Source: a virus. From it: a DNA stretch of 64,000 nucleotides. This document shows positions 1 to 64,000 of this stretch, in pieces. Every line of letters starts with the position of its first letter. The stretch's first letter is position 1. Made by a program: the position numbers and the translations under genes. The stretch is taken from positions 1 through 64,000 of IMG/VR virus record IMGVR_UViG_3300025000_000086, one strand, 5' to 3'. A model generated the notes under the pieces. That model was given only the letters and a program-made list of their open reading frames with translations, searched no databases and had not been told where the DNA came from.

Positions 1-104
1 ATAAAGAAGAACATATAAAGAAAATGGCAAATAGATTTAGAAATAATATTCCTGAAAAACTTTATAATGCTTTATATAATTATGAAGTAGAAATTACTGA
101 TTAA
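1..104 (+). CDS. C-terminal end of a gene cut by the window edge
   Basis: The frame starting at base 3 is open from the window edge to a TAA at 102-104, leaving 33 residues that are basic, probably helical and end in an acidic tail. I do not recognise the family. It reads in the same direction as the next gene, and a promoter starts 16 bases after its stop, so it closes the preceding transcription unit. Confidence 0.6.
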   Translation, partial: KEEHIKKMANRFRNNIPEKLYNALYNYEVEITD

Positions 105-120
105 AATATAAAAATAAATA

Positions 121-149
121 TTGACAATCAAACTGAAAATGATTATAAT
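121..149 (+). promoter_or_regulatory. Consensus sigma-A promoter
   Basis: TTGACA at 121-126 and TATAAT at 144-149 are separated by 17 bases, a perfect match to the housekeeping consensus. It would start transcripts near 156 and drive the TnpB gene and perhaps the genes after it. Confidence 0.85.
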
Positions 150-156
150 AATAACC

Positions 157-187
157 AAGGGAAGAGAGAAGAATCTATTCTTCCCTT
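157..187 (+). promoter_or_regulatory. Leader hairpin before tnpB
   Basis: AAGGGAAGA at 157-165 can pair with TCTTCCCTT at 179-187. A competing inner hairpin, GAAGAAT at 168-174 with ATTCTTC at 177-183, uses some of the same bases. The structure falls in the untranslated leader between the promoter and the TnpB start, so an attenuation or stability role is possible but unproven. Confidence 0.45.
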
Positions 188-218
188 AAATAAAATATTT
201 AAAGAACGAAGGTGAAAT

Positions 219-1430
219 ATGAAAGTATATAGAGTAGAGCAACACCAAATTAAAAAAGACCATCCATTATATAAAGTTATAGATGAATATTCATTTAAAT
301 CAAAAAATTTATATAACTATGCTAATTATATTATTCGTCAAAAATTCATAAATAATGGTGTATATATTAAATATAGAGATATGGATAAAATGTTACAAAA
401 AACAGAACCATATAAATTATTAATGTCTCAGGCATCACAGTGTACTTTACAAGTATTAGATAGAAGTTGGAAATCATTCTTTGTAACTATTAAAGATTGG
501 AGTAAACACCCAGAAAAATATTTAGGTAAGCCTAAAATACCAAAATATAAAAAGAAAGATGGAAGATTTACATGGTTTCTCAAAAATAATCAAACATGGA
601 TTAAGGATGGATATTTAGGATTTCAATTAAGAGTAATGAATGGTTATAAATTTAAAACTAATGCAAAAGGAAGGTTAATCTCTGTTAGATTTGTACCAAA
701 AGGAACAATATATGTAATGGAAATAGTTTATGAAGTTGAAGTATTAGAGACTAAAAAAGAAAGTAAAAATATTTGTAGTATTGATTTAGGAATAGATAAT
801 TTTGCAACTATTACAAATAATATTGGACTACAACCAATTATTATTAATGGTAAAGGTATTAAATCAATAAATCAATATTATAATAAACAAAAATCAAAAA
901 TCCAGAGTGAATTAAAAATAAGAAATAATAAAAATTGGAGCAATGAATTAGATAAACTTAATCAAAAAAGATTTAATAGAGTTAAAAACTTTATACATAA
1001 TGCTAGTAAATATATCATTGATTATTGTTTAAATAATTCTATTGATACTATTATTGTTGGTCTTAATAAAGGGTGGAAACAAGAAAGCAATATGAGTAAA
1101 CAAACTAATCAAAAATTCATAAATATTCCTTATGAAATGTTTATTGGTCAATTGGAATATAAGTGTCAAGATAATAATATTAATCTAATTTCAACAGAAG
1201 AATCTTATACTTCAGGTACAAGTTATCTTGACAATGAATTGCCTATAAAAGAAAATTATAATAAAACAAGGAGAATTGCTAGAGGATTATTTAAATCTAA
1301 TAATGATATTTTAATCAATGCAGATGTAAATGGTTCATATCAAATAATGAGAAAAGTATTTCCAGAAATAGAGTATGGAATAGAGGGTAGACTAACCCCT
1401 GTGATTATAAATGTAGCGAAAGTTTCATGA
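219..1430 (+). CDS. tnpB: TnpB-family RNA-guided nuclease, rearranged-Glu type
   Basis: A 403-residue protein with the RuvC-like fold of TnpB, the IS200/IS605-type RNA-guided DNA endonuclease. The first catalytic Asp is D189 in SIDLG and the last is D369 in NADVNG. The usual Glu after the middle strand is missing (the sequence there is TIIVGLNKGW). A conserved TEESYTS motif at 326-332 offers Glu327 or Glu328 instead. The four-Cys zinc ribbon of ordinary TnpB is absent. This matches a known TnpB clade described with a relocated glutamate, related to Fanzor ancestors. The start is ATG after GAACGAAGGTG. No tnpA lies nearby, so it is a stand-alone copy in a phage operon. Confidence 0.85.
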   Translation: MKVYRVEQHQIKKDHPLYKVIDEYSFKSKNLYNYANYIIRQKFINNGVYIKYRDMDKMLQKTEPYKLLMSQASQCTLQVLDRSWKSFFVTIKDWSKHPEKYLGKPKIPKYKKKDGRFTWFLKNNQTWIKDGYLGFQLRVMNGYKFKTNAKGRLISVRFVPKGTIYVMEIVYEVEVLETKKESKNICSIDLGIDNFATITNNIGLQPIIINGKGIKSINQYYNKQKSKIQSELKIRNNKNWSNELDKLNQKRFNRVKNFIHNASKYIIDYCLNNSIDTIIVGLNKGWKQESNMSKQTNQKFINIPYEMFIGQLEYKCQDNNINLISTEESYTSGTSYLDNELPIKENYNKTRRIARGLFKSNNDILINADVNGSYQIMRKVFPEIEYGIEGRLTPVIINVAKVS

Positions 1431-1470
1431 TTTATCACGAATCAAATATTATTTTATTAATATTTGAATA
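1360..1470 (+). ncRNA. Possible omega RNA / element right end of tnpB
   Basis: TnpB guide RNAs normally overlap the 3' end of the gene and run past it. Here the gene end is followed by a GTGAT / ATCAC pairing and then a 10-bp hairpin, TCAAATATTA (1442-1451) with TAATATTTGA (1458-1467). The boundaries are inferred from family behaviour only. The hairpin could equally be a simple terminator or processing site. Confidence 0.3.
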
Positions 1471-1508
1471 GAATCGAGGTTTTGTCACAATTTACCAATA
1501 AAATTAAT

Positions 1509-1539
1509 TTTACAATATCTAATCATATTAGGTTATAAT
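1509..1539 (+). promoter_or_regulatory. Weak promoter with palindromic operator-like site
   Basis: A TATAAT at 1534-1539 is preceded by TTTACA at 1509-1514, a long 19-base spacing. The spacer contains the palindrome CTAATCATATTAG at 1519-1531. The arrangement resembles a regulated promoter for the gene starting at 1580, but the -35 match is poor. Confidence 0.4.
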
Positions 1540-1579
1540 ATTAATAAATATATCCTAAAAGAAAGAAGGCACATCACAC

Positions 1580-2107
1580 ATGCAAAAATTAGAAATTGGT
1601 AAACCCTACGCTCTATGCACAGGTAAAAATATGAAGAATCAAACTGCTTGCATATTTGAATGTGCTAAAAATGGTTTACTATACCTTAATATTTATATCA
1701 ATAATATGACAAATTCAGAAAAACAATCACTCAGATTTAATAAAATTAAAGTACGAATTCTCGAAGAATCAGACTTCCTTTACACATTATTAAATTTTGG
1801 AAATAATTTTATATTTGAATTAGACTTTGATCCTACTGTATACAAAGATGATAGAATCATCAATATCATAAATAGTAATCTTGTACATGTAATTAGCATA
1901 GAAAGTAGCAATAATCTAATTCAAACATTAAGATTAATTAATGCTCCATTAAAACTATTCACAAAATGGCATACTATTTGGATTAATGCTAAAGAAATAA
2001 ATGATTATAGTAAGAAATATAAAAATTGGATATTAGATTTGCAAAATAGGTATTCACCTACTGAACTATGGGAATATGGAAAATATATTGGGAAGATGGG
2101 AGAGTGA
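1580..2107 (+). CDS. Hypothetical early protein, 175 aa
   Basis: ATG follows GAAAGAAGG with a 10-base gap. The N-terminal third looks like beta strands (residues 1-60) and the C-terminal half is mixed, ending in an aromatic-rich helix with several Trp. There is no signal peptide, membrane segment or Cys motif. I do not recognise it. It is the first of a close-packed run of small genes reaching to about 8200. Confidence 0.7.
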   Translation: MQKLEIGKPYALCTGKNMKNQTACIFECAKNGLLYLNIYINNMTNSEKQSLRFNKIKVRILEESDFLYTLLNFGNNFIFELDFDPTVYKDDRIINIINSNLVHVISIESSNNLIQTLRLINAPLKLFTKWHTIWINAKEINDYSKKYKNWILDLQNRYSPTELWEYGKYIGKMGE

Positions 2108-2113
2108 AATTAT

Positions 2114-2533
2114 ATGAATAAAACAATTGAATTCACAGGTATCAATTCAGGAGATTATGAATGTTTTTGTTGGGACGTTGACATAGAAACATTTAAAAGA
2201 ATAAAAGGTGAAGAACCAGATGTATTTAATTATGTTGAAATAGATAGGTCAGATATTGATAATTATAAACCAATAGGTAATAAAGTTAAATTGTATCCCA
2301 ATGATATTTTTGAAAGAAATAAAAGAATTAAAATTAAAATAGAAATTGAAACATTAGGAATATTTTGTAGAGGTTGTGACAAAGAATTGAATTCTTCAGA
2401 ACTAAAATCACATAATAAAGATAAAGAGTATGGCGAATATTTTTGTGATAATTGTTTAAGTAAATGTCCTGATTGCGGAGAATTTTTTGCTGATTATTAT
2501 AATATAGGGAAATGTGAAAAATGTGAAGATTAA
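2114..2533 (+). CDS. Small protein with tandem zinc ribbons
   Basis: A 139-residue protein whose first 90 residues are acidic and unrecognised. The last 50 residues carry CRGC, CDNC, CPDC and CEKC pairs, enough Cys for two zinc knuckles. Zinc binding is inferred from the pairs. A nucleic-acid or protein contact role is plausible but not shown. It starts 7 bases after the previous stop. Confidence 0.7.
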   Translation: MNKTIEFTGINSGDYECFCWDVDIETFKRIKGEEPDVFNYVEIDRSDIDNYKPIGNKVKLYPNDIFERNKRIKIKIEIETLGIFCRGCDKELNSSELKSHNKDKEYGEYFCDNCLSKCPDCGEFFADYYNIGKCEKCED

Positions 2534-2554
2534 TATTAAAAAGGAGACTAAATC

Positions 2555-2803
2555 ATGAATTATTTTAAAATAATTAAACCAGAATTAAAAGATATAAATG
2601 CAATTTATACTATTAAAATAAAAGATATTAATACAAGTAAAATTTTAAAAGAATTTCAATTAGACATTAGCAAAAATGATGATGTTCTTGCTTTACTCAT
2701 GATATACAAACTTGATGAAGAAAGTATTATAGAAGTAAATGGTATTGAATATCAAGTTGTTTGGAGAACTACTTCAGGCAAAGATATATTAATAGAGGTA
2801 TAA
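2555..2803 (+). CDS. Hypothetical small protein, 82 aa
   Basis: ATG sits behind AAAAGGAG with good spacing. The sequence alternates beta-type strands with short charged turns, as in a small beta-barrel or wing domain. There are no Cys or recognisable motifs. Confidence 0.65.
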   Translation: MNYFKIIKPELKDINAIYTIKIKDINTSKILKEFQLDISKNDDVLALLMIYKLDEESIIEVNGIEYQVVWRTTSGKDILIEV

Positions 2804-2818
2804 AAGGAGATTAAATTT

Positions 2819-3337
2819 ATGGATTACAATAAAGAATTAACAAATATAAACAATCAACAACAAAAACTAATTCAAGAAGCACAACAAAACGGATACATCT
2901 ACGACTCAAAAAATAATACATTCAATAAACATGATGAATTAATTTACATCATACATATATCAATAAATACACTAGGTTCAGGTGAAAGTTTAGGTAAATT
3001 TGAAATCTATGATAAAGTGTTTCAAATTGATGAAAGATTAGCAAATATAGCATTAAAAATAAACAATTTAGAAGATTTTATGGACAATGTATTATTCTAT
3101 AAAGAATGGGATTATGATTTTACAAGATGTAGTATATTTGATGAAATTCACTTATCTGATTGGTTTTATCATGATACAAATAAAAGTTGTTATGATAATT
3201 ATGAAAATATTATTACTTTTAGTTTCTCATATATTGATTCAACAATGGGAAATGTTACAATAATGAAGTGTAAACCAAAAATATTAAATATACATAAGAG
3301 TATATATCATTACACAAAAAATTATGTTATGGAATAA
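2819..3337 (+). CDS. Hypothetical protein, 172 aa
   Basis: The start is chosen by AAAAGGAG 9 bases upstream. The first 30 residues form a Gln-rich, probably coiled helix. The rest is a mixed domain rich in aromatic residues. No family is recognised. Confidence 0.65.
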   Translation: MDYNKELTNINNQQQKLIQEAQQNGYIYDSKNNTFNKHDELIYIIHISINTLGSGESLGKFEIYDKVFQIDERLANIALKINNLEDFMDNVLFYKEWDYDFTRCSIFDEIHLSDWFYHDTNKSCYDNYENIITFSFSYIDSTMGNVTIMKCKPKILNIHKSIYHYTKNYVME

Positions 3338-3363
3338 AATTTAATAAAAGGAGATTAAATATT

Positions 3364-3633
3364 ATGATAAACACTATTAAAAACCTAATTAACAATTATA
3401 AAATAAAATTAGGATATATTATTTGTCCATTTTGTAAAAATTTTATTAAACCAAAATTCGTCAAAGATTATATCTATCATTCTGACGAACCACCACTATT
3501 TTATCATTATTCTTGTCCTAAATGTGGAATATGGTTGTCTACATCTACTCCATCTATACTGACAGAAAGAGCAGTAAAACAATTAGGATTTAAAGATTTT
3601 AATGATTATGTTAAATTTGTAGAAGGGAAATAA
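3364..3633 (+). CDS. Zinc-ribbon protein, 89 aa
   Basis: CPFC near residue 21 and CPKC near residue 56 are set about 35 residues apart, the layout of a single four-Cys zinc ribbon. The C-terminal 25 residues form a short helix. The function is unknown. Confidence 0.65.
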   Translation: MINTIKNLINNYKIKLGYIICPFCKNFIKPKFVKDYIYHSDEPPLFYHYSCPKCGIWLSTSTPSILTERAVKQLGFKDFNDYVKFVEGK

Positions 3634-3635
3634 AT

Positions 3636-3836
3636 ATGATCTACATAAACAATCTAACTGAAATACCTACAAGTTGTAAAACATGTAAATTCAGAGGAGA
3701 AACAAATTGGGTTTGTAATTTAGTAGAATGGGATTGTAATATTTCAATTTATCTACAAAATATTAAAGCATCTGAAAAAGAATGGTATGATAGAAATTGG
3801 AAACATCCTGATTGTCCTTTGAGAGAAATTAAATAA
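3636..3836 (+). CDS. Cys-rich mini-protein, 66 aa
   Basis: It starts 3 bases after the previous stop, with AGAAGGGAAA as ribosome site. Six Cys are arranged as CKTC, a Trp-flanked C, C, and a final HPDCP. The pattern is common in small phage proteins that bind metal. The exact role is unknown. Confidence 0.6.
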   Translation: MIYINNLTEIPTSCKTCKFRGETNWVCNLVEWDCNISIYLQNIKASEKEWYDRNWKHPDCPLREIK

Positions 3837-3870
3837 TAAATACATAGTAAATAGAAAGAAGGAATAAATC

Positions 3871-4209
3871 ATACATAATACAGAAGAAGATAATATAGAT
3901 ATTGAAAATGACAATACTACAGAAAATATAGAATCCATAACAAATCAAAATAAATGTCCAAATTTAATCACTGAAATAATTAAAAAAGAATGGTATCCAG
4001 AAGGATTTGATAGAATGTATATTGAATTTCCTAGAAGTGCATGTAAAGATAAAAGTGTAAAAGGTATTGTAGGATGTTGTGGCAATATTAAATGGTGTGA
4101 TAAAAATAATAAAAATAAAGAAAATAAAAAAGGTGAAAACGAAAATGACAGTAAACTAGCCTTAGAAATTAAAAAAGTTAAAAATAAACAAAAAAATAAA
4201 GGAGAATAA
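3871..4209 (+). CDS. Lys-rich Cys protein starting at AUA
   Basis: The open frame runs from an ATA at 3871, 8 bases after GAAAGAAGG, through 112 residues to TAA. The first in-frame ATG is only at 4015 and has no ribosome site, whereas the upstream codons read as ordinary acidic protein. I therefore place the start at ATA 3871 (ATC 3868 is the alternative). The middle has CGN and WCD Cys motifs, and the C-terminal 40 residues are nearly all Lys, Asn and Glu. Confidence 0.6.
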   Translation: MHNTEEDNIDIENDNTTENIESITNQNKCPNLITEIIKKEWYPEGFDRMYIEFPRSACKDKSVKGIVGCCGNIKWCDKNNKNKENKKGENENDSKLALEIKKVKNKQKNKGE

Positions 4210-4213
4210 TATC

Positions 4214-4450
4214 ATGGAATTAATCCAACGAAAAGTAAAAATAAAAGATCATGTAATATTCGATAATCAAAGTTATGCAGGTATGATAGGTATAACTGAA
4301 TATAAAGCAGATAATAAAATATGGTGGATAAATTTAGATGAAGAAAGCACAGAATTAATGAGTTTTGAATATAAAGAAATGTGTAGAAGTAAAGGTGAAT
4401 ATTATGATGCTATTTGTTTAGAAGAAAATGATTTTATTTTTATTGATTAA
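4214..4450 (+). CDS. Hypothetical acidic protein, 78 aa
   Basis: It follows the Lys-rich gene by 4 bases. A ribosome site AAAGGAG sits at the end of that gene, suggesting translational coupling. The protein is a predicted small beta-rich domain with several Trp and Tyr. Not recognised. Confidence 0.65.
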   Translation: MELIQRKVKIKDHVIFDNQSYAGMIGITEYKADNKIWWINLDEESTELMSFEYKEMCRSKGEYYDAICLEENDFIFID

Positions 4451-4463
4451 AAGGAGATAATAT

Positions 4464-4694
4464 ATGCTAAAAATAATTAATCAACCAAGTGGGATATTAG
4501 AAGTTAAAAGATTATATTTACATGAATTAGAAATGTTTATTATATGTCCTAATTGTAGTTATGAAAGAAAATGGGATAATTATTTTTATTATCCTGAAAT
4601 TAACACTCCAATTAATATTCATTGTTATTGTAGCGAATGTGAACACGAATGGGAAGAAAATGTTATTTTAAAGATTAATTTAGAATTAATATAA
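4464..4694 (+). CDS. Zinc-ribbon protein, 76 aa
   Basis: CPNC and a CYCSEC cluster separated by about 26 residues form a likely zinc ribbon, followed by a short strand. ATG lies behind AAAAGGAG. Confidence 0.65.
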   Translation: MLKIINQPSGILEVKRLYLHELEMFIICPNCSYERKWDNYFYYPEINTPINIHCYCSECEHEWEENVILKINLELI

Positions 4695-4714
4695 ATAGAG
4701 GAGAATTATAAAAC

Positions 4715-5047
4715 ATGACAACACAAATAATGTATGATAAAGGATTAAGATGTAAAGGTAGAGGTTTTAATTGTGAAGGTTGTAGAGATAAAAATGAATG
4801 TATTGAATATGAAATTTGGGAACCCAAAAATACAGAATATGCACCAACATTGCAATTTAAATATAAAAACTATAAAAATGAAACAAGTATTAGAAATGTA
4901 ATTCCTTATAATATCCACTTCGGTAGCACAGAATTTCATCCACAAGAACAATGGTTGCTTCGTGCGTTTGATGTGGATAAATGTGCTGAAAGAAATTTTG
5001 CTTTGAAGGATGTTATTAAGTTTATATGGAAGGAAAAAATATGTTAA
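4715..5047 (+). CDS. Cys-containing hypothetical protein, 110 aa
   Basis: The N terminus carries RCKGRGFNCEGCRDKNEC, a compact four-Cys knuckle. The remainder is a mixed domain ending in a Trp-containing helix. The last 7 bases overlap the start of the next gene. Confidence 0.65.
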   Translation: MTTQIMYDKGLRCKGRGFNCEGCRDKNECIEYEIWEPKNTEYAPTLQFKYKNYKNETSIRNVIPYNIHFGSTEFHPQEQWLLRAFDVDKCAERNFALKDVIKFIWKEKIC

Positions 5048-5412
5048 ATAGTATAAAAGGATATCAATTAAAATCTAATATTACTAAAGAAAAATTAATT
5101 GAAGTAGGATTTAATAAAGATAATAATTTTCAAAAATTTAATTATTTTAGAAATCTTATTGATGATATAGAATTACATATAGAAATTGGAATAAATCCAA
5201 TCAAATTTAATGAATTTGACAATGTATTAGTATTAGATAGTAGTTTTGGTCAACCATATACTCCTTTTTATACTGCTAAAATTAGTTTTGAATATTTAGA
5301 TAAGGTAATTAAAAATTATAATATACAGATGGATAAATTAGTGAATAAAGGCGTGTTGGATTATAAAAATATTAAAGGAGCAATAAATTATGAATATCCC
5401 TATAGAATGTGA
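5041..5412 (+). CDS. Hypothetical protein, 123 aa
   Basis: I use the ATG at 5041 because AAGGAAAA lies just upstream. An in-frame ATG at 5026 would overlap that site. The protein is soluble, with a beta-rich centre. Its 3' end overlaps the next gene by 23 bases. Confidence 0.6.
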   Translation: MLNSIKGYQLKSNITKEKLIEVGFNKDNNFQKFNYFRNLIDDIELHIEIGINPIKFNEFDNVLVLDSSFGQPYTPFYTAKISFEYLDKVIKNYNIQMDKLVNKGVLDYKNIKGAINYEYPYRM

Positions 5413-5518
5413 AAATTGCTTATGTTATAACTGTAAAAAGAAAAATGAATGTAATATATGTATATATTGTTTGAATATAGAGTATTATCCTATATATGAT
5501 TGTGAGGAGGAAAATTAA
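5390..5518 (+). CDS. Cys-rich mini-protein, 42 aa
   Basis: ATG follows AAAGGAGCAATAA and the frame ends at TAA 5516-5518. Eight Cys occur in 42 residues, in the order CENC, C, C, CIYC and a final C. This strongly suggests a metal-binding knuckle. The stop is one base before the next ATG. Confidence 0.6.
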   Translation: MNIPIECENCLCYNCKKKNECNICIYCLNIEYYPIYDCEEEN

Positions 5519-5519
5519 T

Positions 5520-5873
5520 ATGAGAAATAATAAAGTAGATTCTAAATGGAAAAAGAGAATAAGTAAGCATAAAAGGTATAAAAAATTTTATTCATGGATA
5601 ATTAAAAGACTTGCATTACATTTGCTCAAAACAAGTAATTATTTAAAAGAAGAAGATTTAATACATAAAGAATTAACTATCACGTATAATCCAGAAGGTC
5701 ACGATCTATATCCTTCCTGTCATAGTAATCTAAAGCAATGGTGTTATAGTAAGAAGAAAAAATATATTGGAAGATTTGCTGAATATATTGTGTTTGGTGA
5801 TACTGAAGAAGAAATTTATTTAAATGTTATTGATGTAATACTATTTAAACAACATAGATATCCATTTTGTTAA
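5520..5873 (+). CDS. Basic hypothetical protein, 117 aa
   Basis: The ATG at 5520 is preferred over an in-frame ATG at 5496 because GAGGAGG lies between them. The N-terminal 35 residues are strongly basic (KWKKRISKHKRYKK), as in nucleic-acid-binding proteins. The C-terminal half is a mixed fold with one Cys near its end. Not recognised. Confidence 0.65.
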   Translation: MRNNKVDSKWKKRISKHKRYKKFYSWIIKRLALHLLKTSNYLKEEDLIHKELTITYNPEGHDLYPSCHSNLKQWCYSKKKKYIGRFAEYIVFGDTEEEIYLNVIDVILFKQHRYPFC

Positions 5874-5888
5874 AAGGAGGAAATTATC

Positions 5889-6143
5889 ATAAACACGATA
5901 ATCCTAAAAAGTTCTATTCAAACAGTAACAAAAATTAATCGTAAAACTAAAGCAAAATTATTTAAAGATTTAAAAATTGGAGATAAAGTAGAATTTTCTG
6001 TCCCTATTAAACGTGCAGGTAGTAACAGAGGTACGTATGCTACATATATAGAAGTAAAGAATGTTGAAACAGATGAATACACTTATAGTTCATTCAATCA
6101 ATTGCCTAGTATATTGGATGCATTTGAATTTGAAAGTGATTAA
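5889..6143 (+). CDS. Small protein starting at AUA, 84 aa
   Basis: A perfect AGGAGG at 5875-5880 is followed 8 bases later by ATA and then 83 open codons to TAA. No ATG, GTG or TTG occurs near the expected start, so translation probably begins at ATA 5889 or the adjacent ATC 5886. The product is a basic beta-rich domain with an acidic tail. Function unknown. Confidence 0.6.
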   Translation: MNTIILKSSIQTVTKINRKTKAKLFKDLKIGDKVEFSVPIKRAGSNRGTYATYIEVKNVETDEYTYSSFNQLPSILDAFEFESD

Positions 6144-6170
6144 TAGTAATAAGGAGAAAGGAGAATAAAT

Positions 6171-6338
6171 ATGTATTGTTTAATATGCGAACTAATAGTT
6201 AAATTAATAGAACAAGAATCAAATGAAAATGAAGGGTTATTTTATCAATATTATATATGTCCTAAATGTGATACTAGACATTACTGTACTTCACAATCTG
6301 GAGATATGATTCAAGAGTATTTGATTTTATGTGATTAA
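6171..6338 (+). CDS. Zinc-knuckle mini-protein, 55 aa
   Basis: ATG lies behind AAAGGAG. CLIC at residues 3-6 and CPKC in the middle form one four-Cys site. Two further Cys sit near the C terminus. Confidence 0.6.
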   Translation: MYCLICELIVKLIEQESNENEGLFYQYYICPKCDTRHYCTSQSGDMIQEYLILCD

Positions 6339-6361
6339 ATAATGTTAAAGGAGATTAAATT

Positions 6362-6625
6362 ATGAAAGATATTAAGAAAGATATTAAGAAAATAGTAAAA
6401 GAAACTTTTGAAAAACTTGACAATCTTAAATGTGATATATGTCATAAAAATAAAGCAACGCAATTAAGTAGATCAGTTTATCCTATGTTTTTATGTGATG
6501 ATTGTTATGATAAAAGATTGAAATATAGTGAAGAATTAGTAGAAGATTTAATGAAAGAAGATAATCTTAAAAAATCAATAGAGGAAACTATTAAGAAATA
6601 TAAAAAGAAGAATCATAAAAAGTGA
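6362..6625 (+). CDS. Zinc-finger helical protein, 87 aa
   Basis: A basic N-terminal helix (KKDIKKIVKETFEKL) leads into CDIC and CDDC, 22 residues apart, and then a long charged C-terminal helix. It probably binds one zinc and may self-associate through the helices. Function unknown. Confidence 0.65.
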   Translation: MKDIKKDIKKIVKETFEKLDNLKCDICHKNKATQLSRSVYPMFLCDDCYDKRLKYSEELVEDLMKEDNLKKSIEETIKKYKKKNHKK

Positions 6626-6636
6626 GGTGATATATA

Positions 6637-7245
6637 ATACTTCTAAACGAAAATTACAACAAAAACGAATCAAGAGAGCATTATGAGCTAAAGCAAATAG
6701 CAAAGTATATTCTATATTCTAAAGGGTTTAATTGTATTGCTACAGAAGTACAATTTTCTAAATACTCACAATATCTTAAAGATTATGAATGGTTTAATGG
6801 TAAAGCAGTAACTAAAAATACTATAGATGTAGTGGGAATTAAAGGTAATCTATTAAATCTTAGAGATAATAATGTAGATTCATATAAAGTCATGGGTATC
6901 GAAGCAAAAGCAAGTTATTCAGATTTTCTAAATGGATTTTGCTGTCAGTGTGAGTATACATACGTCATTGCTCCTGTAGGAATTATACCTGTTGATAAAT
7001 TACCACCAAAAATAGGATTAATTACTATAAACTTGCAAAATTATTCAATTAAACAAAATAGAATAAGTAAATTTGAATTTAAAGGTATAAATACGATTAA
7101 ACAATGTTCTAGCAGAAGAAAAGAGATATATAAACGTAATGACATTTATCTTGTAGATACTTTTAATATTCTAAGGAAAATTGCATATAGAAACACTGTG
7201 AATGATCTATTTAAGAAAAATGAAATTGAAATTGATGGATTATAA
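6637..7245 (+). CDS. MmcB-like PD-(D/E)XK nuclease starting at AUA
   Basis: The frame opens behind GAGGTGA and runs 202 residues from ATA 6637 (ATA 6634 is also possible). A later GTG at 6832 would remove the conserved N-terminal half. The order is an early Glu in ATEVQF, D64 in TIDVVGIK and E89-x-K91 in GIEAKAS, then a strand-rich end with IAPVGIIPVDKLP. That is the D...ExK nuclease signature in the layout of the MmcB DNA-repair family. A DNA-processing role is inferred. Confidence 0.65.
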   Translation: MLLNENYNKNESREHYELKQIAKYILYSKGFNCIATEVQFSKYSQYLKDYEWFNGKAVTKNTIDVVGIKGNLLNLRDNNVDSYKVMGIEAKASYSDFLNGFCCQCEYTYVIAPVGIIPVDKLPPKIGLITINLQNYSIKQNRISKFEFKGINTIKQCSSRRKEIYKRNDIYLVDTFNILRKIAYRNTVNDLFKKNEIEIDGL

Positions 7246-7259
7246 AAAGGAGAGTACAT

Positions 7260-7439
7260 ATGCAAAATATAACTATAAAAATTGCAAAAGAATCAAATAA
7301 ATTTGGATTTAATATTACATATGATGGTGATAATCATAAAATATTACATGGAACAATTTGCAATCATTGTGGAAATTATTTTGAAAATGAAAAAATGAAT
7401 ATATATTGTTCCAATTGTTTTAAAATAATAAAACAATAA
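7260..7439 (+). CDS. Zinc-ribbon mini-protein, 59 aa
   Basis: ATG follows AAAAGGAGAG. The C-terminal half has CNHC and CSNC pairs 16 residues apart after a beta-rich N-terminal half. Confidence 0.6.
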   Translation: MQNITIKIAKESNKFGFNITYDGDNHKILHGTICNHCGNYFENEKMNIYCSNCFKIIKQ

Positions 7440-7487
7440 ATAATAAAATAAATTACATATAAATTACATATAAAGGAGAGAATAATT

Positions 7488-7595
7488 ATGCCAGAAAATT
7501 GTCCTTATTATCAAAACTTTAAATGTCCGTATGCAGGTTTAACTTTTTGTACTTCGCCTTGCTTTGATTGTTTTTATGGTGAAATTAATAATTAA
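7488..7595 (+). CDS. Cys-rich micro-protein, 35 aa
   Basis: It has a strong AAAGGAG site and 35 codons with six Cys (CPYY, CPY, CTSPC, CFDC). Disulfide or metal-binding chemistry is likely. The cellular role is unknown. Confidence 0.5.
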   Translation: MPENCPYYQNFKCPYAGLTFCTSPCFDCFYGEINN

Positions 7596-7651
7596 TATTA
7601 AATTAGAATGTATAAATATAAAATAATTTAATAAAAGAAGGGGGAAATAAT

Positions 7652-8071
7652 ATGACAAAATTACACAAAGTAGAATTATATATTATAGATGTAAAAGATA
7701 ACTATAGCAATTTAAAAGAAATTATGCATGACATAGAAAATTCTACAGATTGTAGTCTTGTTCCTTTTAATGCACAAGAAATTGAAATTGATTGGCATGA
7801 TGATATTGATATAAATTTTACTGATTGTCCAATTGAGAATTTTAGAGAATATTTTGAAGAAGCAGAAGGAAAAGAAGAATTAGAAAAATGCGTATATACG
7901 GAAGGTGAATTTATAAATTACGAATGTGAATTATTAAGAAATAATAAATGTTATATTGGCAATAAAGATGATTTTTGTTTAGGTGAAGATAATTATTGGC
8001 GTTTTAATGGTGAATGGTGCTGTAACTATTATAATCCTGAATGTGGTTGTTGTAGACCGAGAGAAGAATAG
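7652..8071 (+). CDS. Acidic Cys-rich protein, 139 aa
   Basis: The ribosome site is AAAGAAGGGGG. The first 90 residues are acidic and helical. The last 50 contain nine Cys, ending in CCNYYNPECGCC. Not recognised. Confidence 0.65.
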   Translation: MTKLHKVELYIIDVKDNYSNLKEIMHDIENSTDCSLVPFNAQEIEIDWHDDIDINFTDCPIENFREYFEEAEGKEELEKCVYTEGEFINYECELLRNNKCYIGNKDDFCLGEDNYWRFNGEWCCNYYNPECGCCRPREE

Positions 8072-8087
8072 AAAGGATTGATATATT

Positions 8088-8204
8088 TTGAGTAAAGTAA
8101 TATCAAATATAGTATTTTTTATTGTTAGTTTTCTATTAGTATTATTAGTAACACCTTTTGGATGGATTGGTATGTATATATTCCATGAATTATTTTGGAA
8201 ATAA
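8088..8204 (+). CDS. Single-span membrane micro-protein, 38 aa
   Basis: TTG at 8088 follows GAAAGGATTGA. After a short polar head there are about 25 hydrophobic residues (IVFFIVSFLLVLLV...), a clear membrane helix, and then a short tail. Small early phage membrane proteins often act on host functions. That is only a possibility here. Confidence 0.55.
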   Translation: MSKVISNIVFFIVSFLLVLLVTPFGWIGMYIFHELFWK

Positions 8205-8218
8205 TACAAAAATAAATG

Positions 8219-8247
8219 TTGACAAGTGAGTAACAAAATGATAAAAT
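8219..8247 (+). promoter_or_regulatory. Sigma-A promoter for the NrdD operon
   Basis: TTGACA at 8219-8224 and TAAAAT at 8242-8247 with a 17-base spacer. It precedes the small AUU-start gene at 8291 and the reductase operon. Confidence 0.8.
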
Positions 8248-8290
8248 AAATATAAATTAAATAAACAATTAAATTAAGGAGGTGAAAATT

Positions 8291-8461
8291 ATTTGTGATT
8301 TAACTTTATGTAAAAATGATAATTGCAAGAAAGCACAGAATTGTTTAAGATTTTTGGCAAAACCAGATAAATATCAAAGTTATATGAATGGGAAAGATGA
8401 TTGTGATGAAGGTAATGGTTATGAATATTTTTTGAAAGTTAAAATGTTGAAAAGGTGTTAG
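8291..8461 (+). CDS. Cys-cluster mini-protein starting at AUU, 56 aa
   Basis: AAGGAGG at 8276-8282 is followed by an open frame with ATT at 8288 and 8291 and no standard start. From ATT 8291 it encodes 56 residues, beginning with a CDLTLCKNDNCKKAQNC cluster, a layout seen in other small phage proteins. It lies just after a consensus promoter. The 111 bases from here to NrdD hold a second AAAAGGAGG followed only by a 9-codon frame. Confidence 0.55.
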   Translation: MCDLTLCKNDNCKKAQNCLRFLAKPDKYQSYMNGKDDCDEGNGYEYFLKVKMLKRC

Positions 8462-8572
8462 AATGATAAAATAAATATATTTAAAAGGAGGGTTTTATTC
8501 AATATTATTTGGTATTAATTAACTAATATAAAAAAAATACATAATAAATATAAATATATAGGAGGTATAATT

Positions 8573-11500
8573 TTGAAACAAATAATTAAAAGAAATGGTA
8601 GTATGGTAGATTTTGATACATATAAAATTACTATTGCGATTTTATCAGCATTAAATGAAACAAAAGAAGGAAATTATGAGACTGCTCAAATATTATCAGA
8701 TAAAGTAGTAATAAAAATTAATGGTAGAGATAAATTTAAAGTAGAAGAAATTCAAGATATTGTAGAAGAAGTTTTGATGACAGAAGGATTTCTTCAAACT
8801 GCAAAAAAATATATTATTTATCGTGAAGAAAGAGCAAAACAAAGAAATTTTGAATCTGATTTTATGAAACGTATCGCAAAAATTGATAAAGAAACTAGTA
8901 GAGATAATGCTAATATTGGTCATTCTACAGCAAGCAAAATGTATCAAATTGCTTCTGAAACAAGTAAGTATTATTATTTAAATAGATTAATACCTAAACA
9001 TCTTAGTAAATTACATAAAAATGGAGACATACATATTCACGATCTTGACTACTATTCTAAAAGCCCTAATTGCGTTTTACCTTTTGAATATACTTCTATT
9101 AAAAATGAAAAAGGAGATATTAAAAATATTCAATTCTCATATTTTGATAATTTATTTGATGAATATACAACAATTAATAAAGAACAAACTGAAATAATCA
9201 ATCCTATTGGATATAAAATTTTTGGAAGATATGGTTGGACGAATATTAATAGTATAATGAGAAGAAAATTAAAAGATAATGAACTAGTATATTGCATTAA
9301 AACAAGAAAAGGATTGCCTTTACATCTTACAGGAAATCACCAAATTCCTGTAATAAGAAACAACAAAGAAGAATTGATTTTTGTTAAAGATGTATTAAAA
9401 GGCGATAAATTATTATATGAAAAAACAGATTTTGATGAACAATCTGAACTTCCAATATTAGATATGTTTATTGATAATATAAATGATCTTGAACATGGTA
9501 TTACAATTAGGAACACTCATAAATTAATTCATTGGTTAAGATATAAATATGATGATTTTAATTTTAAATTTACAATTGGTAGAAAAGGAAGTTGTAAAGG
9601 TAATAATATGCTTAGTGGAGAAGAATATAAATTAATTTCTGAAAAATATCCTATCCCTTATGATATTAAAAAACAATTAACTGTTACAACGACAAAAGGA
9701 ATGAAAACCCTGCCAGCATATTTACCAATAACTTCTGAATTAGTAAGATTAGTAGGATATATTTTAGCTGAAGGACATTTAAGTATATCTTCTAGTGGAA
9801 GAAGTATTATGATTGCTAATATTAATAAAGATATTTTAAACGACATAGAACATTGTATTAATTACGTATTTCAAGACAAAGCAGGATATAGTTCTACTAT
9901 TCAAAATTTAGAAGAAAGAAGAGAGAATGGTAAATATCTTAATGGTTCTGTATATATAGCATTTTTTAAATCTATTTTAAAAATTAAAAATAATGCATCT
10001 GAAATGGATATTCCTGATTTTATTATGAATAGTGATATTAATTTAAAAGGTAACTTTATTCAATCATTAATGGATAGTGATGGTTATTATGGTAGTAATA
10101 AAACTAATTATTGTACTTCATCTGAAAATTTTGCAAATAAATTAATTTTATTACTAAAAGATGTTAATATTGAATCAAGTTTTCATATTAGTGATAAAAA
10201 AGGAACAGATGTTTATTTAAATAATAAAATACAAGGGAAAAGAAACTATGATAATTATTATGTTAATGTTTATGATGTAAATAGTTTAAATAATTTATTA
10301 AATATTGTTACACCAATTAAAAATACTGATATTATTCATGAGTATATAAATGTTACTACTAGTAATAATAGAGATCCGTTAGATGTGATAGACGTTTTAA
10401 TTAAGAATAATTATAAAGATTTATATGTATATGATTTAGAAACAGACGAACATTGGTTTACTGTAAATAATTATATTGTTCATAATTGCTTATCAATTCC
10501 TTTAGAGCAATTATTAAGAACTGGTTATAATGGAGAATATGGATTTGTTAATTCACCAAAAAGAATTAAAAGTGCAATGGATTTAGCAGCAAATATTCTT
10601 CAAAGATGTTCAAATGATATTTTTGGTGGAACATTATTGCCTAATATTGATATGACAATTGAGAATTTGATAAATGATAAAATTATTGAAGAACCTACTG
10701 AAAGTGAATTAGAGCAAGCATGTCAAAGTTTACTTTATAATCTTGCTACCATGCCTACTAGAGCAGGAAATCAGATACCATTTTCTTCCATGACATTTGG
10801 ATTAGAAGAAGGTATTTGGGGTAGAAAAACATCTTTTGCAATGTTAAAACAATTTGAAAAAGGTATGGGTAAAGGCGAAACATTTATCTTCCCTAATATT
10901 GTGTTTAAAGTTAAAGAAGGAGTTAATTTTAATCCAGAAGATAAAAATTATGATTTATATAAATATGCAATAAAAGTTTCTTGTAATAGAATGAATCCTA
11001 CATTTGCATTTATGGATAATGCAGGTAATGAAGCATTTCCAGCAAAAGAAATTAATCCTATGGGATGCAGAAGCAGAATTGTTGCTAACCAACATGGAGA
11101 TTCATGTTCAGAAAAGAGAGGAAATATTTTTCCAACAACTATTAATCTTCCTAAAATTGCTTTAAGAACAAAAGGTATGCATTATAATAAAGAATTAAAA
11201 GATTTTTGGAAAAAATTAAACAAGATGCTTGATGATGTTAAAGAATTATCATTACATAGATGGGGTATTCTTAAAAATCTTAAAGTAAAAGATATGCCTT
11301 TTGTATTTGGAGAGGATATATATTATAATTCAGGTGAATTATCTCCTGAAGATACCGTTGGAGAGTCATTAAAACATGGAACAATTGCTGTAGGATTTAT
11401 TGGAATTGCAGAATGTGTAAAAGAATTAGTAGGTGTCCATCATGGAGAAAATGAAAAAGGATTAAAATTAGCATTAGAAATTAATAATAGATTTAGACAA

Positions 11501-12034
11501 TTTTGTGATGAAATGTGTGAAGAAACTAAATTAAATTGGTCGTGCTATGCCACTCCAGCAGAAAGTACCTGTAATAAAGTAATTAAAGATAAAGAAGAAT
11601 TTGGTATAATTAATGGAGTAACAGATAAGGAATATTACACAAACTCTTTCCATATTCCAGTATATTTTCCTATATCTATTGCCAGGAAAATTACTATTGA
11701 AGGACAATTTCATAGATTTAATAATGCAGGACATATTAGTTATATTGAATTAACTGATGCTCCGATACATAATGTAGATGGTGTTGAACATATTTTAAAA
11801 CATATGAAAAATTCAGATGTTGGATATTGTGGTATTAATTATCCTAAAGATGAATGTTTAAATATTGAATGTAAAAATAGTGGCGTATTTGATGATTGCT
11901 GTCCTAAATGTGGAAATATAAATATTAGAAAAATTAGAAGAATATCTGGATATTTAGGATTTGAAGACAGAATTAATAGTAGTAAAAAGAAAGAAATAGA
12001 TGAAAGATTGAAACACGATACGATAGGTAATTAA
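8573..12034 (+). CDS. nrdD: Anaerobic (class III) ribonucleoside-triphosphate reductase with intein
   Basis: This makes dNTPs from NTPs under anoxia using a glycyl radical. The 1153-codon frame starts at TTG behind AGGAGG. Residues 1-90 are an ATP-cone. The conserved HIHDLDYYSKSPN leads to C167, where a 472-residue intein is inserted. The enzyme resumes with CLSIPLEQLL, giving a 681-residue mature protein, close to the usual NrdD length. The C terminus carries a Cys zinc site (CCPKCG) and the radical loop RISGYLG with Gly1126. NrdG follows after 2 bases. Confidence 0.97.
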   Translation: MKQIIKRNGSMVDFDTYKITIAILSALNETKEGNYETAQILSDKVVIKINGRDKFKVEEIQDIVEEVLMTEGFLQTAKKYIIYREERAKQRNFESDFMKRIAKIDKETSRDNANIGHSTASKMYQIASETSKYYYLNRLIPKHLSKLHKNGDIHIHDLDYYSKSPNCVLPFEYTSIKNEKGDIKNIQFSYFDNLFDEYTTINKEQTEIINPIGYKIFGRYGWTNINSIMRRKLKDNELVYCIKTRKGLPLHLTGNHQIPVIRNNKEELIFVKDVLKGDKLLYEKTDFDEQSELPILDMFIDNINDLEHGITIRNTHKLIHWLRYKYDDFNFKFTIGRKGSCKGNNMLSGEEYKLISEKYPIPYDIKKQLTVTTTKGMKTLPAYLPITSELVRLVGYILAEGHLSISSSGRSIMIANINKDILNDIEHCINYVFQDKAGYSSTIQNLEERRENGKYLNGSVYIAFFKSILKIKNNASEMDIPDFIMNSDINLKGNFIQSLMDSDGYYGSNKTNYCTSSENFANKLILLLKDVNIESSFHISDKKGTDVYLNNKIQGKRNYDNYYVNVYDVNSLNNLLNIVTPIKNTDIIHEYINVTTSNNRDPLDVIDVLIKNNYKDLYVYDLETDEHWFTVNNYIVHNCLSIPLEQLLRTGYNGEYGFVNSPKRIKSAMDLAANILQRCSNDIFGGTLLPNIDMTIENLINDKIIEEPTESELEQACQSLLYNLATMPTRAGNQIPFSSMTFGLEEGIWGRKTSFAMLKQFEKGMGKGETFIFPNIVFKVKEGVNFNPEDKNYDLYKYAIKVSCNRMNPTFAFMDNAGNEAFPAKEINPMGCRSRIVANQHGDSCSEKRGNIFPTTINLPKIALRTKGMHYNKELKDFWKKLNKMLDDVKELSLHRWGILKNLKVKDMPFVFGEDIYYNSGELSPEDTVGESLKHGTIAVGFIGIAECVKELVGVHHGENEKGLKLALEINNRFRQFCDEMCEETKLNWSCYATPAESTCNKVIKDKEEFGIINGVTDKEYYTNSFHIPVYFPISIARKITIEGQFHRFNNAGHISYIELTDAPIHNVDGVEHILKHMKNSDVGYCGINYPKDECLNIECKNSGVFDDCCPKCGNINIRKIRRISGYLGFEDRINSSKKKEIDERLKHDTIGN
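9071..10486 (+). mobile_element. LAGLIDADG intein inside nrdD
   Basis: Codons 167-638 of the reductase interrupt the conserved SPN/C junction. The insert begins with Cys and ends VHN, followed by Cys as the +1 residue. It has the block B motif LTGNHQIPVI, a C-terminal splicing block LYVYDLETDEHWFTVNNYIVHN, and two homing-endonuclease motifs, GYILAEGH and FIQSLMDSDGY. All splicing residues look intact, so it should self-excise and may still home. Confidence 0.93.
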
Positions 12035-12036
12035 TT

Positions 12037-12519
12037 ATGATTGAAATTGCAGGGATTAGAACAGAAAGTTTAGGAGATGGAACAGGAGTAAGAACAGTAA
12101 TATTTTTTCAAAAATGTACTCATTACTGTTATAAATGTCAAAATCCAGATACTTGGCAAGAAGGAAATGGTCAATTAGTTACAATACAATATTTACTCAA
12201 TATAATAAAAAATGACGTATTATCAAATGGTGTAACATTTAGTGGTGGTTGTCCACTTTGTAATTCTAATTTAGACCAAATAATTTTATTAGCAAAAGAA
12301 ATAAAATTATTAAATAAAAATATATGGTGTTATTGTGGGGAAAAAATAGAAGAATTAACTGGTAAACAAAATGAATTATTACAATATATAGATGTTCTTA
12401 TTGATGGTAAATATATAGATGATTTAAGAAATGACACTTTGGCTTTTAGAGGAAGTGAAAATCAAAGAATTATTGACGTTCAAAAATCATTAGAATATGA
12501 TGAAATAATATTATTATAA
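12037..12519 (+). CDS. nrdG: Anaerobic reductase-activating radical-SAM protein
   Basis: NrdG uses S-adenosylmethionine and a [4Fe-4S] cluster to make the glycyl radical on NrdD. The 160-residue protein has the CxxxCxxC cluster as CTHYCYKC and the SAM-binding TFSGG motif. It begins 2 bases after the NrdD stop with no separate strong ribosome site, as expected for coupled translation. Confidence 0.95.
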   Translation: MIEIAGIRTESLGDGTGVRTVIFFQKCTHYCYKCQNPDTWQEGNGQLVTIQYLLNIIKNDVLSNGVTFSGGCPLCNSNLDQIILLAKEIKLLNKNIWCYCGEKIEELTGKQNELLQYIDVLIDGKYIDDLRNDTLAFRGSENQRIIDVQKSLEYDEIILL

Positions 12520-12540
12520 ATAAAGGAGAAATTATATATT

Positions 12541-13026
12541 ATGAACAACAAAATTAATTGTGCAATAGACGATCAAAATATCACTCTTCCCAAATATGAA
12601 TCAGTCTGTGCTTCCGGTATGGATTTAAGAGCATGGAAATATTCATTACCAGAAAATCTAAAAGAAACACATGATTTTATTGAGGAAGGTATCCATTTAT
12701 ATCCAGGTGATAGAATTTTAATTAAAACAGGATTACATATCCAATTGCCAGAAAATACAGAAGCACAAATTAGACCTAGAAGTGGTTTAGCATTAAAACA
12801 TGGTATCTCAATTGTTAATTCCCCAGGCACAATTGACGAAGATTATGTTGGTGATGTAGGAGTTGTTCTTATTAATATGGGTACTGAACCATTCAATATT
12901 AAACAAGGTGATAGAATCGCTCAAATGGTATTCCAAGAAGTTAAAAAATATGATTTAAAGATTGTTGATAAATTATCTGAAACAATTCGTGGTGAAGGTG
13001 GTTTTGGTTCTACTTTAGTAAAATAA
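12541..13026 (+). CDS. dut: dUTP diphosphatase (dUTPase)
   Basis: It hydrolyses dUTP to dUMP, keeping uracil out of DNA and feeding ThyX. The 161-residue trimeric-type enzyme shows all five motifs: ASGMDLRA, PRSGLA, GTIDEDYVGDVGV, GDRIAQMV and RGEGGFGST. It is the last gene before a terminator. Confidence 0.96.
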   Translation: MNNKINCAIDDQNITLPKYESVCASGMDLRAWKYSLPENLKETHDFIEEGIHLYPGDRILIKTGLHIQLPENTEAQIRPRSGLALKHGISIVNSPGTIDEDYVGDVGVVLINMGTEPFNIKQGDRIAQMVFQEVKKYDLKIVDKLSETIRGEGGFGSTLVK

Positions 13027-13034
13027 CTAACTAT

Positions 13035-13063
13035 TTTAGCAGGGACTAAAAATCCCTGCTAAA
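13035..13063 (+). terminator. Terminator after dut
   Basis: A 10-bp perfect stem, TTTAGCAGGG with CCCTGCTAAA, with a 9-base loop, is followed by an AT-rich run with only short T stretches. Its place between dut and a new promoter supports termination of the reductase operon. Confidence 0.7.
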
Positions 13064-13098
13064 TATTAAATAAAAATAGAAAATAATGAAAAATATCA

Positions 13099-13127
13099 TT
13101 GACAGAATAAAAAAATAAATGTATAAT
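13099..13127 (+). promoter_or_regulatory. Consensus sigma-A promoter
   Basis: TTGACA at 13099-13104, a 17-base spacer and TATAAT at 13122-13127 form a perfect consensus. It starts the run of genes beginning at 13159. Confidence 0.85.
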
Positions 13128-13158
13128 TAACAACATAGAAAGGGACAAGTTAACAACA

Positions 13159-13416
13159 ATGTCAAATCAAATAAATGAACAAAAAGAATCAATAAAATTA
13201 AAATGTATAAAAGAAAAATGTTTTCTATATTTTGAATCGGACAATAAATATTTTGAAACGTGTCAGTTAGTTAGTAAATATATTTTATTAGATAAATGCT
13301 ATGGTATAACTGCAATTCCTAATAAAAAAGAAGAAGTTATTTGCAAGATAGCAGATTTAATTAAAGAATTTGATTGTTTGAATGAATTAGAGGAATTAAT
13401 TAAAAATAATCAATAA
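13159..13416 (+). CDS. Hypothetical protein, 85 aa
   Basis: First gene after the promoter. The protein is soluble, with four Cys spread through its first 55 residues and a helical acidic C terminus. Not recognised. Confidence 0.65.
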   Translation: MSNQINEQKESIKLKCIKEKCFLYFESDNKYFETCQLVSKYILLDKCYGITAIPNKKEEVICKIADLIKEFDCLNELEELIKNNQ

Positions 13417-13445
13417 TTAACCATAAAATAAGAAAGGAGATTATT

Positions 13446-13775
13446 ATGAAACAAATAATTACTATAAATCAACTTAATGAATTATCAAAAGAGCAAAAAA
13501 TAAAACTATATAAATGGTGGATATCAAAAGGAATTAAAATGGGTGATATTTATTATTTAAATATTAATGGAAAACAAAGTATTGAATGTTTTACGCATAA
13601 TTGTAATGGATTAAGTTTTGAAGGAACAAAAGTATATTGTGAATATTATCCATTATTAAATATTGGACAAATGATTGAATTACTAGATGATTATGATGCA
13701 CCATTAGTAAGAGTGAATGGAGTAAATAAATTATGTGATTTCTTATGGAAAGAAATTAAAAATACATTAAAATAA
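13446..13775 (+). CDS. Hypothetical protein, 109 aa
   Basis: ATG behind AGAAAGGAG. An N-terminal helical part (LNELSKEQKIKLYKWW) leads into a mixed domain with three Cys. No family recognised. Confidence 0.65.
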   Translation: MKQIITINQLNELSKEQKIKLYKWWISKGIKMGDIYYLNINGKQSIECFTHNCNGLSFEGTKVYCEYYPLLNIGQMIELLDDYDAPLVRVNGVNKLCDFLWKEIKNTLK

Positions 13776-13806
13776 AATATTAAAATAAAAGGAGAGATAC
13801 CATTTC

Positions 13807-14505
13807 ATGACTACATCTAAACTTTCAACCAAAGACCAATTTATCCAAAACTTAATTAATACATTAAACAATGAAAATAAAAACAGAATCTATCACGACA
13901 AAAAACCTTTAAACATCCCCTATATAGTTTCAGTAATTGATCAACAAATTGAAAATTGTAAAGAATTCTTAGACGATATTACTAAGCATACATATGATAT
14001 CAATAGTTATGATGAAGATTATTCTGGAGGTTACACAAATGGCAAAATTACAATTTTAATTGAAAAACCAAAAGATAAAGAAGAAGAAAGTGAATATATA
14101 AATAATGCTTATTACAATCATTGTTATCATATAGAATTTTTACATGATGAAAGACATTGGGGATATTGCGAATGTACTCCTAAAGATGAAGGTTATAATG
14201 AAAATTATAGATGTTGTGGAATGGGTTGCGACTGGAATAGTCCTGCTTTTAGTATAAAAAAAGTTATTAGTTTAGGTAATTATTCATGGGAAGGACAAGA
14301 AAAAGATTATTGGGAATATAAAGAAAAGTTTGAAGCAAATGAGAAAAATATAAATGAAGAAGTAGAGAAATATAAATCAAAGCAAAAGAAACAATATTTA
14401 ATAGATAGAATCATTGAATTACAAGAAGAATTTGATAAATTAGAATTAAAGGAATTAGAAGAAGAAAAATTTAAAGAGTTTGGTACATTAAAATTAATCA
14501 AATAA
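13807..14505 (+). CDS. Hypothetical protein with C-terminal coiled coil, 232 aa
   Basis: Residues 1-160 form a mixed domain with acidic and aromatic patches and a CRCCGMGC-like Cys group near residue 140. Residues 165-225 are a continuous charged helix, very likely a coiled coil for dimerisation. Function unknown. Confidence 0.65.
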   Translation: MTTSKLSTKDQFIQNLINTLNNENKNRIYHDKKPLNIPYIVSVIDQQIENCKEFLDDITKHTYDINSYDEDYSGGYTNGKITILIEKPKDKEEESEYINNAYYNHCYHIEFLHDERHWGYCECTPKDEGYNENYRCCGMGCDWNSPAFSIKKVISLGNYSWEGQEKDYWEYKEKFEANEKNINEEVEKYKSKQKKQYLIDRIIELQEEFDKLELKELEEEKFKEFGTLKLIK

Positions 14506-14550
14506 ATAATAAACTAATAATATAAATTATATTAAGAAAGGTGATATATT

Positions 14551-15330
14551 ATGACCGAATCAACAGAATTAATTGAAGTAAATAATACCAATAATATAAA
14601 CAATCAAATAAATCCTCACCACATAGCAATAGAAAATCCTGATTCTACTTGTTTTAATTGTTTGCAATTATATCCTCAAATTCACATAATTCACATTCCA
14701 CAACTTAATCATTCCAGTGAATTCAAACATTTTTCAACTAGACTACAACTTTGTGACGATTGCCTATCCTTAGCAAATCCTAATTGGTGGAAATTAGAAA
14801 TTATCAAAACATATTCAGAATATGATATGATGCAATTAAATTATAAATACGAAAAAGAAATACTAGAATTCATTAATAAAATGCCACTAGCAGGTCAGGA
14901 ATTATTTTATGCTAGATTTGGCTCTGGTGTACGTTCTAATCTTATGCGTGGCCAGGATTGGATTGACTATACACTAGGTATTCTACCACATGAAAAATGT
15001 AAAAAATATGGTTATTACTCTCCACAAGAAATTCAAGCATATCAAGAAAGATTTCCTATATGTGAACATCCAGTAAATAGAATTTATGATGATGAATCAA
15101 AAAATAGTTGGTGTCCATTTGGTGCTATTGGAGAATACAATCAAAAATGCTATAAAAATGGTAAAGATGATAATTGTTATGAATGTGAATATTTTCAAGA
15201 AAGAATAACTCCTATAAAAGATATTATGGAATGTGATTGGGGAGATTATGAAATTTATTATAAAAGTAAAATAAATGTGAATAAATATAAGAAAATGTTT
15301 GAAGAAGAAGGAGATTCTAATGATCAATAA
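14551..15330 (+). CDS. Hypothetical zinc-site protein, 259 aa
   Basis: The N-terminal region has CFNC (near residue 28) and CDDC (near residue 68), a likely zinc site. The C-terminal region has a second group of five Cys around residues 170-220. The centre contains a well-conserved-looking ARFGSGVRSN stretch. Not recognised. It overlaps the next gene by 11 bases. Confidence 0.65.
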   Translation: MTESTELIEVNNTNNINNQINPHHIAIENPDSTCFNCLQLYPQIHIIHIPQLNHSSEFKHFSTRLQLCDDCLSLANPNWWKLEIIKTYSEYDMMQLNYKYEKEILEFINKMPLAGQELFYARFGSGVRSNLMRGQDWIDYTLGILPHEKCKKYGYYSPQEIQAYQERFPICEHPVNRIYDDESKNSWCPFGAIGEYNQKCYKNGKDDNCYECEYFQERITPIKDIMECDWGDYEIYYKSKINVNKYKKMFEEEGDSNDQ

Positions 15331-15808
15331 AATAAAACAATTTATAAACAATATAAATATAGAAATATATTGTAGAACATATAATATTAGAAATTATTTA
15401 AAAGTAAGAAAATACAAAAAATTATATCCAGATTATGTAGACAATGAATATAATTGTGGTTCATTAAAATTTATTTGGGGAATCACTTCATGGGATGACC
15501 TAACTGGCAAAGATGCATTTCTACATACAATGAATGATATAGATATTATTTATGACAGAGATACTAAACTATATAATCTTAGCATTGAGACAATTTATAT
15601 GTTTGAAGGTAATAAAGAAGAAGAGGAATATAAGTATTTAAGATATTTATTAGATAAGTTTAGTAAGTATATGGATGATAATAATTTATCAAAAGATTAT
15701 AAAACTTATCTTGCTATGTATGATTGTTTTTCAGCAGAATCAATTGAAGAGTTATATTTTAAATTTAGAGTGTTTGTTGAAGGATACTGTAGTGTATGTG
15801 GGTATTAA
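15320..15808 (+). CDS. Hypothetical protein, 162 aa
   Basis: ATG 15320 is chosen because GAAGGAG lies just upstream, inside the end of the previous gene. An in-frame ATG at 15299 would precede the site. The first 45 residues are basic, the rest acidic and Tyr-rich, ending in CSVCGY. Confidence 0.6.
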   Translation: MINKIKQFINNINIEIYCRTYNIRNYLKVRKYKKLYPDYVDNEYNCGSLKFIWGITSWDDLTGKDAFLHTMNDIDIIYDRDTKLYNLSIETIYMFEGNKEEEEYKYLRYLLDKFSKYMDDNNLSKDYKTYLAMYDCFSAESIEELYFKFRVFVEGYCSVCGY

Positions 15809-15850
15809 TATTATAATTAGCGAATAAATCAAAACCATCAATTCACAAAC

Positions 15851-15999
15851 CATTGATATTACTGTGTTTGTGACACTCAATATTAGTATAAATGAAAATT
15901 TTATTAAAACATTTTAAAATTATAAATACAGTAATATTAATGATTGTAAGTTATAAAATATTAAATCCTAATGAATCTAAATTTGGTGTTGATTTATAA
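15851..15999 (+). repeat. Intergenic stem element with shared 17-mer
   Basis: This 214-bp gap holds a long-range 15-bp stem, CATTGATATTACTGT (15851-15865) with ACAGTAATATTAATG (15928-15942), and ends in TTGGTGTTGATTTATAA (15983-15999) just before the next ribosome site. The same 17-mer, with nearly the same following bases, ends another gap at 20774-20790. It could be a processing site, a regulatory leader or a small mobile element. Confidence 0.5.
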
Positions 16000-16022
16000 T
16001 ATTAAATTAAAAGGAGGATATT

Positions 16023-16244
16023 ATGAAAATTTTTAAATGTAGTAAATGTGAATATTTTGAAAAAGATGATTGGTCAAATGGTGATTTAGAACAAAAAATA
16101 TTTGGAGTATATGGTCATTGTATGGATACTATAAACCCTGATTTTAATTCATTCGCACAAATTTATGGTAGAGGTATTCCAAAATTACAAGCAATATTTA
16201 GTCCTAAATGGTGTAGATTTAAAAATAAAAAGGAAAATAAATAA
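16023..16244 (+). CDS. Zinc-site protein, 73 aa
   Basis: CSKC at residues 6-9 pairs with two later single Cys (GHCMD and KWCRF). ATG lies behind AAAAGGAGG. The layout resembles many small phage proteins annotated only as hypothetical. Confidence 0.6.
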   Translation: MKIFKCSKCEYFEKDDWSNGDLEQKIFGVYGHCMDTINPDFNSFAQIYGRGIPKLQAIFSPKWCRFKNKKENK

Positions 16245-16246
16245 AT

Positions 16247-16903
16247 ATGGATATTAATTTATTTGCAAAAATAATAAAGAAACTAGGAAAAGACGATTTA
16301 GAAGATTTTGCATATACATATAACGGTAAAATCTATGGATTCAAAAATGTTGGAGATGATAATTGGGATGATGAAGGAAAATATCAATATAAAACTGAAC
16401 AAGGCAAATTAATAGAAATGGATGGAGATTATCAAGAAATACAATCATTTAACTATGGTATTTCTCGTTCTGTGCAAAGAAATGGTTCATATTTTACCGA
16501 TTATAATTATGATTACGAGCCATATGAAATGTTTGAAATTAAAGAAGTTTTAGTACCAGAAGTAATTATTCCTGCTCATATGGAAACTAAATGGGATAGG
16601 TTAAATATTGATTTAGATAAGGTTGTAGACGAACAAGAAGAAGAAAGAAAAAGAATTGAAGAAGAAAAAATTAGATTAAAGGAAGAAGAAAAAGCAGAAA
16701 AGGAAAGATTGATTAAATTATATCCGATGAATAGAATAGAAATAATTAAAATGGTAAATAAGAATCTTAAAAAGAAAGGAATAACTAAATATGGATTACA
16801 AGAAATGAGAAAAGAATATTTTGATATTGTTGTTAAAAAGAAATTAGAAAATCAAGATTGGATTGATTATCATAAGGGATTAATGAAAAATGAAGGTATG
16901 TAA
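16247..16903 (+). CDS. Hypothetical protein with charged coiled coil, 218 aa
   Basis: An N-terminal beta-rich domain (residues 1-115) is joined to a Glu/Lys/Arg helix of about 30 residues (EEERKRIEEEKIRLKEEEK). A basic C-terminal helical domain follows. It starts 2 bases after the previous stop. Confidence 0.65.
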   Translation: MDINLFAKIIKKLGKDDLEDFAYTYNGKIYGFKNVGDDNWDDEGKYQYKTEQGKLIEMDGDYQEIQSFNYGISRSVQRNGSYFTDYNYDYEPYEMFEIKEVLVPEVIIPAHMETKWDRLNIDLDKVVDEQEEERKRIEEEKIRLKEEEKAEKERLIKLYPMNRIEIIKMVNKNLKKKGITKYGLQEMRKEYFDIVVKKKLENQDWIDYHKGLMKNEGM

Positions 16904-16936
16904 TAAATTAAATATAATTAAAAGGAGTAGATAATT

Positions 16937-17443
16937 ATAAATAAAGAATTAATGTTTTCTAGTGAATCGGATGAATGGTCAACACCTAAAGATTTTTTTG
17001 ATAAACTTAATGAAGAGTTTAATTTCACACTTGATCCATGTGCTACACATGAGAATCATAAATGTGATAAATATTATACTATAGAAGATGATGGTATGTC
17101 TAAAGATTGGTCAAATGAAATAGTATTTATGAATCCACCATATTCTAAACCAGAGAACCCATGTAAACTCAATTGCAAGAAAAAAGGATGTCAAAAGCGT
17201 GGTTATCATATTGATAAATATAAACCAGGGCAAGAAGATTGGATTAAAAAAGCATATGAAGAAAGTCAAAAAGGTACAATAGTAATTGCTTTGCTTCCAT
17301 CGAGGACTGATACTAAATTTTTTCATAAATACATATATAATAAGATGGAAATTAGATTCATTGAAGGTAGATTAAAATTTAGTGGATGTGAAGATTCAGC
17401 ACCATTCCCAAGTATGATTGTAGTATTTAGAAAGTTAAAATAA
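16937..17443 (+). CDS. Phage DNA N6-adenine methyltransferase, AUA start
   Basis: It transfers a methyl group from S-adenosylmethionine to adenine in DNA. The motif NPPY and the N-terminal LMFSSESDEWSTP are typical of the phage Dam family (Dam_2). That family normally begins a few residues before LMFSS. Extending upstream gives MNKELMFSS from ATA 16937, 9 bases after AAAGGAG, whereas the first ATG (16952) is too far from the site. A four-Cys insert (CKLNCKKKGC) near residue 72 is unusual. It may protect phage DNA or time replication. Confidence 0.85.
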   Translation: MNKELMFSSESDEWSTPKDFFDKLNEEFNFTLDPCATHENHKCDKYYTIEDDGMSKDWSNEIVFMNPPYSKPENPCKLNCKKKGCQKRGYHIDKYKPGQEDWIKKAYEESQKGTIVIALLPSRTDTKFFHKYIYNKMEIRFIEGRLKFSGCEDSAPFPSMIVVFRKLK

Positions 17444-17479
17444 AGATTAGTAATAGTTATGAAATAGAAAGGAGAAAAT

Positions 17480-17657
17480 ATGGATATTCAAGAAATATTA
17501 TTACAATTGAAAATTTAGAAAAAATATTAAATGAAATAGAATTAATTTGTGATAAATGTAATGGCACAGGTAAAATATTCAAACGTGCTTGGCTGAAGAT
17601 GATGGTGATTATTATATGTGTAATAATTGCGAAGAGAAAGGTAGAATAAGAATATAG
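17480..17657 (+). pseudogene. Frameshifted DnaJ-type zinc-finger mini-gene
   Basis: A good AAAGGAG and ATG at 17480 lead to a stop after 12 codons. In the next frame the sequence continues as ITIENLEKILNE and CDKCNGTGK. A second shift then resumes as YYMCNNCEEKGRIRI to TAG. Joined, the pieces give a CxxCxGxG...CxxC zinc finger, so two indels have broken a once intact gene (or are sequencing errors). Confidence 0.55.
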
Positions 17658-17699
17658 ATAACTTATAAAAAGTTATAAAATATCATATTTTAAAGTAGA

Positions 17700-18960
17700 A
17701 AGGAGGTAATTAATTATCATTAAATCTTTTAAAATTCAATTAGAACCTAATAACAAACAATCTACTATTCTTTTTCAATGTAGTGGTACTAGTAGGTGGG
17801 CATATAATTTTGCTCTATCTAAAATACAAGAACATTATAAAGAAACAGGTAAATTTTTAAATGATGGTGAGATACGGAAACAACTTACTCAATTAAAGAA
17901 AAATGATAAAAAATATAAATGGTTATATAAATATAGTAATAATATAACTAAGCAAGCGATAAAAGATGCTTGTAATGCTTATCAAAAGTTTTTCAAAGGA
18001 TTAAGTAAGTTTCCTAAATTCAAGAGCAAAAAGAAATCTAAACCTAGTTTTTACAATGATACTTTTAAAATTAAGTTTACATCAAAACATGTTCAATTAG
18101 AAAAAATAGGCAAAATAAGATTATCTGAAAAAGATAGAATACCACAAGGAAAATATATGAATCCTCGTTTAACTTATAATGGTTTAAATTGGTATTTATC
18201 TATTGCTGTTGAAATTAAGAATGAAATTAAACCTATTTTAACTAATGAATCAATTGGTATAGATGTTGGTGTAAAAGATTTGGCAATATTAAGTAATGGA
18301 ATAGTATATAAGAACATAAATAAATCTAAAAAAGTAAAGAAATTAGAGAAAAAATTAAAAAGATTACAACGTAAATCTTCTAAAAAATATGAGAAAAACA
18401 AACAAGGAAATAAAATTATTAAAACTAATAATATAAAGAAACTTGAAGTTAAAATTAGAAAAATACATAAAATGTTTACCAATATTCGTACTGATTATAT
18501 TCAAAAGACAACTACAGAGATAGTGAGAACCAAACCATCTCAAATAGTAATGGAAACATTAAATATAAAAGGTATGATGAAAAATAAACATTTAGCAAAA
18601 TACATGCAAAAACAAAAATTATTTGAATTTAAAACATTAATAAAATATAAAAGTAATAAATATGGTATTAATTTTATAGAAGTAGACAGATGGTATCCTT
18701 CTTCTAAAACTTGTTCAGAATGTGGTTATGTAAAATCAAAATTAAGTTTAAAAGAAAGAGAATTTATTTGTGAAGATTGTGGAATTGTAATTGATAGAGA
18801 TTTAAATGCAGCAATTAATTTATCACGATATAGTGACAATACTGTGAGTTACACAGAATTTTAAGCCTTTGGACTACTAAATCAAACAGGAGTAGAAATA
18901 TCGAAACTGGGTAGGATGAATAAGGAAATAAACATAAAAGTTAATAAATTGAAATAGATT
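17700..18960 (+). mobile_element. IS605-like tnpB-only element
   Basis: The TnpB gene and its 3' tail lie between a frameshifted mini-gene and a decapitated deoxyribosyltransferase gene. This fits an element that inserted and damaged its neighbours. The bases after 18864 (to about 18957) would normally specify the guide-RNA scaffold. The exact ends were not determined. Confidence 0.5.
17716..18864 (+). CDS. tnpB: TnpB RNA-guided nuclease, classical type, AUC start
   Basis: A 382-residue RuvC-fold nuclease with the three catalytic acids D183 (GIDVGVKD), E280 (VMETLN) and D362 (DRDLNAA), and a zinc ribbon CSEC...CEDC at 333-355. AGGAGG at 17701-17706 points to ATC 17716, giving the family-typical start MIKSFKIQLEPNNKQ. 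The first ATG (18157) would remove 147 residues, including the whole N-terminal domain. The stop at 18862 is followed in frame by 31 more sensible codons to 18957, so the C-terminal tail seems cut by a nonsense change. No tnpA is present. Confidence 0.88.
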   Translation: MIKSFKIQLEPNNKQSTILFQCSGTSRWAYNFALSKIQEHYKETGKFLNDGEIRKQLTQLKKNDKKYKWLYKYSNNITKQAIKDACNAYQKFFKGLSKFPKFKSKKKSKPSFYNDTFKIKFTSKHVQLEKIGKIRLSEKDRIPQGKYMNPRLTYNGLNWYLSIAVEIKNEIKPILTNESIGIDVGVKDLAILSNGIVYKNINKSKKVKKLEKKLKRLQRKSSKKYEKNKQGNKIIKTNNIKKLEVKIRKIHKMFTNIRTDYIQKTTTEIVRTKPSQIVMETLNIKGMMKNKHLAKYMQKQKLFEFKTLIKYKSNKYGINFIEVDRWYPSSKTCSECGYVKSKLSLKEREFICEDCGIVIDRDLNAAINLSRYSDNTVSYTEF

Positions 18961-18993
18961 TATAATTTTTTGTAAGTTTTATATAACGGAGTT

Positions 18994-19170
18994 ATGATTG
19001 AATTAGGAATGGCAATTGCTTTAAATAAGAAAGTATATTTATTTAGAGATGATTTTAGAAAATGTACAGATTCAGGTAAATATCCATTAAATTTAATGTT
19101 GTTTACAGGATTACCTAAAGATGATTGGGAGAAATATTACTTTACTTCAGTGGAAGAAATAAATTTTTAA
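18994..19170 (+). pseudogene. C-terminal remnant of nucleoside 2-deoxyribosyltransferase-like gene
   Basis: From about 18979 the frame reads GVMIELGMAIALNKKVYLF and, after RDDFRKCTDS, YPLNLMLFTGLP to a TAA. That is the C-terminal half of nucleoside 2-deoxyribosyltransferase family proteins, with the catalytic-type Glu in IELG. The N-terminal half is missing, a stop lies just upstream, and there is no ribosome site. The tnpB element directly upstream probably replaced it. The intact enzyme would have salvaged deoxynucleosides. Confidence 0.7.
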
Positions 19171-19194
19171 TAATAAATATAAAAGGAGATTAAT

Positions 19195-19458
19195 ATGAAT
19201 CCAGAAGAATATCAACAACTAAGAATAAAAATAAACACAGATATTAAAAATTTATGGATAAACACACCTATAGAAGATAAATATTGTTATGGTTGTATTG
19301 ATTATGAGCATTATCCTGTTCGTGGTTCTGGTGCTCCTGAAAGACAATCGTATACTAGATGTACTACATTAGGAATGACTTGGGAATGTAGTAATAATAA
19401 AAAGAAAGTAGAAAGAATTATAGAATGTTTCTTAGGCAATTATAAAACAACAAAATAA
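19195..19458 (+). CDS. Cys-containing hypothetical protein, 87 aa
   Basis: ATG behind AAAAGGAG. The first third is a charged helix. It then has CYGC, RC, EC and a final Cys in an otherwise loop-rich region. Not recognised. Confidence 0.6.
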   Translation: MNPEEYQQLRIKINTDIKNLWINTPIEDKYCYGCIDYEHYPVRGSGAPERQSYTRCTTLGMTWECSNNKKKVERIIECFLGNYKTTK

Positions 19459-19505
19459 TAAAATAAATAAGGAGAGAATTGATTATGGAAGAAGGAGAAT
19501 AAATT

Positions 19506-19682
19506 ATGAATAATAAAAATGAAGAATTATTAGTTAAAATAAAATGCCCTAAATGTGGGAAAGAAGAATATTTACCAACATGTATTAAATTACATGATTT
19601 AAAACTATCTTATCAATGTAATTATTGTTTATATAAAGAATTCATAAAAACTGCACACATTAGAACAGATGAATGGTTATAA
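19506..19682 (+). CDS. Zinc-ribbon mini-protein, 58 aa
   Basis: CPKC and CNYC are 23 residues apart, forming one zinc ribbon. A 5-codon frame at 19485 ends at the ribosome site of this gene and may be a leader, but is more likely chance. Confidence 0.6.
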   Translation: MNNKNEELLVKIKCPKCGKEEYLPTCIKLHDLKLSYQCNYCLYKEFIKTAHIRTDEWL

Positions 19683-19696
19683 AGGAGAAATAAAAT

Positions 19697-19894
19697 ATGT
19701 CAAAACCACTCATAGAATTAATAACTTGCAATGCAGGTGATTGGAGTGTATTAAGAGTTAATTTAGGAGAAGATTATGAATATCAAGGTCATTCAATCCC
19801 TGAAGGTGAATGGATTAGATTAATAAAATTGTTAGGTTATAAAGTTGAAGAAAGAAATATATCAGATGAAGATATGGAATATGGAAATTATTAA
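19697..19894 (+). CDS. Hypothetical acidic protein, 65 aa
   Basis: ATG behind AAAGGAG. Sequence suggests a small alpha/beta domain with an acidic tail. The stop is 1 base before the next ATG. Confidence 0.6.
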   Translation: MSKPLIELITCNAGDWSVLRVNLGEDYEYQGHSIPEGEWIRLIKLLGYKVEERNISDEDMEYGNY

Positions 19895-19895
19895 T

Positions 19896-20099
19896 ATGAA
19901 GAATATAAAACTAATTAAAATAGACCAAGTTAATTTTCTATGGTTTACTTGGTTTAATAATAAAAAATACTCTATTATATGGGAAATTGATTTTAAAAAT
20001 ATCTGGTGGTTTCCTAAATTTATAAATGAAAAACATACTGTTCATTGTGGATGGTTATTCTTTCAAATAGGATTTAGTAGATCTCCAGAAAGTAAATAA
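19896..20099 (+). CDS. Aromatic-rich protein, 67 aa
   Basis: ATG 19896 follows the previous stop directly, so coupling is likely. In-frame ATGs upstream lie inside that gene. The product is unusually rich in Trp and Phe (FLWFTWFNNKK, WWFPKF, CGWLFF), giving a compact hydrophobic domain without a clear membrane helix. Confidence 0.55.
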   Translation: MKNIKLIKIDQVNFLWFTWFNNKKYSIIWEIDFKNIWWFPKFINEKHTVHCGWLFFQIGFSRSPESK

Positions 20100-20126
20100 A
20101 TATCATAAACTAAAAGGAGAATTAAT

Positions 20127-20675
20127 ATGAAAATTAAAATTATACAATCAACATATGATGATTATTGGTATAGTGAACATATCGGAGAAGAATTTAAAGT
20201 AGAAGAAAATGGTATTTGTGATTATAGAATTACTGATATTAATTCTGAACATTATAATAATTATATTTCAAAAGAAGATTGTGAAATTATAGAAGACAAA
20301 GAAATTATAAATGAGATAATAAAAGAAAATAAAAATAATCTATATTATAATACTAATCTTGAAATGTATCACATCAAACTACAAGATTATAGAATAAAGG
20401 TTGTCTGTAATAAATGCTATAAAAACGGTCAAGTTGATGAGAAATGTTCTGAATGTGGTGGAAAAGGTATTCATAATAAAACTAAACAAAAATGGGAAGT
20501 ATCTAAGAAATTAGTTTCAATAGATAAAATTGATCGAGATAAAGATGGAGAATTACGATATTGGGAAGATAAAAGTTGTTTCTTTTATGAAATGGATAAA
20601 TATTTACATTTTTCATATCAAGATGCTAAGAATGAATGTAAGAGAAGAAATAATGTGATTTTAAAAAATTCTTAA
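20127..20675 (+). CDS. Protein with DnaJ-like zinc motif, 182 aa
   Basis: An N-terminal beta-rich domain (1-90) is followed by CNKCYKNGQVDEKCSECGGKG, which resembles half of a DnaJ central zinc finger, and then a basic C-terminal domain with one Cys. A zinc-binding role is inferred. There is no J domain. Confidence 0.65.
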   Translation: MKIKIIQSTYDDYWYSEHIGEEFKVEENGICDYRITDINSEHYNNYISKEDCEIIEDKEIINEIIKENKNNLYYNTNLEMYHIKLQDYRIKVVCNKCYKNGQVDEKCSECGGKGIHNKTKQKWEVSKKLVSIDKIDRDKDGELRYWEDKSCFFYEMDKYLHFSYQDAKNECKRRNNVILKNS

Positions 20676-20705
20676 TATAATGACAATTGGTAATAACTTA
20701 AAATA

Positions 20706-20790
20706 TACTAGATATGGTGTGTAAATATAAAATAACCACTATATCTAGTAGTAAATCAATACAAATGTTCGAATTGGTGTTGATTTATAA
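20706..20790 (+). repeat. Intergenic stem-loop with shared 17-mer
   Basis: TACTAGATATGGTG (20706-20719) pairs with CACTATATCTAGTA (20737-20750) over 14 bp with one G-U. TTGGTGTTGATTTATAA then follows at 20774-20790, ahead of ATTAAATTAAA and the ribosome site. The 17-mer and its position match the 15983-15999 copy, while the stems differ in sequence, as if structure rather than sequence is kept. Confidence 0.5.
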
Positions 20791-20816
20791 ATTAAATTAA
20801 ATAGGAGAGATATTAT

Positions 20817-20996
20817 ATGAAAACATTAGAAGATATTGGAGAAATTGTTTATATAGAAGGATTAGGATATGCAATACAATTATATCTCAATGGTGAAGAT
20901 ATTGAAAATGAAGAATTAAAAGTTAAATGGTTACAATGTGCAAAATTAATGAATGAAATAGAAAATATTTTAAAACCTTATATGTATGAATATTAA
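20817..20996 (+). CDS. Hypothetical small helical protein, 59 aa
   Basis: ATG follows AGGAGAGATATT. Acidic, predicted two-helix protein ending in several Tyr. Function unknown. Confidence 0.55.
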   Translation: MKTLEDIGEIVYIEGLGYAIQLYLNGEDIENEELKVKWLQCAKLMNEIENILKPYMYEY

Positions 20997-21017
20997 ATTA
21001 AAAGGAGGAATTAAATT

Positions 21018-21193
21018 ATGAAAAAATTTGTTGTGGAAATGGCAGTAGGATTTTGTGCTAGTTTAATAGTAGATGCTAAAATAAAGAAGAAGCAATTAAA
21101 TTAGCAAAAGAATTAGTTTTAGAAGATGCTACTGAATACTATGATGGAAATTTGGAAATAGAGGGTATTAATTTTGTAGATGAGATAGAATAA
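21018..21193 (+). pseudogene. Frameshifted small gene
   Basis: The frame starts MKKFVVEMAVGFCASLIVDAK behind AAAGGAGG but stops after 28 codons. Another frame continues EEAIKLAKELVLEDATEYYD and on to TAA at 21191. A one-base indel near 21085 joins them into a natural 58-residue protein. Confidence 0.6.
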
Positions 21194-21218
21194 TTAAAAT
21201 ATAAAGGAGAGAGATTAT

Positions 21219-21746
21219 ATGAATTTTATAAAGGAAATTAAACAAATTAAAAAAATGTCATATGATGAATTTGAACAAAATAGAGAAAGATATATTAAAT
21301 TATGTAATTATATTAAAGAAACTTTTAATATTGATAATGATATAATTTCTAATATAGATATTGATTCTTTTTATATAAGTTATACAAATAAAAATTGGCA
21401 TTTAGAAATATTTGAAAATCAATATGAACAAGAATTATGGTATAATTTATATATTAATAATTGTTTACATGATGCAGTACAATTAGTTGGAGAAAATGAA
21501 TATTATAGTGTATTTTCTGAATATAATTTAATGGAACGTGAATTATATAATAACTTAATATTTTTAAAAGATAATAAAAGACAAAAAGTAGAGTATAGAA
21601 CAATTAAAACAGATTATATTGAAGAAGAAGAAGATTGTGTAACTTGTGACTATTCTGAATTTGATAGTGATTCTGAATTAATGTGTACTTTACATGGATC
21701 TGTTCAAGATGACCGTAAACCATGTGAAGATCATACAAAAATATAA
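21219..21746 (+). CDS. Hypothetical protein with C-terminal Cys group, 175 aa
   Basis: The first 140 residues are acidic, Asn- and Tyr-rich, and unrecognised. The last 35 contain CVTC, MC and PC, a probable zinc site. Confidence 0.6.
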   Translation: MNFIKEIKQIKKMSYDEFEQNRERYIKLCNYIKETFNIDNDIISNIDIDSFYISYTNKNWHLEIFENQYEQELWYNLYINNCLHDAVQLVGENEYYSVFSEYNLMERELYNNLIFLKDNKRQKVEYRTIKTDYIEEEEDCVTCDYSEFDSDSELMCTLHGSVQDDRKPCEDHTKI

Positions 21747-21770
21747 TTAAAATAGAAGGAGATGAATATT

Positions 21771-22742
21771 ATCAACACAAATATCCAAACAAGATGTATA
21801 AACTCACAACAATATTCACTAGATAATCTATTTCATTTATGCAAATTAACAGACAATATCAGAAATATAGCATCAACTTCAGAAGGACTTAAATACCTAA
21901 AAACTATTCTGTCAGACAAACGTGCAATATTATACTTCAAACAAGCATCAACCAGAACATTTCTCTCATTTGAAAATGCGTGTCATATTTTAGGTATCTC
22001 ATGTTCTGAAATTAGAGATACTAGTACATCCTCAGAAATTAAAGGAGAATCCGAATTAGATGCTATTAAAACATTCTCTCAATATGTAGATTTAATTATT
22101 ATGCGACATCCATCATCTGATTTTATCTATGAAATATCAGATAATTTACCTGATGATATGAGAATTATAAATGCAGGCTCAGGTTCAGATCAACATCCAA
22201 CACAAGCACTTTTAGACTTCTACACTATCTATAAATATGGATTAGAAAATAAAAAAATTGCATTTGTTGGTGATTTGTTAAGAGGAAGGACTGTAAGATC
22301 ACTTGCGTTATTATTAAATAAAATTAATGGGACTAAATTATATTTTGTTGCACCAAAAACATTTCAAATTAAATCTGATATATTAGAACAATTGAATATT
22401 AATTATGAATTAACTGATGATTTTGAAAAGGTATTACCTGAGATGGATGTAGTTTATATGACAAGGTTACAAGATGAATATAAGCATGAAGGAATTAGTG
22501 AAAATGAAGTTATAGATACAAATAAATATAATATTAATAGTAATAATATAAATAAATTGAAAGATGATGTTATTATACTTCATCCGTTACCTAGAAGAGA
22601 AGAAATTGCTGTTGAGATTGATAAAAATAAACGTGCTAAATACTGGGAACAATGCGAAAATGGAATGTGGATTCGTATTGCTTTAATTTGTAATATGTTT
22701 GAAATAAATGATATTAAGTTATTAGAGAAAAGAATTTATTAA
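21771..22742 (+). CDS. pyrB: Aspartate carbamoyltransferase, AUC/AUU start
   Basis: It joins carbamoyl phosphate to aspartate, the committed step of pyrimidine synthesis. The 323-residue protein has the carbamoyl-phosphate loop FKQASTRTFLSFE, then HPTQALLDFYT, TRLQDEY and LHPLPRREEI. The last two mark the aspartate rather than the ornithine enzyme. The ATG at 21762 touches AAGGAG directly, so ATC 21771 (9 bases) or ATT 21768 is the more credible start. No regulatory subunit is seen. A phage-borne copy would raise UMP supply for dTTP synthesis. Confidence 0.9.
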   Translation: MNTNIQTRCINSQQYSLDNLFHLCKLTDNIRNIASTSEGLKYLKTILSDKRAILYFKQASTRTFLSFENACHILGISCSEIRDTSTSSEIKGESELDAIKTFSQYVDLIIMRHPSSDFIYEISDNLPDDMRIINAGSGSDQHPTQALLDFYTIYKYGLENKKIAFVGDLLRGRTVRSLALLLNKINGTKLYFVAPKTFQIKSDILEQLNINYELTDDFEKVLPEMDVVYMTRLQDEYKHEGISENEVIDTNKYNINSNNINKLKDDVIILHPLPRREEIAVEIDKNKRAKYWEQCENGMWIRIALICNMFEINDIKLLEKRIY

Positions 22743-22764
22743 AATATAAAAAGGATAATAAAAT

Positions 22765-22848
22765 ATGAATAAACAATCTGAAATGATAGCAAAATGTCAT
22801 AATCTAATAAATGAAATTGATGAAAATAAGGAGAAGATATATGTATAA
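22765..22848 (+). CDS. Micro-protein, 27 aa
   Basis: An ATG behind AAAAGGATAA opens 27 codons, and its 3' end carries the AAGGAG site of the next gene. It may be a real micro-protein or simply a coupling leader. Confidence 0.35.
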   Translation: MNKQSEMIAKCHNLINEIDENKEKIYV

Positions 22849-23161
22849 TGCTCATTATTTAAAAGAAGTTAAACTTTCAAAAGAAAAACAAAACGAGTGT
22901 ATAAAAAATGGTAATGTATATTGGAGAAATAAAAAGATTTATTGTTTGACTTTAGTTGATGATACATTTGCTTTTGGATATGATATAAAAAGAGAAAAAG
23001 CTGATTATGTATATATTGAAAATTATACAGGGAATAATAAAAGTTTAGATATTCCTTGTTTAAATGTCAAGAATATAGCTAAAACTACTACTAGCAATAC
23101 AGTTATTTATAATATAAAGCATATTAAGATATTAGCGAATATTGAACATTGGTTGCATTAA
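22841..23161 (+). CDS. Hypothetical protein, 106 aa
   Basis: ATG 22841 is chosen because AAGGAG lies just before it. An in-frame ATG at 22811 lies upstream of that site. Beta-rich and soluble, with three Cys. Not recognised. Confidence 0.6.
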   Translation: MYNAHYLKEVKLSKEKQNECIKNGNVYWRNKKIYCLTLVDDTFAFGYDIKREKADYVYIENYTGNNKSLDIPCLNVKNIAKTTTSNTVIYNIKHIKILANIEHWLH

Positions 23162-23212
23162 TAATTGTACACAAATTTTGTCATTGATCATGATATAGAA
23201 GGAGGTGTTAAT

Positions 23213-23461
23213 ATTTTAACTAAATTAATAAATAATAAATTAATCAACAATAAACTACAAGAAATAATTAACTATTTTGAATTAGAAGAAGGATATAATA
23301 AAGATGAAATTATATCTGATATTTTAAATAAAATTAAAGAATTAGATAATCATGATGCAAATGAGATAAATTTAGAATGGGATGGAAATTATTTAACTAA
23401 TTTAGATGATTTTATAAATCAATTCTATAATCAAATTATAAATGGTGATGCAATGTTATAA
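23213..23461 (+). CDS. Acidic protein starting at AUU, 82 aa
   Basis: AAGGAGG at 23199-23205 is followed by ATT at 23213 after 7 bases and no standard start. The only upstream start (TTG 23165) would translate through the ribosome site. The product is a helical acidic protein with an LINNK repeat near its start. Confidence 0.55.
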   Translation: MLTKLINNKLINNKLQEIINYFELEEGYNKDEIISDILNKIKELDNHDANEINLEWDGNYLTNLDDFINQFYNQIINGDAML

Positions 23462-23492
23462 GAAGTTATCAAAATAAATAAAGGAGAAATAT

Positions 23493-23681
23493 ATGAAAAT
23501 TGAAGAATCACTTAATATTTTATTTAATGAATTGGAAGAAAAGAGAATAAATTTATTAGATGAAATTAGATGGTATTCTGGAAAAGCAATAAAATATAAC
23601 AAAGAATTAACAATAATTGAAGAAAGAATATCTGCATTAAATGAAATTAAAAGATTATGTCAATTTAGATTATTAAAATAG
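23493..23681 (+). CDS. Helical protein, 62 aa
   Basis: ATG behind AAAGGAG. Two long amphipathic helices (for example LFNELEEKRINLLDEI) suggest a small coiled-coil dimer. Function unknown. Confidence 0.6.
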   Translation: MKIEESLNILFNELEEKRINLLDEIRWYSGKAIKYNKELTIIEERISALNEIKRLCQFRLLK

Positions 23682-23689
23682 GAGGAATT

Positions 23690-23887
23690 ATGTTTAATAA
23701 TAAAAAGAATAATATTCAATTAGACGAAGATGAAAAAATTATAATAATTAGAAGTCTTGATAGATATTGTGATGAACTAAAACAAATTATAAGTAATCCA
23801 GAAGTATCTAAAAATGATCTTTTATTTATATGTACTTCTAGTTATTTTAATTTAGTAGACTGTGTAAAAAGAAAGTTAAATGATTAG
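23690..23887 (+). CDS. Hypothetical helical protein, 65 aa
   Basis: ATG behind AGGAGG. Predicted helical, with two Cys in LLFICTS and VDCVK. Not recognised. Confidence 0.6.
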   Translation: MFNNKKNNIQLDEDEKIIIIRSLDRYCDELKQIISNPEVSKNDLLFICTSSYFNLVDCVKRKLND

Positions 23888-23899
23888 AAAAGGAGATAT

Positions 23900-24067
23900 A
23901 TGAATACTAAATATAAATGGAAAATGAATATTCAAAAATATGATAAAGGCACTTTTCTATTAGGTTTAAATTTTAATACTAACGATGAGTATGGTAAAGA
24001 CGAAAGAGAAACTTATATATGTATTTATCTAGGAAAAATTATGATTATTGTTGGTAAATACCATTAA
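23900..24067 (+). CDS. Hypothetical protein, 55 aa
   Basis: ATG behind AAAAGGAG, 55 codons, beta-rich (TFLLGLNFN, YICIYLGKIMIIVG). Likely a small beta domain. Confidence 0.55.
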   Translation: MNTKYKWKMNIQKYDKGTFLLGLNFNTNDEYGKDERETYICIYLGKIMIIVGKYH

Positions 24068-24103
24068 ATTATATTCATTAAAAGGAGAAGGAGAAATAAT
24101 AAC

Positions 24104-24502
24104 ATGAAATACGGAATAAAAGATATTTGTAGTTTGAGAATTTGTAATAATGCAGGCGAAACTTTATCAGATTGCAATATCCCTACAAGTGAAGCAATGA
24201 ATTTTATACAAAATATTATAAAAGAAAAAAGTAATACAATTAAATCAACTGAAGAAGAAATAAAATTATTAGCACAATCAATGATAAATAAATTTAAGGA
24301 GAATGATATTATGAATAAACCACCACTAGGAATTATGCCTAAACATATCTATGAATTACAAAGAGTTCAAGATATTTGTAGGGCATTACATGAATATTCT
24401 TGTTATGAACAATCAATTAATAATTATGAATTAATGATTAAATGGACAGAAGAATTAAATGAAAGATTAAGTCATTTAAAATATGATTTGGAAGATTTAT
24501 AA
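24104..24502 (+). CDS. Helical protein, 132 aa
   Basis: Starts behind AGGAGAAGGAG. After a short beta start with two Cys it is almost all helix, with heptad-like spacing at residues 40-65 and 105-130. Function unknown. Confidence 0.6.
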   Translation: MKYGIKDICSLRICNNAGETLSDCNIPTSEAMNFIQNIIKEKSNTIKSTEEEIKLLAQSMINKFKENDIMNKPPLGIMPKHIYELQRVQDICRALHEYSCYEQSINNYELMIKWTEELNERLSHLKYDLEDL

Positions 24503-24538
24503 TGTAAAAAATTATTAATATATGAAGGAGTAAACAAT

Positions 24539-24772
24539 ATGGCATACAACATCCATTCAGATCGACAATTCTTTGAGAAATTCCAACACATAGAAAATAG
24601 AATCAAAGAATTATCTAATATATTTCAAAATGAATACATAGAAGTTTTAGATGTAGAATTTATAGATTGGATTAAAAATGCAAGACAATTGCAAATAGAT
24701 TTCACTCAGTTAATTTATGAAAGTAAGAATAAATTTGTATGGAATTGTAAATATGATGATTGTGATTCTTGA
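24539..24772 (+). CDS. Hypothetical helical protein, 77 aa
   Basis: ATG behind GAAGGAG. Helical, with a C-terminal CKYDDCD motif. Not recognised. Confidence 0.6.
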   Translation: MAYNIHSDRQFFEKFQHIENRIKELSNIFQNEYIEVLDVEFIDWIKNARQLQIDFTQLIYESKNKFVWNCKYDDCDS

Positions 24773-24803
24773 TTAAAATAATTTCTAAGAAAGGAGGTTA
24801 CAT

Positions 24804-25001
24804 ATGAACAAAAATAAAATTCATTTAGAAGCAGATGTACTAGAAAAATTTATAGAAATGAATAAATTAGAAGGTGCTAAAGAAGAGAGAAAAAGGATTG
24901 CTGAGAAATTAGTAGATGATGGTTATTGTTGTATTAAATTTCGTATTGCGTGTACTGATGATTGTGTAAATTGTATGGGAAATTATTTAGAATATGAGTA
25001 A
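24804..25001 (+). CDS. Hypothetical protein with Cys tail, 65 aa
   Basis: A charged helix (LEGAKEERKRIAEKL) is followed by CC, C, C and CVNC. ATG behind AAAGGAGG. Confidence 0.6.
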   Translation: MNKNKIHLEADVLEKFIEMNKLEGAKEERKRIAEKLVDDGYCCIKFRIACTDDCVNCMGNYLEYE

Positions 25002-25040
25002 CGATAAAAAATATAACGATACATAAAGGAGATATATACT

Positions 25041-25199
25041 ATGCCATTAGGTTTATTAATAGGTAAAGTAAATTGTCCAAAATGTGGAGAGTTAATTGTT
25101 AATCCTAAAGTTACTGATTTAGATGATAATGAAAAACCTATTATTATATGTAAATGCGGTAATTGGTTTGTGGTTGATTGTGAGAAACTAAGATATTAA
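25041..25199 (+). CDS. Zinc-ribbon mini-protein, 52 aa
   Basis: CPKC and CKC pairs 24 residues apart, with beta strands between, fit a small zinc ribbon. ATG behind AAAGGAG. Confidence 0.6.
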   Translation: MPLGLLIGKVNCPKCGELIVNPKVTDLDDNEKPIIICKCGNWFVVDCEKLRY

Positions 25200-25221
25200 A
25201 AAGGAGATACATTATATAAAT

Positions 25222-25440
25222 ATGAATAATTTAATATGTCCGTTTTGTTTGCAAGATATTTCAAATGGTAATCATGCTTGGAATTGTCCAATGAATCCTG
25301 TGAATATTAATAATGGTGAATTTCAGTTGAATAATCATAAACATTTTAATAATTTGTTTACGTATCCTAAAAATCTAAATAAAATAATCGAAAATTCAAA
25401 AATTATAAAAATTGATATTCCACAAAGTGTTGATTTATAA
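25222..25440 (+). CDS. Zinc-site protein, 72 aa
   Basis: CPFC at residues 6-9 and a later HAWNC make a partial zinc-knuckle. The last codons (GTGTTGATTTATAA at 25427-25440) match the final 14 bases of the intergenic 17-mer found at 15983 and 20774. Confidence 0.6.
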   Translation: MNNLICPFCLQDISNGNHAWNCPMNPVNINNGEFQLNNHKHFNNLFTYPKNLNKIIENSKIIKIDIPQSVDL

Positions 25441-25488
25441 GGGTTTGTGGGATCGGATTTCGTGATAAAAGTCATGTTTGGTTTGGTT

Positions 25489-25699
25489 ATGATCTATGAT
25501 GATTTAAAAAAAGAAATTAAATTCAAATGATTTACTTAAAGAATTATTAGAACAGGCAGAAATAATTAATATTAAAGAATACGAAGATGATATTGATTGT
25601 TTTCGTATTAATATAAGTGAACCTAATATTAATGATTTTATTTCTACATTAAAAGAAGAAATAAAAGATGAAATTGTAAAAATCCTTAACAAAATATAA
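25489..25699 (+). pseudogene. Frameshifted ORF at an A7 tract
   Basis: MIYDDLKK at 25489 runs into a stop, but dropping one A from the A7 tract at about 25505 gives a continuous acidic helical protein of about 70 residues ending at TAA 25697. No ribosome site precedes the ATG, and a third frame just upstream also reads like protein. The locus therefore looks degenerate. A homopolymer sequencing error is the alternative. Confidence 0.45.
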
Positions 25700-25708
25700 A
25701 AATAATTG

Positions 25709-25737
25709 TTGACAACAAACTAATAAAATGTTAAAAT
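25709..25737 (+). promoter_or_regulatory. Sigma-A promoter for the large ncRNA
   Basis: TTGACA at 25709-25714 and TAAAAT at 25732-25737 with 17 bases between. It predicts a start near 25744, exactly where the gene-free structured region begins. Confidence 0.8.
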
Positions 25738-25743
25738 AATAAT

Positions 25744-26352
25744 GCACAAAACAATAAAAAAAATTATTGGAAAGCACTATGGAGATTAGTTAGGGAGTGC
25801 AATAGGGATATTAAATTCAGATGAATTAGATTAATCCATTAATGGACTTAGATAAACAGGATAGTCTGTTAATATTCCTTTCTGCTGTTGTGGGTTTCAG
25901 TAGATAAAAATAATCCGAGAGTTACGGATAAGAAAATAACTCATATGTGAAGTTTGGTGGGTATATGCAATGAATTTATATAGTTATGACAGAGTATCTG
26001 TATAATGGAAATTGTATATGGGATGATTAAGATAATACATGAAAACTCTGTTGTTTTACATCTTAGTCATGGTCTATAAAGGTGGGAATATAGACAAAAA
26101 TATTTTAAACCGTTGTTGTTTTAAAATGGGATTACATGTAAATGTAATGAGGTGTAGGATAACTTAAGTATCTGAGGGTGGAATTTCTTTTTCTCAACAA
26201 TCAACTAACCATCAATCCCCAAAATTGATTGCATTGGTCAAGCAAAACAACAGGTATGACTAAAGCATACTTGTTGACAAGAAGACTAATCCGTATTGGT
26301 TAGTACGGTTATATAAAGTAGTAGGTATTTTGGGTAGTTACTACTTTATATA
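25744..26352 (+). ncRNA. Large ornate structured RNA candidate (ROOL/GOLLD-like)
   Basis: About 600 bases without a credible ORF, with its own promoter and a 14-bp 3' terminal stem. Stems that I can pair by eye include 25774-25778/25796-25800, 25881-25887/25898-25904, 26023-26033/26060-26070 (11 bp, one G-U), 26072-26078/26089-26095, 26102-26109/26120-26127, 26131-26136/26143-26148, 26211-26216/26224-26229 and 26248-26258/26266-26276 (11 bp, one G-U). Hairpin 25913-25929 has a loop (25919-25924) that pairs with 25937-25942, a pseudoknot. Pairings 285-289/300-304 and 291-295/304-308 (add 26000) cross or compete. Size, promoter, phage location and pseudoknots fit the ROOL class (around 580 nt) better than GOLLD. 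The class assignment is inference. Confidence 0.75.
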
Positions 26353-26363
26353 TTTCTTTATAT
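26310..26363 (+). terminator. 3' terminal stem of the ncRNA
   Basis: TATATAAAGTAGTA (26310-26323) and TACTACTTTATATA (26339-26352) form a perfect 14-bp stem with a 15-base loop, followed by TTTCTTTATATT. The T run is broken, so it may be a weak terminator or the closing helix of the RNA. Confidence 0.55.
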
Positions 26364-26387
26364 TAAATGAAAAAGGAGAAATATATT

Positions 26388-26795
26388 ATGAATACAAAAT
26401 TGTTAAAAATAATAAAAATGTTACAAGATGAGGTACAATTACATATTGACACTATGAAGAAAATTGAACAAGAATTAGTTAATCAAGAAGAAAATATAAA
26501 ATATACTAATTGGGATATTTCAACAAATAATATTATTGCTGATAGTATCACTATTAAAGAAAATGGTGAAATATTATTAAGAATAGATAAAGATGGTATT
26601 ACAACATCAAGCAAAGTAAAGGAATTAAAAGAAGAAGATGAAACAGATAAATTTATTAATTTTCTTTTAGATTTAGAAAAAAGAATTACAAAATTAGAAA
26701 ATAATAAATTAGATAATGATATAAAAAATATTAGCAATAAAGTTGTAGAAAATATTTTTAATAGTTTAAAAAGAATGGATAAAAATATTAAATAA
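26388..26795 (+). CDS. Coiled-coil protein, 135 aa
   Basis: ATG 26388 follows AAAAGGAGAAATATATT. An in-frame ATG at 26367 precedes the site. Almost entirely helical, with heptads in the first 35 and last 60 residues and a short beta hairpin between. Function unknown. Confidence 0.65.
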   Translation: MNTKLLKIIKMLQDEVQLHIDTMKKIEQELVNQEENIKYTNWDISTNNIIADSITIKENGEILLRIDKDGITTSSKVKELKEEDETDKFINFLLDLEKRITKLENNKLDNDIKNISNKVVENIFNSLKRMDKNIK

Positions 26796-26800
26796 ATAGT

Positions 26801-26836
26801 ATATTTAGGGTATTGTTAATATGATACCCTAAATAT
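26801..26836 (+). promoter_or_regulatory. 13-bp intergenic hairpin
   Basis: ATATTTAGGGTAT and ATACCCTAAATAT form a perfect stem with a 10-base loop between two genes. There is no T run on either strand, so an RNA-processing or stability role is more likely than termination. Confidence 0.5.
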
Positions 26837-26854
26837 CAACATTAAGGAGATTAT

Positions 26855-27082
26855 ATGATAACTTACAATAAAAATGGCGAACCAGAATTAAATGAATATG
26901 TTAGAAGTATTAGAGATTTAGAATATATTATGGGTAATTTAAATGATGCTATTATGGAATTAAATAATGATGCAAAAGAAATTACAAATAAGTTTAATGA
27001 ATTAAAACAATATACTGAGGGATTAGAGGAATTACTTGATAGACATGAGATTGATTATGAATATAAAAATATTGATATATAA
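26855..27082 (+). CDS. Coiled-coil protein, 75 aa
   Basis: ATG behind AAGGAG. Long heptad helix with many Asn and Glu, ending in an acidic Tyr-rich tail. Probably oligomeric. Function unknown. Confidence 0.6.
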   Translation: MITYNKNGEPELNEYVRSIRDLEYIMGNLNDAIMELNNDAKEITNKFNELKQYTEGLEELLDRHEIDYEYKNIDI

Positions 27083-27109
27083 TAAAATAATAAATAAAGG
27101 AGAATACTT

Positions 27110-27865
27110 ATGATTAAAGTAACATTATTAAATCCAGAACAAATAAAAAACATATTTAAAGAATGGGGATCTTTCGCCTGTGAATGTTACGCAACACCTC
27201 AAAAATATGCAGAAAAAGTAGGCAATAGTTGTTTTGAATCAGGACATTACAGTGGAAGTAGAACTGAATATATTAAATTCAGAATTGAAGGTATCGATCG
27301 TGGGGTTAGTGAGCAAATCATGCGACATGAAATAGGAGTAAGACAAAATCCTATAGATGAACATACATATGATGAAAATCCTAATAATATAATCAAAAAT
27401 CTTAAATCATTTAGATATGTAGATATGAATGATTTTGATTATACTACACCTACTACTATTGATAAAATACCAGAAGCAAAAGAAGAATATGATAGAATCA
27501 ATAATGAAATAAATAAAAGTAGAATTAAAATTAAAGATATTTTAATTAATAATAAAGTAAAAGAAAAACAAGCAGTTGAAGATGCTAATTATATTTTACC
27601 TAGAGCAACAAATACTACTTTAACTATTGGTTTTACAATTGAGGCATTAATTCACTATATGCATAAAAGATTATGTGTTAGAGCACAAGATTTACATAGA
27701 AAAGTTGCAATGATGATGAAGGAAGAAGTGATTAAGGTATTGCCACAATTAGAAAATAGGTTAGTTCCTCAATGCGAGTATCTTTTGTGGTGTCCAGAAG
27801 GTGATATGTCTTGTGGGATGAAACCTACTAGAGATAAATTGATTAGTGATTTATATGAAAAATAA
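27110..27865 (+). CDS. thyX: FAD-dependent thymidylate synthase
   Basis: ThyX makes dTMP from dUMP using methylene-tetrahydrofolate and FAD/NADPH, without folate oxidation. The 251-residue protein has the signature start MRHEIG and completes the RHR...S-x-RY motif with SFRYVDM about 29 residues later. The intervening insert also occurs in phage ThyX relatives as I recall them. HKRLCVRAQ and CPEGDMSCG lie in the C-terminal part. It works with dut, pyrB and nrdDG in the same region. Confidence 0.93.
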   Translation: MIKVTLLNPEQIKNIFKEWGSFACECYATPQKYAEKVGNSCFESGHYSGSRTEYIKFRIEGIDRGVSEQIMRHEIGVRQNPIDEHTYDENPNNIIKNLKSFRYVDMNDFDYTTPTTIDKIPEAKEEYDRINNEINKSRIKIKDILINNKVKEKQAVEDANYILPRATNTTLTIGFTIEALIHYMHKRLCVRAQDLHRKVAMMMKEEVIKVLPQLENRLVPQCEYLLWCPEGDMSCGMKPTRDKLISDLYEK

Positions 27866-27899
27866 TATTAAAATAATAATATAGAAAGGAGAAAATAAT

Positions 27900-28055
27900 A
27901 TGATTCCAAGATGTTGTTATCAATGTTATGCCTTTGGTTTATGCTTCCCTAAATCAAATTATAAAGGTTGTTCAGACTGTATAGATAACATAGATAAATC
28001 AAATTGTAAAAGAGATATTTGTTTAGGGTTTATACCAGAGTCGCAAACTGATTGA
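27900..28055 (+). CDS. Cys-rich mini-protein, 51 aa
   Basis: ATG behind AAAGGAG. Eight Cys in 51 residues, including CCYQC, CSDC and two spaced single Cys. Probably metal-binding or disulfide-stabilised. Sits between thyX and a dNMP kinase. Confidence 0.55.
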   Translation: MIPRCCYQCYAFGLCFPKSNYKGCSDCIDNIDKSNCKRDICLGFIPESQTD

Positions 28056-28079
28056 TGGGTGAGTAGAAAGGAGTATTAT

Positions 28080-28616
28080 ATGCATATCATATTAATATCA
28101 GGTAAAGCACAAAATGGGAAAGATCAAAGTGCTAAAATAATTAAACAAAAATTAGAACAAAAAAATAAAAAAGTATTAATTACTGCATATGGTGATTTGG
28201 TTAAATATGTATGTGAAAAATTTTTTAATTGGGATGGCAAAAAAGATGAAAAAGGAAGAACACTTTTACAGTATGTAGGCACAGATATTGTAAGAAGCAA
28301 AAAATTTAATTTTTGGGTAGATTTTATTATTAATGTTTTAAATTTCTTTGACAATGAATGGGATTATGTTTTAATTCCAGATATGAGATTCCAAAATGAA
28401 ATACATAGATGGAATGGACTTTGGGACATTACAACATTAAGAGTTAATAGATTGAATTTTGAAAATAATCTTACATATGAACAAAAGAATCATTCTTCTG
28501 AAACAAAACTTGATAATTATCATTTTGATTATGTTATCAATGTAGAAAGTGGATTGGATAAATTAGAGAAAGAAATAGATAAGTTTGTGAAATGGATGGA
28601 GGAAATTGATGAATAA
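28080..28616 (+). CDS. Deoxynucleoside monophosphate kinase-like P-loop protein
   Basis: The P-loop GKAQNGKDQ at residues 8-16, an Arg/Asp-rich centre (VLIPDMRFQNE) and the 178-residue length match phage dNMP kinases, which phosphorylate dNMPs, including dTMP, for DNA synthesis. ATG 28080 is chosen for its GAAAGGAG site. It overlaps the next gene by 8 bases. Confidence 0.8.
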   Translation: MHIILISGKAQNGKDQSAKIIKQKLEQKNKKVLITAYGDLVKYVCEKFFNWDGKKDEKGRTLLQYVGTDIVRSKKFNFWVDFIINVLNFFDNEWDYVLIPDMRFQNEIHRWNGLWDITTLRVNRLNFENNLTYEQKNHSSETKLDNYHFDYVINVESGLDKLEKEIDKFVKWMEEIDE

Positions 28617-29175
28617 AAGAAAATTCTTCGTTGATATGGATTCGACCATTACTAATAGTGTTAAAAGTTTTTGTGATACTTACAACAAAATATATCAATA
28701 TTATCCAGATTTTAAACCAGCAGACACAAATAAATTACAACGATATGATTTAAAAGATATTTGCCCGTTAGTTAATAATCCACTTGATATATTTGATCAT
28801 GATTTATTCTTTCAATACTTAGAATTTATTAATAATAATACATATGAAGTTTTAGAGAAATTAAATAAGAAGTATCAATTAATAGTAACGACAATTGGTA
28901 CTCCAATTAATTTATCTAAAAAGAGTATTTGGTTGAGTGACAAATTACCATTTATCAAGGATTATATATTACTTAGAAATGATGGATGTGTTATGGATAA
29001 GAGTATAGTGGATATGTCAGGAAATGGAAATATATTTATGGATGATGTAGAGAGTAATTTAATGAGTTCAAATTGTGAGAATAAAGTATTATTTGGTAAG
29101 AGATTTGATTGGAATAGAAAATGGAATGGGAATTGGTGTTTGGATTGGAGTGATGTTGAGGAGATTTATTTGTAA
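28609..29175 (+). CDS. 5'(3')-deoxyribonucleotidase-like HAD phosphatase
   Basis: A 188-residue HAD-fold protein with DMDSTITNS near the N terminus (motif I), a TTIGTP motif II region and MDDVESN as the metal-binding motif IV. The layout matches the NT5C-type nucleotidase family, which dephosphorylates deoxynucleotides. With the overlapping kinase gene it may balance dNMP pools. Confidence 0.75.
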   Translation: MNKRKFFVDMDSTITNSVKSFCDTYNKIYQYYPDFKPADTNKLQRYDLKDICPLVNNPLDIFDHDLFFQYLEFINNNTYEVLEKLNKKYQLIVTTIGTPINLSKKSIWLSDKLPFIKDYILLRNDGCVMDKSIVDMSGNGNIFMDDVESNLMSSNCENKVLFGKRFDWNRKWNGNWCLDWSDVEEIYL

Positions 29176-29245
29176 GGAATAGGAATAAATTAATTAGTTA
29201 ATACATAAGATGTTTTAAACAATTAATTAAGGAGGAATAACCAAA

Positions 29246-29425
29246 ATAAAATATACAAATGAACAATATTCAGAATATTATAAAAATACTGAACCAATTG
29301 AAACTATCATAGATGATGAATGTATTATAAAAATTTATCCACCTATAGAATCTCCTACAGAAGAAACATATCAACAATATTATAGAGCATTAGGACAATT
29401 ATTATTAAAGAAAAAACCAGCGTAA
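29246..29425 (+). CDS. Small protein starting at AUA, 59 aa
   Basis: GGAGG at 29231-29235 precedes an open frame whose only plausible start is ATA 29246. The protein is acidic and Tyr-rich, ends in LLLKKKPA, and its stop lies inside the terminator stem. Last gene of the rightward operon. Confidence 0.5.
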   Translation: MKYTNEQYSEYYKNTEPIETIIDDECIIKIYPPIESPTEETYQQYYRALGQLLLKKKPA

Positions 29426-29442
29426 TTGCTGGTTAATTTTTT
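29415..29442 (+). terminator. Rho-independent terminator of the early operon
   Basis: AACCAGC (29415-29421) pairs with GCTGGTT (29428-29434) around a 6-base loop and is followed by AATTTTTT. This is a standard intrinsic terminator. Confidence 0.88.
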
Positions 29443-29449
29443 GACTAAA

Positions 29450-29503
29450 TTTATTCTTATGAGTGTGTGCATAATGAGATGTTTGCCTACTCATAAGAAT
29501 AAA
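29450..29503. other. Candidate attP site at the integrase 3' end
   Basis: Two perfect 15-bp arms, TTTATTCTTATGAGT and its complement, are centred on GA at 29476-29477, with 24 unpaired bases between them. The right arm covers the last codons of the serine integrase. A 50-bp imperfect palindrome beside the gene is what large serine integrases such as that of TP901-1 use as attP. No T run follows on either strand, so it is a poor terminator. Confidence 0.6.
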
Positions 29504-31082
29504 AAGATGGAGTAATACGAATTTCAAATAATGTTTTATTTATCCTTTCAAATTCAACATTTTTAATAACCGATTTTAATAAAATATTTTTCTCTGTTTT
29601 ATCATTGCAATTTTCATATGCTTCTAAAACAGTTTCTACTTTATCTTGCCATTCAAGAAACTTCTGTTCAAAATTATTATTTACATTTTCATTAGAAATA
29701 AGTAATTTTAACTTATCTAATTCATTATTAAGTTCGTTTGTACGTTCTTTATACATAATATCATCTATAAGTCCATCTTCCCATTTTTCATAAGCAAATT
29801 TAAGTTTACGTTTTAATTCTAATTCCTTCTTATGCATTACATCATTTATATCTACTGAATTTTCTTTTTTATTATTAACAAAATTATTAAAATCATCTTC
29901 TAATATTTTTTTTGCTTGTTTAATTCCCATGTTTTTTAATTTTTTCAATAATAATAATAATTTTCCTTCAATTTTTCTATACATGGCATAACTACATCCT
30001 GGTTTAGTACACCATAATACTTCTTGAAAATAAGTTTTTCTAGTTCCATCTTTTTTATCATAATGTGTTCTAGTAGTCTGTTTAATCATAGTTTTTTTAC
30101 ATTTACTACAAATAACTAATCCTGCTAATTCACAGGGAGAAAAATCCAATTTATTATGCGGTGCAGTACCTCTATTATTAAATTTTTTCTGTGCTAATTC
30201 CCAAGTTTCTTCATCAATAATAGATTCATGTGCATGTTCAACAATTATATGTTCATCTAAAGGTCGATCTATTACTATTGATTTATTATTTTTTATTACA
30301 CGTTTTCTTCTATAATACATGACTGTACCATTATATACAGGATTAGAAAGAATTCTTTTAACAGTAGATGGTTCCCATGTTATACCATTTTTTGGAGTAT
30401 GAATACCAATTCTAGTAAGATATGTTGCTATTGCTCTAAAAGAAACTTCTTTGCCATCAATTCCATTTACATAAAGAATAAATATTAATCTAACAATATC
30501 TGCTAATTCTTCAATTGGTTCTAATTTAGAAGTTTGTGAATTTAATTTGTATGCGAAGGGAAGGTTTCCAACGATCCATTTACCTTCAGTGGCAAGATTG
30601 TATTTTGCACTTGTCATTCTTTGTCGAATTAACTCGAATTCTTCACGGCTCATGAACATCTCAAACCTAATCTGTCTAACATCAGAAGAATTTGAAGGAT
30701 TATAAATTTTATAAGGTGTAATGATATAAATATTTTTAGATACAACCAAATCATAAATTACACCCATATCACTATAATTACCTCTACCTAATCTAGATAA
30801 TTCACGAACAGCAATACAATTATATTTGTCTAATTTTAAATCTTCTAATACTTGTTTAAAAACTGGTCTAGTTTCTATTTTATCTCCAGAACCAATTTCA
30901 GAAACTTGGTCATAAGGAATATCTAAATCATCTAATACTTTTGTCATTATTTTTTGCTGTGTAGCTAAAGTATCTTCACCTGTACGTTTTTCCTTTTCAA
31001 TATCTTGCCTAGAACGTCTAAGATAGTTGATTATTTTATAGATATTTTGTTGCGGAGAAGAATAAGAATAACTTTTAGACAT
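29487..31082 (-). CDS. int: Large serine recombinase (phage integrase)
   Basis: It inserts the phage at a host attB by serine-mediated strand exchange. The 531-residue protein has a resolvase domain with catalytic Ser24 in YLRRS and the RELSRLGRG motif. A recombinase domain follows, then a zinc ribbon (CSKC...CTKPGC), a coiled coil around 390-450 and a beta tail. ATG lies behind AAGGAG. Transcribed leftwards towards the attP candidate. Confidence 0.95.
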   Translation of the reverse strand: MSKSYSYSSPQQNIYKIINYLRRSRQDIEKEKRTGEDTLATQQKIMTKVLDDLDIPYDQVSEIGSGDKIETRPVFKQVLEDLKLDKYNCIAVRELSRLGRGNYSDMGVIYDLVVSKNIYIITPYKIYNPSNSSDVRQIRFEMFMSREEFELIRQRMTSAKYNLATEGKWIVGNLPFAYKLNSQTSKLEPIEELADIVRLIFILYVNGIDGKEVSFRAIATYLTRIGIHTPKNGITWEPSTVKRILSNPVYNGTVMYYRRKRVIKNNKSIVIDRPLDEHIIVEHAHESIIDEETWELAQKKFNNRGTAPHNKLDFSPCELAGLVICSKCKKTMIKQTTRTHYDKKDGTRKTYFQEVLWCTKPGCSYAMYRKIEGKLLLLLKKLKNMGIKQAKKILEDDFNNFVNNKKENSVDINDVMHKKELELKRKLKFAYEKWEDGLIDDIMYKERTNELNNELDKLKLLISNENVNNNFEQKFLEWQDKVETVLEAYENCNDKTEKNILLKSVIKNVEFERINKTLFEIRITPSFYSYE

Positions 31083-31221
31083 ATAATACTCCTTAATTGA
31101 ATAATTTAAATGTAATACTATTTAAACAATACTATTAATATTATTCTACATGGAGTATGAATTATCCTTTTTAAATAATTTTACAAAAATCAATAAAACA
31201 GGTATATTTTTATAGCAATAT

Positions 31222-31229
31222 GATATAAT
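31222..31229 (+). promoter_or_regulatory. Extended -10 promoter
   Basis: TGATATAAT (TGn extension plus TATAAT at 31224-31229) lies 65 bases before the DndB-like gene. The -35 region (GGTATA) is poor, which is tolerated with an extended -10. Confidence 0.5.
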
Positions 31230-31293
31230 TATGAATAAGATAGTTAAAAGTATTTAAATTGATTAAATTAATTAGTAAGGAGTGAATAATGAT

Positions 31294-32451
31294 ATGAGTG
31301 TTGTTGAGAAGGAGATAGGGAATATGGATACAATGAAAAATACAGAATGGGAACTTCCTTTACATCCATTATACAAAAATGGTGAGATAGTTCGTTACAC
31401 AGGAAATGTATCGCTTGGCATTTTAAGTTCAATGTATCGTGATGGTCAAATTTATTATAATCCTTTAAAACAGAGGGGAACAAAAGTAGGGAAAGATGGA
31501 AAAATTGAACCATTTGTTATTAAGTCTAAAGTTAAAGAAATAACTACTAATATATTGTCAAATAAATTTTTTGGTAATTTAATAACTTTAAATATTAGAA
31601 AAGAAGAAAATCCTGTCTTGCATTATGATGAAAATTTAAATATTCTTCATGGAAAAAATAGATTCGAATTAATTGATGGTTGCCATCGCTTAACTTCTGG
31701 TTTGTTTATTTTAAATAAATGGGAAAAACTTAAAGAAAAAGATAAGCATTTACTAATAAACCCTTTTGAATATGAAATGATTGTAAGTGTTGAAATTTTG
31801 GATGATCAAAATTCATCTGCCCTTTTTAACGAGTACAATAGTAAGCAAACAAAAGTAAATTCCAATATTACTAGCTTTTTAGATGTTTACGATTTATCTA
31901 ATACTGTGGCAAGAAGATTAATAAATGAATCTGAATTAAGAGACAAAATTAAAATTGGTGCTGGTTCATTAAGAGTTAAAGGTGATAATAACTTAACAAA
32001 TTTTGCAAAAATATACGAAGGTATTAAGAGTAATTTTAGAGATAAAATATTAACTAAAAATGAAGCAGATAAAGTTGCAGATTACTTAATTTTATATTGG
32101 AATGAATTAGTAAATTTACTCCCTGGATACTTTGGTGATATTTCAAATCGTCAAGAAATGAGAGATAAAGATTTAACAATTCAACAAATAACTTTTAATG
32201 CGTATTTTGCACTTGCTAGAAAATTATATGGATTGGAAAATTGGCAGGAGAAATTAGCAAAAATAAAAGAACCAGTACAAGTGGATGGTTTTAGAGGTTA
32301 TATATTTTCTAAGGATAATCCTTATTGGTCTGAGTGCTTCAGAATCAAAAATGGTATTCCAATGGTCGTTAACAGTAGTAGCACGATTCGTGCGGTTACT
32401 AAACATGTTGTTAGTTATATTGTTCCAGAAGACAAGGTTAAAAGTGAATAG
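31294..32451 (+). CDS. DndB-like DGQHR-fold protein
   Basis: A 385-residue protein with the core of the DGQHR/DndB superfamily: a lead strand HGKNRFELIDGCHRL in which Cys replaces the usual Gln, followed by LFNEYNSKQTKVN, the conserved downstream helix. DndB regulates DNA phosphorothioation genes, but phage members stand alone and their role is unknown. The start is ATG 31294. A GTG at 31282 overlaps the AAGGAG site. It diverges from the integrase and has its own promoter and terminator. Confidence 0.75.
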   Translation: MSVVEKEIGNMDTMKNTEWELPLHPLYKNGEIVRYTGNVSLGILSSMYRDGQIYYNPLKQRGTKVGKDGKIEPFVIKSKVKEITTNILSNKFFGNLITLNIRKEENPVLHYDENLNILHGKNRFELIDGCHRLTSGLFILNKWEKLKEKDKHLLINPFEYEMIVSVEILDDQNSSALFNEYNSKQTKVNSNITSFLDVYDLSNTVARRLINESELRDKIKIGAGSLRVKGDNNLTNFAKIYEGIKSNFRDKILTKNEADKVADYLILYWNELVNLLPGYFGDISNRQEMRDKDLTIQQITFNAYFALARKLYGLENWQEKLAKIKEPVQVDGFRGYIFSKDNPYWSECFRIKNGIPMVVNSSSTIRAVTKHVVSYIVPEDKVKSE

Positions 32452-32458
32452 TAAGATA

Positions 32459-32488
32459 ACCCTCTAGCTTTTAAATTTGCTAGAGGGT
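32459..32488. terminator. Bidirectional terminator between convergent genes
   Basis: ACCCTCTAGC and GCTAGAGGGT form a perfect 10-bp stem with a 10-base loop, with AT-rich flanks on both sides. It separates the rightward DndB-like gene from the leftward endonuclease gene. Confidence 0.8.
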
Positions 32489-32501
32489 ATAATTTATTTA
32501 T

Positions 32502-33701
32502 TTAATTTTTCAATGCCTTATCCAATATTTCTTCTATCTTATCAAAATCCCAATACCAAATAATTAATAAATTTATATTATGATTCTGTGCGTAAATACA
32601 TTTACGATTATCATGCTCTAACTGTTTTTCAAAATCTTTAATTGTTTTATGTATACCTCTAGTAAATTTCTCATGCTGTCCACCATGATACTCAATAAGA
32701 AGATTATATTTTGGAATATAATGGTCATAAGAAAGATTTTTATTGCCTAGTCCTATAAGACCATCAAATTCTTTTTGAGGTATAAAATAATTTTTATTAT
32801 ATTTATTATTATCTTCTAATTTATCAAATTCTTCTTGTGACATTTTAACCCAATTGTTTTCAATTAATACTTCATTAATTTTATTCTCACCTTTAGATTT
32901 ATTACATTCTGGGCAACCAGTTTTTAATTTACCATTTCTACTTTTAATTCGTGCGTACCAAGAATAATTACATTCTTTACACTTCCACCAAGCATATTGA
33001 CTACTCCCTGGAGTATAATCTTCAGGATTTTTATCATTTTTATTGTAATCCCATTCCTTACATAGTTTTGGATTATCTTTTAATAAATTATTTTCTTTTG
33101 TGGCATATCTACCGGAACAATAAGGACAACCATTACCATCAGTTCTATGACTTATGTTTGCATACCATTCATGTCCTTTTTCACAAATCCACCATGCATA
33201 TTGAGGAGTCCCACAAGTAATATCATAAGGTGTAAGTTCACCATTTAAAATAGGATGCCACTCTTTTGCTAATTCTGGATTTTTGGTTGCAAGACAATTA
33301 GAGATTCCTACTTGATGTCCTGAACAAAATCCACATCCATAACCAGCATGAATATAGTTCCAATTTGCTTCAAATTCTTCACCGCAACCATCTTTTAAGC
33401 ATTTCCATATTAAATTATCTTTAGCGTCAATATACTTTTCACTAACTAATTTAAAAGGTTTATTATTTAATTTACACCATAAATTTATATTTTGTATGGT
33501 ATAAGGATTAGATTTATGAAATCTTTTAGGTATACATTTATTTAATAAATTACTAAAAGTAATCATATAATAATACCCTTCATTGTCTCTTAAAATCAAT
33601 TTTTCTTTATTATTTTTATATTCTTTACTAATTAACTCATATTCTAATTTATTAACATATTCTTTTACTTCTTCATAAATCCATATTTTTCTTTTACCCA
33701 T
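32502..33701 (-). CDS. Zinc-ribbon homing-type endonuclease (PD-(D/E)XK)
   Basis: A 399-residue free-standing protein. Residues about 95-290 hold three treble-clef or zinc-ribbon modules of the pattern WW-C-x-H/C-W...CPYC. The last 100 residues contain YDHYIPKYNLLIEYHGGQHE and a later NINLLIIWYWD, the Vsr/EDxHD-like PD-(D/E)XK core seen in I-Bth0305I-type homing nucleases. The start is ATG 33701 behind GGTGAG. Its C-terminal two thirds closely resemble the gene at 57407-59002. Confidence 0.8.
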   Translation of the reverse strand: MGKRKIWIYEEVKEYVNKLEYELISKEYKNNKEKLILRDNEGYYYMITFSNLLNKCIPKRFHKSNPYTIQNINLWCKLNNKPFKLVSEKYIDAKDNLIWKCLKDGCGEEFEANWNYIHAGYGCGFCSGHQVGISNCLATKNPELAKEWHPILNGELTPYDITCGTPQYAWWICEKGHEWYANISHRTDGNGCPYCSGRYATKENNLLKDNPKLCKEWDYNKNDKNPEDYTPGSSQYAWWKCKECNYSWYARIKSRNGKLKTGCPECNKSKGENKINEVLIENNWVKMSQEEFDKLEDNNKYNKNYFIPQKEFDGLIGLGNKNLSYDHYIPKYNLLIEYHGGQHEKFTRGIHKTIKDFEKQLEHDNRKCIYAQNHNINLLIIWYWDFDKIEEILDKALKN

Positions 33702-33788
33702 AATTATTCTCACCAAATCCTTCCGTCGATTTTTAAATTTTGCAATCTTTCAATTGCCAGCTCCGATTACCCAATAAAAAATAAAAAG

Positions 33789-33816
33789 AAGAGAGGCATC
33801 GGAATTTACCTCTCTT
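33789..33816 (-). terminator. Leftward terminator
   Basis: AAGAGAGG and CCTCTCTT form an 8-bp stem. Read leftwards it is followed by CTTTTTATTTTTTAT, a good T run. Confidence 0.75.
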
Positions 33817-33867
33817 ATCAACCACATTGGCCTATGTGATTTATCTTTTTCCACACAAAAACAAAAA

Positions 33868-33889
33868 AGAGCAGAAATTAATCCACTCT
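33868..33889 (-). terminator. Second leftward terminator
   Basis: On the minus strand GAGTGG pairs with CTGCTC (with two G-U pairs) within a slightly longer stem, and is followed by TTTTTTG. It lies directly upstream of the terminator at 33789. Confidence 0.6.
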
Positions 33890-33898
33890 CAAAAAGTT

Positions 33899-33935
33899 AA
33901 CCTACATTTTTAAATTTATAAGTATAATGTAGGTT
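33899..33935 (-). terminator. Third tandem hairpin
   Basis: AACCTACATT and AATGTAGGTT form a perfect 10-bp stem with a 17-base AT loop. On the minus strand TTAACTTTTT follows. Three hairpins in 150 bases after one small gene is an unusually strong transcription block. Confidence 0.55.
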
Positions 33936-33971
33936 AAATATTATATTAATAATTCAAATATTACGTTCTAA

Positions 33972-34229
33972 TCACAACTCTCTACCGCACATCATACAAT
34001 ACCCAATCTTAATCTCATCCAAAACTTCCATTCCTATATCATCTGCTTCAAACAAACTCAAATTGTTATTCTGAAAATATAAGAAATATTCTTTATCTTT
34101 AAAGTTAGATGATGTAGATAGGGTAGAGGATTTAGAAGATTTAGAAGATGATAAGAGTACGGTTGATTTTGAGCAGAAATTACATTCAATTGATTCTTCT
34201 ATATCTATATTATCTATTAATTTATTCAT
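33972..34229 (-). CDS. Small zinc-site protein, 85 aa
   Basis: CNFC near residue 17 and CMMC near residue 79 flank a Ser-rich linker and an acidic middle, the outline of a zinc-bridged hairpin. ATG behind AAAAGGAAAT. Not recognised. Confidence 0.6.
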   Translation of the reverse strand: MNKLIDNIDIEESIECNFCSKSTVLLSSSKSSKSSTLSTSSNFKDKEYFLYFQNNNLSLFEADDIGMEVLDEIKIGYCMMCGREL

Positions 34230-34320
34230 ATTTATATTTCCTTTTTATTTTATTTTTAAAACTATTATCTATCTTATTCACAACATAATAAAAAACAATA
34301 AATATTATTATTTGGATGGA

Positions 34321-34346
34321 TTATTCCCCAGTTAACTGGGGAATAA
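34321..34346. repeat. 26-bp perfect palindrome
   Basis: TTATTCCCCAGTT is followed directly by its exact complement, with no central gap, in the 285-bp gene-free stretch 34230-34514. A GC-rich CCGC-TTTA-GCGG hairpin follows at 34360-34371. The site could bind a dimeric regulator or partition factor. No repeat of it was seen elsewhere in the window. Confidence 0.6.
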
Positions 34347-34475
34347 GACAGACAACAAACCGCTTTAGCGGAATAGTATGATTGTGGAATAAAGTGAACC
34401 ATCACTCATATAAGTATGCCACCAAAAATGTCAAATCATATATAAAGTAGGATTCACTGTATAACTAAAAATTAA

Positions 34476-34516
34476 AAAGGATACGCTCTCTATAACTGTA
34501 TAGAGGTATATCCTTT
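34476..34516 (-). terminator. Terminator of the helicase-like gene
   Basis: AAAGGATA/TATCCTTT and an inner CTCTATA/TATAGAG build one long interrupted stem with a 4-base loop, overlapping the stop of the gene at 34515. Leftwards it is followed by TTTAATTTTT. Confidence 0.8.
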
Positions 34517-36491
34517 ATGAAATATTATAATTTAAATTTATATATCTATTATTAGATTCAATATCTATATTTTTATCTTTGATATATTGTAACATTAATG
34601 GTTTATTCATTGACTTTTTAAATGTAATATCTTTCATATCTAATAATTCTTTAATTTTTGCTTTGCTTAATCCTTTATCTGTTAAAATACCATCATTAAT
34701 CAATTCATTTCTATAATCTTCATCTAATTTTACTTTTTCATAAAATTCAATTAAAGTATCTACAGTTTCTTTATTATTTTCTACTTGTTTTCCAGTTTTC
34801 TTTGATTCATATTTTAAATTCCAGTTATAATCAATCTGAATACCTGGCATTGCTTTTTCTATTAATGCATCAATTTCACGATCACGATTTATAAGATATC
34901 CATAAGTTTCAGGACAATTTCCTTCAACATAACCTCTACATTTCACTCTATTTAAGGTCTGTACAATAAGTGATGAGATCGTAGATATTTTTACTTTTTC
35001 AAACTCTTTTTGTTTATATTTTCTATTACCCTTGACTGGAACAAGTGTAGTGTCTAAAGAATTAAATTTTTCTGCTGATAATTCATCTTCACTCACAGAA
35101 CTTGTAAAATACATTAATGGATATATTGCATCAGGTAATAATTGAATACCTAATACAAATATTTTTTCAAATTTACTCCATTTATTTGATCCTACAGTTC
35201 TTCCGTAATGAGTTATATCAATTTGTTCTAATTTATCATAATCCTTCAATGCTTCTTTAATTAATTTATCTCTTTCTTCGCTATTAGTTACAATTAAAAC
35301 TTTTTCTTCACCTACTATTTTACTTTTAATATCTTCAATAATTGCACCTAATAATCCATCTTCTAATCCTTTCTTCATAGATGAAGATGAACCTGTAACT
35401 CCATTAAAAATATTTAAATGCATATTCTTATATGATTTTATTTGTGGTAAATCTCTTACTTCTGATTTATCATCAATTTCATATAAATAATTAATGCCAG
35501 ATGTAGCATCTAATGTTATTTTATAAAAATAAGGATTATTTATATCTATATACTTATAAGTTATTATAGATTTATATTTGATATCTTTATCAATATTAAC
35601 GTATCCACCTGTTGCCAACATTGTTCTTATTGCCATATATGCTTCTTTTGCTTGTCTATCTTTACAAGAAAAAAATAATTCATCTAATCCTTCTGGCACT
35701 TCAACATTTTCAAAAGTGCAGAAGAATACACTGTTTTTCTTTATATCATATGACCGAAGAAATTCTTTCTTAATCTTAGTAATAAATCCATTAAACTGAT
35801 CATAAATATCTTCATTGCCAAAATTCATGATAGCATTTTCTATAGTAATTATAGTATTCATATTTATTGTCATAAATTGAACATTATTTATTGCTTCATC
35901 TATAATTAATCTTTCTCTATAGTATGTATTATATTTACCATGCTTTGTATTAATTCTTTTGTCAGACCATTCACATAATTTTTGTATATCATCTTTATCA
36001 ATTAACTGCAAATATCCAGTATGAGTTAATACAATTACTGGATATTCCTTTAATTCATCATTACTGATAGAATTTTTTCTTCTATTGTTTTCAATATCCA
36101 TTCCACTATGATAGGCATATGCTAAATCTATTCCAACCTTTTTATTAATTGTATTTACTGTTTCTTCACAATCTTCTATTGTTAATTTTAATATAATCGT
36201 TCCTGCATATGATTGTAATAATTTATTTTTTAACATATAAGAAATTCCGTTATTCATAGCAGTACTCTTGCCACAGCCCGTAGGAAAGTTAACAATTGCT
36301 TTCTTGTCTCTGATTGGGTAGAATAAAATATAGTAAAGTAGTTGCTTTAATCCTTTATAATATTCTCCGTCATAAGGTATAACTACGTTATAATTTGCTA
36401 ATTCTTCCATTGTTAAATTGACAGCATTTATTACATGATTTTTCTTTGTTTCTAAATCCATCTTATCTAAAAATTCTTTGTAACTAATCAT
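34515..36491 (-). CDS. Superfamily 2 helicase-like ATPase
   Basis: A 658-residue protein with Walker A PTGCGKS at 70-76, a VIVLTHTGY Ia-like strand near 155, Walker B IIDEA at 196-200, and a C-terminal QTLNRVKCRG motif VI. These define a helicase-type NTPase. The accessory C-terminal region (about 560-658) is unrecognised. It starts right after the TAG of the upstream endonuclease gene, so the two are probably co-translated. A DNA replication or defence role is possible. Confidence 0.75.
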   Translation of the reverse strand: MISYKEFLDKMDLETKKNHVINAVNLTMEELANYNVVIPYDGEYYKGLKQLLYYILFYPIRDKKAIVNFPTGCGKSTAMNNGISYMLKNKLLQSYAGTIILKLTIEDCEETVNTINKKVGIDLAYAYHSGMDIENNRRKNSISNDELKEYPVIVLTHTGYLQLIDKDDIQKLCEWSDKRINTKHGKYNTYYRERLIIDEAINNVQFMTINMNTIITIENAIMNFGNEDIYDQFNGFITKIKKEFLRSYDIKKNSVFFCTFENVEVPEGLDELFFSCKDRQAKEAYMAIRTMLATGGYVNIDKDIKYKSIITYKYIDINNPYFYKITLDATSGINYLYEIDDKSEVRDLPQIKSYKNMHLNIFNGVTGSSSSMKKGLEDGLLGAIIEDIKSKIVGEEKVLIVTNSEERDKLIKEALKDYDKLEQIDITHYGRTVGSNKWSKFEKIFVLGIQLLPDAIYPLMYFTSSVSEDELSAEKFNSLDTTLVPVKGNRKYKQKEFEKVKISTISSLIVQTLNRVKCRGYVEGNCPETYGYLINRDREIDALIEKAMPGIQIDYNWNLKYESKKTGKQVENNKETVDTLIEFYEKVKLDEDYRNELINDGILTDKGLSKAKIKELLDMKDITFKKSMNKPLMLQYIKDKNIDIESNNRYINLNYNIS

Positions 36492-38033
36492 CTAAAATAC
36501 CTCACTTTCAGGTATTTTATTTTTTATTTTTATATATTCATCATAATACATCCAAACTAATTTTGTACCATCTTGTAATTTAGTTGATTGTGTTATATGT
36601 CTACAACAATTTGATATATTTGAAGCGTAAATATTGTATGTATTAGAAGCATCTACTATACAATTAAAAATTTCTTTAGTTGTTAAACATATTATTTTCC
36701 TTTTATTTTTATTATTATATTCTTCTTTTGGATCATAATCACACCAATTTAATTTAACACCTTGCTTAAGATACCTTATAATTGTACTTCTACTTATATT
36801 AATTTTATTAATTATTTTTGAAACATTATTAATTCCACTATTCCATAAATCACAAACAACTTTTACTAAACTATTACAAGCAAATTCATGGCATTTTAAC
36901 CAATCGACATCTTCTTTTTTGAAATTTAATAATTTAGGCAATTCACTATTCATAATACTATTTTTAATCCATTCCATATTTGATTCTCTACAATCTAAAA
37001 CTATGTAATTTTCAATATTATTTTCTTTTGCTAATTGTTCTTTTTGTTTATCATTTTCTTGATTTTCTTTTAAAGATTTTGATCTAGCCCAAGACCCAGT
37101 AATACGATCTTCGTAATGTTGTAAACCATGTGTTTCTACTATGCATTGAAAATTATCAATATAAAAATCATATTTATAATTACTACACCATTTAAAAGTA
37201 GTTTTAGATAATTGTGCTTGAAAATTATTATTAAGTAATTGTTCTAATACATTAAACATAAATTTTTCTGGATAACTAACACCATCAGAACACTTTTGGC
37301 AAGAAAGTCCATTCTTTATTAAAGTAGGAATTAAATATTCTCTTTCATGACCACATATAGGACATTTCATAAGAATTAATTTACTTGACCCTAATGAGTA
37401 TTTATATGCATCTTCTTTATTTACTAGATATTCAGTCAAATGTGGATGTGTTATTGCTATAGTATTACATTGACTACATTTTATACTTCCTTTTTGACCA
37501 CCAACAAAACAATGAATATCACGTAATTCACTTTTATGTTCAGGATGATCTAAACACTTAAACCAATATCCTTTTTTATTAAGACCATGAGAACTACAAG
37601 TCACATCACTAGGAGTTAATTTATTACCATTCTCGTCAATATTTAATTCATAATCCCATCTTTCCATAATTTTATTTGCTTCATTTTTAGGAAGATTTTC
37701 ATAACACCAATCATAAAAAGATATCCATTTTTTATTTCCATTTGCGGCACATTTTGCACAATAATAACTTCCATCTTCTTTAACACATTTTAAATAATCT
37801 ATCCATCTTACTTGTGGTAATATTGTTCCGCAAGCATTACATCGAACAATAACATTTGCATGACTTTTTGGACTTATATCTTCTATTTTTATAATTATTT
37901 TTGTTCCTTGTTTAATTTTATTTTTTCTTCCTTGATTATCAGTCCATTTAGGAATTATATACCTTTTTTCTTCATAATAATTTGCATTACTACCACTTAT
38001 TACAACTTCAACTTCTTTGCTAATTAATCCCAT
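36492..38033 (-). CDS. Multidomain homing-type endonuclease with NUMOD1-like tail
   Basis: A 513-residue protein. Zinc-ribbon pairs fill residues 70-260 (CNAC/CAKC, CPIC/CQKC). A PD-(D/E)XK-like core YKYDFYIDNFQCIVETHGLQ lies near 290-310. An HTH-like ISRSTIIRYLKQG is near 430. The C-terminal 60 residues (CLTTKEIFNCIVDASNTYN and on to WMYYDEY) resemble the NUMOD1/IENR1 DNA-binding repeat of homing nucleases. It is less similar to the other two endonucleases in the window. ATG behind AAAGGAGATG. Confidence 0.75.
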   Translation of the reverse strand: MGLISKEVEVVISGSNANYYEEKRYIIPKWTDNQGRKNKIKQGTKIIIKIEDISPKSHANVIVRCNACGTILPQVRWIDYLKCVKEDGSYYCAKCAANGNKKWISFYDWCYENLPKNEANKIMERWDYELNIDENGNKLTPSDVTCSSHGLNKKGYWFKCLDHPEHKSELRDIHCFVGGQKGSIKCSQCNTIAITHPHLTEYLVNKEDAYKYSLGSSKLILMKCPICGHEREYLIPTLIKNGLSCQKCSDGVSYPEKFMFNVLEQLLNNNFQAQLSKTTFKWCSNYKYDFYIDNFQCIVETHGLQHYEDRITGSWARSKSLKENQENDKQKEQLAKENNIENYIVLDCRESNMEWIKNSIMNSELPKLLNFKKEDVDWLKCHEFACNSLVKVVCDLWNSGINNVSKIINKINISRSTIIRYLKQGVKLNWCDYDPKEEYNNKNKRKIICLTTKEIFNCIVDASNTYNIYASNISNCCRHITQSTKLQDGTKLVWMYYDEYIKIKNKIPESEVF

Positions 38034-38082
38034 TCTAACATCTCCTTTAATATTATTTTTGATTTCCTTATAAAAATATTAA

Positions 38083-38134
38083 TAAGCAGACAGGTGTAAG
38101 GATTCACTTTTCGATGATCAGTCTAGTCTGCTTA
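38083..38134 (-). promoter_or_regulatory. Leader stem before the endonuclease gene
   Basis: TAAGCAGAC and GTCTGCTTA (9 bp) enclose 34 bases that contain further short complementary words. The structure lies between an upstream terminator and the ribosome site, so it would sit in the 5' leader. Confidence 0.45.
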
Positions 38135-38158
38135 CTTGTGTTTATTTCAACACAAAAA

Positions 38159-38183
38159 AGAACATTCACAATTTGAATGTTCT
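38159..38183 (-). terminator. Leftward terminator
   Basis: AGAACATTCA and TGAATGTTCT form a perfect 10-bp stem with a 5-base loop, followed leftwards by TTTTTTG. It ends the transcript of the gene at 38201. Confidence 0.88.
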
Positions 38184-38200
38184 AATTTCTATTGAAATAT

Positions 38201-38509
38201 TTATTTATATTTATCACATATCTCCTTACTCTTACTTCTCAAATAATCACACAAATATCCCTTCACAATTTTCAATACAACATTTTTTGATTGACCAAAC
38301 TTTTTAGGATTAACTTGAATATCATTATTTTGAAAATCTTTAAATAAACTAATCAAATCATCTCTGACACCTTCAAAATGAAGAAATACTTTTGCTTTAT
38401 TACCACGTTTCTCCACAATATCAAATCCAACAATCTCATAACCTAAATAATGCAAATAAGCACAAAAATTTGAATCAGAATATCTAAATAAAACTTTTTC
38501 CATAATCAA
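38201..38509 (-). CDS. DUF5659-like protein, 102 aa
   Basis: The order strand (RYSDSNFCAYLHYLG), strand, FxFEG-like strand and a final basic helix matches small phage proteins of the DUF5659 type, whose function is unknown. TTG 38509 has the best spacing to AAAGGAG. ATG 38503 is the alternative. Confidence 0.6.
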   Translation of the reverse strand: MIMEKVLFRYSDSNFCAYLHYLGYEIVGFDIVEKRGNKAKVFLHFEGVRDDLISLFKDFQNNDIQVNPKKFGQSKNVVLKIVKGYLCDYLRSKSKEICDKYK

Positions 38510-38552
38510 ATGACACTCCTTTAATAATTATTTGTTAATAAAAAACAAAAAA

Positions 38553-38576
38553 AGAGAGGACATAATAATCCTCTCT
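38553..38576 (-). terminator. Leftward terminator
   Basis: AGAGAGGA and TCCTCTCT pair over 8 bp and are followed leftwards by a T-rich run. It insulates the gene at 38201 from leftward late transcription. The gap 38510-39012 otherwise holds only the small-RNA candidate and AT-rich sequence. Confidence 0.8.
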
Positions 38577-38882
38577 CTCCACTAATCATAAATCAAAAAC
38601 AAACTCCATATATCACCCAAATTAACCACTCAAATTTCCCACACCTACATTTTGTCCTAATCAAAATAAACCCTCTAAATAACCATAAAATATCGTCAAA
38701 ATTAATAATTACCAATATAATACAATTTTAAAATAGTTGTAATATAAAGGTTTGTTGGTTGTTTATTTTGATAGATTTTTAGCAGTTTACTCTGCAATGG
38801 AATATGTTTTAAGTCTTTATTCCGACTAACCAAAATATCATTATGAAACAACAATTAGGTAACAATATTATTTCTCCTTAAT

Positions 38883-38911
38883 TTGACTTCCCACTAAACT
38901 TTTGCTATAAT
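38883..38911 (+). promoter_or_regulatory. Sigma-A promoter for a small RNA
   Basis: TTGACT at 38883-38888 and TATAAT at 38906-38911 with 17 bases between, reading rightwards against the late genes, with no ORF downstream before a terminator. Confidence 0.8.
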
Positions 38912-38917
38912 ATATCC

Positions 38918-39010
38918 AACATAATATTAATTCTTCGCAGTTAACTTTCTGCAAAATAACACTAGAATTGGGTATCCATATGTTCTAGTGTTATTTTGTT
39001 TTTTAATTTT
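38918..39010 (+). ncRNA. Candidate small regulatory RNA, about 90 nt
   Basis: The predicted transcript has a short GCAG/CTGC hairpin, then a 15-bp perfect terminator stem, AAAATAACACTAGAA (38953-38967) with TTCTAGTGTTATTTT (38983-38997), and a GTTTTTTAATTTTT tail. There is no start codon with a ribosome site. The terminator also faces the end of the leftward gene at 39013, and the RNA tail could pair with its mRNA. Confidence 0.65.
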
Positions 39011-39012
39011 TA

Positions 39013-39276
39013 CTAATTATTTATTAATTTTATTAAATTTTGTAGATTAGGTATAAATTTTTTTACAGCATCAGCAGAAATTATTAATTCATTATTATTA
39101 AGTAATTTTACAACTTGTTCATTTGGTTTAGTATTAAATAATTTATTTATTATATCTTTTACTTTACTATTATTTACTACTATTCCACCTGTAGGAATTA
39201 TTAAACTATCATCATATTTCATCGTTATATCACCTTTCTCAAATAACTTATTTATCATATTCATAATTTTACTCAT
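39013..39276 (-). CDS. Tape-measure C-terminal paralogue, 87 aa
   Basis: From GGIVVNNSKVKDIINKLFNT to the C-terminal FIPNLQNL this protein aligns with residues near the C terminus of the tape-measure gene at 62280 (GGI, NKLFNT, NE-VVK-L, EL-I, K-FIPN-QN in the same order). It is a free-standing copy at the end of the lysis cassette. Its role is unknown. It might compete with or cap the tape-measure tail. Confidence 0.7.
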   Translation of the reverse strand: MSKIMNMINKLFEKGDITMKYDDSLIIPTGGIVVNNSKVKDIINKLFNTKPNEQVVKLLNNNELIISADAVKKFIPNLQNLIKLINN

Positions 39277-39412
39277 ATTAAATTCTCCTTATTAATTATT
39301 AATTATTCTTATTAATTTACCTCCTCTATCTTGACATTTAAATGGAAAATAAAGTCACAATATGAAAGTGGGGGAGGAGCGAGAGGAGACAATGTGTAAA
39401 AGGTAGAGGACT
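39277..39412. other. Gap with purine-rich tract
   Basis: This 136-bp gap has a strand-biased purine run around 39363-39393 (for example GTGGGGGAGGAGCGAGAGGA), unusual in such AT-rich DNA. No promoter, ORF or clear hairpin was found. Confidence 0.4.
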
Positions 39413-39769
39413 CTATTTTATTTCTCCACTAATATTAGCATCAGATTTAACATTACTATTGCTACTATTACTATTTTTATTCATTAATGTTTCGACCGAT
39501 TTTACACTTACGCTCGCTAAAATTATTCCATTAATAAAATTTATAAAAATTGCTTCACCATTGAATATATTTTCTCCTAAAAAATGTTTAGATAAAAATA
39601 GTAAAAACTCAGAAATCATGAAAACTAGGTATTTCGTAGATAATGTTTTACCAAACGCTTTTTTATAGATGTTATCTACAATGTCTTTAAAATATTGTAC
39701 TAGTAATACAACTACTAGAATTAAAGTTGTAATAGTAGATAGATTCTGAATTGAAATAAATTGTTCCAT
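39413..39769 (-). CDS. Phage holin
   Basis: A 118-residue protein with three hydrophobic segments (about 14-30, 45-65 and 72-95) and a charged C-terminal tail. It lies just downstream of the amidase endolysin gene, the outline of a class I holin. It would form membrane lesions that release the endolysin. ATG 39769 is used. A GTG at 39781 overlaps AAAGGAG. Confidence 0.75.
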   Translation of the reverse strand: MEQFISIQNLSTITTLILVVVLLVQYFKDIVDNIYKKAFGKTLSTKYLVFMISEFLLFLSKHFLGENIFNGEAIFINFINGIILASVSVKSVETLMNKNSNSSNSNVKSDANISGEIK

Positions 39770-39812
39770 AATAGAACACACTCCTTTAATATTTAATTAT
39801 ATTAATTTTATC

Positions 39813-40592
39813 TTATTTATTATTTATTTTCTCTAACAATCTTGCCATCATAGTAAATAACAACCAATTATCAGTTTTTTCATCCATTTTATTACTCCAT
39901 AAATTACCATCATTAATAATCCCATTTTTAATTAAACTATCCAATGAATTAATTCCTGCGTCTTTCATCCATTTTTCTATTGCCATATCAATTAATTCCT
40001 CCTTGTTATTATTTGTATTTAAATTTTCTGTTACTTTTAATTGTAAATTAAAACATTTAACTAATCCATTTACAATCGAATCTGCTAATCCATCTAAAAA
40101 CTTATTATCTTTAAGTAATTTAGCATTATTAGATGAAGATACAAATAAATTCTCTAATAAAATTGCTGGCATATTACTTTCACGTAAAATATGAAAATTA
40201 CTTTTCTTCATACCACGATCAATTACATTATAATTTTTCAAATAACTCATTACTTCATTATGTATTACCTTTTGATATTCTATAGATTTGCTAGAAGGAT
40301 TAGTATAAATATGTGATTCCCAACCACTTGCATTAATATTTGTTGCTGAATTACAATGGAAACTAATAAGATAATCAGCATTAATTTTATTAGCATATTT
40401 TGTTCTATCAGATAATTGACCTCTAGGTAATACTATAATTTCACAAATGTATTTATTTTGTAGACGATCTATTACTTCATTAGAAATAATTTCATTTAAA
40501 TTTGCTTCTATCAAATTATTCCCACAAGCACCTGGATCATTTAATTTATACTGTGGAGTTATTCCATGACCTATATCTACCAAAATTATCAT
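39813..40592 (-). CDS. N-acetylmuramoyl-L-alanine amidase (endolysin)
   Basis: Amidase_3-type zinc enzyme that cuts the bond between muramic acid and the peptide stem. The zinc ligands are H9 (DIGHG), E29 and H79 (ISFHCNS), and the catalytic Glu is E147 (ILLENLF). After residue 180 comes a linker and a roughly 55-residue C-terminal region that may be wall-binding. No signal peptide, so export depends on the holin. ATG behind AAAGGAGG. Confidence 0.92.
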   Translation of the reverse strand: MIILVDIGHGITPQYKLNDPGACGNNLIEANLNEIISNEVIDRLQNKYICEIIVLPRGQLSDRTKYANKINADYLISFHCNSATNINASGWESHIYTNPSSKSIEYQKVIHNEVMSYLKNYNVIDRGMKKSNFHILRESNMPAILLENLFVSSSNNAKLLKDNKFLDGLADSIVNGLVKCFNLQLKVTENLNTNNNKEELIDMAIEKWMKDAGINSLDSLIKNGIINDGNLWSNKMDEKTDNWLLFTMMARLLEKINNK

Positions 40593-40628
40593 ATTTTAAA
40601 TTCCTCCTTTTAATTTAACAAATTTCAA

Positions 40629-41090
40629 TTACTTCACTGCCATGTAAATACTCCCACCAATAGTTGCCAAACCTCCGAAAAATAAAATTATTTGTATATA
40701 TACCTTACTTTTCCCATCAATTTTTGCCACCTCAACTTTAGTAGAATTGTCTTGTTTGTTCATAAGTAAGTTATTCAATCCTGATAGCATGGCATTATGA
40801 TTGGTTAACATTTGCCCCTCGATCTTATCCATACTTTTTTTTAGGGATTCCTGACCTTGTTTAACATTATTTAATGTTTCATTATTCTTGGCAAATTCGA
40901 TTTCTATACTTCTCAATCGTTCATCATGAGACTTTATTCGCTCATCTACTTCATTAAAACGCTCTTTAATTTCAATAGTATTCACTTTACAACCATCTCC
41001 TTCCGAAATTTCATCAATTCCATTATAAAGACTTCCACAAAAATTCCTATCAATCTTATCATTCTTATAATTATTTTCACTATTTATCAT
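40629..41090 (-). CDS. Coiled-coil membrane protein of the lysis cassette (XhlA-like)
   Basis: A 153-residue protein with a long coiled coil (about 45-110) and one C-terminal membrane helix (IQIILFFGGLATIGGSIYM). That layout matches haemolysin XhlA-type phage proteins that assist lysis. It sits directly upstream of the endolysin in the leftward operon. Confidence 0.75.
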   Translation of the reverse strand: MINSENNYKNDKIDRNFCGSLYNGIDEISEGDGCKVNTIEIKERFNEVDERIKSHDERLRSIEIEFAKNNETLNNVKQGQESLKKSMDKIEGQMLTNHNAMLSGLNNLLMNKQDNSTKVEVAKIDGKSKVYIQIILFFGGLATIGGSIYMAVK

Positions 41091-41169
41091 AAAACAATTG
41101 ACACCTCTCTTATTATGTTATATAATTATAATCACACAATAATAAGTGCATTTTATTATTGCTGTTAAT

Positions 41170-41204
41170 AACTACAATGGAATGAGAGTGATTCCATTGT
41201 AGTT
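41170..41204 (-). terminator. 14-bp hairpin in the fibre-lysis gap
   Basis: AACTACAATGGAAT and ATTCCATTGTAGTT form a perfect stem around a 7-base loop. The T run is short on both strands, so it may be a weak terminator or a processing site between tail-fibre and lysis genes. Confidence 0.5.
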
Positions 41205-41275
41205 TCAAAATACATATTAAACTAATCATAATTCAACATTGCAACAATCTAACAATCTAAAATAAAATTAATCTT

Positions 41276-41337
41276 AGAATCTCAATTAAATCTCCGCGAG
41301 AGCCTACGAGCACCAGAGAGGTTTATATTGAGATTCT
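41276..41337 (-). other. GC-rich nested hairpin
   Basis: AGAATCTCAAT and ATTGAGATTCT (11 bp) enclose a second, imperfect stem and a GC-rich core near 41292-41318 that stands out from the AT-rich surroundings. It follows the stop of the fibre gene at 41391 in the late transcript. It may be an elaborate terminator or a structured RNA. Confidence 0.5.
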
Positions 41338-41390
41338 ATTTATATTTTTAAACATATTTCTAATAACACAATTCTAATTCCATAATCAAT

Positions 41391-42494
41391 TTATACCACC
41401 ATATAACTTATTCCTTCACCACTTACAGAAGAATCTATGTATATTAAATTTGCGTTAGACACTTCAATTGTTCTATATTCTAATTTTTCAATTTCTACTC
41501 CATAGACAGTAGAAGATACATCACTTCCACCAATGTAAATATATCCTGTATTTGCTCTTTTAGCAGTTATTGTTACTTTTTTACAAGAAATACCAGGTAA
41601 TTGTACTCTGGTTCCAGCAGTAGTAACATTAATAGTTGCGCCTGTTAATGTACCACTACTAATTATTTTCATACTACCAGGATTAACATCAGTAAACTTT
41701 TCTGTTCCATCTGCATTAATAGGCACTATTTTACCAATATTAGCAGTACCACTTGGAATAGGGTTAGTTATCTCAATAGGTAATGCACCAGTACCATCCC
41801 CTTGTAATTGTTTTATAATACCTTTTGAAAAAGCAATTAAACTACCAGATAATGTAGGATCTATAATTGGACTATCTGCTTTTAATCCAATACCAACAAT
41901 ACCACCATCAGATGAATTTATACTACCAGGATTTAGACTAGTAAATATTTCTGTTCCTGAAGAATTTTTATTTACTATTCCATTTGTAACCCCAGGAGTA
42001 GTTTGATCAATTTTAACACTAGGGATATTATTTATTTCAACAACATTATTATCGCTATTTAGTGCCATTGCTTTACCTAATACAGTAATATTACCACTTG
42101 TATAAGAAGTAATTTCTGCTCTAATTTTTAACAAACAATTACAATTAACCTTATAAATACCAGGAGAAGTAATTAATGATAAAATATTATTATCATCTTT
42201 AGTTACTTTTATTGGTACAAAATTAGCACCATCTACACTTCCTTTTACAGTTATTTCTCCTACAAATGTTCCTGTTACTTGTAATTTTACTGTCCCATAC
42301 CCATCAACTGTAAAATCTACACCATTGCCTATTGCTGAAGCAGAATCTTGTAGAATTAAATTCTTAGGTTTAGCAGAATGTATCATTACATATTGAGAAT
42401 TGCTTTCGCCTTTAATTTCTGTATACTGTAAACTATTAGCATCTAAAATTTGTGGTACAAAATTACCATCTTGGTCTGTAATTAAAACTGCCAA
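41391..42494 (-). CDS. Tail-fibre or adhesin protein, 367 aa
   Basis: Start TTG 42494 behind AAAGGAGTG. Beta-rich throughout, with Gly, Ser, Thr and Asn bias, and two related segments, SSGTEIFTSLNPGSI and ADGTEKFTDVNPGSM, that look like an internal repeat. The position after the giant fibre gene and the composition suggest a virion surface protein. Confidence 0.65.
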   Translation of the reverse strand: MAVLITDQDGNFVPQILDANSLQYTEIKGESNSQYVMIHSAKPKNLILQDSASAIGNGVDFTVDGYGTVKLQVTGTFVGEITVKGSVDGANFVPIKVTKDDNNILSLITSPGIYKVNCNCLLKIRAEITSYTSGNITVLGKAMALNSDNNVVEINNIPSVKIDQTTPGVTNGIVNKNSSGTEIFTSLNPGSINSSDGGIVGIGLKADSPIIDPTLSGSLIAFSKGIIKQLQGDGTGALPIEITNPIPSGTANIGKIVPINADGTEKFTDVNPGSMKIISSGTLTGATINVTTAGTRVQLPGISCKKVTITAKRANTGYIYIGGSDVSSTVYGVEIEKLEYRTIEVSNANLIYIDSSVSGEGISYMVV

Positions 42495-42520
42495 ATATAT
42501 TCACTCCTTTTATATTAATA

Positions 42521-42880
42521 TTATAAATATGGATATATTTTAGGTATTTTACTACCTACAGATACATTAAAATTATTCTGATTACTTTTATTTCCAAATA
42601 TATTTAATTGTAATATTTCCGCATTTATTATTTCTACAGTAATAAATTTAGTTTTATCTGTTGTATTTATAATATTGCTAAATTCATTTAGTCCTTCTAG
42701 TTCTGATATTTCATAAATATTATTACTAATCATTATATTATAAATATTAAATTCTCTAACTATATAACTAGAAAGAGTATTACTTGTAATAACTTTCCCA
42801 TACAAGTAATACTCTTCATTAGAATTCACGTTCATTTTATAAAATTTCTGATTAGATATTTCTGATAAAATTAAATCCAT
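42521..42880 (-). CDS. Small tail-region protein, 119 aa
   Basis: ATG 42880 follows GAGGTGG. An in-frame GTG at 42895 overlaps the site. Beta-rich and soluble, it lies 6 bases from the upstream giant fibre gene stop. Likely a fibre accessory or chaperone, but not recognised. Confidence 0.55.
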   Translation of the reverse strand: MDLILSEISNQKFYKMNVNSNEEYYLYGKVITSNTLSSYIVREFNIYNIMISNNIYEISELEGLNEFSNIINTTDKTKFITVEIINAEILQLNIFGNKSNQNNFNVSVGSKIPKIYPYL

Positions 42881-42901
42881 ATAATCAATTACCACCTCAT
42901 T

Positions 42902-45900
42902 TTAAGGTCTAATTTTAACCAATACTAAACCTTGTCTTCTAGCAACACTTATTGTACCAGAATAATTATTACCTCTCATTGTATACCAAGTACCAGAAGG
43001 TAAAATATAAGATTGTGTAACTTCGTTCATATTTAATAATGCTACACAATTATCAAACTTTCTACTAAATAAACCATTATTCAATTGATAATCTTCTAAT
43101 GGATTTCCAGTAGTAATAAAACATTCAGGTTGCATTTGTTCATGCCAGTTGCTTCCGTATGTATCTGATCCCCAATCTGAATGACAATAATAAGCATTTT
43201 TATGTTTACCCATTAAAAATCCTGCCAAACTAAACATTCTAGCAGGATATAATTCACTTGAACTTCTAGCAAGAGCAACTACCCATTTATCATTTTCTCC
43301 ACACCATTTTATAAAATCTATTTCATTTTTTATGAATTCTAAATCAAATCCTTCTGTTGTAATGACATCTGGATTTGTTGTCCAAGTATATAACCAAGTT
43401 TCTAATAAATATCCATCAAATGGCATTGCAAGTAATTTTGTATCTTCTACAAGTGTTCCATCTAAATTAAAATCTCTAGCACATCCGAAATTAGTCGTAA
43501 GATATTTACCTTGTCTGTGCAATTCATTTGCTAATAATTGCATTCTATTAGCACTAGAAGATAATCTCTCATAAACACTTCTAAAATTTAGTAATTGACT
43601 TGCTTCTGCTGACCAGTTAAAATCTACAAGAGTACCATAACTTTCTCCCCAAAAATCATCAATATATATTCCATCTGACCATATTTCTCTTTCTCTGATT
43701 AATCTATCGACATACCATTGTACTGTTTCAAGGTTTTTCCAATCATAATAGTATCTACCATCACCAAAAGGACTAGAAAATCCAGTTGCATCTACGCAAA
43801 ACCATTCCTTACGTTGTGCCATAATCTCTTGCCATCCTATTTGATTTGGATAATCTGATAAATCATCAAAATAATGAAATAAAAATAATTCAGGGTATAA
43901 TTTATATATTACGTCAGCTTTTACATTTGACCAATCAGATATAGGACTATAGTGCATATCATAGTCAAGCATTTGCTTTTGGTTATATACTGTAGGACGA
44001 AAAACTTCCCATCTGCCTATTCTTTTTGTTACATCAGGTAATATTTTTTGTATTTTAGGTACAATAACTTCAGCATATAAATTATTAATATTTGTAGGCA
44101 AATTATTTTCTATTATTGGTTCTTGCAAATTATCTAAAACAAGTGGATAAATAGTAAGAGTTTTAGAATCAGTGATACCTTCATATGATGCATTAATTGT
44201 TATTTCACTAGATATAGATGGTAATGTATAAATAGCATTGGATAATCCAATTGAATTAGTTGGTAATGATATAATACTGCCAATATTTGGAGATATAGAG
44301 TAATTAACTGTAAGATTTTTCTGTTCAACATTATTCCCATTATATTTTAATTGTGAATATAATTTAATTTGTTTAATTGTTTCAGTATTTAATTCTGTAT
44401 AAGGTATTGTTAATTCTACATCATCTACAATAGGAATATCTTGTTCTTCTATCACAATTATATCATCTACCCAAATAATTCCTGTTCCACCTCTACCAAT
44501 ATCTATTATTATATCTATTTCTTTAATTGTTTTTGTTGGAATAAATTCAAAATTTAATTGTGTCCAATCAAATGTATCTGAAGGCCATATCTGAGCAGTA
44601 CCCAATGGATTCCATTCACTTGTATCATCTGTATATTTAATCCAAGTCTCAAACCATAAATTTGCACCATTTATACAATTTTCACCTTTTGCCCAAGCAT
44701 TAAATATAACCTTTTTAGGTGTAATTTGATTTAAAGTAACTGTTTGTTCTATTTGTGTATATCTACAATCAATTCTATCAATATTAAATTTGCAAGATAA
44801 AGGAGTAGAATGATATATATTTGAATCTATACTTATACCTAATCCTGTAACATCTTCATCTGACATATTTGTGCCATAATTAGACCATCCAGATAATTGT
44901 AAAGAAAAATCATTATTTGAAATATTATTAATTGTAACTATAGGTATTATACTACAATTTTCAATCCAGTTATATTCACCTTGAAATACCCAAAATCTTA
45001 ATTTTGCTTTAATATATCCTGTAGTATTAGGTTCAAATAATACTTTATATTGATTACCTATATTGGATACTGTGATATATTTATATACGGTTAAATCTTG
45101 ATTATCATTCGCATCATAATAATGCAATGATATTTGTAAATTAGAGGAAATAATATTCTCTCTTTTAAAATAAAATCCTACTTCCAAATTGTCTCCAACA
45201 TTCACATCGAACTTTTGAGATTGAACAATAACCCAATTATCTGTTATGTCATCATATATTGGAGGAGTAATTTTAAATGCTTTACCAGATGATTGTATTA
45301 TAGGATTTTCAATATTTGTTACAGTAGCGTTCACTCCAACACTTGACCCATATACTTCCCATCCAGAAGGAATTGTAGAATTGACAGGATAAATAGAATA
45401 ATTACCATTATATAAATGCTCAAATGTTTGAATGGGAGAATCTTCCTCTTTTAAACTTAAAGCATTCATAAAATATGTAATTCCTTGTGAATCACTACCA
45501 TATACTAAATATCTAAAATCTACTTCAATTGCATCAATAGGTGCTTGTAAAATAATTTGATTTAAATTATATGTTATTGTATATGGAATTGTATAAAATT
45601 CTTCATCTCCTGATCCATCACTAGTATTAAATTGTATCCCTAATAATCCGTTAGAATTAGCAGTAGATTTAGTATATATTGAGAAATTATATTGTCTGCC
45701 ACCAATTATAGGAACATTAGATTTATTTATACTTTTCCATGATGCTTTAGGAAAATTAAAATACATTGATCTTGTACCATCAATTGCTACTTCATTAGAA
45801 AATCCACTATCTACAATAGAATCACCATAAATATTAAATCCTGAAGGGAAAGTTGTACCATCTTCAAAAGTTCCATTTGCTAATAATTCTGGATATTCTG

Positions 45901-48430
45901 GTTCTATAATTTCTCCTGGTAATTGTATTCTATTTATTGTTGGTTTTTGTGGATTATTTCCCAAATAATATTCTTTATCTAATTTAGCATAATAATTATT
46001 AGCATATATTCTATAAACTGCAATTGTAAAATCTGTTGCAACTACTAAATTTATACCTATTATATTCCAAGATGTTATACCTATTATTGGTATATCTATA
46101 TATTGTATAATATTTCCACTTAAATCAAATACAATAAATTTATTTTGATTATTATCATAAGTTATTAATTTATCATAATATAATGACAATCCTTTACAAT
46201 CAAATGATCCTTTAATATTAAAGTTATTTGTAATATTCCCTATTAAATTAAATATTTTCACTATTCCAGAATTTGATATTCTTGCAATATGATTATCATT
46301 AATAAAACAAAAATCTGTAAATCCAATATTGCCAGAATATGTTATTGTATTAGATAAATTATATACATCACCAATATTATTCATATACCATAATTCATCA
46401 TTAAAATAAGATAATGCTACAATATTTATTTCTGATTCTATTAAATTTAATTTATTAGGGACAAATATATCTGATTCATAAATACCTGAATCTGTAGTAA
46501 TATAATATTTATTTGCATGAGATAAATATAATATAGAATTAATATCTTCATCAACAGAATAAATAGCATTCACATTTTCCACAGGAATACTACCATTGTC
46601 AAATATTATTTTATGATTAACATTATCTATATTCCATAATTTTGCCGTATTTGTTATAGAAGGATAACCAGATAATAAATTTGTACCTGTATCATAATAG
46701 ATATATCCATTATTTCTTAATTGCTCAGCAGATATTTCAGCAACTAAATGATTCTGTCCATCATTCCATATTAATTTTTTAACTCCTGCAACGCTATACT
46801 CCCAAGGTTGAATAGTGTCTTCATTTTGTGTCATATATATTTTATAACTTGTCGCACCATCAACTGGACAAATTTCTATAGGAACACAATTAGTATTTGA
46901 AATAGCATCTGTTATTGCTCTTACTTCATTTGATCTGTCAGTCTCACCAAAAGAAGTACATGCAGTAACACAATAATATCTAGTATTATTTGCAGGAATA
47001 TTTCCTCCTGTAGTCACTAACCATCTATCAGGATGAACAATATGAGGTATTCTTAAATACTGATCAGTATTTATATTATTTACTTCTATTTCTGAAATAT
47101 TATTATTCCAAGGAGATATAGTATACTCAGTATCATTTATTTTTGTCATTTCTGAATTTTGTAATAATGTAAATGATTTAAATGTATTAGAAGCAATAAA
47201 TTCTCCTATTAATCCATCTGTTATAAACGATACACTATTATTATCTTTAATATCTAATTCTACATGATTAATATTTATAATATTGTCAAGATTAATTACA
47301 TTTGTGCTATCAATATTATTACTAGGTATTTCTAATATGTTTTTATTTGAATTAATATTAATTGTATTAGAAGATAATAATGGTTCAGAAACTAATAAAA
47401 CACCACCTATATATCCATTATCTCCACTAATATTAGTGATTTCAATATCTACTTTTTCAGAATATAATGTATTCATAATATAAATAATATCTGTTTGCCA
47501 TTGATTACTTGTCTCTATATTGATAATTTTTTCATTAATTATATTTCTATATCTATCTAATAGTTTAATATTTACTTGAAAATTAGTTACTCCTAAACTC
47601 ATAGAATATATAGTTATTTTTTGTTTTAGTAATCCTTTGTCAATGCAAATATTATTTTGACTTATAGAACTATTATTTTGCATAAACATAGAATTTGTGC
47701 CAATAGGATTAATTTCTTCTATAATTGTTGAATTTACACAATCCCATCCTGTAGGAATAATATCATCACTTGAATAAAAAAAATTAGAATTCATAATAAC
47801 ATTTTCTATAGGTAAACTTACTTGTGGAATATCTAATTCTTCTAAAGTAAATCCACCATACCATGCTTTACCTACTGAAAATCCTCTATGTAATATATGA
47901 AAAAATAAATATTTTACTGGTCTTGAAGGAATAAAAGTTTTTTTCTTAAAAGTAAAATCATAAGTCCCCTCATCAAAAGTTAAATTACCTCCACCAACAG
48001 CAGGCCAACCAGGAGGATAACCAATAAACCCAACATTTATGATTGGATTACCTGTGCAATTTTCAGCAGATACATAAGCAGATACTCTAATTGGTTTAAC
48101 TTCTGTTTGATTAATTGCTATTACCTGTGTTATACCACCAGATTGTTGTACTAATAGGTTAGTAATATCAAGCATAATAGATTTACCACCAGAGGGAGGA
48201 GATAGGGTACTCCAATCTGCCCCACTCGAATCAAATCTGCCATAATCGCAACCCCCAAGGTAAAACCAGTAATCAGGAGAAATACCATTTCCTCCTAAAG
48301 TATCACATATTCCATTATTAGCATAGCAATGATCAGAAGGATCATATGGAAAATTACCTTCACTGTCCATTACTTGAATATTCCCAAACGTACTAATGGT
48401 TAAATCAGGATTATATAATAGATTTGCGAT
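42902..48430 (-). CDS. Giant tail-fibre protein with carbohydrate-binding repeats and glycosidase-like barrel
   Basis: The frame opens at ATC 48430, 6 bases after AGGTGA, giving MANLLYNPDLTI and 1842 residues. The first ATG (48370) lacks a ribosome site. Several N-x-F...P-x-GW segments (for example NGTFEDGTTFPSGF, STIPSGWEVYG, IIPTGWD) look like jelly-roll carbohydrate-binding modules. A middle part resembles a beta-propeller. The last 375 residues, with DGIYIDDFWGES and ETWLYTW, resemble TIM-barrel glycosyl-hydrolase-like families (GHL15 type). It probably binds and trims a host surface glycan. Confidence 0.75.
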   Translation of the reverse strand: MANLLYNPDLTISTFGNIQVMDSEGNFPYDPSDHCYANNGICDTLGGNGISPDYWFYLGGCDYGRFDSSGADWSTLSPPSGGKSIMLDITNLLVQQSGGITQVIAINQTEVKPIRVSAYVSAENCTGNPIINVGFIGYPPGWPAVGGGNLTFDEGTYDFTFKKKTFIPSRPVKYLFFHILHRGFSVGKAWYGGFTLEELDIPQVSLPIENVIMNSNFFYSSDDIIPTGWDCVNSTIIEEINPIGTNSMFMQNNSSISQNNICIDKGLLKQKITIYSMSLGVTNFQVNIKLLDRYRNIINEKIINIETSNQWQTDIIYIMNTLYSEKVDIEITNISGDNGYIGGVLLVSEPLLSSNTININSNKNILEIPSNNIDSTNVINLDNIININHVELDIKDNNSVSFITDGLIGEFIASNTFKSFTLLQNSEMTKINDTEYTISPWNNNISEIEVNNINTDQYLRIPHIVHPDRWLVTTGGNIPANNTRYYCVTACTSFGETDRSNEVRAITDAISNTNCVPIEICPVDGATSYKIYMTQNEDTIQPWEYSVAGVKKLIWNDGQNHLVAEISAEQLRNNGYIYYDTGTNLLSGYPSITNTAKLWNIDNVNHKIIFDNGSIPVENVNAIYSVDEDINSILYLSHANKYYITTDSGIYESDIFVPNKLNLIESEINIVALSYFNDELWYMNNIGDVYNLSNTITYSGNIGFTDFCFINDNHIARISNSGIVKIFNLIGNITNNFNIKGSFDCKGLSLYYDKLITYDNNQNKFIVFDLSGNIIQYIDIPIIGITSWNIIGINLVVATDFTIAVYRIYANNYYAKLDKEYYLGNNPQKPTINRIQLPGEIIEPEYPELLANGTFEDGTTFPSGFNIYGDSIVDSGFSNEVAIDGTRSMYFNFPKASWKSINKSNVPIIGGRQYNFSIYTKSTANSNGLLGIQFNTSDGSGDEEFYTIPYTITYNLNQIILQAPIDAIEVDFRYLVYGSDSQGITYFMNALSLKEEDSPIQTFEHLYNGNYSIYPVNSTIPSGWEVYGSSVGVNATVTNIENPIIQSSGKAFKITPPIYDDITDNWVIVQSQKFDVNVGDNLEVGFYFKRENIISSNLQISLHYYDANDNQDLTVYKYITVSNIGNQYKVLFEPNTTGYIKAKLRFWVFQGEYNWIENCSIIPIVTINNISNNDFSLQLSGWSNYGTNMSDEDVTGLGISIDSNIYHSTPLSCKFNIDRIDCRYTQIEQTVTLNQITPKKVIFNAWAKGENCINGANLWFETWIKYTDDTSEWNPLGTAQIWPSDTFDWTQLNFEFIPTKTIKEIDIIIDIGRGGTGIIWVDDIIVIEEQDIPIVDDVELTIPYTELNTETIKQIKLYSQLKYNGNNVEQKNLTVNYSISPNIGSIISLPTNSIGLSNAIYTLPSISSEITINASYEGITDSKTLTIYPLVLDNLQEPIIENNLPTNINNLYAEVIVPKIQKILPDVTKRIGRWEVFRPTVYNQKQMLDYDMHYSPISDWSNVKADVIYKLYPELFLFHYFDDLSDYPNQIGWQEIMAQRKEWFCVDATGFSSPFGDGRYYYDWKNLETVQWYVDRLIREREIWSDGIYIDDFWGESYGTLVDFNWSAEASQLLNFRSVYERLSSSANRMQLLANELHRQGKYLTTNFGCARDFNLDGTLVEDTKLLAMPFDGYLLETWLYTWTTNPDVITTEGFDLEFIKNEIDFIKWCGENDKWVVALARSSSELYPARMFSLAGFLMGKHKNAYYCHSDWGSDTYGSNWHEQMQPECFITTGNPLEDYQLNNGLFSRKFDNCVALLNMNEVTQSYILPSGTWYTMRGNNYSGTISVARRQGLVLVKIRP

Positions 48431-48460
48431 TTAAAATCACCTACTTTGCAATATACTAAA

Positions 48461-48967
48461 TTATATTTCTTGTATTTGAATCCAAGTTGTACTACTATTA
48501 ACTGGTGCAACATTAGCAGTAAATACAATTTTCCCCTTATTAAATTTAGGAAAACATTGAAAAGCACCATAAACAATTTTACTATTATCAGGACATATAA
48601 ATGATATTTCTGTACCTGTGCCATCATACCATTTAAACCAATCTCCTGATGCAACTTCATTTTCAAATGTAACAGTTAATGCTTGATTTTGATTATTATT
48701 TATAGCAATCAATATTGCTTTATTTGATACAGGAATTTCTATACTATCAGTTAATTTAATTCCATTCCAAGCAATTGTTGTTCTTTGTAAAAATGTTTTA
48801 TTTTCACTACTTAAAGTTGTATCAACTGGCAATCTATTTAATTCATTAACTCCTGTAATGCCATCTTCTTGATACATTTTACACGGTATTACAAAGTCAT
48901 TACCATTATTAACTACTTCAACTGTTCCTGTTATTAAATTAAAATCTTGTGGAAATGTAAAAGGCAT
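48461..48967 (-). CDS. Tail or baseplate protein, 168 aa
   Basis: ATG behind AAAGGAGTAG. Beta-rich, with Asn and Thr bias, and no Cys in the second half. It sits in a chain of short structural genes feeding into the giant fibre gene. A virion role is inferred from context. Confidence 0.6.
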   Translation of the reverse strand: MPFTFPQDFNLITGTVEVVNNGNDFVIPCKMYQEDGITGVNELNRLPVDTTLSSENKTFLQRTTIAWNGIKLTDSIEIPVSNKAILIAINNNQNQALTVTFENEVASGDWFKWYDGTGTEISFICPDNSKIVYGAFQCFPKFNKGKIVFTANVAPVNSSTTWIQIQEI

Positions 48968-48991
48968 TTAATTATCATCTACTCCTTTCAT

Positions 48992-49267
48992 TTATGTAAT
49001 TATTAATGTTTTTGCACAAGTATGAATATTATAATTATATTGTATTTTAAATTTAGAAGCATCAGAATCATTCTCATTAACTAATTTAATACATCTAATA
49101 TTCTCTTTATGTATAATTCTTAATGGACTTCCTACTGCTTCATTTGTAATAGGTATTTGTAATATTTCATTATTGTTATATATATTCAATTCTCCTAATT
49201 GTGTATAATTAGATTGTGTGTCTATATTTCTTCCTGGCATACACCCACCTATGAATACGTTTGGCAA
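48992..49267 (-). CDS. Small tail-region protein, 91 aa
   Basis: TTG 49267 is 6 bases after AAGGTG. A GTG at 49276 overlaps the site. Beta-rich small domain with a Gly/Cys-containing start (VFIGGCMPGRN). Function unknown, probably structural. Confidence 0.55.
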   Translation of the reverse strand: MPNVFIGGCMPGRNIDTQSNYTQLGELNIYNNNEILQIPITNEAVGSPLRIIHKENIRCIKLVNENDSDASKFKIQYNYNIHTCAKTLIIT

Positions 49268-49284
49268 AATATTCACCTTCTTTT

Positions 49285-49899
49285 TTAATTAATTAACCAC
49301 ATTCTACCATTAAATAAATCATCTGTAGGGTTATTACTTCTTACTTCAATACTAGTTATATTTGAAGCATCTTCTATGTAATCCCATATATCACCATTAT
49401 ATCTGTATATTTTATTAGTAGATTTTACTTGTACTCTCCAACCAATTTCAGGAGTTGAATATATAGTATCAAGATCAGAAAAATTTGTTACAGGTGGTTT
49501 ATATATTATTTTAGTATTGTCTACAACATCTTGAAGAGTTTCTGTTATATCTCCATTAGAATCAATTTGAGTGAATACTCTTGATGAATTTAAATACATA
49601 CTACCTGTTCCCATATAAGAATATAATTGAGTTAATCCATTATTTAAAGAATTATGATAAACTATACCTTGATTATAATCAACATAAAATTGATTTTCAC
49701 TAGGATTATTAGAAGTAGTTTCAATCCAAGTTATATCATTTCCTACAATTTGTACTTTATTAGCGTATTCAGGAATTTCAGAAAGAATTACTTTAGAATT
49801 TACAATTTGCTGATTCTCATTTATTTGTAAAAAAGGGTCTGTAGAATCTCCTTTTCTTCTTCTTGAAATAATCGAAGTTTGAAAATCAAAAACAGACAT
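49285..49899 (-). CDS. Tail-fibre/baseplate protein, 204 aa
   Basis: ATG 49899 follows TGGAGGAGTG. The C-terminal part (DLDTIYSTPEIGWRVQV, IYRYNGDIWDYIE) matches a segment common in Firmicute phage receptor-binding and baseplate proteins. The N-terminal 30 residues are basic and may anchor it. Confidence 0.65.
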   Translation of the reverse strand: MSVFDFQTSIISRRRKGDSTDPFLQINENQQIVNSKVILSEIPEYANKVQIVGNDITWIETTSNNPSENQFYVDYNQGIVYHNSLNNGLTQLYSYMGTGSMYLNSSRVFTQIDSNGDITETLQDVVDNTKIIYKPPVTNFSDLDTIYSTPEIGWRVQVKSTNKIYRYNGDIWDYIEDASNITSIEVRSNNPTDDLFNGRMWLIN

Positions 49900-49916
49900 A
49901 CAATCACACTCCTCCA

Positions 49917-51110
49917 TTAAATTATATTATTTAAACAACTTACTAAATCATTTAAATCACTTGCTCTTAAATCATCTGCGTCTTCATCATCTATAACATC
50001 ACTAATTCCTAATTTTGTTGTTGGCAAATTTGTTCCATTCATTGGGAGAATGGCATTTCTTGATTCATTGAACATACTTGCATAAAATATATTACCACTA
50101 TAAGCAATTGTAAAATTAATAGTAGATAAATTTTTGTACTGTCTAAATAGATTTATTTTACTATTTAAATTATTCCATTCATAATAAATTAAATTTGTTG
50201 CTGGATCACCTTGTATTTTTGGCGTATCCCAAGAAAAATTACTTGGCCTTGCATCAGTTGTTACATATAAATCATTTGACCAATAATAACTATTTAACCA
50301 ACTATCTTCAGGAAATACATGATAACTTGATAAAGCATTAAATTTATATTCTGTATCTGGAGATAAATTTGTAAATGTTACTATTCTATCACCAGAATTA
50401 TAACCATCATAATATATTCTTTGTATTTGTGATAATACACCATTTAAATATAAATATACTTCTATTTGTGTCCAATTTCCTATCATTCCATCTGCTAGTC
50501 TAATATCAATAGTATATGTTGAAACAGCAGACATAGTAATATTACCTGGAGATTTAGGAGTGGTTACATAATCACCTTCATCTCCATATGAGGAAACACC
50601 TTGAGAATTTTCTGCTCTTACATCAAAATAATATCTATATCCATATAATGTATTATTTAAAGTATAATATGTATTATAAATTGGAGTTGCATATTGCCAT
50701 CCACTATTGCCTATATATGCTAAAGTATAAAAATCAGCATAATCAGAAGGATTCCAATTAATTCTAAATGTACCTTCTCCTTGATTAGTTACCCAAGGTG
50801 TTCCTGAAGGTGTTTCTGGCGCAGGAGTATCTGTTATTTCTGAAATATAATATCCATCTCCACCAATAACATACCACGCACCTTGATAGTATGCTTTACA
50901 ACAAAAACTATACCATGTATCAGGTGATAATCCATCATATGTAAACACATTACCACCTACACCTGTTTGACCACGCCAAGCATAAGGGTCTTCTGGATCA
51001 GTTCCTACATACCAAGCAAAATCATCATACTCAGATAATGGATATTGTAAACCATCTGCATAAACTGTAATTGATGTTGATGTTATATTACTTGTTGATA
51101 ACCATGACAT
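49917..51110 (-). CDS. Fibronectin type III repeat tail protein, 397 aa
   Basis: About three FnIII-like beta-sandwich repeats cover residues 1-295, recognisable by the spaced Tyr/Trp and YRYYFDVRAEN or YKFNALSSY endings. A short helical tail follows. Such domains decorate phage tails and help weak adhesion to cell surfaces. ATG behind AAAGTAGGTG. Confidence 0.75.
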   Translation of the reverse strand: MSWLSTSNITSTSITVYADGLQYPLSEYDDFAWYVGTDPEDPYAWRGQTGVGGNVFTYDGLSPDTWYSFCCKAYYQGAWYVIGGDGYYISEITDTPAPETPSGTPWVTNQGEGTFRINWNPSDYADFYTLAYIGNSGWQYATPIYNTYYTLNNTLYGYRYYFDVRAENSQGVSSYGDEGDYVTTPKSPGNITMSAVSTYTIDIRLADGMIGNWTQIEVYLYLNGVLSQIQRIYYDGYNSGDRIVTFTNLSPDTEYKFNALSSYHVFPEDSWLNSYYWSNDLYVTTDARPSNFSWDTPKIQGDPATNLIYYEWNNLNSKINLFRQYKNLSTINFTIAYSGNIFYASMFNESRNAILPMNGTNLPTTKLGISDVIDDEDADDLRASDLNDLVSCLNNII

Positions 51111-51150
51111 TTATATTATTCACCTACTTTAAAAATACAAATAAAATATA

Positions 51151-51183
51151 ATAGATTTAATATTTGTTATATATTAAATCTAT
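51151..51183 (-). promoter_or_regulatory. 13-bp intergenic hairpin
   Basis: ATAGATTTAATAT and ATATTAAATCTAT pair perfectly around a 7-base loop, between the coiled-coil gene and the FnIII gene. It lacks a T run, so processing is likelier than termination. Confidence 0.4.
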
Positions 51184-51230
51184 TATATAAATATTATGTT
51201 ATTTATAGTTAATTATAGTATTATAATTAC

Positions 51231-51446
51231 TTATTTAACATTTTCTAATTGTATTAACATATCTTTATATTTAATAATATCAGTATCAATCCTATTAATT
51301 TCTAATTGAAGATTATTTTTTCTTGCTCCCAAGTCAATTAATTGTTTATAGATAAATTCAGGTGTTATTGTTTGTTCTTGAACAACTGTTTGCCTTACTT
51401 TCATTACACCATTATCATTAATTATTTCCATAGTATTGTCTGCCAT
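51231..51446 (-). CDS. Coiled-coil tail-region protein, 71 aa
   Basis: ATG behind AAAGGAGG. After a short strand the last 45 residues form a heptad helix. Possibly a trimerisation or linker protein of the tail tip. Not recognised. Confidence 0.55.
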   Translation of the reverse strand: MADNTMEIINDNGVMKVRQTVVQEQTITPEFIYKQLIDLGARKNNLQLEINRIDTDIIKYKDMLIQLENVK

Positions 51447-51589
51447 TAGGGAATTCCTCCTTTAAATTTAAATTTTATTTGTAGTTTAATTTGTAATTTA
51501 ATAATAAATCATAATAAATTTATAATAATTATATTTATCGACATTAAAACACATATACCAACATTCTTTGTCAAAGGAAATGACTCCTG

Positions 51590-51618
51590 ACTATAGAATT
51601 AACATAGAGAAAGGAGGT
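51590..51618 (+). promoter_or_regulatory. Possible rightward promoter
   Basis: A TTGTCA about 25 bases upstream of CTATAGAAT (near 51592) gives a plausible sigma-A pair with an 18-base spacer, ahead of the isolated rightward gene at 51625. The match is only moderate. Confidence 0.35.
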
Positions 51619-51624
51619 GGTATA

Positions 51625-51834
51625 ATGAGTATAGGTGGATTTAGAATGCCACAAATACCATCAATTGAAACTGATAGTGATTGTGAACATATTCCAATTT
51701 GTGAAAAACTAGATATAATTACAAAAGATTGTTTTAGAGGAGTGCATCCTATGAGAAGATGCAATCAAGGTCAATATGCTCAAATTAAAATTCTTTCAAT
51801 GATTCTAAATCGACTCCCATCCCAACAAGAATAA
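51625..51834 (+). CDS. Isolated rightward Cys protein, 69 aa
   Basis: ATG follows AAAGGAGGTGG, one of the best ribosome sites in the window. The in-frame ATG at 51568 is upstream of it. The protein has paired Cys (SDCEHIPICEK, DCFRG, RRCNQ). It is transcribed against the late genes, and its 3' end overlaps the leftward gene at 51785. Confidence 0.6.
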   Translation: MSIGGFRMPQIPSIETDSDCEHIPICEKLDIITKDCFRGVHPMRRCNQGQYAQIKILSMILNRLPSQQE

Positions 51835-51943
51835 ATTTTTGTAATTCTTTTATTTTTAAAATTTCTATAAACATACTTTCCAACTGTTCTTTAAGAGCAG
51901 TTTCTTTTTGTTCATTTGTTTGGACAGTTTTTTCTTTATTCAT
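51785..51943 (-). CDS. Small helical protein, 52 aa, overlapping an antisense gene
   Basis: ATG 51943 behind AAAGGAGTG gives 52 codons: a Gln/Glu-rich helix, then a hydrophobic stretch (KFILVGMGVDLES). The last 50 bases overlap the 3' end of the rightward gene at 51625. Both frames look real, so the overlap is convergent. Confidence 0.5.
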   Translation of the reverse strand: MNKEKTVQTNEQKETALKEQLESMFIEILKIKELQKFILVGMGVDLESLKEF

Positions 51944-51993
51944 AATAAAAACACTCCTTTTTATTTTATTTTATTATATTTGATTAAAATAAA

Positions 51994-52014
51994 AAGACCT
52001 CTTAATGAGGTCTT
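51994..52014 (-). terminator. Terminator of the antirepressor operon
   Basis: AAGACCTC and GAGGTCTT pair perfectly around 5 bases and are followed leftwards by TTTTATTTTAAT. Confidence 0.85.
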
Positions 52015-52038
52015 AATTGTTAACACATTTTAATTAAA

Positions 52039-52734
52039 TTAATTAACTTTATTCTCAAGTAGATTAACATTCTTTTTATTCCAACGCTTTAGAATATACT
52101 GAATACCCTTTGGTGTCACAAGTGTAACCGGAATATCCACAATTTCACCTTTTATATACATAGATTTTATAATCACTAAAAAGTATCCAGCGTCGATAAA
52201 TTGTTGTCTAGGTATATTATGTCTTTCCTTTTTCGACATTAATATATCTTCACTTCTGAGAAAGGCGAACATTTTATTCCTGCCTTTGAGTTTTAATACT
52301 TTAGCAACTTGGAGCATTGTGAAGTTGCTCCTTGTGTTAATTACTTGGTTATAGAATTCTATTTTAGGTTGTTGTTCCTCTAGTTTTTGTTGGAGCAGTA
52401 TTAATTCTCCTTTCCTTAAACCTTCTAAAAGATTCCAAACCCAATCCATAAAAGCATTTGCATTTGACTGTCTACTCCAACGACATATTTCATAAATACC
52501 TCTTGCTTCGTATAAATATGTGTTTCTTCCGTTTACCAAAGTGGTAAATGAATATTTATCAAGTCGCTCTTTATGCCTATCATGAATTTTCCCAATTGCA
52601 GTCATCGGATCTGAGTATTCCAAAGCAATCCCCATTTGTTCTCTTGTCATAAAAATATCATTATTAATATTTCTATATAAATCACATACAGTACCCTGAA
52701 AATTTTCACTCTTATATAATACTAAATCATTCAT
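52039..52734 (-). CDS. Phage antirepressor, BRO-N plus KilAC
   Basis: A 231-residue DNA-binding protein. Residues 1-110 form a BRO-N domain (REQMGIALEYSDP through YEICRWSRQSNANAF). The C-terminal half, from TRSNFTMLQVAKVLKLKG onward, is the KilAC/antirepressor domain. Antirepressors switch off phage repressors or act as regulators. The start is ATG 52734, overlapping the upstream stop by 8 bases. An in-frame start at 52779 would lie inside that gene. Confidence 0.85.
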   Translation of the reverse strand: MNDLVLYKSENFQGTVCDLYRNINNDIFMTREQMGIALEYSDPMTAIGKIHDRHKERLDKYSFTTLVNGRNTYLYEARGIYEICRWSRQSNANAFMDWVWNLLEGLRKGELILLQQKLEEQQPKIEFYNQVINTRSNFTMLQVAKVLKLKGRNKMFAFLRSEDILMSKKERHNIPRQQFIDAGYFLVIIKSMYIKGEIVDIPVTLVTPKGIQYILKRWNKKNVNLLENKVN

Positions 52735-53221
52735 CTTGCTCACCAACTTCTCCAACGAAGCTAAAAATACAACTGTCACAAAAATCTAAAGAATTAACAA
52801 TTTCACCACTATTTTCTCCATCATCATAATGACTTCCGTAATTAATACTGCCACTGTGGACTCTCCATATTGTTTCTTCTGGCACTAATATTTCTTTGCC
52901 ACATTTATAACATCTAGGATATATAAATTTTCTTTCTAATGTACAGACACCAACTATGTAGTCATTAGTTTTAATAGAAACCACATCAAAATAAAAATCA
53001 TTATTCAAATTAGATATTGAATTAATTTTACTTAACTCAATAGAAGTTACTACACAATCATCCTCTGATTGATCATGAAATTGGATATATTCATCTGTTA
53101 ATTGGTAGGAGAATGAGTTATAAACGTAAGTTGCTGATAGTGTATTATTTAGTAAAGAGTGGAAACTTATTTCACATTTTCTGTCTACGAATTGGTTTAG
53201 TAGATTATAGTTATTCTTCAT
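52727..53221 (-). CDS. Zinc-site protein in the antirepressor operon, 164 aa
   Basis: The first 95 residues are beta-rich. CYKC near residue 104 and CDSC near residue 150 form a probable zinc site. It is the first gene of the operon and is translationally coupled to the antirepressor. Function unknown. Confidence 0.6.
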   Translation of the reverse strand: MKNNYNLLNQFVDRKCEISFHSLLNNTLSATYVYNSFSYQLTDEYIQFHDQSEDDCVVTSIELSKINSISNLNNDFYFDVVSIKTNDYIVGVCTLERKFIYPRCYKCGKEILVPEETIWRVHSGSINYGSHYDDGENSGEIVNSLDFCDSCIFSFVGEVGEQDE

Positions 53222-53285
53222 AATAAAAACTCCTCCATTTAATTTAATTATAAGGTGCGTAAATCAAAATCAACCTTACAATCAT

Positions 53286-53314
53286 ATTGTAATAGAAGAG
53301 TTTCATTTTGTCAA
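53286..53314 (-). promoter_or_regulatory. Promoter of the antirepressor operon
   Basis: On the minus strand TTGACA (53314-53309) and TACAAT (53291-53286) are 17 bases apart, about 65 bases upstream of the operon start. Confidence 0.8.
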
Positions 53315-53350
53315 TAATAACTTTACAAAATTAATAATAAAAATTTCTAT

Positions 53351-53575
53351 TTAGTCTTTGATAATTTTACATTCATATAAATCTGTTATTTTACAATCTA
53401 AAGCGTAAGCTATTTTTTCTAATGATTGTATAGTAGGGTTATCTGATTTTTCAAGTGAATTGAGATTTTGTCTACTAACACCTGCTTTATTAGCAATAAA
53501 AGTTCTGCTTGTTCCATACTTTGCTTGATACTCATTTATTCTTTCTTCTATTTTATTGGTTATTTTAATCTTCAT
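53351..53575 (-). CDS. XRE-family repressor
   Basis: A 74-residue Cro/CI-type helix-turn-helix protein (TSRTFIANKAGVSRQNLNSL) with no C-terminal dimerisation domain. ATG 53575 is used. GTG 53596 would add seven residues, and the spacing does not settle the choice. It diverges from the secreted-protein gene at 53822 and lies just upstream of the antirepressor operon, so it is a likely controller of both. Confidence 0.8.
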   Translation of the reverse strand: MKIKITNKIEERINEYQAKYGTSRTFIANKAGVSRQNLNSLEKSDNPTIQSLEKIAYALDCKITDLYECKIIKD

Positions 53576-53600
53576 ATAAACCACACCATCCTTCACCTAT

Positions 53601-53630
53601 ATTATACTACAACTACGTATGTATCGGTAG
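53601..53630 (-). promoter_or_regulatory. Repressor promoter with operator-like palindrome
   Basis: TATAAT on the minus strand (53606-53601) precedes the XRE gene. The -35 is poor, but the spacer carries the imperfect palindrome CTACGTATGTATCGGTAG, which may be an autoregulatory operator. Confidence 0.4.
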
Positions 53631-53757
53631 GTGAATGTTTGTTAATACTATAATACAATATGGAAGGGAATATGTCAAGTAAATTGTCAATATAATTATT
53701 TTTTTATTTTGTTAATATAGATAGCAATTTACCATTTATTTTTTGCAATATACACAT

Positions 53758-53786
53758 TTGCATTACCATATAATTTATGGTATAAT
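53758..53786 (+). promoter_or_regulatory. Promoter with embedded palindromic operator
   Basis: TTGCAT (53758-53763), 17 bases, TATAAT (53781-53786). The spacer contains ACCATA-TAATT-TATGGT, a perfect inverted repeat at 53765-53781. A dimeric regulator, possibly the neighbouring XRE protein, would block polymerase here. Confidence 0.7.
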
Positions 53787-53821
53787 AATACAAAACTAAA
53801 TTTAAAAAGGAGAGTAATATT

Positions 53822-54400
53822 ATGTTTAAAATTAACAATAAGAATATTCAGAAAATTAAATATTTTAGTTTAGGATTAATTACAAGTAGTTTATTATTTT
53901 CTTCAGTTACTTTTGCTGATAACTCTGCTATAAAAATTTATTTAAATGGCAAACTACTTGAAAATGCAGAAGTTATCAATGTTAATAATTCTACTTATTT
54001 GCCTGTGAGAAAATTATGTGAAGCATTAAAAATGAAAGTTAATTTTGATAGTGCAAATAATAGTGTGATTATTGATAGTAGTGATATAGATGTTAATAAC
54101 ATACAAACTAAACAAATTCAAGAAAATCAAAAATCTCAACAACAAAATAGTATTAATAATACATCTAATGATATTAAAGAAACTACTTATAATGGAATTA
54201 AATCAATTAATATTAATGGAAAAACATATTTTAATGGTAGAGAATATAATATTAAATTTCCTGGTATTCTAAATTGGGACAATAAAAAACAAAAAGCGTA
54301 TATTAAAACAGATAATGAACATATAGAAATAGAAAATTTGCCAGAAAATATTCAATTATTATATGGACAAAGTTATTTTAATATTAAATATTATAGATAA
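53822..54400 (+). CDS. Secreted protein with copper-amine-oxidase-N-like domain
   Basis: A 192-residue protein with a signal peptide (basic start, hydrophobic LGLITSSLLFSSV, cleavage near TFA-DN). A domain like the copper amine oxidase N-terminal stalk follows (IKIYLNGKLLENAEVI, YLPVRKLCEALKMKV). Then come a Gln/Asn-rich linker and a beta-rich tail. Clostridial surface proteins often carry this stalk. It is rightward, monocistronic and regulated, the pattern of a lysogenic-conversion gene. Confidence 0.75.
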   Translation: MFKINNKNIQKIKYFSLGLITSSLLFSSVTFADNSAIKIYLNGKLLENAEVINVNNSTYLPVRKLCEALKMKVNFDSANNSVIIDSSDIDVNNIQTKQIQENQKSQQQNSINNTSNDIKETTYNGIKSININGKTYFNGREYNIKFPGILNWDNKKQKAYIKTDNEHIEIENLPENIQLLYGQSYFNIKYYR

Positions 54401-54402
54401 TA

Positions 54403-57348
54403 TTAACCAAGTTTAGCAACTAATGGTTGATCCAATCTATTAACTCCTGAATATACACCACCAAGAGCAGTTAAATAAATTGCATTTGCATTAGGAGTAT
54501 AAAACATACCATCACCTGTAGAACCCCATGTTACACCACTATTAAAATCAAGTGGATTTAAAATTAATTGATTCCCGACAGAACAATCTGTCCCAACATC
54601 AATAGTTGTATCAGTCGTAAGACTCCCAGCAGTTACAGTACCTAAATTTGCAGTAATTGCAGATAATGTATTTACACTAATTTTATCTGCACTTACACTA
54701 TTGTCAGATAAATAATAACCATTAATTTTAGTATTTAATTCACTTAAAATATCTATACCTTGTATTCTTAATGTATTACAATCAATATCACCTGTAACTT
54801 CTGCATCTTCTGCATGAAGGAATCCACCAGGAGTTACTCTAAATTCAGCATTAAGGAATGTACTCGCACCTAAATATAAACCATTTTCATCAATATGGGT
54901 TTCTCCAGCAGTACCAGAATTAATCTCGACATAACCTTTTGTTACCAAATTACCATCGTTATTTATATAGAATAAATCATCCCACACTGGGGCTTCAATC
55001 GTTCCAGTATTTTTTTGGATCTTTATGCCGTTTGAAATATTCATTATTATTCTACTCTTACTATCTGTTTTAGTTATTATTAATGACATATCTTCAATAT
55101 TTACACCATTTTGGTCTACAGAAAAATTGCCTGCTTCATTGGTTATTGTTAATATTGTAGATGCAACAATTTGGCCAATTAACTTATGTGCATATACCCC
55201 CGACCCATCAATTGCAATATCTAAAGAATTCCATCCGTTGGTTGTTAGTGCAATTATTCCATGCATAAGACGAATTGCCTTTTGAACATCATCAGGATTC
55301 GTTATGGTTATTCCTCTACCATTTATTTCTACTGATTCATTTACTCCTGCTAATATTTCTCTTAAAGATGAATCCCATTTATTATTTAATATATCATTTA
55401 CATCACTTTTAATATCATTAGCACTATTCCATCCAAATTTATTTTGCTCAACTGTAATCCCTGCATTTATACTTTGATTTAGCATCTGTAAATATTTGTC
55501 TTTATTTTGATTTATATCTTTTAAGTTACTAATTATTACAGAGATATTACTATTTTCAAAATCATATGTAATTTCATTAATTTTTGCTTTCACATTGACA
55601 TTGAATTTATCGTATCGTATATTTACAATTTCTGACAATTGTAACTTATCCCTATCATATTGACAACCAATGTCAATGCAACCAAATAAATCCACTATAT
55701 CAATCTCGATTATTGTCGCAGGCTGATAGATTTTTGCAAATTCCAATTTCCCCCAATTTAACAATTCTTGGACATCCGAAATATACTCATTTCTTACTTC
55801 TTTCTTAATTATAAATGACCTTTTTAATTCTAATATTTGTTCTGGTGTAAAATTATTACTCACAGATAAAAGATCAGTTAATATATTCATCTGAATATTT
55901 ATATTACTAATTTGATTCTCTAAACCATTATTAACTTTACTACCAATAGTACAAGTAACTCCTGTGCTATCTGTATCAGTAAATGTAATATCAAAATTTG
56001 CTTGATCTTTGGTTGTAAAATAAATTATACTGACAGTATCATTAATAACACTACATTTAAAGATAGGAATTAGAGGGAATTTATTATCATAATTATAATA
56101 TATACTATTAATATAGTTATTTATTTTTGTAGCAACAGTATTTATTGTATCTCCTAAAACTACTGGAATATCTATTACCTTATCATCAATAGTTAAATTA
56201 ATATTACCATCAACAATACATGGATTAGTAATTGTAATATCCACTAATATCGAGTTAATATCTTTATATTTATTATCTAATTCTATTTGTTTATTATTTC
56301 TATCTGTGATAAGTGTAGATGTGTCTAAATTATTTGCTTGCCCAATATCAATAGCATCTAAAATTACATACATTTCTGTTTTTAAATCTGTTAAATCAGT
56401 ATTTGCAGTATTTAATGTTTCTTGCAATGTTATTTTTTGTGTTAGTAAACTATTATATTCTCCTTCTTTTGAAGATAATAGATCATTGTAATCTAATATA
56501 GAATTCGCTAAATCATCCGACATGTAATCGCTATGAATTAATACATTTTTATTTTCGTCCCTAGAGAATGGATATAAAAAATAAGTAAAATTCTGCAAAA
56601 ATGGCATCCCTGTAGTGTTAGAACTGGCAATAGATATATTATCTTTACCATAAATATACAATTGTGTACAAAATGAATCAGGATCTATTGTATTATTTAT
56701 TGATTTTAAATATTTACCGTATGCGAAAGATAATCCCCTATCTAATCCGTATGTCTCAATATCATACAGACTAACAGTATAATTTATTGTATCAAATACA
56801 ACTAATGCCCCAAAGGTATTAGCTATATCATCACATATAGTATCTAAGGCAGTCTTTCCAGAAATATCAAATTGTCGAAACATAATGTCGAATTTTGTAT
56901 CTATATGTCCAATTATCCATGTAGTGTCGCTTAAAATATCCGTCAACACAGTAGTAGCATTAATAGAATCAGTTGTTTTATATCCATTTATAATTTCATT
57001 ATTTAACAAATAAGCCAAAGAAAAACAAGTAATATTTTTTATTGCTGTGTTATCTTCAGTGTCGTTATCTTCTGGCAAATTTATAATAAAATATTCAACA
57101 TAATCATTTAAAACAAATTTAATTAAATACCTATGTTTGAGTAAATTATAATTCGGATTCACAATATATTCATGATTTATATCTTTATAATAATTTAACG
57201 AAAATGAGAGTTCATTTATTGATGATAATTTTAAATTTAGTGTAATATTAAAAGCATCTGATAACTTGCCAATTATAGATAAATTTGGTTTACATACATA
57301 TAAATCTGGTTTTTGTCCAATTTTTGAATAATCAATTTCAAATGACAA
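54403..57348 (-). CDS. Tail-tip protein Tal (prophage endopeptidase-tail type)
   Basis: A 981-residue protein starting TTG behind AGGTGAAA. Residues 1-270 form the gp27-like hub domain (from PDLYVCKPNLSIIG through SGKTALDTICDDIANTFG). A long coiled coil spans about 290-360. A beta-rich C-terminal half contains SINAGITVEQN and a fibre-like LYLGASTFLNAEF segment. Tal forms the tail tip and often opens the cell wall. It normally follows Dit directly. Here 4 kb of cargo separates them. Confidence 0.85.
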   Translation of the reverse strand: MSFEIDYSKIGQKPDLYVCKPNLSIIGKLSDAFNITLNLKLSSINELSFSLNYYKDINHEYIVNPNYNLLKHRYLIKFVLNDYVEYFIINLPEDNDTEDNTAIKNITCFSLAYLLNNEIINGYKTTDSINATTVLTDILSDTTWIIGHIDTKFDIMFRQFDISGKTALDTICDDIANTFGALVVFDTINYTVSLYDIETYGLDRGLSFAYGKYLKSINNTIDPDSFCTQLYIYGKDNISIASSNTTGMPFLQNFTYFLYPFSRDENKNVLIHSDYMSDDLANSILDYNDLLSSKEGEYNSLLTQKITLQETLNTANTDLTDLKTEMYVILDAIDIGQANNLDTSTLITDRNNKQIELDNKYKDINSILVDITITNPCIVDGNINLTIDDKVIDIPVVLGDTINTVATKINNYINSIYYNYDNKFPLIPIFKCSVINDTVSIIYFTTKDQANFDITFTDTDSTGVTCTIGSKVNNGLENQISNINIQMNILTDLLSVSNNFTPEQILELKRSFIIKKEVRNEYISDVQELLNWGKLEFAKIYQPATIIEIDIVDLFGCIDIGCQYDRDKLQLSEIVNIRYDKFNVNVKAKINEITYDFENSNISVIISNLKDINQNKDKYLQMLNQSINAGITVEQNKFGWNSANDIKSDVNDILNNKWDSSLREILAGVNESVEINGRGITITNPDDVQKAIRLMHGIIALTTNGWNSLDIAIDGSGVYAHKLIGQIVASTILTITNEAGNFSVDQNGVNIEDMSLIITKTDSKSRIIMNISNGIKIQKNTGTIEAPVWDDLFYINNDGNLVTKGYVEINSGTAGETHIDENGLYLGASTFLNAEFRVTPGGFLHAEDAEVTGDIDCNTLRIQGIDILSELNTKINGYYLSDNSVSADKISVNTLSAITANLGTVTAGSLTTDTTIDVGTDCSVGNQLILNPLDFNSGVTWGSTGDGMFYTPNANAIYLTALGGVYSGVNRLDQPLVAKLG

Positions 57349-57406
57349 TAAATTTCACCTAACTTTCTTTATTATTATTTAAATATATAGAGATTTGTAT
57401 TAATTG

Positions 57407-59002
57407 TTAGTTAAAAATGTATTTATTTAATATTTCTTCAATATTATCAAAATCCCAATACCATATTTCAAGTAAATTTATATTATTATTCCATGCATAA
57501 ATACATTTTCTTTGATCGTGTTCTAATTGTTTTTTAAATTGTTCTTCTGATTCATGGAATCCTGGTATATATTTTTCATGCTGTTCACCTTGATATTCAA
57601 TCAATAAATTTAATTTGGGTATGTAAAAATCATAAGATAATAAACCATTTCCCAAACCTACTAAACCATTAAATTTCATTTGAGGAATAAAATAATTCTT
57701 ATTATATTTATCTTCATCAATTAAATTATCAAAATCTTCTTGTGATATTTTAATCCAATTTTTATTAATTAATATTCTATCTATTTCTTTTTCACCTTTA
57801 CTTTTACAGCATTCAGGACAACCAAATCCACTATTTCTACTATAAATATATGCTTCCCATTCATGCTCACATTCTTTACATACCCACCAAGCGTATTTGC
57901 CACTGTTGGGACAAAACTCTTCAGGTCTTTTTTCATTCTTCTTATAATCCCATTCTTCACATAATTCAGGATTATTAACTAGTAAATTATAGTCTTTTGA
58001 AGGTAATTGTCCTGCACAATAAGGGCAACCACAACCAGAATTTCTACTATTAATTGTCGCAGGCCACTCATGTCCTTTATCACATTGCCACCAAATATCT
58101 TTACTACCACTTACAGTAACATCAAAAGGAGTCAAATCACCGTTCAACGTAGGATGCCACTGTTTTGCAAGTTCAGGGTTTTTAGTTGCAAGACAATTGG
58201 ATAAGGCAATTTGTTTACCAACACAAACTCCACAACCTTGATTATTTGTTATTATTTGATCTATACTTGCTCTAAATTCTTCTCCACAATTTTCTTTTAA
58301 ACATTTCCATTTTAATTTCTTTTTACTTCCTTCATATGTATCACTTAATAATTCAAACGGTTTATTATTTAATTTACACCATAGTTTTATATTTTGTATT
58401 GTATAAGGATTAGATTTATTGAATTTATCTGGTGTAGTTTTTTGTTGTAAATCATTCCATGTTATAAAATAATAATAATCTTCATTATCTTTTAATATAA
58501 GTTTTGAAGCAGAATTAACATATTCATCACTTATTAATTCATAATTTAAATTACGTATAAATTTTTTAACTTGTTCATATGTAAGTTTTGAATTTTCTAT
58601 ACGTTTAATATTTTGACAAATAGGACACTTTGTACCACTTAAAAAACTATGTGGTGTAACAGGCCATTCATGATCGCATTTATTATGTTTTATCAATATA
58701 TTTGTTTTATTATTTATATATTCACCAATAACTTCATATTCATCACCAACTAATTGATAAACTTCTTCTTTAAATTGTTTTGTATCTTTTTTATTATTGC
58801 CAGAACACTTAGTACATCTAATATTTTTATTTAAAAAACTATCAGGATAAATACTCCATTCATAATTACTACAACTTTCATTATTATGCCTAATCTTAAC
58901 TTTTATTCTAGCATTAATATATTCGTCTAATATAGTATATTCATCCCCAACTAAATTATATACTGCTTGTAAAAATTCATCGTTAGTTCTTTTTCTTGGC
59001 AT
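57407..59002 (-). CDS. Zinc-ribbon homing-type endonuclease (PD-(D/E)XK)
   Basis: A 531-residue protein. The first 130 residues are two copies of a VGDEY...HNxxC..W....F...C..C module. Three treble-clef repeats follow up to about residue 420. Then comes the nuclease core YDFYIPKLNLLIEYQGEQHE with NINLLEIWYWD. It is a paralogue of the protein at 32502-33701 and is inserted between Tal and small cargo genes. ATG behind AGGAGG. Confidence 0.8.
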   Translation of the reverse strand: MPRKRTNDEFLQAVYNLVGDEYTILDEYINARIKVKIRHNNESCSNYEWSIYPDSFLNKNIRCTKCSGNNKKDTKQFKEEVYQLVGDEYEVIGEYINNKTNILIKHNKCDHEWPVTPHSFLSGTKCPICQNIKRIENSKLTYEQVKKFIRNLNYELISDEYVNSASKLILKDNEDYYYFITWNDLQQKTTPDKFNKSNPYTIQNIKLWCKLNNKPFELLSDTYEGSKKKLKWKCLKENCGEEFRASIDQIITNNQGCGVCVGKQIALSNCLATKNPELAKQWHPTLNGDLTPFDVTVSGSKDIWWQCDKGHEWPATINSRNSGCGCPYCAGQLPSKDYNLLVNNPELCEEWDYKKNEKRPEEFCPNSGKYAWWVCKECEHEWEAYIYSRNSGFGCPECCKSKGEKEIDRILINKNWIKISQEDFDNLIDEDKYNKNYFIPQMKFNGLVGLGNGLLSYDFYIPKLNLLIEYQGEQHEKYIPGFHESEEQFKKQLEHDQRKCIYAWNNNINLLEIWYWDFDNIEEILNKYIFN

Positions 59003-59069
59003 ATTAAATTAAATCCTCCTTATTTATAAATATTATAATATTATTCCTCACTCAAAAATAAAAATAGAG

Positions 59070-59095
59070 ATGGGTAGAGAGGAGGTTCTACCCAT
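59070..59095. terminator. Terminator hairpin between cargo genes
   Basis: ATGGGTAGA and TCTACCCAT form a perfect 9-bp stem around 8 bases. T-rich sequence lies on both sides (CATTTTTC rightwards, CTATTTTTATTTTT leftwards). Confidence 0.75.
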
Positions 59096-59166
59096 TTTTC
59101 AGTAGGTTAATTACTCCTACCTATCCCTATAAAATTATATTCATAATTAATCAATCAATCAAACAA

Positions 59167-59370
59167 TTAAAATCTACCAGTCAATTCAAACTTTTCAATC
59201 TGCTGACCAGTATACTTACCATCGCAAAAATTCTCAAATTCCTTATAATTTAAATCAGTAAAAAATTTTATTTCAACACTCAAAGCATACGCAATATGAC
59301 AATATTTGTAATTGCACAGCATTAAATTTTCTGAACCTTCTGCACATATAATTGGTTTTCTTTTCAACAT
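59167..59370 (-). CDS. Hypothetical protein, 67 aa
   Basis: ATG behind GGGGTAGGAG. Contains four Cys spread along the chain (CAEGS, CNY, CHI, FCDG). Function unknown. Sits at the end of the cargo segment. Confidence 0.55.
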   Translation of the reverse strand: MLKRKPIICAEGSENLMLCNYKYCHIAYALSVEIKFFTDLNYKEFENFCDGKYTGQQIEKFELTGRF

Positions 59371-59390
59371 TTATCCAATCACTCCTACCC

Positions 59391-59714
59391 CTAATAATTA
59401 TACTCAACAAATATTTCCGCACCACAACACATACTCAAAATTACCTGTTCAGCACCCATACTAGGAGCAATAGGATTCCTATGTATGTCTAAAATATCAT
59501 CTATCCTAATCATCAAATTCTCATATTCACGTTCCTCATTATACTCCAAAAACCCAAACTGATACTTACCATTCACAAAACTAAGGAACTCAAAACCATC
59601 ATACAGCACGTTCACAATAACCGTTTCTGTTTTAACTTCCAACCATACAGGCTTTCCTAACAATCCTTCCATAATTTCTTCAAATTGTAAATTAGTTAAT
59701 TGATTGTATTCCAT
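59391..59714 (-). CDS. Hypothetical protein, 107 aa
   Basis: ATG 59714 is used. TTG 59726 abuts AAAAGGAG. A beta-rich domain with acidic middle ends in MCCGAEIFVEY. Codon choice here is less AT-biased than in the tail genes, a mild hint of separate origin. Not recognised. Confidence 0.6.
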   Translation of the reverse strand: MEYNQLTNLQFEEIMEGLLGKPVWLEVKTETVIVNVLYDGFEFLSFVNGKYQFGFLEYNEEREYENLMIRIDDILDIHRNPIAPSMGAEQVILSMCCGAEIFVEYNY

Positions 59715-59773
59715 AAAATAAAACAACTCCTTTTCTAATATTGTAAGGGAAAACTTATCCTTTACTTGATATT

Positions 59774-59802
59774 AGTATAAAGGAATTTGCTTGGGTATAC
59801 AA
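59774..59802 (-). promoter_or_regulatory. Leftward sigma-A promoter
   Basis: On the minus strand TTGTAT (59802-59797), a 17-base spacer and TATACT (59779-59774), about 60 bases before the gene at 59714. Confidence 0.65.
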
Positions 59803-59892
59803 ATCTGTTAACCCATCATATTCGGTTAAATAACTATATTATGGTTGAATATCATCAAATAACTATTATTTACATAGAATATCTCTATATTC

Positions 59893-60237
59893 CTAAATAT
59901 CCTTACTATTCAAATAATCATTAATATATTTTTCCATCTCATAAATCTTTTGCTGTATGCGTACTAATTCCAATATTAATTGTTCAGTATCCTCTAAATT
60001 AGAATCATTAATTTTATTTGTATATATTTTATGTTGAAGAATTTCTTTATCACAAAATAATTCTCTCAATTTATTAATTGAATCCAAATATTCAGGTTGT
60101 TCTTTATCCAAAAATATAGTAATAATATCTCTAACAAAATCTGAAACATTTTTACCTTGTTTCTTAGCTGTAGATTCAATACGCTTTTTTAATCCAGGTG
60201 TTACTCTTATTATTAATTTATCATCTTTAACTGCCAT
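59893..60237 (-). CDS. Ribbon-helix-helix regulator or antitoxin, 114 aa
   Basis: The first 45 residues (KLIIRVTPGLKKRIE, then GKNVSDFVRDII) are an Arc/MetJ-type ribbon-helix-helix DNA-binding fold. The rest is a long coiled helix. It could be an antitoxin, as many pair with PIN toxins, but the PIN gene nearby has its own partner. ATG 60237 or GTG 60240. Confidence 0.7.
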   Translation of the reverse strand: MAVKDDKLIIRVTPGLKKRIESTAKKQGKNVSDFVRDIITIFLDKEQPEYLDSINKLRELFCDKEILQHKIYTNKINDSNLEDTEQLILELVRIQQKIYEMEKYINDYLNSKDI

Positions 60238-60261
60238 CACAACTCACTCCTTATCCACTAT

Positions 60262-60290
60262 ATTATACACTATGCATATGTAATTTTCAA
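60262..60290 (-). promoter_or_regulatory. Leftward sigma-A promoter
   Basis: On the minus strand TTGAAA (60290-60285), a 17-base spacer and TATAAT (60267-60262) precede the ribbon-helix-helix gene by 25 bases. The spacer has an ATATGCATA palindrome suited to autoregulation. Confidence 0.75.
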
Positions 60291-60375
60291 AAGTAGAAAG
60301 GAAGCAACATATCAAATCATAGTAACACATCAAACCCACTAAACCAATACTAAACCAACTAAAAATTCTAATATC

Positions 60376-60404
60376 ATATTAACATACCTATCACATAAAG
60401 TCAA
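60376..60404 (-). promoter_or_regulatory. Second leftward promoter
   Basis: TTGACT (60404-60399) and TAATAT (60381-60376) are 17 bases apart on the minus strand. Its -35 lies in the left arm of an 18-bp inverted repeat. Confidence 0.55.
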
Positions 60405-60458
60405 GTATAATTATTTTTATATTCTATTAACAAAGACAATAATAATTATACTTGACTT
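60398..60458. repeat. 18-bp perfect inverted repeat
   Basis: AAGTCAAGTATAATTATT at 60398-60415 and its exact complement at 60441-60458 are separated by 25 bases, just downstream of the PIN toxin gene. There is no T run, and each arm carries a -35-like TTGACTT facing outwards. It may be a regulatory site, or the end of a small inserted cassette. Confidence 0.6.
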
Positions 60459-60490
60459 ATACACATACCAACATTCAAATTAACTAACTA

Positions 60491-60991
60491 TCAACTAACA
60501 CAACCTTTAACATTCTCATTCTCTTCATTCTTGCTTTTCTCATTCTCATCTTTAACCATCTCACAAAAATCTCTCGCACTCAAAACTTTAAATCCTAATT
60601 TATCAACATCATGCATACCACTTTTAAAATCATCTGAAATTAAATAGTCTGCTTTACCTTTCATCGCACATTTCAAAAACATAGAATCAAATTTATCATT
60701 GATTTCAGGTGTAACAGTATTAATAGTATTGACAGAAGTAGAATAATAAAATGATTCCATTATATATTGAAGTAACAATATTCTATTTTTAATATCAATA
60801 ATATTATACCTTGCAAAATTTTTTGCTACATAAACTAATTCACCTATAGTATCTTGTGAAAATAATAAATATATTTGTTTATTATCAACCATATTCATTA
60901 TCTTAATATATTCATTATCTTCTTCAGAAGAAAATAATCCATTAATAAAAATATTGGTATCAAGAACAATTTTAGGTGGTTTATATCTCAT
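60491..60991 (-). CDS. PIN-domain toxin
   Basis: A 166-residue PIN-fold ribonuclease of the PIN-family toxin type. The N-terminal KIVLDTNIFINGLF gives the first metal-binding Asp (D11). NDKFDSMFLKCAM and KADYLISDD supply the others. It overlaps the upstream small gene by 11 bases, the classic antitoxin-toxin order. Such toxins cut RNA when the antitoxin decays, which can stabilise a plasmid-like prophage or block rival phages. Confidence 0.8.
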   Translation of the reverse strand: MRYKPPKIVLDTNIFINGLFSSEEDNEYIKIMNMVDNKQIYLLFSQDTIGELVYVAKNFARYNIIDIKNRILLLQYIMESFYYSTSVNTINTVTPEINDKFDSMFLKCAMKGKADYLISDDFKSGMHDVDKLGFKVLSARDFCEMVKDENEKSKNEENENVKGCVS

Positions 60992-61250
60992 ATCTTTTAA
61001 TCCCCAATGTTTTTCTAATTTCTTTATTTGTTAACCCTTTTTCCTTTATTGCCATTTGAGCAATTTTTCTAATATTACTCATACAATTAAAATTTGTATT
61101 TTCCTCTAATTCAACTGTAGAATCTTTTATTTGAATTCCCATCGTCATTCTTCCAACCCTCCTTTTTAAAGGTTTAGTTCCTCGTCTTGTTATACCAACA
61201 TTCCTTTTATGAGATTTTCTTGTTGCTCTTGATTTAATCCGTATTACCAT
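60981..61250 (-). CDS. Probable antitoxin, 89 aa
   Basis: The N-terminal 35 residues are strongly basic (SRATRKSHKRNVGITRRG). The C-terminal 40 residues look like a small helix-turn-helix (AQMAIKEKGLTNKEIRKTLG). It is the first gene of a two-gene operon with a strong promoter and an overlapping PIN toxin, so an antitoxin role is inferred from position. Confidence 0.6.
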   Translation of the reverse strand: MVIRIKSRATRKSHKRNVGITRRGTKPLKRRVGRMTMGIQIKDSTVELEENTNFNCMSNIRKIAQMAIKEKGLTNKEIRKTLGIKRYEI

Positions 61251-61284
61251 AAAATCACACTCCCATCTAAAGTATTATACCATA

Positions 61285-61296
61285 TGTGTAATCACA
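61285..61296. promoter_or_regulatory. Operator-like palindrome
   Basis: TGTG-TAAT-CACA lies between two possible -10 boxes and 35 bases before the antitoxin gene, a natural site for autoregulation. Confidence 0.4.
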
Positions 61297-61329
61297 AATA
61301 AAATATCTTATTGTGCTTACATTAATAGC

Positions 61330-61358
61330 ATTATACAATAAGGGAGTAAGTGTGTCAA
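61330..61358 (-). promoter_or_regulatory. Consensus promoter of the toxin-antitoxin operon
   Basis: On the minus strand TTGACA (61358-61353), a 17-base spacer and TATAAT (61335-61330) form a perfect consensus. A second TATAAT lies at 61279-61274. Confidence 0.85.
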
Positions 61359-61400
61359 GCAAAATATCAATATATTTATATTTATATTCTAAAAATCCCA

Positions 61401-62189
61401 CTAATAATACTTAAATTGATATTTAAAATAAAACTTTACATTACCTAATATCCTCAACGTATTTAAACCAGGAGGAATAGATAAAAATTCAAAATTAAAA
61501 TTATCATACCTACTTGTATTTAATAAAGATGTTGTAATAAGTTCATTTTCATTACTTACTGATATTTCTTCTTGATCTATCAAATCAGTAAATTTAAATT
61601 GTATATTATTATTTGATAAATTTTGAATTACAAAATCTCCATTACCAACTTTAGTAATATATATCTCTGGTTTACAATCCACATCACCTTTATTATTAAA
61701 TATAATATCTGTCCATAATATATTTTCAGACATATCATATATATTTGATTGATAAACAGGTGAATAGCAATATGGTGAATTACAAATAAACGATAATGTA
61801 ACATATCCTTGGTTAATACAATTGTGAGATATAATAGGATCGCCATCTAACATTATATAATATATTTTTGTAATAGAAGTATTATCAGATGATTCATCAA
61901 TAAATGTTAAAGGAATAAAATATTGACTGTCAATTGTTCTTGCCAATAAACGTAAATCATCAGATGTAAATGTATTTTCAAATGCAAATGTTGCATTAAA
62001 TTTTAATACAGATGGTTTTTTATAAGTTAAATATGGATTTTCCCTACCTTTTATATATGTTAATTCAATTTCTCTTGAATATATAAATGGTTCTTCTTGC
62101 ATTCCAGTATTAATATTACAATGAATTAATTTTAATTCTTGATTAGATATACCATTTATAGTAAAATTAGTTGATGATTTTATTAAAAT
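61401..62189 (-). CDS. Distal tail protein Dit, AUU start
   Basis: Dit joins the tail tube to the tip. The 262-residue protein starts with the family-like IKSSTNFTINGI and contains ELTYIKGRENPYL and a beta-sandwich end. Counting from AGGTGA, the codon in the start position is ATT 62189. A GTG at 62198 overlaps the ribosome site and would add three residues. It follows the tape measure gene. Confidence 0.8.
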   Translation of the reverse strand: MLIKSSTNFTINGISNQELKLIHCNINTGMQEEPFIYSREIELTYIKGRENPYLTYKKPSVLKFNATFAFENTFTSDDLRLLARTIDSQYFIPLTFIDESSDNTSITKIYYIMLDGDPIISHNCINQGYVTLSFICNSPYCYSPVYQSNIYDMSENILWTDIIFNNKGDVDCKPEIYITKVGNGDFVIQNLSNNNIQFKFTDLIDQEEISVSNENELITTSLLNTSRYDNFNFEFLSIPPGLNTLRILGNVKFYFKYQFKYY

Positions 62190-62223
62190 ATGTTTCACCT
62201 ACTTTCTACTTTCAATAAAATAA

Positions 62224-62260
62224 TAGAGTAGTAATATGTTTTTAAATTATTACTACTCTA
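62224..62260 (-). promoter_or_regulatory. Hairpin between tape measure and Dit genes
   Basis: TAGAGTAGTAATA and TATTACTACTCTA form a perfect 13-bp stem with an 11-base loop. The T run is weak, so it may be an attenuator or processing signal that sets relative expression. Confidence 0.5.
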
Positions 62261-62279
62261 TAAAATAAATATAATAATA

Positions 62280-64000
62280 TTAAATTTGTTTACCAAATTT
62301 TCTAACTCCATTTATTAAATACTTTGTTACATTATCAATATCACTCTTACTATTTGCATTCATATTTGCAACTTCAACTGTAAGATTATAAATGTTTCCA
62401 CCACTTGTCGCTACAGAAGGAGTTATATTTGGTATAAAGCTATTAACAAAATTCTGCATATTAGGAATGAAATTTTTCATTACATTATTTTGTGGTATTG
62501 CAAGTTCACCTTTAAGCATTTTAACTACAGTTTCATTAGATTGAGTATTAAATAATTTATTTACAATATCCATTATTTTATTAGTAGGTTTATTAGCAAT
62601 AATACCACCTTCATGATATATATCAATTATTCCATTATTCCATTCTACATCATGTCCTAATGCTTCTGCTACTTCTCTTATACCTACTAAAGAATCATTT
62701 CCTTCTATTTTTTTATAAGCAAAACTTTTACCACCTATAATAACTGGTGTTCCTTCTCCATCCCAACTTACACTTTCCCCTAATGCATTTGCTAATGTAA
62801 CTGATTTCATAATTGCTGTACCATCAGTATTTTCATAACTTCCTGGTGAAAATGTGGCTATTGGAGATGGTGTATTGCCAGAATTACTAGAGTTATTGCT
62901 AGAATTGTTATTAGAATTGTTATTGCTACTACTTGTACTACTACCACTACTGCCTAAATTTCCAGTCAATTGATTAATACTATTATTTATCTCACTTGCA
63001 AGAGTATTCCCAACACCTTGACCTAAATTGCTAATATTATTTTTTACAAATGTTAATAATCTAGTTAATTCTGATATAGTATTGTCGATATTACCCTTCA
63101 TTAATTCTTGACTTATATTAGAAAAATTAATTTCATTATCAATCATATCTTGATAATATTTTTCTGTTTCATCTTTAATTTTTTCTAATCTTTCTTTCTC
63201 TGCATCATATTTATCATCTTCGGCATCTTGCTTTTCTTTAATATCTTTTTCATAAGCATCTAACTGATCATTTAAAGAATCTTTTAATAATTCTTTTTCT
63301 CTATCTTTTTGAGTTTTAGATATTTCTAAATCTATTTCTGAAAGTTCTTTTAATAATTCTTCTTTTTTTGCTTTTGCTTCATAAGAATCATCATTTCCCA
63401 AATAATCAATTTGCTTCTGAATATCTAATTTTTCTTCATTTAATTTTTTAATATTATCTTCATAATCTTCTGTGGAAGATAATTCATCTAGCAATTTTAA
63501 TTTCTGATTGATAGAATCTTCATATTGATCCAATTCATCATCAAGATTTTCTTTTACTTTATCATGTCTTTTATCTTCTGCTTCCATTTGTTCATCAATT
63601 GCTTCTAATGCTATATCTTTTTCTTTCTCGTAGGCATCTTTGATTAGTGAAATTGTATCATCTATGATTTGTTTTTTATTGTCATACAATGCTTTTTGAT
63701 TATCTAATATCTCTATTGTTGTATCGCTTATTGCTTTCTGTAATTCTTGATATCTTAATGTTCCTACAATAGTATCTGCTAATTCTTTTTGATATATTGC
63801 TTGTTTTTCTAATAAAGCAGATTTTATATTAGAATATTGAATAATTTCATTTTTTAAAGCATTATTATATTCTTCCGTTCCTTTTTCATTCATCTCTTGT
63901 TGAGATTGAGCAATTTTTATTGCTTCATTATACTTATCTATTTTATTTGTTACTTCTTCAATCTCACTAGATGTTATTTCTGCTTGTTTATCAGATATTT
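62280..64000 (-). CDS. Tape measure protein, C-terminal part
   Basis: The frame stays open to the right edge, so the gene continues outside (an internal ATG at 63893 is not the start). It sets tail length and helps DNA entry. The visible 573 residues are a long, very charged coiled coil, then a Ser/Asn-rich linker. A copper-amine-oxidase-N-like domain follows (VTLANALGESVSWDGEG, VGIREVAEALGHDVEW), and then a tail (GGIIANKPTNKIMDIVNKLF) that recurs as the small gene at 39013. Confidence 0.85.
   Translation of the reverse strand, partial: ISDKQAEITSSEIEEVTNKIDKYNEAIKIAQSQQEMNEKGTEEYNNALKNEIIQYSNIKSALLEKQAIYQKELADTIVGTLRYQELQKAISDTTIEILDNQKALYDNKKQIIDDTISLIKDAYEKEKDIALEAIDEQMEAEDKRHDKVKENLDDELDQYEDSINQKLKLLDELSSTEDYEDNIKKLNEEKLDIQKQIDYLGNDDSYEAKAKKEELLKELSEIDLEISKTQKDREKELLKDSLNDQLDAYEKDIKEKQDAEDDKYDAEKERLEKIKDETEKYYQDMIDNEINFSNISQELMKGNIDNTISELTRLLTFVKNNISNLGQGVGNTLASEINNSINQLTGNLGSSGSSTSSSNNNSNNNSSNNSSNSGNTPSPIATFSPGSYENTDGTAIMKSVTLANALGESVSWDGEGTPVIIGGKSFAYKKIEGNDSLVGIREVAEALGHDVEWNNGIIDIYHEGGIIANKPTNKIMDIVNKLFNTQSNETVVKMLKGELAIPQNNVMKNFIPNMQNFVNSFIPNITPSVATSGGNIYNLTVEVANMNANSKSDIDNVTKYLINGVRKFGKQI

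Follow-up and report, generated by a model that had tools for sequence, protein, structure and literature searches.

In this work, a free-standing noncoding unit was observed at positions 25709-26360 of the window (the whole stretch of 64,000 nucleotides that was analysed), which belongs to the 70.8-kb record of an uncultured bacterial virus with 25% G+C. The unit consists of a promoter, an RNA of about 610 nt and a terminal hairpin, all on the plus strand. The promoter (25709-25737) has TTGACA at 25709-25714 and, after a spacer of 17 nt, TAAAAT at 25732-25737, preceded by TG as in an extended -10 element. Its expected transcription start is 25744, and the promoter described in the earlier note is present and fits this start. 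The predicted transcript covers 25744-26360. The terminal stem, previously given as 14 bp, measured 15 bp (26310-26324/26338-26352) and is followed by a T-rich, terminator-like stretch; the T run is short, and a simple terminator scan made no call at this 3' end. We infer that an RNA of about 610 nt is transcribed from this good sigma-70-type promoter and ends as drawn here. The promoter layout is common to the window and to two contigs carrying homologues of the RNA, L003 (TAAAAT) and L008 (TAATAT).

The longest plus-strand ORF within the RNA has 42 aa, in agreement with the earlier view that the region holds no credible ORF. The frame starting ATGAAAACTCTG comprises 42 aa in the window; in L008 it has the same start and 73 aa, and in L003 the frame from the same ATG ends after 9 codons. 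No ribosome-binding site was seen by eye ahead of this frame. Conservation of a reading frame among homologues, named in the earlier note as an observation that would speak against an RNA, was looked for in L003 and L008, and no frame is common to these two and the window. Directly before the promoter, 25506-25700 reads open for about 60 codons but lacks a usual start codon, and may be a disrupted small gene.

Relatives of a small gene with a CPFC motif, located upstream at 25222, occur in each of the four sequences compared (window, L003, L008 and L002), and the RNAs of the window, L003 and L008 all lie downstream of relatives of one small gene. L002 is syntenic, with a ThyX 92% identical, and has no RNA between flanks that still align; the gene downstream of the RNA in the window is also found in L002, at 77% identity, and stands there without the RNA. 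The gene following the RNA differs among the three carriers, so the constant downstream gene expected of a cis-acting leader was not found. Together, the RNA-free L002 and the different downstream gene in each carrier argue that the RNA is not a cis leader. Judging from these comparisons, the RNA forms a unit of its own that has a fixed position among small genes and appears to be gained or lost whole. There is no tRNA gene within the 64-kb window. In L002, positions 5773-6291 hold a TTGACA-17-TATAAT promoter and two small ORFs in place of the RNA; one of them, of 63 aa, resembles a two-helix membrane protein, as at a cargo-swap (moron-like) site.

Relatives and conserved secondary structure

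The L003 homologue was reached through the nearby ThyX (PF02511), which was used as a query and gave related contigs, one of them with the RNA (67% identity over 740 positions, E 9e-62). The L008 homologue was found by searching a virus collection with a 19-base conserved pattern (nhmmer 299 bits, E 2e-91; 79% identity over 667 nt). Between the window and L008 DNA, the RNA is the top-scoring similar stretch, with a carbamoyltransferase-like gene scoring lower (72%). Three members are known (window, L003 and L008), all metagenomic, and L003 and L008 are IMG/VR contigs from one sample. Further exact-pattern scans of IMG/VR gave no members besides the window, L003 (the same contig as L007) and L008, and scans of a bacterial and archaeal genome collection gave zero; because such scans require exact matches, distant members may be missed. 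L006 and L009-L016 were rejected as chance pattern matches. In blastn against phage and plasmid collections, the only hits were to ribosome-binding-site or other AT-rich stretches, besides chance matches of about 25 nt. A model of the 3' domain (R1), run over six related virus records, returned no members beyond the three already known; one further match, of 20.6 bits at window 20699-20788, was set aside because it looks like an unrelated hairpin. This intergenic stretch is a hairpin-like inverted repeat, part of which matches L002 in both orientations.

From 5' to 3', the predicted fold on the plus strand opens with hairpin P1 (25774-25800; GCACU/AGUGC), which has the invariant loop stretch GGAGATTAG. 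The 10-bp helix P2 (25805-25878) contains one doubly changed pair and encloses P2b (25828-25837/25859-25867), which is missing from L003. Hairpin P3 (25881-25904) has the invariant loop UUGUGGGUUU and two one-sided G-U/A-U changes. It is followed by P4 (25913-25942), in which loop GAGUUA (25919-25924) is exactly complementary to UAACUC (25937-25942), which confirms the pseudoknot reported earlier (PK4). Next come P5 (25964-25971/26011-26018) with P5a (25977-25983/25998-26004; loop ACAGAGU at 25989-25995), and then P6 (26023-26070), a stem of 11 bp with a compensatory change and the loop ACUCUGU at 26045-26051. Hairpin P7 (26072-26095; GUCUAUA/UAUAGAC) has the invariant loop GGUGGGAA and occurs twice in L003. 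P9 (26130-26149) has two doubly changed pairs between the window and L008, its region being replaced in L003, and P11 (26211-26229; AUCAAU/AUUGAU) carries an invariant 7-nt loop, CCCCAAA. The variable hairpin P12 (26248-26276) is 11 bp long in the window, against about 6 bp for L003 and 4 bp for L008. The 7-bp hairpin P13 (26291-26308) has two doubly changed pairs, and the terminal hairpin P14 (26310-26352) has the invariant loop core GUAUUUUGGGUA. The placement of P2, P2b, P4, P9 and P12 is manual. Both of the 11-bp stems with G-U pairs described earlier are thus present; the one in P6 (26023-26033/26060-26070) is conserved, whereas the one in P12 (26248-26258/26266-26276) is much shorter in the relatives.

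PK4 is kept in L008; in L003 it is lost from its usual position and carried as a displaced copy further 3'. The middle of the L003 homologue (4880-5520) is rearranged: its P7 hairpin is duplicated (27 nt, spacing 132) and its pseudoknot module displaced. The middle of the RNA therefore appears to be modular. Two further loop-loop pairings are proposed from complementarity. In KL1, the P5a and P6 loops would form 7 bp, and in KL2, CCCAAA of the P11 loop (26218-26223) would form 6 bp with UUUGGG of the terminal loop (26329-26334). The KL1 and KL2 loops do not vary among the three sequences, whereas stems close to them do, and being invariant they give no covariation support. Moreover, when the loops were shuffled, 30% of trials had a best match of 7 bp, and 19% had in addition a second match of 6 bp, so that both pairings are to be read as candidates.

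The fold is supported by compensatory changes, within the few events that three sequences offer. In an unguided MAFFT alignment of these, the best helix overall was P14, with 6 of its 15 pairs doubly changed and a helix score of 36 against a null maximum of 19. Over the helices, 12 doubly changed pairs were counted, against a mean of 1.7 and a maximum of 8 in 300 shuffles; the column shuffles preserved the gap pattern and conservation class. In the 3' domain (alignment A1), all 102 cells pair, eight pairs are doubly changed and none of 500 shuffles matched this, and the signal was gone after the helix partners were slid. The covariation among homologues asked for in the earlier note was thus observed, and the comparison of the three sequences indicates that the secondary structure is kept by compensatory changes. 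The fold energy cannot choose the strand, because both strands beat their shuffles (z of -3.3 for plus and -4.1 for minus; 20 shuffles each). The plus strand was chosen from the covariation and from the asymmetry between G-U and A-C. Seventeen helices were also listed by hand, with 136 pairs in all; 18 of these are doubly changed, and 5 of 372 cells are non-pairing. The list contains 18 G-U cells and no A-C cells (which would be G-U on the other strand), a count that argues for selection on a plus-strand RNA and is favoured by a list built from plus-strand pairing.

Relation to known RNA families

The sequences were compared by cmscan with 4227 families of Rfam 15 at E<=10, and gathering limits were also tried. 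At the RNA locus, the only match was to LPR69 on the minus strand (16.8 bits, cut-off 40), a chance sRNA match, and the loci in L003 and L008 gave nothing. The ROOL, GOLLD, OLE and HEARO models, whose use had been advised in the earlier note, were all negative at the locus, the positive control being that of the ROOL model only. This model (RF03087, cut-off 99.1 bits) scores the ROOL of L. salivarius pMP118 at 130.4 bits and matched nothing in the records of the window, L003 or L008 at E<=10. Conversely, a profile of the phage RNA did not match the control ROOL or the lnc001 region of Staphylococcus phage K.

ROOL is a noncoding RNA of about 520-660 nt from phages, prophages and plasmids, with pseudoknots, kissing loops and a variable inner stretch (PMC12286853, PMC5643018). 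GOLLD is a large ornate phage RNA in which the 3' domain is conserved and the remainder more variable, and size class, phage setting, pseudoknots and kissing loops are features of ROOL and GOLLD alike (PMC12286853). The phage RNA resembles ROOL in size class, setting and pseudoknot, its kissing loops being candidates. ROOL often lies near tRNA islands (frequently, not obligatorily), whereas the phage RNA has no tRNA neighbours. ROOL forms a homo-octameric cage. GOLLD is often longer than 800 nt and near tRNAs, unlike this RNA of about 610 nt without an Rfam match. The resemblance to both is one of kind, not of family. Staphylococcus phage K has the large noncoding RNAs lnc001 and lnc002, the former from its own early promoter (PMC9241854); these differ in being placed relative to tRNA genes.

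Interpretation and alternatives

We hypothesize, with a probability of about two in three, that the locus is a self-contained phage RNA gene whose product, a noncoding RNA of about 610 nt, acts in trans via its folded shape and belongs to a family outside Rfam. The promoter at 25709-25737 would drive the RNA, loop-loop pairings would lock its helices into a compact body, and the fold itself would act in trans. It probably represents a new class of large RNA in phages, akin to ROOL and GOLLD in kind, and among the options in the earlier note a new class fits best, the RNA being promoter-driven, large and ornate with covarying homologues. By analogy with ROOL and GOLLD, one may speculate that the RNA binds its own copies and, early in infection or lysogeny, serves as an RNA scaffold or compartment. 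More tentative still is a new class without sequence relation to ROOL and GOLLD whose members would self-assemble as RNA-only multimers, joined by loop-loop contacts. If the multimer reading were true, RNA-only complexes would have arisen repeatedly in phages. Large ornate RNA classes are few, and what the phage ones do is still unsolved. An independent phage class of ROOL and GOLLD size provides a test of whether phages use RNA-only multimers as a recurring strategy, and its presence or absence at one site in close relatives makes carriers directly comparable with a non-carrier.

The alternative that survives best, itself rather unlikely, is a moron-like RNA for counter-defence or superinfection, which would act as decoy or inhibitor against a protein or RNA of the host or a rival phage and be swapped with other accessory cargo. 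The cargo swap in L002, where a promoter and two small ORFs (one like a two-helix membrane protein) stand instead of the RNA, allows this reading, and the RNA's own promoter and its place in an early-strand accessory region suit it. However, there is no target and no similarity to any known inhibitor RNA, and to our knowledge known decoy RNAs are smaller and less elaborate. A ROOL or GOLLD so divergent that the Rfam models miss it is improbable. Size class, phage setting, the pseudoknot and the candidate kissing loops are alike, but the three members gave no match at E<=10 where the control reached 130 bits, the profile of the phage RNA missed the control ROOL, and the window has no tRNA genes; the earlier suggestion of such a member was therefore not borne out. 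ColE1 RNA II is a promoter-driven structured RNA of similar length, and an RNA that acted on its own DNA as a replication pre-primer or as an origin transcript would likewise be structured and noncoding, with about 600 nt and a stand-alone promoter. ColE1 RNA II is a pre-primer, whereas nothing at the phage RNA indicates an origin. The syntenic L002 lacks the RNA, no replication genes adjoin it among the ORFs examined, and a terminal hairpin ends it, with selection on the fold including the 3' end; this explanation is very improbable. Equally so is a cis-regulatory leader or small coding gene: the 42-aa and 73-aa frames have a common start, but the frame stops early in L003 and has no ribosome-binding site, the downstream genes differ, and the terminal hairpin separates the RNA from the next gene.

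Other RNA matches and TnpB-family genes

In the phage K lnc001 region (L018 633-769), a match to DUF3800-I RNA reached 43.4 bits (cut-off 44.2), and part of lnc001 may thus be a DUF3800-I RNA. Elsewhere in the window, the Rfam comparison found only RAGATH-18, the rest being chance matches. The RAGATH-18 RNA (18866-18927, 63 bits) begins 1 nt after a TnpB-family ORF of 235 aa (18157-18864), perhaps truncated, and the arrangement at 18157-18927 is that of an IS607 TnpB with its guide reRNA (PMC11061315). A second, longer TnpB-family gene of 403 aa lies at 219-1430 and has OrfB_IS605 and Cas12f1-like TNB domains.
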